From assembly GCF_009730915.1 (NCBI RefSeq), contig NC_052494.1, positions 248,001 to 312,000 on the forward strand: 64,000 bases of DNA, given 5' to 3'. Positions 1-64,000 of the stretch are shown here, one piece after another; position 1 is the stretch's first letter, and every line of letters starts with the position of its first letter. The notes under the pieces were generated by a model. It worked only from the letters and a program-made list of their open reading frames with translations. It was not told the origin of the DNA and made no database searches. The position numbers were made by a program, and so were the translations under genes. Origin of the DNA: Dioscorea cayenensis subsp. rotundata (lineage: Eukaryota > Streptophyta > Magnoliopsida > Dioscoreales > Dioscoreaceae).

Positions 1-153
1 TATAGCTTAATATGGTTTAGAAATTTAGGTGGTCAGGTTAGGTGCAATGCAATTTTATTTTCTGGACATTTCTGTGCAGAGCTTAATTCAATGTTCAATG
101 TTTACTTTTTTGCTTCATAAAGCTTCTTTCTTACTTCTAGTGCAATCTTGTAG

Positions 154-3100
154 GTTTTTCGGTTGCGCAGGGCTATTAATCACTTCTACAATCAGGTAAA
201 TTTTTTAGTTTGTACCTTCATATAATGATTTTTTGTTAACATGGAACTGCATGCACTTGAAAGAATCTACTTTTATTGAAATTTTTTTATATGAGATGTC
301 TTTTTTTCTGGACATGTTTTTTAGAGTGACATGCAATTTGTTAGCATGAAATTTAGAAGATATGCATTTCTATTCGCGAAATTTATTACTTATGATAAAA
401 TCCAAAAGTTAGAAGCATCCTAAAAGCTACTTTGAAAAATATAAGAAAAGCATGATTGTACGATTGACTGTCAGTTTCTTCTGCGAGCGATTGATTGATT
501 GAAGTAAGTTTATATTTTTTATATTTATTTCATGTATACACACCTGAAATGTATTGCTAAGTTTACTTGCAAACCACTTCCATTCCTCATGATTTAAACA
601 ATTTTTCTTACCTCATATAAGCACACATATATAATTTTCTTCTGATAATGTGTCTGGTGCTTAATTATCAAATTTTCTTCATTGCGTCCAGGTAAGGTCA
701 AACTCATCTTCATCATGGAATACAACAGGCAGTTCAACCCGTGGAAGCTTCAGGGAGGAATCTTGGAATAGATTTAATCGGCGGATGCAAGATGAATATG
801 AGGAGGAAATGGAGAGAGTGGTTAGTTCTATTTTTTTTGCTGTTCTAGCTTTTGTTCTAGTTCATTTTGCTCACTGAAAATCAGGAGCCTTGAATCTGTG
901 AATGGTATATTTTTAATGGCAATATATTTGTTTTCTTAGCCATACTGATGGCTATTCCAAACCAAAAGCCATTCTTATTAGCACCTTAAACTTAGAAAAG
1001 TAATTTGGTAGCTCCAAATAGTCCTGGGAACTTATTGTAATCCAGGTGAAACATCTTCTTTATACCTTACTAGATTTAGGATGATGGTTTTGGCTTTTTC
1101 TTTCATTCCTCTGTTCTGAATTTCGTTAGTTTAAGCTGTAAAGAGTTAGTTGTTTGCGATTGATTTGTCATCTATTGTCCTCTAACCAACATTTTTAAAA
1201 GACAACATTATTTTGGTGTTGTTGTCGGGGAATTACATAAGCTGGTTTCATTTGGTTGTCTTCACAAGGATAATAATTGGTTTCCATGTTGTTTCCAAGG
1301 ATATAAAGATATTCCTTTTTCTGTTCACTATGAAGCCTGATTGGAGTTACTCTGCTTCTTTTATAACCAAATAATTCCTTATTGGAACTTTAACTCTAAG
1401 AATCTAACCTGCATAGGCGATTTAATTTATTGTTAATGGCATGAACTGAGAGGGGAGTCATTGACTTCATATGTTCATACTTCCTTTGCTATTTATTGAA
1501 AAGCTTTTACTTTTTCACTTATTTATGTGATAATTTCATTAGATTTAGGAGCAAATTCATACTTCGACTTTGTTGATATGCAAATTAGGTCATATGGAAT
1601 TTTCTTTTTTTAGTCTGTTAATACTTTGTAGTCTCATTGTTCAATTTTTACTGCCTTTTATTTGTTTTTGAAGCCTTAAGAAAACTGTTATTGCTACATA
1701 TGACGAATTGACCTGTGTTTGACATAAATGTCTCTGCAACTCTATGCCCTATAGTTTTCATTGGCATAATGATGTCTCTCTATGTAGGAGCGAATAAGGC
1801 GTATGCAAAGTGTTTTCAATAGAGCGAGGAGCAAGCAGAACAAGGAATATGAGAGTTGGAGAGAAAGTGGCCCTGGTCCATATCAACATTTTCAAAGGGA
1901 TGACTGGTACTGGAAGTCAGATCCATCTTACAAAAATCACGGAACCAATTACAGATCCACCATGAAAGACACTGGAAACTATGCAATGTCACATCACTAT
2001 TCAGTACTTGGTCTTGACAGGTACATTCTATAATATCCTGGTGCAAAGAAGATTATTTATTTTTCCTCTAGTCTGATCGAAGGCAAAGGCTGGCCTTATT
2101 TTCAGTTTGTCTATTGTCTAAATGAATGATTATATTCAGTCATTCACCACTTTCATGTTCATGTATGATGTATTTATTATTCCTCATCTGCATGTGAATT
2201 TTGTTTTTACCTCTGAAATTTAAAAAATTCAGTGGAAAGTTAGTTCAAAAGGAATGCATCATTATATAAGACCCAAATGAATAATAAATAATTTTTACAT
2301 CCCATAAATTTTTCTATGCTACTTTCAAAATGGTTTGGTGGCAATTTGTAACTGCAAATATATGCTGCTATTGTTATAATGTAATCTTTTGGCAGCTGAC
2401 TGGCTGGTGTAGTGGTTATTGTAAATGCCGCACACAACTTTTTTCTTGGAAATGTCAATATTACTTTGTTCTGAAGGTCAGAACAGGCCATCCTGATATT
2501 CCAAACAAAAGATAGAGCTCATCTTGTGAATGAACCTATGTGTTTGCACATGTCTTGTGAACCTTTTATTTATTATTAAAACTTGGATATGTTCTACCGA
2601 GGATGATCAGTTTAAACCTGCATTTTGCATCTTAGAAAATTGGATTGGGGAATCCAGTGGTTAATAATTGACAAATACAGTAAATAATGGAAATTTTGAT
2701 TAGCAGTTATTTTATTGCATTTATTTTGTCAAGTAAGAATACTTATCTGTTTTTTTTTTTTGGTCAATCCAGATTAAGTGTTTCCCTGAATAAATGCTTA
2801 TTTTGTATGTTTGATTGCCTGGGTTTTAATTGTTTAAATATTTCCATTTCAGGGCACGGGTAGAACCATACTCAGACGCAGAGATAAAGGTGATTCTTCT
2901 TTTCTTCTAATTCAAACAAGTCATGCCGTTCCATAAATACTCACTAAAATGACCTTGGCATGGGTTTTCAAATGGAATTTTTCTTTTCCTGATTGCTGAG
3001 GTTATTTCTATTTTCTTTCTTGCCCTTCACCCATAGTTGTTATTCCACATATTGAACTGGAAAAGTTTGGTGATGTCAAGTTTACATAAATAGATTTGGT

Positions 3101-3750
3101 TAGAATTCTCCATTCTTTTATTATTGATAAATCAGTTTATGCAACTATGAATAATATATGTTGTCAAGCTTTGGTTTTATTTTATGACTAAGAGAATTTA
3201 CATCGAAATCCCAATTGTATGTTATGCAGATGCTAGGAATTGATAGAAATTAAACTGACCAGTGTTTGTCACATTGTCTTGGTTGTTCTGCTAATATACC
3301 TGATATGTTTTTGTTAGCAATTATATTTGGTTTTATAAAACTCCTCATGTACTATTATTATACATGTAGATGTCTTCTTTGAGTCACAATATGCACTGCT
3401 TTAATGCCATTGAAATTGCATTTTTAATTTACGGTGATATTTGATAATCTCATTACTGCATTTAGAGTAGATTATCTGATGCAATTGATCATTTTGCATA
3501 TGCGACACAGACGGCTTTCAGGGCAAAAGCAATGGAGTTCCACCCAGATCAAAACCAGGGCAATAAAGGTAAGCCGAGCTTAGACAAAGTTGTCTGCCCG
3601 GTTCTTTTTTCGCACTCATTCAGTCATTCGATTATATGTAACGAGAAACTGAGCTTCATTTTGTGCGCAGAACAAGCTGAGGCGAAGTTCAAAGAAGTTA
3701 TGGCGTCATATGAAGCGATAAAGTTGGAACGAAAAAACGGCAGCTGTTGA
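154..3750 (+). CDS. DnaJ (J-domain) co-chaperone, 3' part of gene
   Basis: The gene runs in from the left edge. Six exons join in frame: 154-195, 692-820, 1788-2020, 2853-2889, 3511-3568, 3671-3750 (192 visible residues, TGA stop). The first, from 154, is tiny (42 nt) and least certain. The N-terminal visible part is charged and Ser/Arg-rich (RRMQDEYEEEMERVERIRRM). The C-terminus is a J domain: HYSVLGLDR, then a helix, the HPD tripeptide at about visible residues 158-160 (AMEFHPDQNQGNK), and the closing helix KFKEVMASYEAIK. J domains stimulate Hsp70 ATPase through HPD. The C-terminal J domain without Gly/Phe or zinc-finger regions makes it a class C (type III) DnaJ. Plant proteins of this shape are often organellar, but the N-terminus that would decide this lies outside the window. 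Confidence 0.85.
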
Positions 3751-4396
3751 TTCCATTCGACTTTGTAGCAAAAGAGGAATGCATACGACTACCCGCATTT
3801 TTTTTTTTTTCTTTTTTCTTTTTTTATCTAGAGCTAATTGTTCTGCGATCATCTCCGGGACAAGTCCTAGATAGTTTTGAGCTGTTTTCTGAAATTTTAT
3901 TTGATGGTCATCGAAGGCTTTAAAGCTCTATCTGCAGTTTGTATATCATAATCTTTTGTTTCTTTTAACCATCCTACTCATGTAAAATACAAAGATAAAT
4001 CATTTTAAGTAAAACCAGAAATAAAATAAAAGAGAAAACTGGTTTTTGTAAGTTTTTCTATGTTTGATCTTCTTTCTATAAATTCTGTGATTGTGTTTGG
4101 ACAGAGGGAATTCATAGATTTATATTGCAGTCTTATTTCCAAAAGTATCTATTTGTGGCTTTTTTGTTTTTTCTGTTTTTTGTATATTTTTTTTTTGCAA
4201 CCCTAATAATATTAAATTTTACAGATAAACATTTAAAAATTAATAGTAATTTCTAAATATTAAATGTATTCTAATTAGTGTTTAATTGAAGGGAACCATG
4301 AATTTCAATTTTATTTTACAAAACAATTATTTCCCAACTTTTTTTTAATCTAACAATTATTCTTTACCAATAACTAATCCCCTAAATACATTTTTT

Positions 4397-4428
<32 letters not shown>

Positions 4429-4631
4429 TCACAAGGGGTGTAAGAATGAAAACGCGGGGTGGTAATATCATCCGACCGTTAGAGCCTCTGTTTTTAATTT
4501 TTTTCATGTCCGGAAAGCAGCGCTCCAACGGCTACTTTCCAATCTTCATCTCACTCACTGTCTTAAATCACAAACAACAAACTAAAACATCCCAAAGATC
4601 CCTCCTTTTCATCTTTGAATTCAATACTTTG
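3751..4631. other. Spacer: 3' UTR of the DnaJ gene and promoter/leader of the TPX2-like gene
   Basis: AT-rich. It holds T-runs after the DnaJ stop and a (TTA)n microsatellite at about 4398-4428. The last 170 bp carry two mitosis-specific activator (MSA) motifs, annotated separately. Confidence 0.6.
4473..4534 (+). promoter_or_regulatory. Two MSA (M-phase) promoter motifs
   Basis: TCCAACGGCTA at 4524-4534 matches the plant MSA consensus YCYAACGGYYA at all 11 positions. On the opposite strand TCTAACGGTCG (4473-4483) matches 10 of 11. In plants MYB3R factors bind MSA motifs to drive G2/M genes. They lie about 100 and 150 bp upstream of the ATG of a TPX2-like gene, a typical MSA target class. 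Confidence 0.65.
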
Positions 4632-6449
4632 ATGATGGAGAAGTTGTTCCCTGATTTGAAGCGAGAATCAATGCAAGCAGCAATGGAGGATTGTGATGGA
4701 AATGGTGGTAAAGAAGAAGATGAATCAGATGATACATTCTATGAAGAGATTGAAGCTCCAAAGTTTGTGGATTTCACTGTCTCTGATGATCATCGGTATC
4801 GGCGCGATGATCCTTCTTGGTTTTGTGTTCGTGTTGGTGAGTTGTTCTTCTTGTTTTCATCCTCTCAATTATCAAAAGAAAATAAAAATCACTTTAATTT
4901 TCATGTTTGGTATGTTTTGGTTTTTAGGATGTGATCAAATGCATGAAATGGTTGATCCTGAAGCACTTCACAAGAGTTTTGTTCTTCGGGTTTGCGCTCT
5001 TTTTCAATTAATTTCTCTTCATCTCTCTTTAAAAAGATTTCGATTTTGATTCGGGGGTTTGTGAATTGAATTTCAGGTAATGGCTGCAAGGAGTCCAAAT
5101 GTTAAACTTCGGAAAGTGTTATACAAGCAATCTACAAGGTAATAAATTTTTATTTATTTTGATCTTTATAAGAGTTCTTATTTTGATTCATTGGCTCAAT
5201 TTTGTTTAGCTCTACTCCGAAATGCCCGAAATCTGCACCGCCGAAACCTGCAAATGAAAGAGTAGTGAAATTTAGCAGGATTACTTCAGTGCATGAAAAT
5301 ACTTGTATTGCTAAAATTAAAGAACACCCAATCTCTAGTTTGAGATCGACACCGAAGAAACTTGACACTAATAATACTAAACCCCCTACAACACCGAAAG
5401 TTCGGCAAACACCGAAGAAACAAAAGTCTCAAGTTCTGGCCTCGAAGACAACAGAAAGCAGCGCGGCAAAGAACACACCGAAATTTCGTATTTGTAGTTC
5501 TTCCAAGTGTGCCACATTTGATGCTAAATCTTGTAAACAAGAAAGAACTCCATTGAGTGTAAAGAAGAAGAAGAAAAATGAAGAGATTAGTAAGAATGTA
5601 TCTGTTGTCAGTAATGTACCATTAGAGTACATCGACGAAGATGACGATAAAGAGAATGCACCGGATAATCGAAACACGAGGTATTGTTATTATTAGACAT
5701 TTTTTTCATTAATCTTTGGAATGAATTGATGTTAAAGATTGACATTTCTAGCAACATGAATTTGGAGAAACAACAAGCTCAAAAAGAGAAGTCCTGCAAG
5801 AAGATTAAGCCAACTAATCCAAAGCCATTCAGACTAAGAACTGATGTAAGTTTTCATTCATTTAATTCAGAATGAAAATAAACTTTATATGTTCCTTTAA
5901 TTGATAGAATTTGATTATGATTTTGTTTATTTATTTATTCATTAGGAAAGAGGAATTCTCAAAGAAGCAAATCTTGAAAGAAAGCTTCAAAACTCTGTTA
6001 AGAAAAACATCACACCTATGACCACCAAACAGGGAGATGAAATTCAGGTACCTTTAGATAGAATCTAAACTATCTTATTATGCAAAATTCTCACAATTTT
6101 CAGCAAAAAAACAATACAGGATTTCCAAAGTTATGATTGATTAATAGCATTTATTTTTCATTGCAGTCAGAAAAACAACAGAAGATGGTGAAGTTGGCAA
6201 CACCAAGGTGTTATATATATATATATATATATATATATAAGTTTTTATCTCTTGATTTTGTTTAATAAGAAACATATTTAGAGGAACTTAATGATATGTT
6301 TTTTTGTTTTCATTTGCAGCAAAATGTCAGCAAAGAAGAACACAAATATGAAAGGGAAAAAACAAACAACCATTCCAAAAGAACCAAATTTTCAAAGAAT
6401 TCATCTACCAAAAGGTTGCACAAAGAGGCAAGAACAACCTGTCAAGTAG
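4632..6449 (+). CDS. TPX2-related, cell-cycle-regulated microtubule-associated protein
   Basis: Eight exons join in frame to 388 residues: 4632-4836, 4928-4989, 5077-5138, 5210-5680, 5752-5845, 5946-6047, 6167-6207, 6320-6449. The N-terminal block (KFVDFTV, DDPSWFCVRVGCD, DPEALHKSFVLRVMAARSPN) is conserved in plant proteins annotated as cell-cycle-regulated microtubule-associated. The middle is Lys/Ser/Pro-rich with repeated TPK motifs (STPKK, TTPKV, QTPKK, NTPKF), candidate CDK sites. KEN at residues 257-259 lies in an acidic stretch (DEDDDKENAPDN). The C-terminus has PKPFRLRTDERGILKEANLE, typical of TPX2-type microtubule/importin-binding segments, then a basic tail. Start: ATG-ATG at 4632/4635; the frame stays open upstream with an ATG at 4446, but that stretch includes the MSA motifs and looks like leader. 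Intron 7 carries a (TA)n run at 6211-6238. Family assignment is good; the exact subfamily is inference. Confidence 0.8.
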
Positions 6450-6728
6450 TGGAAAACTTTATCTCACTCAATGTATTCTCATTTTTTTATTAAACAAAGG
6501 TGAGGAAAGAAACAAAAAGGATGACAACTAATTGCATGACATATGTCAAATGAGAACATATATTGATCTTGAGCTTGATTTCTTCAACATGCGGACAACC
6601 AACCAAACTCTCTCATTGAACTGTTTATTTTTATTTATTTATAATATATATATAATATTAAATAGATAATATTTCGTTGGTCTGACAAATCTTTCAGACA
6701 TTATTTGTGGAGTGTTATTATTTAAATC

Positions 6729-6917
6729 ATATCTACATGTGAAGCAAATCAATAGAGCAGCAAATATTAGTGTTTTTGTACTTTCAATCAATTGTTGCTT
6801 TTACTTGTATTTTAAAAAAAAAAGTAAAAAAATATCTACATGTGAAGCAAATCAATAGAGCAGCAAAATGTCAGTGTTTTTGCACTTTCAATCAATTGTT
6901 GCTTTTACTTGTATTTT
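6729..6917. repeat. Two-copy tandem duplication, 103-bp spacing
   Basis: The segment starting ATATCTACATGTGAAGCAAA at 6729 recurs at 6832 and stays nearly identical for about 86 bp, ending in TTGCTTTTACTTGTATTTT. A-rich filler separates the copies. Confidence 0.9.
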
Positions 6918-7012
6918 CTTTAAAAAACTAACAATAATAAGAAAAAAATAAAATAAAACAAAAACATGCAAATTTACATGAAAAAAACACAATTTGAAAA
7001 AAACCCCTAAAA

Positions 7013-7160
7013 AAAGAGATGAGCCAACATTGCGGTTAAGGCACTTCGTTCGGGATGTGCGTTCAATTCTCACCCAATGCACAGTGAACAAGATTCTTTC
7101 TGTGCACAAACAGTGTGGGTTCCTCGTACACAGGATGAAGACGCATAGTATATTCAAAAT
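7013..7160 (+). mobile_element. Possible tRNA-derived SINE fragment
   Basis: GGTTAAGGC (about 7033) followed some 30 bp later by GCGTTCAATTCT (7060-7071) has the order and spacing of pol III box A and box B in tRNA-derived plant SINEs. It is GC-richer than its surroundings. No clear target-site duplication was seen. Another decayed repeat of unknown class follows at about 7285-7410. Confidence 0.3.
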
Positions 7161-7450
7161 CGATTAATGCACATCCATAATAGTGACTTGTCCATTTTAT
7201 TAAAATTTTTAAAAAATAAAAAACAGTGAAGATAATTCCTCTATATTAAATTAAGCACAATAATATGTTTATCAATGACTTTTTGGGCTATTGACACCTA
7301 GTCCCTTGTATAGAGTATTCATTTCGTGGACGAGTTGAGATTGAACTCAAAACTCACGCAAGAGGAGAGCACATGTGTATTAAGATATTTACTCCATACA
7401 TGTGCATGTTTTTAACTTCTATTAAATGGAGAGCACTTATCGTCTATTTG

Positions 7451-7504
<54 letters not shown>

Positions 7505-10348
7505 TCATAATGAATTGCGAGTTTCAACATAAACAATAATTATAGCCGGATTATTTTTTTATTATTTTTAATATTTATATTTAGTCAAATTTAAAATAAA
7601 AAAATAAAAATTAGTCAGAATTGCTTTAGTCGGTGGATTTTTTTAGTAACTAATTTGACTACATACAATGTTTTGGCTGTTAAGTGGACCAGATATAAAA
7701 AAGATTCCATGATTTTTTTATTCGGCTAATTTTATACTATCAATCTAGTCACATCCGTAATTATAATTTAATAAACATGCATTATTGTTATAAATATGAT
7801 TCTAGGTTTCTCATTTATATATATATATATATATATATATATGGAGTAACGAACTACGCTATAAAGTAGCAGTGATTATAATTTTAAAATAATTAAATCT
7901 CAAGTTTTGATATATATATATATATATATATATTGAAAAAATGAAAATTATGAGAAGTGTGTATATATATTGGTGCGTTGGTCAAATTAGTTTTACTTCT
8001 ATTTAAAAAAAAAAATTGTAAAAGAAGAACAAGAAGAAAACTCTTTTGTCAATCTTTAGTTTTAAACTGAAATTAAAAAAAAAAAAAAAGTTTTGTCAAA
8101 GAAACAATGGAATTATGCCATGCACCAAGATGGATACCACCAACCAAAAATATGATGAATGTAGTATCATTATCATAGGTTCTAAGAAACACGTTTTAAC
8201 ATTCAAAATATTATTTTAAAAAAACTTTTCTCTTTTTTATTTATTTCTTCAAATTGAATAAAAAAAAGTTGGTCAAATTTAAAAAGAAAGATGATATATT
8301 TTGACCTCTTTTTTTATTTTTAATTTGAAGAATAAATAAAAAATTAACCTATGAACTCAGAGCTTTCCAATTTTCTAATCAACCTCTTTAATTTCTTTTC
8401 CTTATTTTTCTCTTTCTTTTTTAAAATTTTTTAATTCAATCTTTGTGATGTTAAAAAATATTTTAAATTTAAAAAATATTATTACTTTCATCCACAACTG
8501 CCAATAGTGAGTAAATTGAAAGATAATCATGTCATTTCCTTTTAATTTTGATTTAAAAATAAATCTTTTAAAAAAAAAAAAAATGCCATAAAAATGCATA
8601 CAAATATGATGAGTTTTAGAGACTTAATGAGAGAGTTGGAGAGACTTGCTATAATAAAGTTAGTATGATAGTGTGGAGGGAGGTTGTGGTTTTGTACTCT
8701 CTTTTATTTTATTGAAGTGGTTTATCCATCTTTAAAAAAAAGAAAGTTAGTATGATATATACATGAACGAGAACTCGAGTCTATTTCTTTATTATTATTA
8801 TTAGTGAATTTATTTATTAGTTTACCTTGAGACCCCAAAATCAAATATAATAAAATAAATGAAAACAAAGCTAATTAATTAGTTATTAATTTAACAAAAG
8901 AAATGGAAACTATTAATTTAATTTCATAGATACAAGATCAATAGCTGTCTAACGTGTGGAGATTGCAAAGATGTCCCCATTTAGGTTACATACTCTTCCA
9001 AATTATATATATATATATATATGAGAATAAGGGGTATATATGAGAATAGGTAGAGGGTCCAAAAAATGAAAAGTATAAGAAAAGATAGAGAGAACAGTCA
9101 AAATAAAAGAGTGAGTAACCGTGGATGAGGGTTGTACTGGATTAGTTGGTTGGTGTTAAAAAAATTTAGAGGACGAGGGTGCAAATCAGCTTTGACAACT
9201 ACAATTATATGGGTTACTATTTATATAACTGTTTGACAACATTATGTATAAGTATTGTTGAGCTTACAGTTCATTATAATGGATGATTTATAGGTGTTAA
9301 ATTCAAAACCAACGACTGAAAAATGGACGTCAATAGAATACTTATCTATAAACGATCGTAGAAAACTGTCACTCATATATATTTATATAATATGGCTATA
9401 CGTTTTTGCATTCGCAAAACTTCTGTAAAAAATGATAAAGAAGTGAGAAAAAATAGAAGAGAGAAGCAAACATTGGTGAAGGGAGAGAAGGCAACAGTAA
9501 TCGGAACAATTGATCAGCATCCCACTAGCCACTTTTTATAGCATTGTTGATGAACTCTATTCACTCCACAGTTCACACTAATGGAAGATATATAATCATT
9601 ATATAGTTGTTGGATTTATATAGAGACAGTCGTAGAATTTTTATCTATAGACATCCCTAGTAGAATGCCTCCATATTGAGTAAATTATTGAGATATAAAG
9701 ATATAAAATGATAAATATAAACTTCAATAATTTTTTTATACCCTCAGCAAAACAATATTTATGTATATACATTAAGATGCACAAATATACATGAGATAGT
9801 TAAAATAATTTGATTTAATCAAAATAGTATAAGACCATTTTATAAGTACTTGTGAAAAATTATTGAAGACACAAACCATATTTTTATAATATATAAATAC
9901 ATATTATTAAAAATTATATTAAAAATTAGATATACATATATACACACCCAATTGTCTCTTAACCTATTGATACCGGTTTTTCTTCTTTTTTTTTTTAGCT
10001 TAAAATCATTAAATCCCAAAATCCGCATATGTGCTCATCTACCTTGTGTGTGCTTATGGCATTTTGTCACAAAATAATAATAATATATGAAAATTGTTTG
10101 GTTTTTATATTTTGGTTTGGGGGTGCAAATCAAGTTGAATGGCTTTATCCATTCTATTACTATTGCGATCATGATTGGATAGTTGAAATGAAAGTGCAAC
10201 AATGTATTCTACTCTCTGTTGTATACTATGCATCTCACTTTACGATATTTATAATAGTATTTGTTCACATGAATAAATGATTTACAGTTGTTGGATATTG
10301 ATACAACTGTTAATTGATATATCTAAGTACATTGTTAGACTAATAGCC

Positions 10349-10385
<37 letters not shown>

Positions 10386-10991
10386 AAGTACATTGATAAA
10401 CCTTGGTTGCTCTACCAGCCAAAAGATAAGAGTTGTCTTCCACTCCCTCTTGTATTTTTCTTTATCTCTAATCATTAATAATAAAAAAAAATTAAATTGT
10501 TAAAATATTATCATATATTTATTAATTTTTTTTTTAGAAAAAAAAAGCAATTTTTATATTAAAAAAATAAATAAATAATTTCCATTGATTTCATTAGTGG
10601 GAGTTGGAGAAGAAGAAAGAAAGAAAGAACTCAAAGAAGTCGACGTGTTGAGCTGTTTCTCATATTCCCCCTCTCAATGCTTTTTTTGTCGTCGTGCTAT
10701 CCTCAATGCGCGGAACCATCGCCACAACGCGCCATCAAAACCCTCCTCCCTTTCTCTCTTCTCCATTTCACCTCCATTTCTCCATCCCATTCCACTTCCA
10801 AAGCTCTCATCTTGATCCTTTTTTAAGATTTTGATCCCTTTCCCTATTGATTTCCCAACTCCAATGCGAGTGATTTGAGGAGAAATCTCCGTTTTTCTTC
10901 TGCAATGCTCGCAGTTTGAAGAGAAATCTCACTGTTTTTTGGCTGGAAAATCTACGTTTTGGTTGTCGAAAAAGCTTCGAGCTTGGTTCTA

Positions 10992-13365
10992 ATGGCGCCG
11001 TCCTTTGACTGGTGGGCAAAGGAGTCACAGAGAGGAACTCCAGTGGTGGTGAAGATGGAGAACCCTAACTGGTCCATGGTGGAGCTCTCCGGCGATGACA
11101 CTGATGAAGACTCTACCCTCTCTGGCACCGCCGCTGCCAAGATTGGCCGGAATAAGAATGCTAAGCAAATCACTTGGGTTCTCCTCCTCAAAGCCCACCG
11201 CGCCGCCGGCTGCCTCACTTCCCTCGCTTGGACCTTCTTCTCCCTCGTCTCCGCCATCCGCCGCCGCCTTGCCGCTGGCCGCACTGACGCCACTGACAGC
11301 CACCATCTCCGTTCCCGTGTCTACTCCTTTATCAAAGTCTTCCTCTTTCTCTCCATCACTCTCCTTATCTTCGAGCTCGCAGCCTACTTCAATGGCTGGC
11401 ATCTCCGCAAGCTGTCCATTCCCACTTTCTCGCTGGCTTCGATCTACTCCGATTGGGTCCGCTTCCGAGTCGCCTACCTCGCTCCACCGCTGCAATTCCT
11501 CGCCGACTCCTGCGTCGTTCTCTTCCTCATCCAAAGCGCCGACCGTTTAATCCTCTGTCTCGGCTTCTTCTGGATTCGTTTCAAAGGCTTGAAGCCATTG
11601 CCGGAACCCAGCGCCATCTCCGGCGAAGACGACGTTGAAGCCCCCGGCGAGGATTTCCCAATGGTGCTCGTCCAAATGCCAATGTGCAACGAAAAGGAGG
11701 TTGGTATTTAGATTTTTTTTTATACCATGCAAACAACCTGTTTGTGAAAATGCCTGACTGAGCTCTGTTTCTCTCTTTATTTTGTAGGTTTATCAGCAAT
11801 CAATATCAGCAGTGTGTAATTTAGACTGGCCAAAATCCAATATGCTCATTCAAGTTCTCGATGACTCCGATGATGTTGCGACGCAGGCCTTGATCAAGGA
11901 AGAGGTGGAGAAGTGGAAGGAGAATGGCACCCGTATTGTTTACAGGCATAGAGTTCTTAGAGATGGTTATAAAGCCGGTAATCTCAAGTCTGCAATGAAT
12001 TGTAGCTATGTTAAGGATTATGAGTTTGTTGTCATCTTCGATGCCGATTTCCAGCCTACGCCGGACTTTTTGAAACGTACCGTGCCACATTTCAAGGTAT
12101 GTTGTCCAGTGTTTGTGGTTTGTTTCTTGGTGTTGAGAGTCTTGGTTTTGACATTGTTGGAGAATTTGGTTTGCAGGGCAAGGATGATGTTGGGTTGGTG
12201 CAGGCGAGGTGGTCATTTGTTAACAAAGACGAGAACTTGCTCACTAGGTTGCAGAACATCAACCTCTGCTTTCATTTTGAGGTTGAGCAGCAGGTGAATG
12301 GGATGTTCATCAACTTCTTCGGGTTTAATGGCACGGCGGGTGTTTGGAGGATTAAGGCGTTGGAGGACGCCGGAGGGTGGCTTGAGAGGACTACAGTTGA
12401 GGACATGGACATCGCTGTTCGAGCTCATCTCAAGGGCTGGAAGTTCGTCTTCTTGAATGATGTTGAGGTGAGTTTTCCGGCTGTTTTGTTATGCTTATCA
12501 ATAGTTTTCTACGAAATGAATTGAAACACTGAAATTTTTTATCTTGCAGTGCCAATGTGAATTGCCGGAGTCATACGAGGCTTACCGTAAGCAGCAACAC
12601 CGGTGGCATTCAGGCCCAATGCAGTTGTTTCGCTTGTGCTTGCCAGATATCATTCGATCAAAGGTGTGTTTTCATGCATGACACGGCATATTCTGTTGTA
12701 CACAGCTGTTGTTCATTTCTGCTTACCATCGTTTGTTTCCATGCAGATTGGTTTCTGGAAGAAATGCAACTTGATCTTCTTGTTCTTCCTTCTTCGGAAA
12801 CTTATTTTACCGTTCTATTCATTCACTTTATTCTGTATTATACTCCCGATGACAATGTTCGTCCCGGAAGCAGAGCTCCCTGCATGGGTTGTCTGCTACA
12901 TTCCGGCCACAATGTCCTTTCCTCAACATCCTCCCCGCGCTGAGATCCTTCCCGTTCATCGTCCCATACCTTCTCTTCGAGAACACAATGTCAGTAACCA
13001 AGTTCAATGCCATGATCTCTGGCCTATTTCAGCTTGGAAGTGCCTATGAATGGGTGGTGACAAAGAAGTCAGGTCGATCTTCCGAGGGTGATCTTCTTTC
13101 TCTGATTGAGAAACAACCAAAGAAAGAATTCGGTGGCTCAGCTCCAGACCTCCATGCATTGGCAAAGGAGGAATCCAAGCCAAAGAAGTCGAAGAAAAAA
13201 CACAACAAGATCTTCCTGAAGGAGCTCTCTCTCGCCTTCCTTCTCTTGACGGCTGCCGCCCGGAGTTTGCTCTCTGCACAGGGTATACACTTCTACTTTC
13301 TACTCTTTCAAGGAATTTCATTCTTGATGGTCGGTCTCGATCTGATCGGCGAGCAAATTCAGTAA
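10992..13365 (+). CDS. CSLC: Cellulose synthase-like C (CslC) xyloglucan backbone glucan synthase, frameshifted in last exon
   Basis: Five exons: 10992-11699, 11788-12096, 12177-12467, 12550-12663, 12747-13365. The start [11 protein letters not shown] is the family start; the preceding in-frame codons have no ATG. CslC proteins are Golgi GT2 enzymes that build the beta-1,4-glucan backbone of xyloglucan. N-terminal membrane spans lie near residues 112-133 and 175-200. Catalytic motifs are VLDDSDD (259-265), DADFQP (321-326), VEDMD (413-417) and QQHRW (451-455). The C-terminal multi-span region ends in LDLIGEQIQ. In exon 5 the reading frame breaks at 12918-12921: YIPATMSF is followed in the +1 frame by [19 protein letters not shown], exactly the family continuation. 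One extra base in TTTCC explains it, at about residue 532 of roughly 679. Everything else is intact, so an assembly error, a null allele and a recent pseudogene are all possible. Confidence 0.93.
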
Positions 13366-13802
13366 TAGCACAATGACAATAACACAACAAAAACATCTAT
13401 GAATGTTTATAGATGATGAAAGGGATGCACCCCTTGTGATACCTCTTATATATATTTAGTTTTGCTTTAAAGCTGTAGATAGCTTCACTGTCAATTCTTT
13501 TTGTAAGAAATTTTGATATCAAATGGAAGATCTGTTACAAATTTCAACAAAGATTACATTGATTTCATCTCAATTTGACGGAAATATGCATGATAAGTTT
13601 GATCATAAATAAAAAACATGAGTTCAAAACACCTCCCACACACCAAATCTAATGACAGGAGAAACAAATAGCTAACTCAATGACTATACATGGTCTGCAT
13701 ATATCTTGTCATTCTTTCTAAAACTTGAAGACAATAATTGGTTAGACCTTTTGGACTATACATTGTATCAGATCGGAGCGACGAAATTATAGCCTTCTTC
13801 CT
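13366..13802. other. Convergent 3' spacer between CslC and bHLH genes
   Basis: 437 bp holding both 3' UTRs. No coding sequence or repeat was recognised. Confidence 0.6.
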
Positions 13803-15359
13803 TCATATCTGGACTTTCATGTCACCTGCAATACAATACAATACCATTTTCTCAGAAATTTCACATCATTGAACATCATTTTGCAGTCTGTGAATTAGTG
13901 ATGCAGTTTTACCATTCAAGTCTTTACTGTCAATGAAACTCATTGGAGCAATATTCTGAAGTTCATGATCCCAAGCATTCGGTATCTGCATACGATTATG
14001 AACTGAACAGAATGAAAAGCTGAGCACACATAATCGAATGAATATTTTCGGTAAAGAAACGAATCATTTACTCGGGCTGTCGGAGAAATCTGTGAATTAG
14101 GCATGCTGCACATTCTGACATCGGTCTGAATTACTCCATGCAAATGAGAGTGAGTAGTAGTCATTCCTGGACCAAATCCAAGAGTAGCAGCTGCATTTCC
14201 GTCTTCCGAATGGAGGATCTAACAATTAACAAAAGACAAAGCTTTTATCAACAACATTTCCCAAACTGTCGATCTTTTTTTTGTTTTCAGAAGCTAAGTT
14301 TACCCCCTTGGAAAGAATCTGCTCAATATCAAAGTTCACCTCCGGGTGAACAGCTGCGAGCTTCATCGACAAAAACTGCAATCATTGCTCCAAATCAAAA
14401 TTTTTCAATCCAGAAGACCAGAAGAATTAAGTACCAAGAAAGTGAAACATCATCTCATGAGCAATAATACCTCAACCTGCCTTTGCAGTGACTGAACATA
14501 GTTAATTATCTCGTCAAGCATCATCGCCTTCCCGGTAATCTAAAGCAGTAAAAAACCGGCATCTTGATCACAACCGAGAAACCATTTTTACCAATGATGA
14601 CAAAGGGGATAGATGATTACCTTATTGCATCCTGGAACAAGGTCTTGAAGTAATCTCATTCTTTCACTAATCTTTTCCCTCCTCACCTGCAACAAGATGA
14701 AACCCGGAATCATAAGCAATTGAAACAGATATAAACTGAAGAGGAAAAATGCAGGAACAATGTACATACTCTTTCTGCAAGACTGTGACTGTTAGTAGCT
14801 TGGCCTCGCTTCGCACGAACATGAATGTAATCGTCTTTACCAGCATCGGCATTCTGAGTGTTGATCTTAGAATGTTTACTTGTCTTACCTTTCTTCTCAT
14901 CCTTCTCTTTTGAGCTCTTTGCAGATTCTGGTGAGCCATCCTTCTTCTGTTCAACCTCAATCTGCAATCAAGCAATTCAACAAAAGAGTATACAGATTGA
15001 AATATTTGGCAATGAACTATTTATAATCTCACATGAAATTCATTGGACACTGCCTTCCTCTTCTTCCATTTGAGATTTGTCTCAGTTTGATGATTATTAT
15101 CAACAAGATGAGTTGAAGGTACATGTCTTTTGCTGCTGAAGAAGGAAAGGTTTGGCATTTGCTCACTAACACCAACAATGTAGGGAGAAAAACCAGCAGA
15201 AACATCGAAACTCATGGCGTGATTATCCATTGACAGAATTGGATCCCAATCAGAAGCTAAGAAATGCTGTTCATACACATTTGCAGAAATCATCCCTGAA
15301 TCAAGTTGAACTGGTTTCTTTTCAACCATGAAATTGGAATCACCATCACCAGCACCCAT
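13803..15359 (-). CDS. bHLH transcription factor, subfamily XII (bHLH49/74/78-like)
   Basis: Eight exons on the minus strand join in frame to 322 residues: 15033-15359, 14770-14961, 14621-14686, 14471-14539, 14304-14375, 14072-14218, 13913-13985, 13803-13825. The N-terminal 109 residues are Ser/Asn-rich ([14 protein letters not shown]), followed by a Lys/Glu-rich linker and [20 protein letters not shown]. The bHLH spans about 163-212, with the basic region showing the H-E-R pattern (H168, E172, R176) of E-box/G-box binders. Helix 2 is [20 protein letters not shown] and the C-terminus ends GDMKVQI. Basic region and helix 1 are split by an intron exactly after AER, the conserved subfamily position. 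Relatives (bHLH49/ACE1, CIB and BEE types) act in cell elongation and light or brassinosteroid responses; which one this matches is inference. Confidence 0.9.
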
Positions 15360-18300
15360 TAGCAGAAGATGAACAGCACTTTAGCTAAAGAGAAACAAGA
15401 AATGGAGTTTGTTTGACTGGTAACAAGGAACAACAAACCTTGGCAGCTTTATCCTGAGAGATTGAAAGCAAAAGTGGTACTCAGTTGCAGAAAGAGAAAC
15501 CCTAGTCCAAGCATATCATCTTGACAAAACCATCCCTCCAGCTGTCTCTATTGCTTTAATAACCTTGAGATCAAATCTATTCTACTGCAAAGTGCCATTC
15601 AAGCAGGAAAGGGGAACTTTCACCAGAGCATAAAGGGGACAAAGAGGCAAAGAATCTAATCAGTAAACAAAAAACTAGGGTTTGCAAATAACACTGCCAC
15701 AAGATTAAAACTTTATCACCACAATGTGAATTAGGGATTGTAAAGATCTCAAATTGCAGACATAAATATATATATATAAGGTAGTTAAGTTTGCTACCTG
15801 CCACAACCAACTGCCCTCAGAGTAAAATAGGGTTTCTAGGGCACAAGTTATTCTAATCAAAAGCAAGTAGAGAAAGATGCCTGACTTGAAAACCAAGATT
15901 GAAATGTGAGATGTTTGACTGACAGAGAAGCATGAATCACTGTGAATCAATGCCCTAAATTGAGATTGTAATGAAGAAATAGTGAATGATTCACTATTCA
16001 CTCACCAGCCATGAAAACCAAAGAGATAGATGCCCCCACAAACAAGCTTTCATCCAAATGAAAGTTGGTGCCTTTCTTGAACTACGCAACGCCCGTGCAT
16101 TGTTTGCACACTTTTGAGTGTGCAAGTGCTATCTCTGAGGAAGAGAAAAAAAAAAAAAAAGTGTAGATGATGATCATCTCTTCTTGTGCTTCTCAATGTA
16201 GTACTAAAATCCTATCCAATGCCACCATTATCATCCTCATCATCATCATTTCAACTTCAACACAACCACATACAAACTGTTGTATATGCCTCATATACAA
16301 CAGTTAACAGGCAAATACCGGAACAAAGCGAACGTAGGCATACTCTGCTGAACCCTAATTTGAATGGAGTGGAGTGTAGTGGAGCGCTCATGTAATATGT
16401 AACCCTAATTTAATTTTAATAAAAAAATAGAGAGTTGTTCTGCTTCCGAGGACATAGACATACTCTATCGAACCTCGTTAAATCTCGTGTCTTTATGTGA
16501 TTGTTTTTGGATTTTCTTTTTGATCATTGTTCTATTTCTAATTTTCTCAACACAAAAAATATATATATATATATATATATATATACCAAGAATGAAATTG
16601 ATGAAAATGATGATGGAAGAAAACTTGGAAAGACAATGAATGTATATCTTTAGTCTTTGTTGATTAGTTTTGTAAACTTTGGCTTTTGTATTCTTTTAAC
16701 AAGTTTTGGAGGATTACCATGATTGATGAAGCATCCATTGTTGTTCCAACCTTGAAGTAGTAGTGATTAACATTGTTGCTTTGTCTTCTTTTAACAAACT
16801 TTGCAGGCATTAACATGATTGATGAAGCATCCATTGTTACTCCAACCTTGAACTAGTAACTACCATGGTGTAATAATTTACTCCTCTACTTTTTCTTTCT
16901 TCTAGGCACACCAGTATATGTGTATATATGTGTACATATACGTATACATATACTCACAGTAGAGTATCTACTTTGGATTTCATGTGGTACAATTTTGGTT
17001 TGTAAACATAAAAAATAGGGGTACATTCTTTTTTTTCTATGTAAAATTATGTTCAAGGTCATTACAAGAATTTTTTTACATAAAAAAAAATTATATCTTC
17101 CCTAAAACTCTTTTTCAATGGCATATAAAAATCATTTCGTATTTAGATATTATTTACATAATTAATTAACCTACTGCATTGCATGATTGATTATAAGAAA
17201 AAAATTGATGTAATAAGAAAAATAAAATAAAAATAAAATAAAATAGCCCTGTAATTAAGTGTCATTGAACACAAGCATAAAACCAACATCACTCTTCTTC
17301 TGTCTAAAAAAAAAGATAAAAATTCAAAAATAAATAAATAAAATTTACTCTAAAACAAGGAATATGATATAATCAAAGAGAAATATTATTATTTCATTTT
17401 CGGAATAAGATAAATTTATCTATTTTTGGTTCCTTAAAAATTGTTAGTATACGAGAGACATGTTGCATTATTTTTATACATTTGAGATTTTGGGTCATGG
17501 TTGGAGATGGCCTAAGAGTGATAATAAGCAATTTTCCTATTTCGTACCATTTATTGCTTTAAATTTTAGTAAAAAATAGAAGAAAAGTATATATTAAAAC
17601 ATAACATATATATGTAAATGACCAAAATGCCCTTCTACTGTTTTATTCAAGATATAGAATTATGATGGCGAATAAACTTTGGCCCATTGGGCTTTTGGGT
17701 AGTGTAAAGATATATAATTGTTTAACTACTTTTCCTATGGAGTGTTAATCAAATGGTTATTAATGGTAAACATCATCTGCAGACGTAGTAGAACGTCCGC
17801 AGGTGAGCACAGTAACCTTAATTGCGCTACAGTGAGACGAAATTTTGGTTTAGGGGTGAGTTGATTAGTTTAGTTTGGGTTTTCGTAGATGATGCAACCT
17901 CTCTCTATATATATATAAGGATCAAACCTCTACTAACCGTTCATAGATTTAAAATTTATGAACATTGATCAAGATTGTTGGATTTCAATCCAACCGTCGT
18001 CCACTGTTCAGTCTGTTGCACAGTGAAAAGTCGTCCAAACCCATTTTACAGTTACAAACCAAAAAATCTTAACTAAAGACAAAGAGACACCGGAATAACT
18101 CTAATCACCCAAGTACCATGATCGAGCACTGCTTATGAACCAATATGTTCCTGTCTCTCTCATCCTTATTCTCACTCTTCTTTTTTAAAAACTGGGGACG
18201 TCTCTGTGGGTGTCCCCAAATGATTTTTATCCTATATATATATATAATTAGTATTAATTTTAAAAAGTTATTATAGAATGTAAATAATTAAAGGGCTAAA

Positions 18301-20169
18301 ATTAAAAACTCTAATCTCCATTCACCAGGTCATCATAGAAGATCATATTCATCATATAAAAAATATATTTTCTGTTGAATTTTGTTTTAAATGTATTTAA
18401 TTTTACTAATTAAAATTAAAAGGTAAAGTCAACCAAATCGAAAAAAATCTTTAAAAAAACTCTAATATGCATCAAAAGCATTTTTCTTTATTATATTATT
18501 TTTATTTTTTTAAAAGAATTTTTAGATAATATGTAATATCATTTTCATCTGCCTAGTTATTATGGCCACAAAGAGAATGATTTGAATAACACTAGTTAAC
18601 TCATCAAGACATTATTATTATTATCATTATTATTAATTGATATTTATTTAATCTAAATATATATACACACATATATTATTAATATCATTTTAATTTTTTC
18701 ATATATATTTTGTTTTTTTCTAGATTTTTTCCAACTTTTTATCTAGCAAAGGATCAATTTCATTTTTTAATATCCCAGCATTTAATTTGAAATTTGTTAT
18801 ATTTTTAATTAAACAATTTTTTTTATATGGTCTCTTTACCTCATGTGTCCTCTTTTTTTTTGCTTTTGTGGCTCATTAATAATAATAATAATAATATACC
18901 AAAACAGAGATTAACAAAAAAATTATTTTAAAACAGAATGATATTTGGGGCATTAAAGTTAGGGCATTTAAAACAAAATGATAGAGCATTAAAGTTATAT
19001 GGGCCACTCTTTTTTTTTTCAATTTATGAGGGACCTTTCATGACCATTTTCCTTTTACTAAACATATAAAAAATATATATATGATGCTTTATTTTCTCTG
19101 ATGACAATGTGTACTCTAGAGTGTTTATTCCATATTTGTTTAAAATTTATTTTAAAAAAAAAAAGGATAAAAAGGCAAATTAATAATCAGTCCCCAGAAG
19201 CTCCCAACTTTCCCTTATAAGCCCTTCATTATTTTTTTATTTTTAATAAATGCAATAAACACAAATACAGCTGCGTGCACACCAGAGGAAATTCAATCTG
19301 TCTAGCCTGTGCAACTTCATCCAATTGTACACGGTTCAACTACAAGCCCACACCTTCATTCATTGACACAAAGGTAAAAAGCTTATAAGGCCATGGAGCC
19401 AGATTAGATTATTTGAAAAGTAATTTTTATTTTTATTTTTTAAACACGACAAACTTGACAGATATTTTAAGAAATTGAAGTTAAAAGGATATATCAGTGT
19501 TTCTTTGAAGGGTTCAAACAGAGTTCAAATACAATGAAATGGAAGTGAAAAGAACTATAGAAGAAGAGTGAAGCATGTGCATTTGTTTGGGAATTTATAT
19601 GATGTGAAAGTACATGAACATGCACTACACTCTGTAGGTTATGTTGGCCACATACAATCCCATATTCATCTCCATCTTCTCTCCCATTTAAATAACATCT
19701 TCCCATTTTTCTCTATTATTGAACTCCTTGTTCCATTTGTACTTTTATCATAACCTGTTTCACATTGAGGAGACATGAACTTCATTTATCATTTATCTTT
19801 TTTTCCCTCCTAAAAATAATATAAATAATAATAATATATATTGGTGTGGAAAGACAAAAGGGAAGTGAAGTTTCACCAACTTAACTTTGAAAGTAAGTGG
19901 GTAAGACTGTAAGATAAGTCATGCAAGTGAAGTTACAACAGAAAAAGAATGATGCAACAAAACTAAAAGCAAGAAAGACAAAAAAGTCTAAGGCAAAGTT
20001 TGAACAAAAACATCCACTTCTTCAATCAATGCCTCCATTTTGTCTAATTTTAATTTAATTTAATTTTTTTTAAACTGCAAAATCCTCATGTAATGAGAAT
20101 CACTGCCAAAATTTAAAATCACAGTGAAGTTCACAGAGACATTTGATTCAATTTCCACTTCATATTCTC
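15360..20169. other. 4.8-kb intergenic region between bHLH 5' end and ANT 3' end
   Basis: 15360-16020 is the likely leader and promoter of the bHLH gene. The rest is AT-rich without a supportable gene. It holds a 96-bp-spaced duplication (16690-16860), an (AT)n run at 16560-16585, and a GC-richer repeat-like stretch at about 17750-18240 containing CTGGGGACGTCTC, a motif resembling the end of the element at 57217. Confidence 0.5.
16690..16860. repeat. Two-copy duplication, about 96-bp spacing
   Basis: CATGATTGATGAAGCATCCA occurs at 16719 and again at about 16815. Flanking sequence is also shared (CTTTTAACAA before, CCAACCTTGAA after). The copies are diverged. Confidence 0.85.
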
Positions 20170-22477
20170 TCAAACATCATTCCATGCAGCAAAAACTGGT
20201 AATTGTGCAGCCATTGTAGCAACTGCAGCAGAAGGCCTGAGTTGTTGTTGTTGCTGAGTTCCTGCAATCCATGAGTTCAATGGCTTTGCAAACAGCACTG
20301 ATAGACCATTTCTATCAGGACTACCTTCTCTTGAGCTACTCAAACTCGACACCAAAGACGACGTATTTGATAATTGCGTCGTGTTGTTGTTGTTGTTGTT
20401 GTTATCGATATTGAACATCCCATGATAATCTTCGACAGCAATGCTCGATTTCTGATCAATTGCATTGTTGTTGTTGTTGTTGTTTCTATCTTCAGCATTA
20501 CCGGATTCGATCGCTTTGTTCCGCCTTGCTAGTTCACCCGGAAGCAGAGTATTACTCGCCATGATTCTCTCCACATCATATCGTGTAATGTCGAAGTTTG
20601 TGACCGCATTCAAGCCACGGAACTTGATCGCGGCGATATCATATGCTTCTGCAGCTTCCTCTTGAGTGCCTGAAAGTTTTACGGCGGTGAATTCATCAAC
20701 AATTTCAGTCAAAGAACAGCTTTGCTGCAAGTCAGACAAGTTCAGCCTTATCTAAAGCTAAAGTTAAAGTATTTTGTTTGCAAAAGATTGCTTTCTCAGT
20801 GTTTCTTGGATTTCTATCATTCTGATTGGACTAACATGCTTCTGAATTCTGAATCAAAACATACATACTTTAAGAATAATTTGAACTTACTAAATGTTCC
20901 CAGATAAAGATCTTTGTTTCCAGCCACTCTGCCGATACGAGCTTGCCACCTGCCGTGTTGATGATGCCTATTAAAATCAAAACAAGAAGTCACATTTTGA
21001 TATTTTTCAACAATCAAGAAAATAATGTACAAAGATTGTAACCTTGTAACTCCTCGATATATCGATGCACCACGAGAAAATCCACTGCTTTTTCTGCAAA
21101 GATACATTACATTCATGCTAAATTATATGTATATATGATGTCAATTTGAATCAAACAGAACACACAAGTTAATACCTTCTCAAATGAGCAACATATTCCT
21201 GCCTGCTCATGTTCTTCATGTCCTCAAGTTCATCATGGTAATTCTCCAACTAAATCAAAACTAGTTTCAGAAATCAAATGTTCTAAAACAAACCAAAGAA
21301 CAATATAGTTCAAAATCAAGTAACATACTGGGAAATTAATATGAGTGGAAGGACCCCAATACTTTAATGCAGCCAAATCATAAGCTCTTGCTGCTTTCTC
21401 CTCCATATCATATCCTCCAAGATAAACTACAAAACATAACATTAATTTACCATTCAGTAAAAAAAAAAACATCATAACAAACACTAGTTTCTTATTGTTT
21501 ACCAACCTTGTCTTCCTTTCCTTGTTTGTCCTTCTTTCTTGCAGCTATTATCCCAAAGATGAGCTTCATATCTACCAGTCCACCTATGTCTAAAAAACAA
21601 CACTAAAGTCACAAACATTGAAACCAAGAAGTTGATAGTATTGATTGGCAAAGTGACAAACCTTGTAACACCTCTATACTGAGAAGTTCTCTGGCCAAAT
21701 GTATCAATGGACTTCCTATGAACAGGTTGCTTCTTTCTATCAGTACTAGCAGTGGGAGCAGTAGGAATAGCAGCATTAGTAGTAGTTGTTGTAGAAGAAG
21801 AGAGTTGTTGTGGAGCAGTGACACAACTAGATTGAGAACCAGGACTCATAGACAAGCTCAAAGGTTGCAAATCTCCAAAGCCAATAGGAGAAACATCAGC
21901 AGTGTAGTGTCTAGAAACCCAGTTGTTTCTAAGTGTTGTTGGGAAGTCCAGTGCAGCAGGTTGATACATTTCAGAACACATCTCTTCTTGCAATGGCTGC
22001 ATGTAGATGCTGTCCAAGCTTAAGGCCATGGCTTCCCTTTCATTGTTCCCTAAAAAGTCCTCCAGTTTTGGTTCTTGAGTTATTCCCAACATCCCTTCAA
22101 AACACACAAAGTCAAAAACCACTATTAAATCACTTGTTTTGAAAACTAAAAACAAAAGAAGATGGAGAAGTAAAAGGACCTTGAGGATGAGATGATCTGG
22201 AGAGAGCTTCCATGAGACAAAGAGAACCATCAGACTTGAGAGGCATGAAGGACAAGTGAGAGTACAGAGGAGAAGAGTCAGAAACACCATAGTAGAGAGG
22301 TGGAGCTAGAAAGAAGTTGGCAGGAGGTTGGTGATGATGATGATGAGAAGAATGGTGATCATTTGGTGCATGATGAGTCTCTGAAGGAAGCTCCATCCCC
22401 AACCAGTTACTGTTACTGTTATTATTATTATTATTATTACTATTACTATTACTATTATCATTCAGAGACTTCATCAT
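20170..22477 (-). CDS. ANT: AINTEGUMENTA-type AP2 transcription factor
   Basis: Eight minus-strand exons join in frame to 537 residues: 22180-22477, 21662-22094, 21507-21589, 21329-21426, 21176-21249, 21043-21093, 20891-20967, 20170-20669. Two AP2 domains: repeat 1 from [16 protein letters not shown] (about 235) to [11 protein letters not shown] (304), linker [19 protein letters not shown], and repeat 2 from [15 protein letters not shown] (about 338) to [20 protein letters not shown]-specific marks outside AP2 are [34 protein letters not shown] and the C-terminus [10 protein letters not shown]; these separate it from BBM and PLT1/2. ANT promotes organ primordium growth and cell proliferation and is needed for ovule integuments. 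Asn, His and Gln homopolymer tracts lie at the N-terminus and near the C-terminus. The start is the first of two adjacent ATGs; the leader just above it is a CTT-repeat tract. Confidence 0.95.
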
Positions 22478-22560
22478 CTTATCATTTGAAGAAGAAGAAG
22501 AAGAAGAAGAAGAAAGAAGAGCACAAGAAGGAGGAGGAGGAGGAGGAGTTGTTTAAAAAC
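22478..22560 (-). repeat. CTT/CCT-rich pyrimidine tract in the ANT 5' leader
   Basis: On the plus strand GAAGAAGAA... then GGAGGAGGA... between about 22490 and 22552, so the ANT sense strand carries a (CTT)n(CCT)n tract immediately before the ATG. Such tracts are common in plant 5' UTRs. Confidence 0.8.
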
Positions 22561-25500
22561 TAAACAAAAGGAATGGAGCACAAGGTCATAGGGATCTGTG
22601 ACTGAGATGAAGCAAACAACACAAAGAAGGAAAACATTGGAAAATCCATGGAAATAATAATAATAAAGAGCTTTAATAAAAAGGCTTTTACTTCTCCACC
22701 ACCTTGTGCTTTGTTATCAGAGAAGGAGATGGCCAAAACAAGGCTGCTTTTGCCACAGTCTCTCTTGTATAGATTGACAGCAAGGACATGTCTGTCCAGC
22801 CAGTCACTTCAAACACTGTGTGCAATGTAGTATGTATGTACCACTCTTTGTGAGAACTCAAAAGAGAGAAAGAGATTAATTAGTTGTAAAGTATGTTTAG
22901 TTAATTAATTTTAGTGCATGCAATCTTGTGTGCATGGGGTTTGGTATATGGATAGACAGAAATTCTTATATAATGATTTGATTGCAGAAAAAAGGAAGAG
23001 AGAGAGAAAGAGAACAAGAATAACAGCTAAATATACTCTGAAGAATCCACCATCTCCTTTTAGATTATTGGAATGATAGATCATGCCATGTCATGCATTG
23101 CCATGTTTCACTTTCACATAGAAGAGTACCTTCTTATTGTTATTCCTTTTTTTTTCCTTTCTTTACTGTTGTTACTTGATTAAACTATAAATAATCAGTG
23201 ATTAGAGAAGCTAATTAATTAACAAAGTTGTGCTTTGGCTTCTAAACAAAGTTATGCTAATCATCAATTTTATTTATATATATATATATATAACTTGAGA
23301 AAATCACAGAGAAAAAAAAAAAAACACACTTGTTCATCATTAAAAAGCAATATTCCAACCTATCAAAACAAACTTTAATTATTGGCTCCTTAATTTTTAC
23401 ACTTAAGACTTAGAGCATTTATATTATATTATATATAGGAAAGTTGGTAAAGTAAAACAGCAATACAAGGGTGTAGTGTATTATGAATACCAAACTTTAG
23501 CAAGGCATGATTGATTAATTCCCACAGAAGAAAGAGAGGAAACATGATGGGATGCAAAGGTACTTGGATTATAAAGAAAATGAAATCAAATAGAACACTT
23601 CAAAGACTTCTTGAATCTCTAGTGTCTTCTCCCTTGTGTCTTACTCCGCCGAATCAATTATCAAAATGATTTAACTTATTAATAAAAATTTTATCATTAA
23701 TTATAAATACACAATTTTTTATGTTTTATTTATATAAATTTTTCTCTAAGTTTTTGACCAACTTATTTTCTAGAAATTAAACTAAGATTGTTCAACCAAA
23801 CTACTTTTTTTTTTCGAATTCACAATTTGATTGATATAGATGGTCATCTCACATTCACGTCACGTAATATTTTTATTTTAAAAAGGTGGTCATCACGTAA
23901 TATTCTATCTTAGTCAACTTCTCAAATAATAATAATAATCTACGAAAAAAATTTGAAGGAAAAAACCACTGAGATCAAAATACTAAGAGTCTTGTAAAAA
24001 AATAAATTTTTTCTAATATGTGACTAAAATCTCAGTTGTTTTAATCAACACTATTTTATATCATATATATATATATATATATAGTAATATAAAATTAAAA
24101 TAAATTATATATAAAGGTAAAAAAACTATTTTTTTAGTTATTTACGCATTAAATAACTTGAATGAACTTGGGTAAAAAAAAATCAAAATCGTTATAAAAG
24201 TGGCAAAAATAAGACCATTTTTTTTTAAAAAAAAAAGAAAGAAGCATTTTAACATGTGTTGTTTCTTGATATTCATATTGAATCATTCTTTTTTAACAAA
24301 AATTCCTTCTTAGACATATTAAATTATTGCTTAGTTGTTCACATGAGATTTTTTATATATTTGGTATTTTTTTATTATGTTTGAAGTTTCACTCATAATG
24401 GAAAACAGCTTTTTTATTGGACTTTGGATATTTATTTAGTTAAAAAAATGAAGCAAAGCTACCAATTAGAGTCATTAGACTATGGATGATGATGTTATAT
24501 TATTTTATTAATATATTGTTATATCATATTAGCCCCTTTAGTTGACTGGCAGTGGAAAATCAACTATAGATCACTAGTATAAAGTGATGACACCATTACT
24601 CTCATGTTTCTTTTATTTAAAACATTAAAATTCTGGTTGTGGAACAATAAGCCTAGAGCTATGACTAGACAATGCATGCACTTACTATTCCACCCTTGGA
24701 TGCTTCATTTTGATCACAACTTTATGTAGTCTTCTTCATATCAAATCATTAAATTTATTCTAAATTTATTAGTGTTCAAAGAGTTAACTTCTATTTATTG
24801 CATGTAATTGGGTTTATATTTGGAAAAATAAGAAATTGATGCCTTACATTATAAAATATAAGCAATAATAGTAAAACTAATTAATTAATTATTTATTTAT
24901 TTATTTATTTATTGACAAAGGTGGCAAACGTCTTCTCATGAAATAATTGCCATATAGATCATGCAACTCTTGAAAAGATAAAAAATGACTCTTTTCATAA
25001 AAGACCCAGTGAATAATACTATTATAATATTTTTGTAATATATTTATATAATATTACACAGTATTATGGCACGGTGGACTTGACTTTACACCACTCACCT
25101 ATCATTCACCTATCTAGTTGTTATCTTTCTAAAAGTTTTTTCATGCAATAATATTAATATTTTAATAGAATACTAAAAGCATATTAGGCACCAATTGTGA
25201 AAGGTGGCGGGAAATACAGATTTGCATAAATATAAGTAGATCAGTGAGGGAGTAAGATTGGAGTAATTTTATAATTTTATTTAATTTAAATTTAAAAAGA
25301 AAAAAATATATAAGTAATGGATGTTTTGAAATTTTAATAAATTTGGAAGATTGTTTTTTTTAGAATTTAAAAGAGTTGAAATGACACTTTTATCAAAATA
25401 ACAATAACACTAATAATAAACTTGTAATGAGTAAAACTAAACCACAAACATTTATGAACTAAAAATGGTTATATAATTTGCATTAACAATACAAAAAAAA

Positions 25501-25642
25501 AAGCAAAATCCAACAACATTACCAAATTGTCCACACAACATGGTTGACTTCTAAAATTGCCAAAAATAAATAAATAACTAAACATTTTTTTAACAAAAAC
25601 TCATATATATATTTTGGAATTTCCTTTTTACTCCTTTGAAAA

Positions 25643-25647
<5 letters not shown>

Positions 25648-25679
<32 letters not shown>
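25648..25679. repeat. (GA)n microsatellite
   Basis: About 15 uninterrupted GA dinucleotides. Confidence 0.95.
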
Positions 25680-25681
<2 letters not shown>

Positions 25682-26039
25682 GACAGTGAAAAAGCAAAAG
25701 AGGCATTGAATGCAAGGGTTCTGAGACTGGCATAGTACCATAAAACAAGACCAACAAATGCTGACCCTTGTCTTTCACTAGCAAGCAAAGCATAAGATCC
25801 AAACAAAATCCAAGCAAAGATCCCTTCATTTCACACTGCTACTCAAAACCTTTTTATTTATTTATTTAATTTATTTTTCAATTTTAATTTAAGAGAAAGT
25901 GAGAGAGATGGAGAAGTCTTAATCACCATAAATATCCATGTGTATAGTGTATACACTTTCTCTGATCACTTCTTGTTCTTGCTTTCATATCCTATCAGTT
26001 TTCACACTCTTTTTTCTTCCTCTTCTCCTTCTCTTTTAT

Positions 26040-26040
26040 C

Positions 26041-26099
<59 letters not shown>
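26040..26099. repeat. (AAT)n microsatellite, about 20 units
   Basis: Uninterrupted AAT/ATA trinucleotide run. Confidence 0.97.
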
Positions 26100-26101
<2 letters not shown>

Positions 26102-28294
26102 GTGTAGTTGTCATGATTGTTTAAATGAGCACAAGGAATAAATTTAATAAAATTCAGATAAATGTATCGTTATTAGAGAAGTCAACATCAATAATAACTC
26201 TATCATAGGGTCATTAGTCTATAAAAATGTAATTTAATACCATATGGAATATTTCTCCCAACCACAATTTTAATAGGTGCTCAAATATTTAAATAAATTT
26301 TATATAATGACATGATAGCTAATGTATAATGAATTTATGACCAAATTAGTTGCCTCATTACCTACTGACAATATCACATGTAAAACAAATTTTGTTAATT
26401 TAATATTAATTAATGACATTATCATCGTATTAGCCATGAAGACAAAAGTACATTATTTCTAAGTTTTTTAATAAAAGAATTAGAACTTTTTTTATAATTC
26501 ATGTACTCCATAATATATTTATAATTTTTAAACATGACTTTTACTTTATTTTTTGTGTATCACTTTCTCTGATTCAGAGGAGAATTCTCATATCGACTAT
26601 GACTTCTATTTCTTCATCTAATGATTTTATTTGAAATTTATAATTCTAAAATGACCTCGATGAATGAACTTATACGGATGTCATTATTAAAAAAAAAAAT
26701 TATATATATTTATTATGTTTTATTTGTGTTATTTATTAACTTATTATGTGCTTGTGTGTGTGTGTGTTTTTTTTTACCATTTTGTATCTGTAACTTCTGA
26801 TTTTTTTAAAAAAATTAAAGTAATTATTTATTCACTTTCATTAAAAGAAAATTGTTTATTCAATGTTGTTTTAAAGAAGTGAAGGTGAACATGGTTGTTG
26901 AAGGAGAGAAAAAGAGTAAGGAAAGCATTAACATTAGAACACATAAAGAATGTCCATTTCTATGAGCCTATAATGCTAGAGCTATGCATCTACATTAACT
27001 TTGAAAGTGATTTATTATTAATAGTAGTAATAGCAATAGTAGTAGTAGTAGGAGTAGGAGTAGGAATGGATGTGATGTATGGAATTAATAAAGTTGAGAG
27101 AGGAGGGAAGGAGGGAATAGAATTGGAAGGAAAAACAGCCTTCAATGCAAAAGCTTTGTCTTTAAACTCTTTCTCTTTCATTGTTTCTGCAAGCCTGAAA
27201 AAGATCTCATTTGCTTTCCACTTTTGCTTTTCTTCCTTCCTTTCTTTTCTTTTTTATCTTCTTTCTTTCTTTTTTTACTTTCATGTATCATTGTATGCAT
27301 GCATATCAAATCATAAAGTTCAAAAGATGAAAACATCCTAAGAGGTTTGGTACCTGTAGTAGGTCTATTTGGTGAACTTTGTTTTGTATAAACAACATTG
27401 AGTTTAAGTGAAGTTGGTGTGCTTGTTTTTTATATAAATTAAAAACAAATATATGAAACAATAAATTATTGATGAGGAAAGGACAACAAGAAAATAATTA
27501 AGTGGATGAGAACAAAGTTAGAAGAAGAAGAAGAAGAAGAGGAAGAAGGAGCATGAATAGTGTTTTGGAAAACAGTAATATAGAGTGGGGTCAATGGAAA
27601 GACAAAGTTGGACCCAAAGTGTTTTGCATTAGAAATGGAATAAACAAGCAAAGGGGCCAACAAATGTTGAAAAAAAGATCACTAGGAACTTCAAACAAGT
27701 CTTAAGGAGTTTTTGTCTTCTTGGAACATGCTAAAAGAGATGAAACCAACCTGCTTTTCAACTTGATTTGATTGAACCCTGATCACATTACAACAATGCT
27801 TTATATCTTTTCTATTTTTGGAGCATGCAAACATAAACCAATCAAAATATTAAAACTCAATAATATGTAGCACTCACCATTCATTTTGACCTGCTTGACA
27901 AACTAAATAAACACAAGGTTAAAAAAAAAAATTCCAATTTTTTTTTTGTGTCATTAAATGCTCAAATGAACACAATCACAGTACTTCAATCCAAAGAAGG
28001 CAGTCCCAAAAACAAAAAAAAAACAAAAAATTAAAAAAAAAAAGTCAAAGAATTGTAATTCAAGGTTTCAGATTTTTGTTCGAAGATGGTGAGTCTTGAG
28101 ATAGATTGAGAGAGGATGTAATTCACAGGCTTCCGGCTTCGAGCATTGCCCGACGGCACGATGTCACACAGCCTAACAATTAAAAAAAAAACAAGATCAT
28201 TCACAGTTGGATAAACAATATAATGAAGAGGGCAATAAGCCGAAATACAGTTAAGTAGTCACCTTACCAAGAAGAATAATCGGAAATCCAAGAT

Positions 28295-30811
28295 TTATTG
28301 GTCAGCATCAGCAGAAGGAGCATCATCGGACGGATTATCATCAGGTTCAACAATATCTCTAGGTTCATCGATAGTAAATTGATTCCCCTGGAAAGCATAC
28401 ATGTAGTTAGGATATGCCATCGGCTGGAATGGTTGCAGGTTCCAAGGGATCCTCGTATCGATGTAAGGTTCATAATGGGGATAATATTCGTTTGGATTCA
28501 TATATCCTCCATAATAATAATTAGCTCCATACGGGTATGTACCTAAAGCCGCCGGGGACATGTAACCATTGTATCTTGGGTAATAATCCATGTAAATTTC
28601 ATACCGATGATCAGTAGGATATTGCTGGTAACCAGCTCCAGAATGCTGGTCGTATCTATTATTCTGTCTGGGGTTTGCAATCTTCACCTCAACACGACTA
28701 CCGCCAAGCAAATGCATGTGCTTACCGCCATCTTGAAGGTCACTCCGCTCCATCACATCTTTCACAGATTCCTCGGATTGGAAGGTAATAAAACCAAACC
28801 CTCTTGGCCTGCCAGTCTCACTCTCGCACACAATAACCGCATCAATTATCACACCAAATTGCTCGAAGTAGCTTCTGAAGTCATCAACTGATAAATCGGA
28901 AGGCAATCCACCCACAAATATCTTATTTTTTACTGCATAAAAACCTCCATGGATACCATTAGGAAAGTTCTGATCATGTCTCTGACCACGTGCTTGCCTC
29001 AGTCTTGGAGACTGATTTTCTACTTGGGGTAGGGCTCTCTTGACATCCACCTACAAAATATAACATAAAACCGAGAAAAAAAGAATGAGCATAACAATTG
29101 TTTACCATAACTCTAATCATATATCATATGATTGATGAAATAATGAGAAGTCAAATAATTCAATATGAAGAGATTTCAAGAACTGCAAAATGCTGAAGGG
29201 TGAGTAAAAGGTGAACCTCATACATAAGTAACAGAAAGTTACAGCATGGTCAATTTTAAAGGAAAATTAAGAGAAAGCAATCATATAAATTTCAACATGC
29301 CGAAACATTCTTTCATCTCAATAACAATTCCTAGTAGTTCCCACCAAACATTTAAGATTCATATTCTCAAACGTAGAATTAATTAAGGTATATTCCTCCA
29401 GTGAAAATATGCACTTAAATCAAAATCTCCAAATCTATTTTCTATCCAAGTTTACAGCTATGACAGAGAGCAACCAGAACATAGAAGCTGCATAAAGGAA
29501 TTCACATCAAGAAAGTCTCAAGAACAATAATTCAAAGTCACACATGCAGACTATTCCATGCAGTCAAACCACAAAAATTTAACCACAAGTATTACAAGAA
29601 AAATTAATCAATGGAAATTAGATACTCCAAGAGAATACACATGAAATCATGACAAGCATCGACCATAAGGGGATCAAGCTACATAAACAAAGCCCCAAAC
29701 AAAAATATTTCAATAGCACAAAAGAGACACTCGTCGTGTCATACACAAAGACAAACAAAGTGCTCCTTGAAGCGAACTGTTGGCAATAAAGAAAAATTTC
29801 AGGAAGAGAACAATTATACTGGAAAGGAACTGATATACAAGTTACTTTGCATGAAATAATATTGGGTGGCAAGAAAAATAACAACAAACTGGGGGATAAA
29901 CCAAATAATCAGAAGCTCAAACAAACCATATTTGAGAGGAATACCTAATAAGATTTTGTCAATGCAACGGGTCATCTCAAAAGTTCAAGAAGCACTTTTT
30001 TTTTTGCATCAAATAATTAGCAGACTGAAAGAAAACCATAGAGCAAAAGAAAGAAGCCATAAAATCAAAACGTCAAACAAAATATTTCAGCAGACAAATA
30101 TTCTCACATGCAAAATATCATTTAAATATAAAAAAACCATGAAAAAACATGAATACCAAGAAAATTGACAATTTTTATAGAGGATAAACCAAATAATCAA
30201 GAACGAATTAAACAATATTCTGAACGAAGAACTTCAGAAAATTTTCTCTCATAAGATCAAAAAACACAGCTTTCTGATTTTTTCCCCTCTTAAATCAAAT
30301 CACTAATTGACTAAAAAACAAAAATCATAGAACAAAAGGAAAATCCACAAACTCTAAAGTTCAAACAAACCACATCATCAAAATCTAAACATAACAAAGA
30401 ACCACCAAATTTATCATAATCTAATAACAAATTAAAACACGCACAAAAATTAGAGCTTAGAGACAGATCATTGACAAATATAATTCAAGAAACCTAACAT
30501 TAAAGATGATAAAGATCAAAGCAACACAACTATCACTCATCCACACAAAAGAAGCAAACCTCGCGGTCATCAATGATGTGCGTCCCCTCATCAAGAACAA
30601 GTTGAGCAACAGCGGGGTCAGCGAAGCGAACGAAGCCAAATCCTCGAGACCTGCCACCGATTTCAATAGGCACATAAGTGCCCGTGACTTCACCAAACCG
30701 CTCGAAATAGGCCTTCAACGTCTGCTGCGTCACCGTGCGCGGCATCCCGCCGATGAAAAGCTTCCGAGGATCCGGCACGGCGGTTCTCGACGGCGACGGA
30801 GACTCCGCCAT
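28295..30811 (-). CDS. Two-RRM heterogeneous nuclear ribonucleoprotein (Musashi/hnRNP A-like)
   Basis: Two exons, 30560-30811 and 28295-29050, join between GAG and GTG to give 335 residues; the intron is 1.5 kb. RRM1 has RNP2 KLFIGG (17-22) and RNP1 RGFGFVRF (56-63). RRM2 has RNP2 KIFVGG (127-132) and RNP1 RGFGFITF (167-174). The C-terminal third is Tyr/Pro/Gly/Asn-rich (YYPRYNGYMSPAALG, PYGANYYYGGYMNP) and looks disordered, ending in an acidic tail (EPDDNPSDDAPSADAD). This layout fits plant hnRNPs that bind pre-mRNA or mRNA 3' UTRs in nucleus and cytoplasm; the RNA target cannot be read from sequence. The start ATG is the first in frame. Confidence 0.93.
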
Positions 30812-32792
30812 TGCTCTCACCGCAATCTAGGGTTTCGAATTGGCCTTGAAAAGCTTCGAATTTGGGGATTTTGGGGGGAATTTATGGAGCGAGGGAAGAA
30901 GAGGGTTTTAAGAGAGTTTGATCGAAGAGGGAGACTTAGTTCGACTCGGATCAATCGGACGGTCAATATTGATTTTAGATCTTGATGATGAAATCTGGAC
31001 CGTTTATTTATTTTGTTGGTTTATCCTTTGGTGAGGATATGTATCTTTTTAAAAATTTTATTATTTAAATGAAGATTTATATTATCTAATGGATTTTTAG
31101 TTTTTGGTGGTTATCTATTTAATTTTGGTTTTTTTTTAAAATTTGAAGTACTATATATTCTCCGAATTTAAGAATGGCATGTTTTTCTGAATTTTAAAAA
31201 TTTAAGAAATTTAGGGGAAGTGTTTAGTTTGTTTTTTTAACCAAAAATAAAATAAAAGTTGCCTTTTATATATATAATAAAATAAGGACACTTTTTATAG
31301 AGACTAATAAATGCTCATATACCAAGAAATTGTTGGTTAGTTTATATATTTTATAAGATAAGTAACTATAAAAAGACCAAAAAAAATATATATTAAAAAA
31401 AAATTACTTTCGATTTAGTTCCAATAATTAAAGTTGTTTTGTGGGTAAAAATTTAGTTGTCTAAATATTAAAGTTCTTGAAAATATAGATTTATAGGTTT
31501 ATAAAATACTAATAATATTTTGGTTTAAGATTATGATCTCATATTCTCACTGATATTTTTAAAATTTGAATAATTCTATGCATTTTTTATCTCATATATT
31601 TAAAAAAAAATTAATAACATTTATTGATTATATCAAAATACATCTGTTAAAGAAATTTTAAAAAAATCTACAAATAAATTTGATTCAATCTTTCAAAATC
31701 AGGATGTTGCGATAAAATGATATGCAAAATTATTTATAATCCTCTAAATAATTTTTTTCATAGTTCAATTTTCATAATGTGTAGAATCTCTTTAATGGGA
31801 TGATAAAATGGATAAGATAAAATAAATATGTCTAGAATTTATTTTTATTTTATTTATTTATTATTATTATTTTTTTTGGGGAGATATAAGAGCCAAACAA
31901 TTAATTTATTACTTTTGAAATATATAAAAACAAAACAATCAACTTATTGATATGGAGACCAAAAAGATTCTTCCAATGTATTATTTTTGGCTAAACTATT
32001 ATCTTGTTTTCATTTTTCATTTAATGAGCCAATTGAAAAAGTAAAAAAATTATGCTATTGAGCTATTTTAATTAATCTTATGAGAGGATCAGCATGAGAA
32101 CGGACCAAAGAAAAATATTATTATTATTATTATTATTATTATTTTGCTCTTGAGGTTGGGGACAAAAGGCATGTGAACAACGGAATAGTTTAAAAAAAAA
32201 AAAAATTTAAATATATAACTACAACAAAAAAAATAAATTTATTTATTTATATATAATTTATATCATATCCTATTACTGTATATTTACAGTTCACCACACA
32301 AACTTTCCTCATATTCTTCCTAGTTATTTTATCAATCCTAACCAAATTATCTTTAACCATATTTTGTTTAAAATTCCATAATTACTTAAGAGAAGATATT
32401 TATATAATATGCTATTCAAAAGTAGAATGGACATTTCACCTGTCATCTTGAATTAAAGTTTAAAAATTAAATTCTCAAAAAGAATAATTTTTCTTGGAAT
32501 CCATAGTCTTGAAAAAACGGGAGTAGTGATAATTTTCTGACCTCATTGTTTTTTTTTTTTAAAAAAAATTTGCAATTAACACGAGGGCAGGTTGCAAACT
32601 CTCTCCCACATCACAACCTTATGAGGTTCGGCTTCAATACAATATACATGTTTAGATTAGAGGTCTATTGGAATAAAATCGAACACGATCTAACGGCACT
32701 CAATGGACAAAAAAAAAACTATCGATATGTAATGAACCCTTATTTATCATATAAGACTTATACACTTAACTACTTACATATAAACGAATACT
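30812..32792. other. hnRNP promoter and AT-rich spacer
   Basis: 30812-30985 is GC-richer and is the likely hnRNP leader. Beyond it the sequence is AT-rich, with an (ATT)n run at about 32128-32152. A GC-richer stretch at 32575-32790 (around GGTTGCAAACTCTCTCCCAC) looks like a fragment of a repeat I cannot classify. Confidence 0.5.
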
Positions 32793-33154
32793 TTAGGGGT
32801 CATTTGGTTTACGGTAATATAGAAAGATTACCATGTTTGCTATTGCACCGGTGGTAATCTGGATGGTAATATCATATTACCAACTTATAAATATTATTAA
32901 AAAAATTAGTAATCCTATTACTACTAAATTTGATATCTATGTTAGATTACCGTGGTAATCTTATAACTTTTTATATTTTAACAAATTAATTATCATTGCA
33001 ACCAAACACGACAATGAACTATTTCCGGTAATAAGAGTTACCAAGTTATATCAAATTACCGTAAAATTCTAACTATATAACATTCCCACTCATATTACCA
33101 TGGTAATCTTGTTATGTGATAATATGTCATTACCACGAACCAAACAGCCCCTAA
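32793..33154. mobile_element. MITE-like element with GGTAAT subterminal repeats
   Basis: The left end TTAGGGGTCATTTGGTTT and the right end ACCAAACAGCCCCTAA are imperfect terminal inverted repeats. The 362-bp interior has about a dozen copies of GGTAAT or ATTACC in both orientations, clustered towards the ends. There is no coding capacity. Flanking trinucleotides are TTA and TAA. The ends resemble PIF/Harbinger or hAT MITEs; the superfamily is not settled. Confidence 0.7.
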
Positions 33155-33924
33155 GGGTCATTTGGCAGTGTTCTTATTTTTCTGTTTTTTGTTCTTATTT
33201 TGTTTTTGTCTTCTTGCCAATTTTTTAAAAGTAAAAACATGTTTGCATACAAAAGTTATGTTTTAGAAAGAAAAAAACACAAATAAAAAAAACGTATTGT
33301 AAAATTTTGTATTATTTTCTTAATTTATATTTTTAAAATTTTTTATATATTTTTTTATATATTTTTTTATATTAGTACACACAATTAAAGTGTATTAGTA
33401 AACGAACGTTTTTAATATATTTTTATATAAAATATAAAAATAATGAGATGTTAAATTTTTATAAATTTGTATTAATGGATAAAAAACACATGATATATAG
33501 TTTTTTTTTTGTGATATTTAGAAAATATTTTAAAAAAAAAACACCGAGAGATTTTACAAACAAAAAAAACTCAAATCTCTAACCATTTTTAGCTCAAATT
33601 TCTTAAATATCTTTAAAAAATCACAATTAAACCTATGAAGAAAATAAATTTTGAGATAAAAATCAAGAAGAAAAAGTTATGAAGAAAAAAGAGAGCTCAC
33701 TTCTCCAGGGAGATGTTGGCACATTTGTCTAAACCATTAGAGAAGTTGGCACATTTGTCTAAAATATTAATGCTTATGTGAAAAAAATAGTAATTAATGT
33801 TTAATGGGTTATGTTAATATTTTGTAAACGTTTTCAAAATAGTTAAAAACATAAAATTGAAAACATAATTAACTTGCCAAACATAACAAAAATAAAAATT
33901 TGGCAACATTGGCAAACGATCTCT
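33155..33924. mobile_element. Second MITE-like element abutting the first
   Basis: The left end AGGGTCATTTGGCAGTGTT matches the inverted right end AGAGATCGTTTGCCAATGTT at roughly 16 of 19-20 positions. It is noncoding, T-rich on the left and A-rich on the right. An internal 30-bp-spaced duplication of GTTGGCACATTTGTCTAAA sits near 33715 and 33745. Its left end begins directly at the last base of the element at 32793-33154. Confidence 0.55.
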
Positions 33925-35691
33925 TATCCCACTCTCATCATTGGGCCCAGCGGGGCCCGCTCGGGTCCATCTAGAAAATTTAGATTTTAATGTGGCCCAA
34001 GCCCAAATCTACCGAACCTCATGAATAGTTTGGACCAAAGTGGATTGGCCCAAATTTTAAATATGAAACCTATGACCGAGCTCATGAACTTGGCTTTTTG
34101 AATCAATTATTGGATCAAGCTAGTCGTTGTTATTTTCTTTTTTAACTTTACTTAATTAATATGTTATGATTTAAAAATAAATTAATAAAAATATGAACGA
34201 ACAATTTTATTAATTGATTAATATTATTATATTTCACTCAAGAAAAATATTACATCACTAAAATATAAGTAAATTTTAACTAGGTTGACACCTACCTACT
34301 CATTCTATCATTGTATATTCTTCATGATATTTTTTTAAAAATTTGTATCATTAATATTTAATAATAAATCCAATGGGTCAGCTTATAAGCTAGTCCGTTG
34401 GATCAGCTGAGAAAAAAAAATTCAAAAAGACTAGCCCGCGGCCGGCTCATCATTTAAAAATAATATACATATCTAATTTAAAGTTTTTTTGAGTCAGACT
34501 TGAACTGATCTTAAACATTAACTTTAAATTGAGTTTAGATTGAGCTTAAACTGACATTGGGCATGTTTACTTTAAATTGAGTTTAGATTGGGCTAAACTG
34601 ACATTGGGCCGTTCTGTGGACCTCGGACCAAATGATGATGGCCTTATCGGTTGGTCTCTGCAAGTCTCGGAAGCAATTAGCTCTTGCTATTTGACAGAAA
34701 GCTTATTAGCTTTTAATATACTTCATTTCTTTGTTAATTGAATTGTTTACCTATTGCTTCGGCTAAATGTTTAAAATTTAAAAAAAAAAATTGTGTTATC
34801 ATTATAATCAAAATAAGACTTAAACATCTAATTAAAAATATGACATTATAAACAATATATTTCACAAGCGCTTGCACAGACCTCACTTCTTTTTTTCTTT
34901 TTTTTTGATTAAAACAAATGGTTAAAACTCATCAAAACAATATTTTGTGGGAAAAGACTTGTTCATTACCCATTTTATGACTTCAAGAGGCAATAATAAT
35001 AAAAAAAAATAAAAATCAATACAGTGCATGCCAAGAATGAACTGCTATATAGTAATAATTTCAGTATCACAATAAATTTCTTGAATTTTTTGCATTTGTA
35101 ATGAATCTAACAAAACAAATATTCCAATTCAATTTAATTTCAAATATTTCATGAATTTTACTATTAAATCCACCAAACAGACACACAAACACCATCTTGG
35201 GTTAGCTAAGTTAATACAAGTCAGAGATATAACAAATGAACTAATTTCCAAACTTAAACAGAAACTTCATTTAAATTTAATCTCTTTAAATACTTAAATC
35301 CCATTGCATGACCAATTCTCAACCTCCCAATCCAATACCAACTAAGCATTGGCATCCTGTATGTCTTCCAGTCTTCACCTCAAAATCAAATTATCAAAAA
35401 AACAGATGTCATGAATTCAATAAGTGGTCTATAATCACTGCAAATTACATTACTAGAAATCAGGAGTTGAGAATTCCATATTAAGACAAGATAAAAAAAA
35501 TCAGGGATTTCTGAATCAAAACATGCAACAGAAATTTCATAAAACCATATATAATGCATTCTGAGTTCAAATCTTTGCAAAGGTCTCTGTAAAGTTATCT
35601 TCAAAAGTAGGTGTTAAAATTGAGAGGTAAACAAGTACCATTAGTTTGAAATTAAGGGGGAAACTGACCAAACTCTAATAATAAAATTGAA
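33925..35691. other. Spacer with a 48-bp tandem duplication
   Basis: CTTTAAATTGAGTTTAGATT occurs at 34522 and 34570, each followed by a near copy of GGGCTAAACTGACATTGGGC, giving a 48-bp-period pair at about 34521-34616. 33940-34660 is GC-richer than its surroundings and may be a decayed repeat. 35180-35690 may be the 3' part of the minus-strand snoRNA transcript. No open frame of note. Confidence 0.5.
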
Positions 35692-35779
35692 GGTGCTCAT
35701 ATTCTATTGGTGTATAAGAGTCTGTCATGCCAAATAGCCATAGCATTCAGAACGAGGAATTTTCTATAATCATAGCACC
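35692..35779 (-). ncRNA. Box C/D snoRNA, 18S rRNA guide, copy 1
   Basis: 88 nt on the minus strand. The terminal stem pairs GGTGC at the 5' end with GCACC at the 3' end. C box AUGAUUA is at 35767-35773, an internal CUGA (D') at 35747-35750 and a D box AUGA at 35697-35700. The nucleotides before CUGA, AATTCCTCGTT, are complementary to AACGAGGAAT(T) of 18S rRNA near its 3' end, a conserved segment recalled from memory. By the D+5 rule the target is the A in AACGA. The non-consensus C and D boxes compensate one another (U-A in place of G-C). Confidence 0.75.
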
Positions 35780-36833
35780 ACATGAATGATATTACCTTAA
35801 ATTAAAAGGTAACACAAACACAATTAAAGCACACAATTTACAAAAAACATCCCAAATCAAAGAAAAAGTGTAGCTTTACATTATATAACACAACACTGCA
35901 AACCTCATAAAGCAAAGAGTAATGATACTTCCTAGTATTAAAGGAAAATTCTTTGGATGTAATATAAAAATCTCATGTTTCATAATCATAGCACCACATG
36001 AATGATAGATATTACCTTAAATTTAAACATAATATGAACACAATCAGAGCACAGAATTTACACAAAACATCCCAAACCAAAGAAAAAGTGCAGCTTCATA
36101 GTATATAACACAACAATGCAAAACTCATAAAGCAAAGCGTAATAATTACTTCAATTATTAAAACAAAATTTAGGAGTGTATAAAAAAGTCTGTCATGCCA
36201 AATAGCCACAGCATGCAAAACTCAATGATATTGCCTTAAATCAAACATAATATAAACACACTCAAAGCACTCAATTTACATAAAACATACCAAATCAGAG
36301 AAAAAGTGTAGTTTTATATTATATAACACAACAATGCGAGACTCAAAAAGCAAAGGTAAATAATAACTTCCAAGTATTGCAATAAAATTGTATGGGTGTA
36401 TATAATATAAACATAACATACCACATGAATGATATTACCTTAAACTAAACATAATATAAACACACTCAAAACACACAAATTACAAAAACCATACCAAATC
36501 AAAGAAAAAGCATAGCTTTATAATATATATATAGCACAACATTGCAAAACTGATAAAACAGAGGTCAATAATAGCTTCAAGTATTAAAGAAAAATTTTAT
36601 GGATGTATAAAATAAAAATATAATATACCACATGAATGATATTACCTTAAACTAAACACAATACAAACACACTAAAACATACAAAATCAAAGAAAAAGTG
36701 AAGTTTTATATTATATAACACATCATTGCAAAACTCATAAAGCAAAGAGTAAAAATAACATCTCAAGCATTAAGAAAAATTCTGAAATGTAAATAAACAA
36801 GAAGAAAAATGGATGATGATAAGAGGAGGAGAT

Positions 36834-36931
36834 GGTGCTCATATTCTATGGGTGTATAAGGAGTCTTTCAAGCAAATGGATTTAATCCATAAGCACTCTC
36901 AGAACGAGGAATTTTTTATAATCACAGCACC
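36834..36931 (-). ncRNA. Box C/D snoRNA, 18S rRNA guide, copy 2
   Basis: 98 nt on the minus strand, paralogue of the snoRNA at 35692-35779. GGTGC/GCACC terminal stem, C box GUGAUUA (36919-36925), D' CUGA (36899-36902), D AUGA (36839-36842). The guide AATTCCTCGTT is identical in both copies. The middle differs: here ATGGATT and AATCCAT form an internal hairpin, replacing unrelated sequence in copy 1. Conservation of boxes and guide against a diverged middle suggests selection. Confidence 0.75.
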
Positions 36932-37009
36932 AACTCAGGATCCCAATACTTAATCTAATCCTAAACAAAACAAAACAAAACAAAAAAATCGAATTTTTAT
37001 GATGATTTG

Positions 37010-37106
37010 TGGCTCAGACACGCACAAATAAATTCATCACAAAGAATTAGGTCCTCGGATTGATGGAAAACTCAGAATCGAGAAACAAATTGAGTCGTCA
37101 CAGCCA
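37010..37106 (-). ncRNA. Box C/D snoRNA with two guides matching U6 snRNA
   Basis: Canonical double-guide layout on the minus strand: stem TGGC (37103-37106) pairs with GCCA (37010-37013); C box GUGACGA (37095-37101); D' CUGA (37072-37075); C' GUGAUGA (37034-37040); D CUGA (37014-37017). The D guide ATTTGTGCGTGT pairs over about 12 nt with ACACGCACAAAT of plant U6 snRNA. The D' guide TTTCTCGATT pairs over 10 nt with AATCGAGAAA, a few bases further along U6. D+5 places the modified bases at the G of ACACG and the G of AATCG. The U6 sequence is from memory; some species have U for the second C, which would give a G-U pair. Two independent matches to neighbouring sites make chance unlikely. Confidence 0.8.
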
Positions 37107-37662
37107 AGCAATAAGAACGCACAGCAAATGTTCGATGAAATGTCGAGGCGAGCGTAACCCTAATCCGATAGATCTCTGATCGCCAATCAGGGCTTTAAAC
37201 GCCTCCAGTGACTATCGGAAGCAGCGGCGCCGGCCAAAACCATCGATCAGAGAACCGATGGCGGCCGAATCCATGAACCGCACTTCTTCCAAAGATTCGA
37301 AAAACGTATAAAATAAAGAAAAATTTTGAAATTTTACAAGGAAAATGCATAAATCTTTTATATTAAAAGAATAAAAATCCAAATTTTAGAAAAAGATACA
37401 CCTTAAAACACAAACCCTAATGGATCTGGAGAAGATCAAGAACCGCAATCACATCAAAGATTGAAGCCCAACGCAAGAGAAACGTATAGAATCATTCATA
37501 TCATAATAAAATTAAGAGAGAAAACCGCAAATTTAGAAGGAGAAATACCTCAAAACATAAACCCTAATGGATCTCGTCGGAGATCGGAGAGGACTCGGAG
37601 GAGATGATGATATAAATAGATGGAGGCGAGGGTTTGAAGAGAAAACCCTAAACCCTAATTTT
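37107..37662 (-). promoter_or_regulatory. Promoter and leader of the minus-strand snoRNA host transcript
   Basis: On the minus strand two telo-boxes (TTAGGGTTTAGGGTTTT, 37641-37660) precede a GC-rich leader. The module GATCCATTAGGGTTT..TGTTTT.AGGT occurs twice (about 37536-37576 and 37400-37436 in plus coordinates), each ending in a plausible splice donor, so there may be alternative first exons. The region between 37107 and 37300 is GC-rich and contains only a 20-codon frame (MDSAAIGSLIDGFGRRRCFR). Telo-boxes are characteristic of plant ribosomal-protein and snoRNA genes. Confidence 0.5.
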
Positions 37663-39135
37663 GAAGCTCATCAAATATCCACCGTGAACTTGCCTCGAGA
37701 TATGATTGCCGACTAATCTCAACCGATTAATTATGAAAAGTTATTTAATTGAAGAAATTACAAACTTATTTTATAAAATAATTATGCGCAAGACAAACTT
37801 AAAAAAAATGTATTTATTCTAAAAAAGAAAATTGTAGGTTTATTTTAATTTTTTTTTATTCTCATTTTTTTAATTTTTTATCATATGTATATTTATAATA
37901 ATTAATTATATAAACCTCATTCAAACCATTATTTATACCTATATAAAATTTGGCCATTTAGTTTATCACAATGAACATATCTAATTTATTAATTATAATA
38001 AAAGCATTTTCATATTTTGTCTGTAAAATTTTATTTTAGAATGAATGAAACAATCATTTTCTCTAAATATAAGAATGAAAAATGTTTTACAATTTTTTTT
38101 ATTTCTTATATTAATTTTAAATTACAAAATACAAGTTTTCTATATATATATATTTAAAAATAAAAAATAAAAATAATATGTGTGCTTTTTTTAAACATAC
38201 ATGGCTCTATAAAATCTTAAAATTGCCCAAATAACTCCTTAGAGTTTCTCAAAATTAAGATTGTTTACACACAACATTCATTCTTGAATCAAGTGTATTA
38301 ATCATTAATTAGCACAGCATAATCAGAGATGGAATGCCACTTATCTTTAAACACTCTTATATTAAATATTATTAAAAAAAATATATACAATTTTCAACAA
38401 TACAACAACATTTCTACATGTTTTCCACCTTGTCCATTGATATTTCATCAAAAGAAACCAAATTAGAGTTCAAGCCATCCTCTCAATTTGTACAATTAAT
38501 AAAATTCCAATTTAAGATCAATATTAAGCTATTAATTAACAACCCCATCATTTTCATCAATGACTTTGATCTTTGCTCCCACAAGCCATCTATTTGGATT
38601 AATTCATCATTAACAGACAAATGTCAATAATTTACATTTGACTTAATATTATTATTACTCATTGTAAACGATTTATTGATGATCATTTCATTAATAATTA
38701 ATTTTTTTGTGTATACTTAATGAACCATGACAGCTTTTACGCATAAAATATTTTCTTCTCGAAAAACTTTACCAATGAAGTATGTGACTAAATAAACATG
38801 ATGAAATCACTGAAATATTTCACCAAATATATATATATATATATATATAATTGTCTTTGACCAATAAATTTTTTTATAAATCATAGATTTTAAACCAATT
38901 CAGACAAACACCAAACGAATCAGAGGACATATAATAAATTTTTTTTTTCAAAAAGTTTTATTAACAAAATATTTGATTAAACAAACACTAGGAAATTACT
39001 AAGAAATTCTTCCAAATACATATATATACATATAAGTTAGTGATATATATATATATATATACATATATATAGTTTTTCTTATAAAACCCCAACCACAAGC
39101 ATCAAACTCCTATCCACTACTTTTGATGCTTCAAC
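37663..39135. other. AT-rich intergenic spacer
   Basis: No gene seen. (AT)n runs lie near 38828-38850 and 39044-39060. TATAAAA at 39080-39086, 50 bp before the next ATG, is a likely TATA box for the gene at 39136. Confidence 0.55.
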
Positions 39136-39567
39136 ATGAACCACCATCATCAACCATCAAGTGAAAACCCTAACCCTAACCCTAAACAGAAGCTCAGTTT
39201 AAGACCACCACCATGTCCATATGATAATGCAAGGTTTTCAAAACCCGGCATCTATGTTCCTCTTCCTCCTTGTGCCTTCCAACCTCTTCCAAAGAAACCA
39301 TTGGTTCTCCGGCGAGACGATGACCCTTTCTTTGTTGCTTATATGAAGTGTACAAAAGCCGGTAAGCCGGAGAAGGGAAAAGGTGGTGGTTTGTGGATGA
39401 AAGGGCTTGATATTTCATGCAAGAAAAGTTGTGGTGTTAGAGATGATGCCATGATTAGGGTTTCACAAGTTCCTGTTTATCATGGTGGGAGGAAGAGTAG
39501 TTTCACTGTGAGAGAGTTGAAGGAGTTGGAGGAGGTTGCTCCTAGACCTAGTTCTTTTATTCTTTAA
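39136..39567 (+). CDS. Plant protein of unknown function, Pro-rich N-terminus
   Basis: Intronless frame of 143 residues with its own ATG, a TATA box 50 bp upstream and GC clearly above its flanks. The N-terminus is His/Asn/Pro-rich (HHHQPSSENPNPNPKQ). The middle holds PPPCPYDNARFSKPGIYVPL and LPPCAFQPLPKKPLVLRRDD, then FFVAYMKCTKA. The C-terminal part is basic (KGLDISCKKSCGVRDDAMIR). No signal peptide or membrane span is apparent. Cys residues are regularly placed (CPY, CAF, MKC, SCKKSC), perhaps for metal binding, but there is no known domain I recognise. Confidence 0.7.
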   Translation: MNHHHQPSSENPNPNPKQKLSLRPPPCPYDNARFSKPGIYVPLPPCAFQPLPKKPLVLRRDDDPFFVAYMKCTKAGKPEKGKGGGLWMKGLDISCKKSCGVRDDAMIRVSQVPVYHGGRKSSFTVRELKELEEVAPRPSSFIL

Positions 39568-40550
39568 TTTTTGTTATATTTTCATGTTTTTCCTTTTCTT
39601 TTTTGTGTGATTTGTTTGTTCTATTTATTCAAAATAAATAAATAAATGCTCTGTTTGTTTATAACTTTGTTTTTATGTTTGCAAGGACGTGTTTGTTTTG
39701 AAAATGGAGGAATTGGTATTGTTATTTGATGAAAATTTGGAGGATTGAATTGTTAAAATTCATATGAAATTTTAATGGTTTCAATTGTTTTAATGCAGAT
39801 AATGTTTTAAAGAAAAGGAAAAGGAATATGGTTATGTATATAATACCATTCATTAATAAAAGAATTGATCCAATGGAATGAAAATAATTACCAAACATGG
39901 CACAGGAAAAAAAAATTTAAAAAAAAAAGAAAAATGGAAATCCAATTTGACAAAATAAATAAAGAGAAAATATATGTAGAAAAATATTTAATTGAGAAAT
40001 TTTAGTTAAAAATGAAGCGAATTCATATTTTTTTATTATTAATTTAATGATAAAAAAAACTTAATTTTGGAAAAAAGAACTCTTGATAATTTGATAAATT
40101 TTCAAACGCATGGTATGCGCATTGTTTCTATGGATTTTAATTAATGCAAATAAGGTTTTTGTTTTTTAATTAATGAAATGGTTCAAATGAAAAAATAAAA
40201 TTCGCAAATCCTATATTAAAAACAAAATAAAAAACATAAAGTGGAACAATGTGTAAACGGTGATTTAGATAAATATTTATTAGAGAAAATTACTAAAAGC
40301 ACCCTACATATTCCATTTTAATCATATAGTTCCTTCTAGCTCCCATGCAAGTGAGTAAATCTGGGTAACTTTATAGTTTTAATTTAATTTAAATTATTAT
40401 GTAAGGGTTTACATTGAGAGATATTTTGGAGATGTGATAAATTTGAAGGTTTTTTTTAAGAATTAAAACATATCCATTTATCATTTTTTGTGTTATTTAA
40501 GTTGGCCTTTTCTTTTGGCATATCAAGATTAATCTACCCATATGTCAATC

Positions 40551-40585
<35 letters not shown>

Positions 40586-41615
40586 TTTTTGCTACCAAAT
40601 GAATTGGAGGATTTGAGACAACTATTTCCTTGATTATATCTTAACTAACCCAAATGCATCAAATTAGCCACTTGGCTTAAGATTATAAACAAGACAAGCA
40701 GTGAGAAAAAGACAACAAACAATATGCTCCATCTACATTGTTTACAATGACTAATATCATCAAGTCTTGCTCAATTAATTAATACTGGTTTCAAAGGATT
40801 AATTCTTTTTTTATACGAAGTTCACACTACTAGTCTATTAGAATTTTTTCCCCGAATTTACATACAATATATATATAATGAGTTAAAATTTCGAAGGTTA
40901 TATATGCGAAAATTAAAGTATTAATTTAATAACCATTCAAAATTTTTAGGATTATATATTCATTTAATATGTAATAATATTTTAAATAGTGTCTACAAAT
41001 AATGGAGTAGAGTAGAGGGGGAATGTATGTAACCAAAAAAAAAAAAAAATCCAAGGATTATAAATGACATTTGGTTTTATTGAAGATATACTTGTAACTA
41101 AGTGAATTTTTATAGTGTACAATAAAAAAAACCCTTTAAATTATTTGAGTATAATTCTTTATAGAAACTTTGTTGCATGTTGAGAAACATGAGGTAGATC
41201 TTAGTTTTAGATCTAACCTTCCTTAATTATTCCCTCTTGGATTTATTTAACAACCATTATATATATTTTTATATAATTTAGTAGTTGAATTGTGGACAAA
41301 ATAATTTTTTTTTAAGTCTAAAATAATATTCTTGTCTCCTTAATAGTTTTTTCTAATCAAACATTAACCAGCGATTATCATTTAGAAAAATTGAAACTTT
41401 GGCACTAATTAATTAATGTGAACTATAGTTTGTCAAAATGTCAGCTAACTTCCAACAACATAAAGTATCATCTAAGCTTCCAAATGCACATGCTCTTGTT
41501 TGACTCTTTCTGAAGAAAATTAAACAAAGCTTAGTTTTATTATTATCTTGTTAATAGTAAATTAATAAGTAATTACAAAAAAAAAAAAAGCAAAATTTTA
41601 CAAACTATTTCGCTT
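39568..41615. other. AT-rich intergenic spacer
   Basis: No gene or recognised element. (AT)n run at about 40553-40580. Confidence 0.55.
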
Positions 41616-42365
41616 CTAAAATCCAAGCAAGTCTACAATAAGTTCTTCAAAGATTTCAGCTTCAATTTGCATTCCAATCTCTTTGATTTCATGCTCAAAA
41701 TGGTTCCATTCCTTGCTTGATTTCAATACATCCAAAGCTATCAAATTTGATATGTTTGATATATCTCTTCTTTCACTTTCAATTGATTCCATTGCTTTCT
41801 CTTTATCCTTCTCTTTCTCACTTGAAGTCTTCATAATAAGTTCTTCGAAAAGATCGAATTCACCATCATCATAATCATCTTTCACTACAAAACACAGAAA
41901 ACAAGCAATCAAATCCATGCCAAACAAAAAAGACGAAGAAGGAAATAGATATAATTATGTAAACTTGGACTTACAAGAACTATAGTCATTGGAATTCAAG
42001 TCGAGAACCGAGACGGGGCTTGACGGAGAAGAGTCATCGCCGGAGAAGGATAACCGATCGAACTTCAAGGCCTTGCAGTCATTTTGATGATGACTCCAAT
42101 CCAATGCTTTTCTAACAATGCATCGAAAAAAACTATGTCTTCTTCTTCTTGTTCTTCTTCTGAATGTCTTGGTACTCATTCTTTTGAGTGTCTTGCATGC
42201 AACAATGCTAGGCCAACACAAAGCTTGAGAATGAGAATCAAACATCTTGTTATCAGAGTAACCATTCTCTAAAAGATAGACATCTAAGAGAAATGGCTCT
42301 TGTTGTTCTTCAAGAAGCTCAAAGAGTCTTCTTTCTCCATTCAATGGCTTGGAAATGGAAGCCAT
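41616..42365 (-). CDS. Plant-specific protein, DUF4378-like C-terminus
   Basis: Two exons, 41975-42365 and 41616-41884, join in frame (TCT T|TG AAA) to 219 residues. The N-terminus MASISKPLNGERRLFELLEE is followed by a strongly basic stretch (FRRRTRRRRHSFFRCIVRK) and an Asp/Ser segment (SFSGDDSSPSSPVSVLDL). Exon 2 is acidic, then has a Glu/Lys-rich helix, ending EIKEIGMQIEAEIFEELIVDLL. That ending resembles the C-terminal motif (IG-IE--IF-ELV) of plant DUF4378 or TRM-like proteins, which is why I suggest the family. Function is unknown. Confidence 0.75.
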
Positions 42366-42976
42366 TAATGTTGATTCAAAGGGAAAAGAGGGAAGATGAT
42401 ATGAGCTTTAGAACTTGTTTTTATATAGGGCCAATGCAAGGAAAGTATAATTCAACCTTTTGGAGTTGTTTGGACTATTCATTTTTCATCAATGGTAAAA
42501 CCAAATCACCTCAACAACTCTGCCAACAACTCTATCAATGGTAAGTACAATTCATATATACATATGATTTTTTTTTTATTTGCATAGAACTCCTTGACTT
42601 CTATGTTATTGCATAAAACTCCCTCAATGAAAAACTTCTAGATGTTATATATAGGATGAGGATTTTAGAGAGTTATATACAAATATTACAATGAATTATA
42701 CTGTGACTGAAGATTCGAATGTAAACGATAGAAATGGGAGAAGTCCTTTACTACTGAGAAGAGAAGCTTGGAGTTTTTTTTTTTTTGGATCCCTTACTAC
42801 GTACAAATGTGAATTAATTGAAATCCTTTACTCTGGTGGAGTCTATATATTCTAATTTTTTGTTTTGTATTTATCCAACTCTATTTGTTCTGAATTTTTT
42901 TTAAAAAAAAATTCAATATAGTGTGCTTATCAGATTTATGTAAAAAAACAACAAAGAACATTGTAGGTGGTTTCTG

Positions 42977-43019
<43 letters not shown>

Positions 43020-43724
43020 GTAAAAGGAGATGGTCCCTGGCAAATTTGTCGTCAAGTGAAAGCATGCATGTGTTTCATGGCATTGGAGTTTGGCACTGTG
43101 AGAAAATAGAAGGTGAATATATATATAGATGCATGTTCTACAGAACAAGAATCACTCTCATGTGTTTGTCTAACAGTAGACAGAGTCTAATGAGTTTGTT
43201 TTTATATATCATCTTCTTCTCCTCACAAAGGGACCAAGAAGACATGGTTCTCCATATTCTTCTATTCTTTAATTATATTTATTCCTTATGATCATGCATT
43301 TGTTTACTCACCTCCATTCTTTTTGGTTTCTTGTGCCTAGCTCCATTAATTTGTGATCTTTTTAGAGACACAAGAATCATGTAATACATTGCACCATGAC
43401 ATGTAGGTGAGATATGCTTCCTTTGTGGAGTTTTTTTTTTTCTTTTATTATTTTCATTATTTTGCATCAATTTTTTGGTCTTTAAGATTGTGTCCTTGTC
43501 TTGATCTTTCTTTTGGCTTTTACTCATTCAATGCTTTCAATTCATTTAAAGAATCAAACATGCATAAATTTTGATAATAAGAAAAGAATAGAGTACTCTT
43601 ATCATCAACCAAACACTTTATAATATTCTTCAATTCTCTCTTTGTTTCTCTTTGTCTTCATAGAATTACATAGAGATAGGAAGCACAATATGAGATCAAA
43701 CTAATTAATTATTCAGCTAATTAA
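42366..43724. other. Intergenic spacer
   Basis: 42366-42700 is the likely promoter of the gene at 41616-42365. (AT)n run at about 42979-43016. No further gene found. Confidence 0.5.
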
Positions 43725-44021
43725 TTACACTCTTCTCCTCTTGAGACTTCCTTCTCTTGCATTATTACCATCACTGAGAAGCAACGGCAAATCATCGTCA
43801 TCTTTGGTTTTGATAACGATGCAAGAACACCGATCCAACGACCCGAAAAAGGCATTAATGACACCGGAACCTACCCAATGCGCCACCCTATGGAATCTGC
43901 CACAGACCGGAAAACTTTGCTCTCCGGAGGACCGATGACGCGGCCGTTCTTCGATAGACTTTGTTCTTGGATTGAGCAAGGAGGTGCACCTTGAAGAGAA
44001 GGGATTCATGGAAGAAGGCAT
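43725..44021 (-). CDS. Small basic plant protein of unknown function
   Basis: Single-exon frame of 98 residues from an ATG at 44021. It is GC-richer than its flanks and has a plausible protein composition: a basic Ser/Arg-rich start (MPSSMNPFSSRCTSLLNPR), a central CGRFHRVAHWVGSGVINAFF segment that could form an amphipathic helix, then SLDRCSCIVIKTKDDDD and a basic end (SLKRRRV). I do not recognise a named domain. The central CGRF-VAHW-G-G--NAFF pattern looks conserved in type, but this needs a database search. Confidence 0.6.
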   Translation of the reverse strand: MPSSMNPFSSRCTSLLNPRTKSIEERPRHRSSGEQSFPVCGRFHRVAHWVGSGVINAFFGSLDRCSCIVIKTKDDDDLPLLLSDGNNAREGSLKRRRV

Positions 44022-46064
44022 GAGAGCAAAGCAAGGGACAATGTGATAAGTGATATGCTGCTTGTTGTTCTTAAAACAAGCCCTTTAAAAGGTTGTTAAC
44101 CGTTGAAAAGCATGACTTGTTTCCATCAATGCCCTCGAACATTTATAACTATGTGCCTTCTCTAGAAGGGTTTAAATGTAAATTAGGATTTATTATAGCC
44201 TTTTATACTTTTCTAACCAAAAGTTTAATTTTTATGTCCCTTCGTCTAGCTATATTGGTCCTGCTGTAATTTAGTAGTACTAGATTTTTATTGTTTGCAT
44301 TTAAAACTCACTGATCATAATTATGATAATAGAACTTTAATTGTGGATATGGAATTGTAGTTAAAACTTCTATTGATCGGGTGAAGATGCATAAGCTGGA
44401 TATTTACTTTTCAGTTGTGCACACAACCCTAATTGTATATATATATGGTTGTTGCATTGTTTTTTCTTTTATTATTATTTTTTTTAAAGCTTTGGTTTTA
44501 TATTAATAGGAGAATGATACGATCTCATAGGTAAAACAATGTTAGGATAAGTGGGAATGGAATAATTGATGTGGAGGATGACATGAAGAGACCTAAAGGC
44601 AAAGGTTCTTGCTATAATGGCTAATGCATTTGTTCTTCCTTCTTTTTAATAGATTTGAAAACATTAAAATATTCCAATATCGTCAAAAAACAGTTTTTTT
44701 AATTATCTTTTTTCTTGAAAAAAAATTTTATTTGTCTCCATGGTGTCCCGTTGTTGTTAATTTTGTTCCCTAACTTTAGGAGTGTGTTTGAAAGAACAAG
44801 CTAAATTTAATGGTAATTAAACACAATAAGTTATTGAATCTGAATTTATGACGATATATTTGATTTTTTATTTTTAAATTTTTTGTCAAAATAAAAAATG
44901 TAACTTTTAAATTTATTTTGAACTTTGTTTATCATCATATTAAAAAAGTAACAAAATAATTTCATAATTCGACTAAAAAAAAAAATCCGTATGTAAAGCA
45001 TCTTATATAGAAGAATTATATATGTTATATAAGTACTTAAATTCGTACCATTTGCTGAAAATTAACGAGTGAACTTTGTCGTTTTTTAGCTTCATAAATT
45101 TCTAATAAATTTCTAACAAGTGTAATCAAATATACATGAACCAACTTTAAAATAATAATAATTTGTTACATCAAAATCTAATGATTATCTTATTTAATCT
45201 ATTTCTAATAACAGCTGCCAATACTAACAACACCAATATCCAAACATCATATACAAAATAGAAATTGACTTGTAGATGCTGAGTATTTAAAAATGGACAT
45301 GCAATCTCTCTGACAATTTGCATTAACTTACCGGTATTTGTTTTTAGGGTTAATATGCCTCTACAATCCTTGCACACATTCAATCAATATTCCCACTTAC
45401 AGTAATACGAATACCGAAATCATCTTACATTCTCTATTTTAGTGGAAAAAATCCTACTAATTAAGTATCACTCATCTTTGGATAGCCATTGAGACAAATA
45501 TGATACTGCACTAATTATGATGGCTTATCAAACACTTATGTAGTACCGTGAATGATATCATTATAAAACTTTGAAACATGATTTCAACTCAGCACATTGT
45601 CCATCGCTGCCTTATGACAGTGTCATTGAGCTACCAGTGGCTTTCTCTACTCTCCTTTGTTGGAATTAACTATTTTATTTCTCTCTTTCATGGCAACGTA
45701 TAATGGACTATTTTTTTTTTTTTCATTTTTACTACAGAGAAAGAAATGTTGTGAATTTTATTATAATTAGTGCACATTGCAATCGGTTTTAAAGAGCATT
45801 TGTACAAATAGGGGAGTAACCGACCATCGTAAAGGTAAAATATGCCATTTTCAATAAACAATTTGACTATTTGTTAGCTTGTCACTAATGGAGATTTTCA
45901 AATAATATACAATATTCACCATATGTTAAAAAAATATGTGTTTGATATATAGGTCAAAAAATTAGATCAAATAGTAAAAAAAAAAACTTAAGTTTAAATT
46001 AAATATATCACCTAGGAGTTTATCAAGAGACTTCCTCTCTATCCATTATTAAAACTTTACATTT
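44022..46064. other. AT-rich intergenic spacer
   Basis: No gene recognised. Confidence 0.5.
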
Positions 46065-46420
46065 AGTATCAATTCCCATTAGCTAAAGCATGAGAGACTT
46101 CTTGCTTAAATTGCTTATATAATCTTATATTTGCCCAAGGGACATCCCTTCTACACGTTAGAGAAACTATTAATTTAGTATCTCTTTCTATGCACTCAGT
46201 GCAAGTGGTTTCCTACTTACAATGCCCAAATTCTATGTGTTTGTTTGATGGACTTTCTTTTTATACATTACATTATTGAAACTTTTCAATTAAAGTTGGT
46301 TCCCATAAGCTTAATCCAAGTGACTTCCTACTCAGATTAGTGACACTTTTGTGCTTGTCCCATGGTTTTCCTTCTATACTCTTATATCCCTAGAACTTAT
46401 TCTTTTCCTTACCTTAATTA
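46020..46420. repeat. Degenerate tandem repeats, 112-117-bp period
   Basis: Three diverged copies begin near 46065 (AGTATCAATTCCCATTAGC), 46177 (AGTATCTCTTTCTATGCAC) and 46294 (AGTTGGTTCCCATAAGC). Each continues with a GACTTC(C)TACT-like segment, a (T)TGCCCAA/TGTCCCA-like segment and CTTCTATAC..TTA. A fragment of an earlier copy ends at about 46064. Confidence 0.65.
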
Positions 46421-47074
46421 AAAAAAGGAGTATTTAATATCCCCCGTCAAACTAAACCTTTTATTTATTTATTTTTATTTTTAACTGATTAACAATGTTG
46501 TTCCAAGTGGTAGGTTGATCATTTAAGTGGTTAAAAGTTTGATTTCTTATTTATGTAGAAGAAAGATATCCACTGGGAGAGGTCAACTCCTCTTTAAAAG
46601 CCACCAATAAATTTTACATTGACCTGAAAATTGATAAACTGAAAAACACCATATTTTTTATTTAAAAATAAAATTAGCAAAAACACGATCAAAGCCACAA
46701 AATAATATATATATATATATATATATATATTAAATTCATCAACCACAGGTGTTCGAACGTCCGCATACTGTAAAAAAAATAAAGATAAAGATAGACAAAC
46801 ACAAATAGGTATATCAACCTTGTTTAAAACCATGTATTTATAACTAAAAATATTGTGTATCTCACTTTTTATTATTTATAATATTGTGCATGTTATTATC
46901 ACACAATATTGTACAAGTGCCCTGTTGCATTCACTATTTAAAAAAAAAAGATAATTTTTAGTCATTAGATTCGAATACAATAGTTGAAAAACAAATGTCT
47001 TATAATTTTACAAATGTTTGTAAAAAACGCAACTTTATATATAAACATATATCTTAAAGCAATAAGACGTTAAA

Positions 47075-47400
47075 TTTTTTTGGTAAATCACTGAACTTTG
47101 GTCAAATATCATTTTGATTATTGAATTTTGATTTATTTTGAAATGCTGACTAAAGTTAGTAATTATTTTAGTAGCAGGTCACTCGATGGATTAGCATCTT
47201 TATTAGCTGACGTGGAGGCCATAGATCACACTTTGACAATGCGCTGATTAGGCTTTTTCTGGTCTCTACATCAATGAAAATGCTAATCCATCGAGTGACC
47301 TGCCGTTGAAATAATTAGTAACTTTTATGATCATTTAGAAACAAATCAAAATTCATGATCAAAATAATATTTTACCAAAGTTTAATGATTTACCAAAAAA
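47075..47400. mobile_element. Foldback MITE with arms of about 120 bp
   Basis: TTTTTTTGGTAAATCACTGA at 47075 is mirrored by the right end AATGATTTACCAAAAAA (47384-47400). The innermost arm GCAGGTCACTCGATGGATTA is mirrored by TAATCCATCGAGTGACCTGC. The arms enclose about 90 bp with higher GC. There is no coding capacity. The arms have diverged by substitutions and short indels, so it is not a very recent insertion. Confidence 0.85.
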
Positions 47401-47534
47401 GAAAACCGCACTTAGGCCTTCCTACTAATTTCTTTATATATATATATATGATATAAATTTAAAGATATTTTTTAATTTAATAAATTAAAAAATATATTCT
47501 ACACCTAAACAAAAAAAAACAAGGAAAAAAAATA

Positions 47535-47575
47535 GGGCGCCAATTCCAGAACCTTCTCCAATTTTCCCGCGAAAA
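47535..47575 (+). promoter_or_regulatory. Two E2F-type motifs upstream of the EVE gene
   Basis: TTTTCCCGCGAAAA at 47562-47575 is a palindromic perfect E2F site (TTTCCCGC on both strands). GGGCGCCAA at 47535-47543 reads TTGGCGCCC on the other strand, also within the TTSSCGCS consensus. Both lie within 85 bp of the ATG at 47620. Confidence 0.6.
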
Positions 47576-47619
47576 AAAGTTCCCATAAATACCCTCGAAG
47601 AGAAAGAGAACGGGAAACG

Positions 47620-48081
47620 ATGGGGAAACGCAAGCATTGGCTACTGAAGACGGAGCCGAGCGAGTGGTCGTGGCCGGAGCAAACCCAGGCTGCCGGCGGC
47701 GTCTCCCGGTGGGACGGCGTCAAGAACCGACAGGCCCAGAACAACATGCGCTCTATGAGCCTCGGTGATCTCTGCTTCTTCTATCATTCCGGCAAAGCCG
47801 ATCGCCGGATCGTTGGCGTCGTCGAGGTCGTCAAACCCTGGTATGAAGATCCCGAGAAGGGTGATGGCGCCGTGGACGTCCGATCGGTGGGGGAGATGAG
47901 GAGGGCCGTTGGATTGGAGGAGATCAAGAGGGAGGAAGGGGAGGTGATGAAGGGTTTCGCTCTTCTCAAGCAGCCGAGGCTCTCGGTTGTTCCCGTTCCG
48001 GCGAGTGTTTGGGATCGGATCTGCGAGATGGGCGGCGGGTTCAGCGAAGCGGCGGCGGAAGAGGAGGAAGAGGAGGAGTGA
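47620..48081 (+). CDS. EVE-domain protein (THYN1-like)
   Basis: Intronless frame of 153 residues, markedly GC-rich against its surroundings. It begins MGKRKHWLLKTEPSEWSW and continues with WDGVKNRQAQNNMRSMSLGD, LCFFYHSGKADRRIVGVVEV and VKPWYEDPEKGD, then SVVPVPASVWDRI: the ordered signature of the EVE domain of thymocyte nuclear protein 1 and its bacterial relatives. The tail is a run of Glu. EVE domains are structurally related to YTH and PUA domains and are thought to read modified bases in DNA or RNA. The start is fixed by family alignment at MGKRKHWLLK. E2F-type motifs just upstream suggest S-phase expression. Confidence 0.92.
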   Translation: MGKRKHWLLKTEPSEWSWPEQTQAAGGVSRWDGVKNRQAQNNMRSMSLGDLCFFYHSGKADRRIVGVVEVVKPWYEDPEKGDGAVDVRSVGEMRRAVGLEEIKREEGEVMKGFALLKQPRLSVVPVPASVWDRICEMGGGFSEAAAEEEEEEE

Positions 48082-48781
48082 TGGCCGGAGATCCGGTGAG
48101 CCACCGTCGCCTTTTCTCAATTCCGGCTGTAAAACCCTAGGGGTATTTTGGGAATGATGTTTTGGTGGATGTAGTTTTTGGGGGTATTTTGGGAAAGATG
48201 TTTTGCGTTTAACACCCTGTGATATAAACTTATTGCTTTTTTACTAGTCAAATGGAGAATTTTTTTGGGTTTTATTCATAGGTTTATAAGCGGGTTTATG
48301 AATAAATTATATATATATATATTATTTTTTTTTTATGTCGTGGTTAAAAATTTAGTTATTTTATAAAATTTTAAAAAATTAATTATTTTTTAAAAATTAC
48401 TCATAATTTATATTTTTATATTTCTCTCCTATTTAATTTTAAAAAAATTAAATTAAATATTAAAAATAATTAAAAAATAATATATTAAAAAATAATAAAT
48501 TAAAAAAATATAAATTTGTGACATGTAAAAAACCGGAGGAAATAGTAATTATATTTTTGAAAATTATACAAAAATATTAAATTAATAAAAATAATTTAAA
48601 AAAGGCAACAATCTAAAAAGAAAGAAAAACAAGGGCCCAGGAGTAAATAAGAGTTAACAGCCTGATGTGCCGTACATTTATGCATTGGGATCAGGATTGG
48701 GTTTGATCTGGCCGTTGGATTGACGTGCTTTATGTCATAAATTGAGTCTCACGTCATCGTGAGGGGGGGCATTTCGGGAAG
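48082..48781. other. Spacer: EVE 3' UTR and promoter of the 53-residue gene
   Basis: 48290-48610 is extremely AT-rich low-complexity DNA. 48690-48781 is GC-richer and is the likely leader of the next gene. No coding sequence. Confidence 0.5.
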
Positions 48782-50571
48782 ATGTTCTTTCGAAGGGGGT
48801 TTCTCTCGCTGCCTTTGGTGGGCGGCGCCGTCGTGTGAGTTCTCTCGTCGTTCATCTCAATCCAATCTCTCTTTCCATTCATTTAATTCTAGGTTTTTAG
48901 TGTTTTTCATGGTGAATTGTTGTTTTTATGATCTATTTGTGGACTTACTCATCATTTATTTGTGTTTTCATGGAAAAATTAGCGATATAGATGTTAAAAT
49001 TGTGTTATTTCTATGATTTAATGTTGCTATGTTTTGAATTAAATTCAGGATGTTCTCGTAGATTAGAGTAGTTTGTTCAATTCGTTGGAAATTGATGTAA
49101 TAATTGTGGTTAACTAGTGTTTTGATGCTGTCTTTCTTGGTTAAATTCAAGTTTTCAGGAAAGAAATTTGGTTGACCTAATTTTTGTGTGTGTACATTAA
49201 ATGTTTGCAAAGTGATTTTTTTGGTATATTGTCCTTGATGTTTATAAAGAAATTTTAGTGGGAGGAAGTGTTTTGGGGCATGCATATTGAAGGTTGTATA
49301 TCAAATATCATAATTCAGTTTTATGTGATTGAGAAGCCCAGTAGTTTATTTTCTTCTTTTTTAACATGTTTATTGCTGTTGGATAAGATTTCAATAAAAA
49401 AACAAACTCATTTTGCTCATTATATTGCTTTGATGCCTTGCTCAATTTAGTATGCTACCCGTTCATAATCCTTCAAGTAGATGACCACACATGGTGGCCA
49501 GGTTGAGAAAATGATGGGGGTTGTGTGTGTTTAATCACTGGTGATATAGAATGATTTGGGGCAATGAAGATGGTTCATCAGTTTAGATTATAACTGATGG
49601 TGCAGCCTTTCTTTGTCAATGGCAATTTATTTCAGTAATTGAGTTTGAAATAACCCAGCATTAGACTTTTTCATCTACTTTTCTGGTTTTTTTTTTATCA
49701 CAAAAAGTTTTGTTATATATATATATATATATATATATCCAGTTTATGGGTATGAAAAAATCTTTTTAGCATTGTTGGAGATCAGGACACTTATCCATTT
49801 AGACTTTAATTTACTTGATCATTGAGGAAAGAAGAAGTGCCCTGCCAATGGCATTTAGTAGAAAAGAATCATTACCAAATTGTTTATAATGACATTGTTA
49901 GAGGAATGTTTTTACCCTTAACAATGAAGTAAAAAGCAATTTATTAAAGATGAGCACTCCTGAAATGTGGCTGGGAACTTGTTGTGTTTTTAAGATGCTA
50001 GCAGAGAGCTTGGGTTGTAGGCATAGCATGGGTAACTGTGTAAGGTCTAATAGATAAATTATGGAGGCCGCACTCATATTTAACATAGGTCAAAGATGCC
50101 CTTACATTCTCACATTCTATTCTAACTATATGCTCTATTAGGAATTTACAAAATTTGGCAACCGGTAACAGATGAATATTTTTATCATGACTAATTAAAG
50201 ATATTGCTTTGATTTTTTATTTTGATTTCAATGATATGCTACCTCTGCTCCAATTTGACAGACTTCCATTGAAGGATTATGGATTTTGTCTTTATCTATT
50301 AAAGGCTGATTTGTTCGTGACATTTATTTTATGTCTTTTCCATATTATGTGAATTGTTCAAATATTTCTAGGAAAGTCTGCAATACAATTTGCAGTAACC
50401 TAATTGGCAAGATATTGGTGCTCTTGTTTAAACAGAACATGATGTGTGCTAGTGACTTGTAGGATTGGGGTGGTTTCTGGCAAAGCAATATTTGGGCCTC
50501 CGCTTGAGGAGTACTGGACAAAAAAGCTTCAGGAAGAACCAGCAAAGGAGGGAGATACAGGCAGCAGTTAG
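48782..50571 (+). CDS. 53-residue single-pass membrane microprotein
   Basis: Two exons, 48782-48834 and 50463-50571, with gtgagt donor and tgtag acceptor and a phase-correct GT|G junction, encode 53 residues. It starts MFFRRGFLSLPLVGGAVVIG and continues VVSGKAIFGPPLEEYWTKKL, ending in an acidic/Ser tail. Arg-Arg, then a hydrophobic helix (about 7-22) with small-residue spacing (GGAVVIGVVSG), then a charged amphipathic tail: this looks like a small mitochondrial or other membrane protein with its N-terminus as anchor. I recognise no named family. Exon 1 sits in a GC-rich stretch typical of a plant 5' end. The 1.6-kb intron holds no other frame. Confidence 0.7.
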
Positions 50572-53459
50572 CAGTACTTGTAAGGAACTGCAATGTGATA
50601 TGATTTGGGGAACGAGCTCTTTAATGTATCTCTGCAATTGTGGTTCACCCATTTTCCACATGTGTAACTTGCATAATAAATAAGGAAGTTTTTTTGGTGA
50701 ATGGATAATTCCTACAACTTTTGCTTAACTACAGCAGCTTGCTTGATTGTTCTTTCCATCACTAAGTTACTCCTTTTCCTCTTAGCAGGGAAAAATTCTC
50801 AGGGAGAAGTCTAGTAGTTGCTCTTTGTGTAACTTTTATCAGAGTGCTTTTGAAAGCGTTGGATTTTCAGATAAAATTCTGTCTTATGAAAAATTTGTTG
50901 ATTGTTTAATTATATTCAGAATATTTCACAAGCACATGTTTCTTTCACTTGTTTTTGTTGACACCATGATCTAGTGAGAGTGTTATTTCACAGGTCGCCG
51001 TTATGAATATATGTGCACTGATGATGTTATTTATGTCCCATGTTGGCATGTGAGTGTTCTTTTATTATGGGTGGTGCACATTAAAACTATGTGATTTTCT
51101 TGATGACCTGGTTCAAGTAGATGATGTGCAAAAGCATGTTTGCAAGGATTATTTGATATGCAGGAATCATGATGAGTGGCTTTGGAAATTTAGTTTTCTA
51201 GCATAGCTAAGTTTTAATTTTACTTTTCTAAATCACTTGTTAATTATATTTTGCTTGAAGAAACAGTGGCCTGCCATAAGTGTTTTGTAAGAACTCTCCA
51301 TCAGATTTAAAATTCTAATTTTATTTGTTATGGTGTGTTTTCCTAGTTGTACATCTATAATTGAATCTTGATGGAGTTGTTGAAGACTTATGCAGTGCTT
51401 CAAGGTTCTTTTTCTGAAGTACAGGGAACATGAATTTTATCGGAACTTGACTGGTATTGACCTGATGAAGGAGATGCTGTGGTTGGTTTTGGCAGGATGA
51501 TTATTCAACTACTAGTTGAGGTAAGTTCATTTCTTGTTATTACCAGCTTCTACAAAATATGAAGAGATCATTCTCCTTGCTTTTCCCTTGTCTCTGTGGT
51601 TATATTGAACTTCAAATTTTACTATGTTATGTCGCATTGAAGCACTAACCGTCAGATTTAATAGCCAGCCTTTCTTTACCTGTCTTATTTATGAATGTTT
51701 TGTAATGTTGTCAGCCAGCGGTGTGTTCATATTGTTGTCATGCCATTTCATGGTAGAGGATAATGTGTTGAAATGCATATAAAGACAGATATTTTATATA
51801 TGCCCTAGTTTTAAGTCCTGATTCATGTCATGGTGGGATTTAGGTGTACTGAGAAAATGAGGGGGAAAAATTCAAAGGAGACATAGGCTTGTGGGCAGGC
51901 AAAGTACTTGTGATGCTAAATATCACTTACATGTACTTTCTGGGTGGAAGCTTTCTTGATGTTTGGTTTCAGTTTGATTTAGACTAGCTTATTATGTTAA
52001 GAAACCTTTGTTTAATTCAACCACATAAGAAGTTTATGACTACAGTACCTGAAAGTACTCCCTTGTTTGGTTGAGTTTAATGTCTGTTTATTTGCACTTG
52101 TATCTCTCTCCGTTTGCATTGTTCACATGCTAAAGTTGTTAACATATAAAAGAAAGTGACATTATGTGAGTGGCCTGTGTCCTTCCCACAAAAACCCATG
52201 GTAGTTATGGTGGTCGCTAGATATTGAGGTTAGAAGTTAGGTATAATGAATCAGTGGTTAAAGAGCGAGCTAATGTTCCTTCACTATCAAAGAGCAAATG
52301 TTTATAACTTTTATTTCCCAATCTGCAACATTGATCTTTTGTTGCTTTTGATGATGTTATAAATGCCAATGATATAAAAGAACCAAGACAAGATCAATTG
52401 TATGGTTGCCAGAAAACCAAAAGCCATTTCAATACTAATTCCAGTGCTGTAACTCATTGGTCTGTCCTGTTGACAGTCTGTCTTGCATTAACTATAAGCT
52501 CACATGGATGAACTATTGGTTAAATAAATTGATAAAATATTTGTGTGTTATCTTTTGCAAAATTATTTCCAAGTTTTATTTCTTTAGTGGGATTTTGAGA
52601 TGCATGTGCTTGTTCTTTCCATTGTGATGATAACTTTATCATACTATCTTCATTCAGCTTAACACTATTCCTAGTATGTATGGTGGGTTTGCTTACTTCA
52701 AGAATCCATGTGCTGGTGGGACTCTAAAACCACCACCACCGCTACCACCATTATAACCAGACACCATTCTTCATAAAGTCTCTGTGAACTTATGAGGCTT
52801 GTGATAGCTCAGCTGCTTCTCTGGACCACCATTGTGAACCTAACCATTTTTATTTTCTTTTTTTGTTTGAGCTTCTATATTCACTGGAGTATTTACCTTG
52901 ACATTTGTCAGATGTATTGTCAAGCCTTCATGACTTCATTGAATTAATTGGATCTTCATAGGTGGCTTATATACGGTTGTTGGGTGCTGACATGCTGCAG
53001 AGATGTTAATGCATCATGTTGAATCAAAGAAATATCCATATCCATGCATGCACATCTCATGCTCTCACTCTTTCCCATGCATAACAAGGTATGTGGCTCT
53101 TGACTATTGGTACATATACAATATTGATGCTGTTGTTGTTACATATGTTATATATATATATATATCCCTTGCAATAATTTGAAACTACACATACACCCTT
53201 GTAATGGACAAAAGGGTGTCTTTGAGAATTTGATGATTTTTATATATTTATATTTAATTGAGTCTATTAACTATCTGTTTTTCAATTAATAATATTTGAA
53301 GATAAGTATTTTAAACTTTTAATATTTCATATGTAACTATAGGTTATATGTTATTTTCTTTTTCGTTTATAACCATGTACAAAATGAATTTATATTTTAG
53401 AGTATATCAATGTATATTCTATTGGCTTCATGTTAGCAACTTAATATTTTTCTTTCCGA
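50572..53459. other. Noncoding T-rich region up to the assembly gap
   Basis: Base composition resembles introns and UTRs, with several plausible donors (for example TTGAGgtaagttc at about 51516). It could hold 3' UTR exons or a noncoding transcript. No open frame with coding character. Confidence 0.4.
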
Positions 53460-54459
53460 NNNNNNNNNNNNNNNNNNNNNNNNNNNNNNNNNNNNNNNNN
53501 NNNNNNNNNNNNNNNNNNNNNNNNNNNNNNNNNNNNNNNNNNNNNNNNNNNNNNNNNNNNNNNNNNNNNNNNNNNNNNNNNNNNNNNNNNNNNNNNNNNN
53601 NNNNNNNNNNNNNNNNNNNNNNNNNNNNNNNNNNNNNNNNNNNNNNNNNNNNNNNNNNNNNNNNNNNNNNNNNNNNNNNNNNNNNNNNNNNNNNNNNNNN
53701 NNNNNNNNNNNNNNNNNNNNNNNNNNNNNNNNNNNNNNNNNNNNNNNNNNNNNNNNNNNNNNNNNNNNNNNNNNNNNNNNNNNNNNNNNNNNNNNNNNNN
53801 NNNNNNNNNNNNNNNNNNNNNNNNNNNNNNNNNNNNNNNNNNNNNNNNNNNNNNNNNNNNNNNNNNNNNNNNNNNNNNNNNNNNNNNNNNNNNNNNNNNN
53901 NNNNNNNNNNNNNNNNNNNNNNNNNNNNNNNNNNNNNNNNNNNNNNNNNNNNNNNNNNNNNNNNNNNNNNNNNNNNNNNNNNNNNNNNNNNNNNNNNNNN
54001 NNNNNNNNNNNNNNNNNNNNNNNNNNNNNNNNNNNNNNNNNNNNNNNNNNNNNNNNNNNNNNNNNNNNNNNNNNNNNNNNNNNNNNNNNNNNNNNNNNNN
54101 NNNNNNNNNNNNNNNNNNNNNNNNNNNNNNNNNNNNNNNNNNNNNNNNNNNNNNNNNNNNNNNNNNNNNNNNNNNNNNNNNNNNNNNNNNNNNNNNNNNN
54201 NNNNNNNNNNNNNNNNNNNNNNNNNNNNNNNNNNNNNNNNNNNNNNNNNNNNNNNNNNNNNNNNNNNNNNNNNNNNNNNNNNNNNNNNNNNNNNNNNNNN
54301 NNNNNNNNNNNNNNNNNNNNNNNNNNNNNNNNNNNNNNNNNNNNNNNNNNNNNNNNNNNNNNNNNNNNNNNNNNNNNNNNNNNNNNNNNNNNNNNNNNNN
54401 NNNNNNNNNNNNNNNNNNNNNNNNNNNNNNNNNNNNNNNNNNNNNNNNNNNNNNNNNNN
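53460..54459. other. Assembly gap, 1000 N
   Basis: Exactly 1000 N, a round number normally used as a placeholder, so the true distance is unknown. Open frames crossing it are artefacts. Confidence 1.
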
Positions 54460-55393
54460 ACTCAACCATTGGCTATTTATTCCTAAACACCCCACTTTTA
54501 GCTTTAGACTAGAGAGCTTTGCATCACATTGTCATGTATTTGGATATATATATATATATATATAGATGTGAAGTTGGGTCCACATTTTGGGTGCTTGTAA
54601 AGTGGTCTAGTGGTGGAACCTGAAAAAAGTACTATCTATCCTACCTACAATGGATGATGAGTACTACAAGGAAAAAAAACAAAAAATGAATGATTATATA
54701 TATATATATATAATTAATTAAAAAAACTTAAACATGAAATTAACAATATATATATATATATTCTTCATCAACCAAGAATGAAATGGGCACAATCATAGAG
54801 TGACAGTAACTATGTAAAAGGTGCCAGCACACTTTGGAGATGATTACCCGGGACAAGTTATCTGCTGTTAAGTAGCATTGGAGTAGGTAAGTGATTAGAC
54901 ACTTTGGTTTTGAGTGTTGTTTAGGTTCACCAGAGTCAGTGATAATATAGAAATTGAGGCCATGTTTGATTAAATTTTATTTAATCAGTAATTAAAAAAA
55001 AAATAAACCATTAATTTATTAAAGAAGAAAAAGACAAGAACCAGACAAACAACCGGAAAAAAAAAAAAGACTAAAACAAAAATAAGACTAAACCAAAATA
55101 AACTCAATCATATGATGTGATATATTTCACAACAACAATCACAAAAAAAAAGAAGAAAAAAAAACAACAACGAGAGAATATATAGTTGTGGCGGCGGTGC
55201 AATCGTCTGATCTCAGACTCAAGAAATCAAAGAAGAGTATTTTTGTTAAGATTTTTTTATAAATCATTAGTGTATCATTATTCCACATTTCAAGAGTGCA
55301 AAGAAACTTGAGAGAAGTCTAAGTCATATTTCCAAATAAAAAAAAAAATTAGTTCAAAAGGTAATTGAAGTACCAAAAAAAAGCACACAATTC
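54460..55393. other. Spacer between gap and PPR gene
   Basis: AT-rich with several (AT)n runs (54546-54563, 54695-54712, 54748-54761). Probable promoter of the PPR gene at its right end. Confidence 0.5.
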
Positions 55394-57076
55394 ATGCTTT
55401 CAAAGCAAGCACTGGTCATCCCTTCAAACATTAGCATCTTATTCTTAAAGACATACTTGAAGTCTGGTGACCTTCAAAGTGCACGTCAACTGCTTGATAA
55501 AATTCCCCAACCAGACCTCCGTTCACTTTCTCTCTTGATTTCAGCTTACACTGATCATGGACGTCCTAGAGAAGCCATCAGTATCTATTCCAAGTTGCAT
55601 AGTGAGAAAAATCTCAAGCCAGATGGATTTGTGTTGCTCTCTCTTGCCAAAGCTTGTGCTGCTTCTGAGGACCTAGTTAAGGCAATGGAAATACACAGGG
55701 ATGTCATTAGATATGGGTTTTCATTGGACCTGCCATTGGCTAACTGTTTGATTGACATGTATGGTAAATGTGGATGTGTCGAAGGATCGTGGAAAGTGTT
55801 CGATGAAATGCCTGATAAGGATGTTGTGTCTTGGACTACAGTGATTTCATCTTATTTGAATTGTGGGATGACAAGTAGTGCACTTGGACTGTTTAATGAT
55901 ATGGTGTTTGTGGGAGCGAAGCCGAATTCAGTGACTTTGTCGAAGGTACTTCCCGCTTGTTCAGAACTTAGAGCTCTTAATCCTGGCAGGGAAATACATT
56001 GTTTTGCTATGAGAAAAGGATTAGATGACAATGTGTTTGTGAGTAGTGGTCTTGTGGATATGTATGCTAAATGCTCGAGTGTCAGCAAAGCGAGGATTAT
56101 ATTCAATAGGATCCCGGAAAAGGATGTGGTTTCATGGAATGTGATTTTGGCTGCTTATTTTCTCAATGGAGAACATCAAGAAGGCATGAATCTATTCAAG
56201 CAAATGAAAGATGAAGGTGCGAGAGTGAACTCATCCTCATGGAATTGCATGATTAGTGGCTGTGTAAACACGGGGAATTTTAAGCTTGCATTTGATATCT
56301 TATCTCAAATGCAACATTTTGGTCTCAAATGCAACAAAGTAACATTAGCATCAATATTACCGGCATTCACTGGTCCGGAGAGTTTGATGTTTGGTAGAGA
56401 ATCACATGGCTACATTATTAGACACGACTTTGAGAAAGACGTAATGCTAATGACTGCAATTCTACTTATGTATGCGAAATGCGGGGATTTGGAGAAGTCT
56501 AGGAAGGTATTTGACGCAATGACTACAAAAGATACGGTGACTTGGAACACTATGATATTTGCAAATTCGATGCATGGTTGCGGTGATGAAGTATTATCGC
56601 TTTTCAAGAGAATGATACAACTTGATGTGAGACCAACCCCTGTTACATTCATGGCTGTTTTATCAGGTTGCAGTCACTCACATCTTGTTGATGAAAGCCG
56701 GGAAATCTTCAATTCAATGAGCAGAGATTACGGGATTGAGCCCGATACCAATCATTATGCTTGCATTGTCGATGTCTTGAGCCGTTCCGGTTACCTGAAA
56801 GAAGCATATGAGTTCATCCAAAGCATGCCAATGCAGCCTACAGTTGGTGTGTGGGGAGCTTTGCTTAGTGGCTGTAGAGAGTATAAGAATGTCGAGTTCG
56901 GTAAGATTGCTGCTGAGAAATTGTTTGAAATTGAACCGGAGAATTCAGGTAATTATATATTACTGTTGAACATATTCATTTCGATGAGAATGTGGGAGAA
57001 TGCATCAAAAATTTGTATGTTGATGAAGGAGAAAAGAATGCCTAAAGTAGCAGGATGTAGTTGGATTCAGATATGA
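55394..57076 (+). CDS. PLS-class pentatricopeptide repeat protein, E subgroup
   Basis: Intronless frame of 560 residues from ATG 55394. About a dozen PPR motifs of P, L and S type run from near residue 10 to 480 (for example DVVSWTTVISSYLNCGMTSS, LVDMYAKCSSVSKARIIFNR, DTVTWNTMIFANSMHGCGDE). The repeats are followed by an E motif (VGVWGALLSGCREYKNVEFG, ENSGNYILLLNIF, MPKVAGCSWIQI). It stops exactly at CSWIQI, so there is no E+ extension or DYW deaminase. Such proteins act in mitochondria or chloroplasts, mostly in site-specific C-to-U editing with a DYW partner supplied in trans. No clear transit peptide precedes the first repeat; the compartment is not decided. Confidence 0.93.
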   Translation: MLSKQALVIPSNISILFLKTYLKSGDLQSARQLLDKIPQPDLRSLSLLISAYTDHGRPREAISIYSKLHSEKNLKPDGFVLLSLAKACAASEDLVKAMEIHRDVIRYGFSLDLPLANCLIDMYGKCGCVEGSWKVFDEMPDKDVVSWTTVISSYLNCGMTSSALGLFNDMVFVGAKPNSVTLSKVLPACSELRALNPGREIHCFAMRKGLDDNVFVSSGLVDMYAKCSSVSKARIIFNRIPEKDVVSWNVILAAYFLNGEHQEGMNLFKQMKDEGARVNSSSWNCMISGCVNTGNFKLAFDILSQMQHFGLKCNKVTLASILPAFTGPESLMFGRESHGYIIRHDFEKDVMLMTAILLMYAKCGDLEKSRKVFDAMTTKDTVTWNTMIFANSMHGCGDEVLSLFKRMIQLDVRPTPVTFMAVLSGCSHSHLVDESREIFNSMSRDYGIEPDTNHYACIVDVLSRSGYLKEAYEFIQSMPMQPTVGVWGALLSGCREYKNVEFGKIAAEKLFEIEPENSGNYILLLNIFISMRMWENASKICMLMKEKRMPKVAGCSWIQI

Positions 57077-59076
57077 AGCACAATATTGATTTGGTTCTGT
57101 AGCATTTTGAAGGTGGTAGTTTGGTATATTGGGTTTTTATTTAACATCACTTAGTTTGAATCTAATCCATAAGAAACTATCAGTAATTTTGAATGTGTGT
57201 GTATATATATATATATGACAATATATTTTCTGGGGACGTCCCCAAAAAACGAATTTAGGATCATCCCCACAGTAGCCGTTGGATCACTCATCTAACAGTT
57301 ATTATTTCATCACTAACCTCAGAGATGAGGTTAATGATGCTAATCTCACCTCCGGAGTTATATTTATATAATAAAACAACAATCATTAGATAATGATCTA
57401 CCGGTACTTTCAAATTCAAATCTAGAGACATCCCTAGATTACTGTCCTCTATATATATATATATATTGAAAGTTTTGGACTTTCTTTCTTTTATATATAT
57501 TGAAAGTTTTGGACTTTCTTTTTTGAGGTTTGAAAGTCATTAACAAGTTTTGCTGGTGAAGAGTCTAGCTATTGCATTTGTAGTAGCTGCCTTTTAGAGT
57601 TAAGTATTTTATTTGTTTGTTGTTCTAATTTATGATGTAAATCTCTTGCTATCAAATTTTTATTAAAAAATGAGGCCTTACACAGTTACTTATACATCTT
57701 GAAATCTTTTATGGAAAAATTTATGCCTGAATACAAATGAACAAAATTGGATGAAATGATAACAAGCTACATGTTTCTTTTCTATTTTTTTTTTTTTTAA
57801 TGGTAATTTATATAATTATGTATATAAATTTCAATTTTGGTATTCAAGGTAACACATAGGACGCTATAAAATGTCTTTGATCTCAAGAAGCTTAATAGAA
57901 AAAGGTTCTGAAGGTGAAAATCATCACTTCATAAAAATGTATTTATGATTATAGGATACAATTATGAAGTTTTCTTCTTTGAATTTTGAAGCTTGCATTG
58001 GAAATTTAAGTTAAAATATATACATAGATTCAATACTCAATACTGATTTGAACTAGTTGGAATTTCTCAAAATATCAGTACAAATTCATATTAGTATTAA
58101 CATATTCCAATATATAGTTTGTGAATTTCTAAAATGTAAATATAAGAACACTGCAAATGCAACAGATAAAATTAAGTTTCTAATCCAAATAACCTCCAAA
58201 ATAACCAACAATAATGAACTACTTGTCCCATTTTGAAACTTTTTTTTATTTATTTTTTTTTTTTTTTAAAGGCGACAAACACACCAGAGAGATATACACA
58301 TGTGAGAAGCAAGACTCAAGTCATCATCTACGTAAGACATAAGGTTCGATCTCGGATCCTCTTCGAAGCCAACACAAGACAGAGAGCGGGTCTTCTTCGA
58401 AGCGTGCCCTCAGACATGAAGGTCAATCTCGGGTTCTCCAAGACACCCAATAACAATTAACCCAAAAATCATTAGTTCTTTTAATCTTTTTAGTTATCCA
58501 TTTAAATATTTTCCAAAACAATATATATTATTTTTTCAAATTTACCCCTTATATTTAATATATTTCTATAATTTCTAATAAACATATTCAGGTATACATT
58601 TTATTAAGTCATATTTTAAATAAAAATATTTTTTAAAAATTAATATATTTTTTTATAAATTTTAAATTTCCAAAATTAACAAGAGTCGTTTTGAAGGGAT
58701 GGGGGGTAATCATCACTTAATAATCACATTTTCCAAAAGTTATCATCCTGGTTGTTCATCACAATGTCATCCAATTTCTCCATCCAAACACCATTTCCAC
58801 CCATGCTCTATGATTATCAACAATTTGTGATCAAATATCTATTTTTTTTTTAATTAAAAAAAGGGAAACTTTCAAACACCTTAAAATCAATAGTAGCATT
58901 TGATACTTAAAAAAATAATAATAATAATAATAAATTCATTATATAAAAATAGTGATTTAAAAACAATAAAAAACCCAGTTTGACGATCTCAAAAGGATCT
59001 AATTAGAGATTACTCGTTCAAATGAACCAAACCCACAAAAAAAAAAAGAGAAGAATGAAATTAGAGAGGAGAAAGT
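57077..59076. other. Intergenic region with one MITE-like element
   Basis: AT-rich, without a gene. It contains the element at 57217-57448, a short direct duplication of TATATATTGAAAGTTTTGGA at about 57460-57520, and a GC-richer 180-bp stretch at 58265-58450 (around GGTTCGATCTCGGATCC) that may be a decayed repeat. Confidence 0.5.
57217..57448. mobile_element. Short MITE-like element
   Basis: The left end GACAATATATTTTCTGGGGA with CGTCCCC, and the inverse of the right end, GGACAGTAATCTAGGGATGT with CTCTAG, are imperfect inverted repeats of about 25 bp. The left end includes the perfect palindrome GGGGACGTCCCC. GACATCCCTAG at its right end also occurs near 9651-9661, suggesting a dispersed family. 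Confidence 0.45.
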
Positions 59077-59161
59077 TGGCATTCAGAATGAGTAGGAGGA
59101 TTTGAATCTCTCAGAGACACAGAGATCTCAGAAAAAAATTTAATTCATCATCATCATGCCA
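59077..59161 (-). ncRNA. Box C/D snoRNA, possible 25S rRNA guide
   Basis: 85 nt on the minus strand. A 6-bp terminal stem TGGCAT/ATGCCA (59156-59161 with 59077-59082). Overlapping C box candidates AUGAUGA at 59145-59154. D box CUGA at 59083-59086. CUGA also at 59111-59114 and 59128-59131 as D' candidates. The D guide CCTCCTACTC can pair over 10 nt with GAGTAGGAGG, which I recall in the large-subunit rRNA segment GACGAGTAGGAGGGC, with a mismatch nearer the D box. The RNA itself is well supported; the target is tentative. Confidence 0.7.
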
Positions 59162-59273
59162 CCATCTTCAAATTTTCATCTAAGAAAAGCAATAAAAAAC
59201 AAACTTTTCACTTAAAAACCTAGAAAAAAAAACTTTTTTTTAAAAATATAAAACAAGGTAATTAGGGATGGAA

Positions 59274-59365
59274 TCCTCTCAGACAAATGCCTCGATTGTC
59301 CTCACGATGAATGGAATGGATATTATAGGACTCGTCATCTATTTCCATTATCTCATCATCGAGGA
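59274..59365 (-). ncRNA. Box C/D snoRNA, 25S rRNA guide (snR13-like target)
   Basis: About 92 nt on the minus strand. Terminal stem TCCTC (59361-59365) with GAGGA (59274-59278), C box AUGAUGA (59353-59359), D box CUGA (59279-59282). The D guide CGAGGCATTTGT pairs over 11-12 nt with (A)CAAATGCCTCG of large-subunit rRNA, just before the conserved TCATCTAATTAGTGACGCGC. D+5 selects the last A of AAA, which from memory matches the yeast site guided by snR13. The internal C'/D' pair is weak. Confidence 0.75.
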
Positions 59366-59378
59366 AACCCTAAACCCC

Positions 59379-59438
<60 letters not shown>

Positions 59439-59678
59439 TTAACAAAAAAGAAAACAATAAGAACGATCAGAAGAGATGAACAAGATAAACAAACCCAGAT
59501 GAATGAAAAATCAAAAAAAAAAAAAGAGAAAGGAATCGATGAAGGATCGAAGAGGAACGCAGTACGCCGCCATGGCTTCAAGCTCGGTGATGGAGATTTG
59601 GAGCTCTAGGCTTGGTTTTATAGAGAGTAGAGAAGGACGGGTTTAGGGTTTAGAGACTTTAATGGGCCTCGGCCCAAT
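59366..59678 (-). promoter_or_regulatory. Ribosomal-protein-type promoter of the second snoRNA locus
   Basis: Reading the minus strand: site II elements TGGGCC and GGCCCA (59663-59676), telo-boxes AAACCCTAAACCC (59639-59651), TATAAAA (59616-59622), then a GC-rich leader leading into the snoRNAs. This order is characteristic of plant ribosomal-protein and snoRNA genes. A second telo-box lies just 5' of the snoRNA at 59367-59376. The leader has an ATG (59573, MAAYCVPLRSFIDSFLFF) that stays open only briefly. (AT)n microsatellite at 59389-59432. Confidence 0.7.
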
Positions 59679-60485
59679 TATTTAGAGATTTAATAATCCG
59701 GCCCACGGTCAGAAGGCACATTTAGTTTGTTTTATTTTTTTAAAAGTATAATATTCGAATTAGTCCCTTTTACTTTTTATGTCATGCGCTCACTATTCAC
59801 ACTACTTTTGAAAATTACCCAATTTAATCCCTCTATTATTAATCTCTTCTCATCTAGTCCCTCTACTCTTAAAAATACAACCAAATAATTAACCTATTTA
59901 AGAGTAGAAGAGATTAAATAGAATTATTTTAAAGAGTAGAGAAACTATTATAGAGCATTTCTGAGTAGAGAGACAAAAAAAAAGAGAGAAAAATAGAAGA
60001 CCAATTCGGATATTATACTTTTTTTTAAAAAATAAAAATAAAATTTACGAAGATAACTTGAAGTTTTGGCTCTCAGATAACAAGATTAAATTAACTTTTA
60101 AATTTTTGGTAAAAATTAATTAGATAAATAGATGGATGTAAATATTAATTTCATGTACGAAAACATGATAAAATGCATCATTTTGCATCTAAATATTTCA
60201 AAAATTACATAAATAAAAGAAAGAAAAAAAAGGAACAAACAAGCAAACTTCTCACACTGATATTCAAGAACACAAAGTTTATACATCAAAGAATAAACAA
60301 ACCCAGTCCAAAATTATATATATATAAAAGGAACAAACAAACAAATTTCTCACACTGGCATTCAACAACACAAAGTTTAGACATCAAAGAATAAACAAAC
60401 TAGTCTCACAAACAAATAGCTGGACAAGAAGACTAATTATTATTTTCAACATATTTTTTCAAAGGATCATATGGTATAATTATAG
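59679..60485. other. Spacer with a 98-bp duplication downstream of COR413
   Basis: AGGAACAAAC begins near-identical segments at 60231 and 60329, each running through CTTCTCACACTG-like and CACAAAGTTTA.ACATCAAAG blocks of about 75 bp. Otherwise AT-rich and featureless. Just left of the COR413 stop is its 3' UTR. Confidence 0.6.
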
Positions 60486-61982
60486 CTACAGAAAATGCAG
60501 AACCAGTGCCCAGACTGGGTAGACGAAGAGAAGAATTATTCCGATCGAGTTTGACACACCATGGCTTTTTGTGAAAGAGTTCCTGAAGCCACCCGATGCT
60601 CGGATGTGCTCTTGTAGAAGGTAACAGCCTATAAGCAAGCAAATGATAGTACCAGCAATGCTATCCCTGATGGTGTCCGCAAAGAAGCTTGGTGCAACAA
60701 CCAGAAGAAGGATCAGTGCTCCAGGCAACTCCAACCAGTCTGCATCCAACAAAATAGCAATCAATATAAACAACTTTATTGTATGGAAACAGAGAAAATC
60801 CGTAATTGATTCCTTTCCTCATGAAGCATAAAAACATGTTTATCATTAAGGAGAACATATATAATAGTTGACAGAAGCATGATTACAAATTTTTAACATT
60901 CCCTCAACAAGATAGAAGGCATATGTGCATGATGCTAAAAATTGGCTTGTGCAGGAGGTGGTGTGTTTCCATTGTGAAAACACTCAAGATGATTAAGAAA
61001 GCACTAAGAAAAATTCCTGAGAATAAGAAGGGTAGATTGTCTGGATTACTCATGCGTCATGAGGGCAAATTGGTGTGTCCAAAGATATCAATTAAGAATT
61101 GGACAGTCAAACTTCATAATAAAGCTTGCACAAATCATGCATTATAGATGTATACATTCTTGTCATTGACACATAATGACTACTGGAACTGCATGACAGA
61201 GTCTGGCCTAGGGCAAGTTCAATCAATCAATCAATTTTATCTAGGATACTTTTGTTGGCAAGTTTGTAACTCACAGCAAGTCCAAAAGCCACTGAAAAGT
61301 AAGCAACTAATCTAATCAAGATCCAGCTACTACACAGACTTATACATCATACAACCACTAACATCACTGATGCACATGTATGAATCACAAGTTAAAGGAT
61401 GTTCCATCAGGTTATATGCATTGCATTCTTTGATTGGAGAAACAAATGCTCTGGATAAGTTTGGCAACAATGAAAGAAGAATTTATGTGCAAACATGGTT
61501 AATTAGAGGATAGATTGGACCTGGGAAGCGTCGAGGAAAGAAGAGTCGCAGCACAACAGCGATAAATGCAATCCATTTGCCAAACTCACCTCTGCAGCTC
61601 ATAAGAACAATACAGTCATGGTCACAAAAGAAAACCAACAAAATTAAAAAAAAATTTAAAAAATAGAAAGAAAAAAAAGACTTCTCACATCAATGTGCAA
61701 GATTTAGTATTGTCATGCAGTGATAGTTCATTAATGCAAAGAAGAAAAGTCATAATAATAACTACATAAACATTAATAATAAAGAGGGGAAAAAAGAAGA
61801 CACAATATTGTAGGAAACCTTTGGCTGAAGTCAATTTTAGCCTTAGTTGGCCAAACAAAAACCAGTTCTCTTTCCAAGGTCACCCCTGACAATTTACACA
61901 AGTTACCCATTGTTGTTAAACTAAACTACCTTTTTCTGCAAATTACGTGCAAAATATCAAAAAGAGCAAGTGAGCGAGCCAG

Positions 61983-62022
<40 letters not shown>

Positions 62023-63468
62023 GGGAAAAGTTCTTTACTTCAACTCCTTGATCATTCACTTCAACTAATGAAAATTTCAGTCTATAGGTGATTTGTGTAG
62101 TTGACTCTTACTGAAGTTTAAACAGACCTCTTATGGGTCAACATCAATTGTTTATCATGAACTTCGAGCAGAGGAATTGCATACCATGAATAACACTCAC
62201 CTTAACAAAGAGAATAATACAGAAGGAAGACTCAAGAAAATGTAAGGAATTAAGAGGGATGTCAGGATGTTGGTCTTCCAGTTTGTGCGATCCAGTATCA
62301 ACAGGTATCTGCAGGAGGAAACAACAGTAAAGAAACAAATGAATTAAATTAAACCTTTTTCCAAGAAAGATACAAGCAATAACCACCTACTCTTTTTGTT
62401 ACTAGTAAATAATTCATTGTCTAATTGAACAACAAATGCCCTAAATAATCATATAAAACATGAAGAAGCCAAAAATAACAAAGGTGTCCATTTCATACAA
62501 AGTCAAATGGCCACCTTCTGACACAAGTTTCTGAACAATATCTACATTTTTCTTTTGTGATGAGCAATTAGATAATTATAATAATAACACACACAAAAAC
62601 ACATCAAGATAATTAGAAGAAGAAATTGAAATTTCTTCCTACATGTTTCGTATATCTAGATTCTTACATGAATTTCTTCTAATATTATTTGTTCATTATA
62701 CACCAGTTATTGGCTTAACCAAATAATACTGTATAATGCAAAATCCAAAATACATTTAGGAATGTATTAAAACAAAAACATTTGCAGCGGAGGATCAAAT
62801 AAATCATTAATACGCATGAATTGCAACAATTAAATATACAAATGAACCACATGCTGGATACCAATTCCATCAAATCCACAAACAAGTAGTTCACAACCAA
62901 GCAGAAGAGCAAAAAAACAAAAAAGGGCCCACCAACTGTTAAGCAACAAAGTCGGAACAAAAAGGCGCATCACGAAAAAAAAAAAAAAATTTAACTTTAA
63001 AAAAAGCTCTTTTTTCTTTATCTATTGTTCCGTTTTCCCTTATTACTCAAAACACAACGTGATATACTTTTCCAAAGGCGATATTCAATACATGAGAAGT
63101 CTTAATGTCGAATTTTATACAAATCTTTGAATCCGATGCCTTTTACAACATTTCATCATATAAAAAACACTCATTTTCATGAAAAGAAATAAGAACAAAG
63201 AAAAATTCACAGCTAACAAACAAGATAATCAAATTAAACACAAAAAATAAAAATAAAAAACAAAAAGATAAAGTGAATAGAGAGCTCACATAGCAGCAAA
63301 GGAAGCGAGGAACTTGAAGAAAGTAGTACCAAACCCAAGCCCACTCCCCAGCATAAACGCATGGTTAGCTAGCTTCTTCGCAGCAACACCGAGCTCCTTA
63401 AGATCCGATTCAATGAGATCACTACTCAACCGATCTGTCTTCATCGCCAAATACCCAAATTTCCCCAT
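60486..63468 (-). CDS. COR413PM: Cold-regulated COR413 plasma-membrane protein
   Basis: Four exons, 63290-63468, 62201-62308, 61521-61591, 60486-60739, join in frame to 203 residues, the usual length. It begins MGKFGYLAMKTDRLSSDLIE and continues DLKELGVAAKKLANHAFMLG, GFGTTFFKFLASFAA, YLLILDRTNWKTNILTSLLI, GEFGKWIAFIAVVLRLFFP, DWLELPGALILLLVVAPSFF, and ends EHIRASGGFRNSFTKSHGVS...WALVLHFL. This matches plant COR413-PM proteins end to end. They are multi-span membrane proteins induced by cold and ABA and linked to freezing tolerance. The start is the first ATG in frame. Two ACGT-core ABRE motifs lie upstream. An (AC)n microsatellite (61986-62019) sits in intron 2. Confidence 0.95.
61986..62019. 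repeat. (AC)n microsatellite in COR413 intron 2
   Basis: About 16 uninterrupted CA units. Confidence 0.95.
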
Positions 63469-63619
63469 TTCCAACCTCGATCTATCAAACAAGAACCCTA
63501 ATTCTCAAGATCCAGCTCCAAATCGATCCAAATCAAGAGAGAAAGAAAGAGAGTGAGAGTGAGAGGTCTTTGATTTGGGGAAGATAGAGATCTTTTGGGG
63601 GTCTGGATGCTTCGACGAT

Positions 63620-63728
63620 GAGAGGACACGTGGCAAGCTTGGAGACGTCCGATTTCATCATGTCGATGAATTCAACGCGTGTGTTATAACGCGGTTGAGC
63701 CATTAAACGGTAACTCGCTGCCACGTGT
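63620..63728 (-). promoter_or_regulatory. Pair of ABRE/G-box motifs upstream of COR413
   Basis: ACACGTGGC (63626-63634) and GCCACGTGT (63720-63728) are inverted copies of the strong ABRE/G-box core, 158-260 bp upstream of the ATG. bZIP ABF/AREB factors bind such sites in ABA and cold responses. Confidence 0.65.
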
Positions 63729-64000
63729 GAGTGTGTCATCCATCATATGGAATTTTTAATTTAATAAAAAATTAATTTCATTTTTAAAATGTTTTTATAT
63801 TTAACACGTATCCGGTAATTAGTCAAAGAGATTTTTATTTTTATTTTTTGGTATTTAATATTTATATTTTATATGTGTACTGTGAAATTTTTATTCAAAT
63901 ATTTTTTGGCTTTTTCTTACATGTTATAAATATTTAAAATAAATTTGTTGTCTAATTGAAATGGAAATCCAATTAAATCATGCCACAAGTATTGTAAAGT
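63729..64000. other. AT-rich right edge
   Basis: No feature recognised. Confidence 0.4.

Follow-up and report, generated by a model that had tools for sequence, protein, structure and literature searches.

A probable snoR126 relative in Dioscorea cayenensis subsp. rotundata, a box C/D snoRNA predicted to guide methylation of U6 at G75 and G84

An Rfam cmscan of the window, i.e. the whole stretch of 64,000 nucleotides that was analysed, assigns the minus-strand element at 37009-37106 to snoR126 (RF01426), at 68.0 bits (gathering score 39), with an E-value of 9.1e-11 and a covariance model that is matched end to end (1-101 of 101 positions). The window yields five Rfam hits at or above the gathering score, all of them to box C/D snoRNA families, namely snoR8a (two matches), SNOR75, snoZ105 and snoR126 itself; a scan at a loose E-value returned 13 rows, and the eight additional ones each stay under the cut-off of their own family. 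The parts of the element and the features that accompany it are listed below.

37009..37106, minus strand: snoR126 box C/D snoRNA (RF01426, full-length model match)
37103..37106, minus strand: 5' arm of the terminal stem, TGGC (cmscan and script)
37095..37101, minus strand: box C, GTGACGA, with one departure from RTGATGA (sequence and script)
37076..37085, minus strand: D' guide, TTTCTCGATT, predicted to pair with U6 nt 80-89 and to place D'+5 on G84 (on an assumed plant U6 sequence)
37072..37075, minus strand: box D', CTGA (sequence and script)
37034..37040, minus strand: box C', GTGATGA (sequence and script)
37018..37029, minus strand: D guide, ATTTGTGCGTGT, predicted to pair with U6 nt 71-82 and to place D+5 on G75 (on an assumed plant U6 sequence)
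37014..37017, minus strand: box D, CTGA (sequence and script)
37010..37013, minus strand: 3' arm of the terminal stem, GCCA (cmscan and script)
36833..36934, minus strand: snoR8a, copy B (cmscan, RF01284, 63.6 bits, gathering score 37)
35691..35782, minus strand: snoR8a, copy A (cmscan, RF01284, 86.2 bits, gathering score 37)
37156..37658, minus strand: presumed promoter or leader (motif script)

Box C/D RNAs are recognised by boxes C and D and by a closing stem, and in this element box D and the 4-bp stem are exact while box C is one base off. The original prediction had read a C/D snoRNA with four boxes and a terminal stem in canonical order, and indeed complete C, D', C' and D boxes were found in that arrangement, enclosed by the 4-bp stem. 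When compared to the Rfam consensus of snoR126, the guides agree at 9 of 10 nucleotides (D') and 11 of 12 nucleotides (D); box C reads GTGACGA where the consensus has GTGAuGA, the D'+1 base is a T in place of the consensus G, which gains a further pair with the assumed plant U6, the segment joining D' to C' is unlike the consensus, and the match is 98 nt long against a model of 101 positions. The substitution in box C could weaken the formation of the kink-turn, and the stem that closes the RNA is short, at 4 bp. As a free RNA the element folds no better than its shuffled versions (z -0.82; of 200 shuffles, 42 equalled or exceeded its stability), and such stability is not a defining trait of box C/D RNAs.

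Copy B of snoR8a lies 74 bp downstream of snoR126 on the same strand, and this box C/D neighbour (RF01284) carries guides that are unlike those of snoR126. The two snoR8a copies are separated by a tandem array of 4.9 copies of a unit of approximately 220 bp (35766-36779, 76% matching), in which the units are spaced by 184-220 bp (repeat families D2 and D3). An alignment of six hand-chosen stretches of unequal length placed snoR8a remnants at some of the array junctions, namely, near 36002, a 5' piece that retains box C and, near 36220, a piece from the middle of the gene, and little snoR8a is left in the array stretches near 36424 and 36612. The region 35691-36934 of the minus strand reads as two intact snoR8a genes flanking a decayed tandem array of about five units, and it appears to be the trace of past duplication and loss of snoRNA copies.

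Upstream of snoR126, in the presumed promoter or leader, five AACCCTAA motifs (plus-strand reading) start at 37156, 37413, 37560, 37644 and 37651, the count for the whole window and both strands being 18, and a single TGGGCT motif is found on the minus strand at 37470. We take AACCCTAA to be the telo-box and TGGGCT to be the site II motif, both with a presumed role in the promoter. The same region contains a 61-nt direct repeat (37367-37574, 79% identity, spacing 147), which includes a telo-box motif.

A position within the intron of a protein-coding gene was considered for the snoRNA and rejected, as the longest minus-strand stop-to-stop frame listed for the interval 31.1-38.7 kb has 75 codons; the nearest minus-strand frame with a recognisable protein sequence, RRM-like by eye, starts near 30826. 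A non-coding host transcript with introns may instead be the source of snoR126. Plant snoRNA genes reside mostly in polycistronic clusters, according to a review (PMC5758608).

A box C/D guide comprises about 10 nt upstream of D or D' and has its target at the fifth nucleotide, and in this register the element displays exact pairings of 12 and 10 nt with the 3' part of the assumed plant U6. The original prediction had matched both guides to a 19-nt U6 segment, and the matches hold: an exact 12-nt run with the D guide covers nt 1-12 of the segment, and an exact 10-nt run with the D' guide covers nt 10-19. On the full assumed plant U6, on which G75 and G84 are numbered here, the D match grows to 13 nt when the C of box D is counted, while D+5 falls on G75 and D'+5 on G84, in agreement with two target bases nine nucleotides apart. 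At each of the eight U6 positions given in Table 3 of PMC8053127, this assumed sequence carries the expected letter. At full length the D and D' pairings span U6 70-82 and 80-89 and overlap at nt 80-82, so that a single snoRNA cannot occupy the two full-length sites of the same U6 molecule simultaneously; under the 10-bp limit on guide pairing stated in PMC8053127, the overlap falls to one nucleotide. With a score above the gathering cut-off and guides for U6 G75 and G84, both features of the snoR126 family, the minus-strand element is very probably a snoR126 relative, a box C/D snoRNA aimed at these two residues.

The Arabidopsis counterpart is found in the ribose-methylation profile obtained by RiboMeth-seq (Wu et al. 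2021, PMC8053127), Table 3 of which gives eight U6 sites, including methylated G75 and G84, both with SnoR126 as the assigned guide, the same target residues as predicted here. Since this table names both residues together with SnoR126, the pair of sites is already in print. What stands of the original prediction is a double-guide box C/D snoRNA for two U6 G residues, whereas its remark that no well-described plant guide existed for the pair has to be withdrawn in view of the RF01426 match and of Table 3. As far as its sequence tells, the gene is already known in kind, an ordinary relative of Arabidopsis snoR126.

The sections of PMC8053127 considered here also report 19 snRNA sites with guides for 14 of them, 13 of the 19 sites being common to human; assignment of the snRNA guides relied on pairing, their location in Cajal bodies was presumed with localisation not characterised, and no snoR126 mutant appears in these sections. 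That study scored the terminal 20 nt of its RNAs, at both ends, by hand only, and U6 G84, which is followed by 19 nt in the assumed U6, may lie at the edge of the scorable range. The conservation of snoR126 was judged from Rfam and from this Arabidopsis paper. Raw sequence alone has led to a known plant U6 guide and to exactly the two sites that are assigned to it in Arabidopsis (PMC8053127, Table 3). If expressed, the gene would extend the snoR126 U6 guide to one more plant, and the match changes no general view.

The U6 box C/D guides of vertebrates share their chemistry and their target RNA with snoR126 and differ in the sites. The human U6 sites are Am47, Am53, Cm60, Cm62, Cm63, Am70 and Cm77, and to our knowledge none of these is equivalent to plant G75 or G84. 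The first description of snoR126 is reportedly, and likely, that of Chen and Wu in 2009.

Altogether, we infer a course of events in which the snoR126 RNA would probably be cut from a polycistronic precursor that it presumably shares with snoR8a. Within the snoRNP, where box C/D RNAs are bound by fibrillarin, NOP56/58 and the 15.5K protein, the D guide would pair with U6 starting at nt 71 and put G75 at the methylated position, while the D' guide would pair with nt 80-89 and do the same for G84; fibrillarin would then add a 2'-O-methyl group at both residues, on the assumption that the RNA is expressed and U6 methylated in Dioscorea. The D' guide contains the 7-nt word TTTCTCG, which is also present in an assumed plant U2 5' end, and this U2 end and the guide are complementary to one and the same stretch of the assumed U6, the computed duplex being more stable with U2 (-16.3 kcal/mol) than with the D' guide (-12.9 kcal/mol). 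Given the overlap of the two pairings and the word common to U2, G75 and G84 would probably be modified one after the other, ahead of U2/U6 pairing. We take the U2-U6 pairing at the D' target to be helix II. In human complexes, U2/U6 helix II adjoins the Lsm ring of U6, as described in PMC11208138. U6 travels through the nucleolus and then the Cajal bodies, as outlined in the review cited above (PMC5758608).

As a control, the longest exact pairing run with U6 through the fifth base was scored within the 14 nt preceding each CTGA site of the window. Among the 315 sites on both strands the two snoR126 boxes score 12 and 10, and the other 313 have a best score of 8, reached at two sites, with lower values at the rest. 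When U6 was shuffled 20,000 times by mononucleotide, the D' guide attained at least 10 in 25 cases and the D guide at least 12 in one, while at least 8 for both guides together was attained in 0 of 20,000. A chance match to U6 was rejected on these two controls. An RNA that matches U6 by accident and in reality guides another target, such as rRNA, would moreover have to match U6 exactly at each of its two guides, both times in the D+5 register, and to coincide with the same two U6 residues reported for Arabidopsis in Table 3 of PMC8053127; with U6 as the one target scanned, nothing was found in favour of this explanation, and we give it virtually no chance. Pattern searches in contig collections added little: the U6 pattern had 0 matches in viral contigs, and the two-guide pattern of snoR126 had 0 matches in viral and 0 in genome contigs, these being viral, bacterial and archaeal sequences and as such little informative. 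A different doubt concerns the gene itself, which could be a decaying or weakly functional copy whose work is done by another, intact copy in the genome. The single deviation in box C would fit such a state, as would the adjoining snoR8a array with its duplicating and decaying snoRNA copies; nevertheless no damage is seen in either guide, in boxes C', D' and D or in the terminal stem, the Rfam score clearly exceeds the cut-off, and decay of this copy appears quite unlikely.

The U2 word of the D' guide also raises the possibility that snoR126, besides guiding methylation, serves as a chaperone that keeps the 3' region of U6 free of U2 until assembly. Such a role would be compatible with the methylation guide and not exclusive of it, and it draws on TTTCTCG and on the U6 stretch that guide and U2 have in common. 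However, resemblance to U2 is unavoidable for any guide to that region; it follows from the shared U6 target and is not itself evidence of a further function, and the greater stability of the U2 duplex likewise argues against a snoRNA able to hold U2 off. We consider a chaperone role very unlikely. The further idea that snoR126 mimics the U2 5' end, with G84 methylation tied to an assembly checkpoint that delays U6-U2 pairing, is likewise very improbable. A guide for the methylation of U6 G75 and G84 is the reading that we prefer.

Two other features of the window were recorded. A run of exactly 1000 N occupies 53460-54459 and is the sole such run in the window. Finally, a second snoRNA pair is present at 59083-59364 on the minus strand, made up of SNOR75 and snoZ105 with 111 bp between them.
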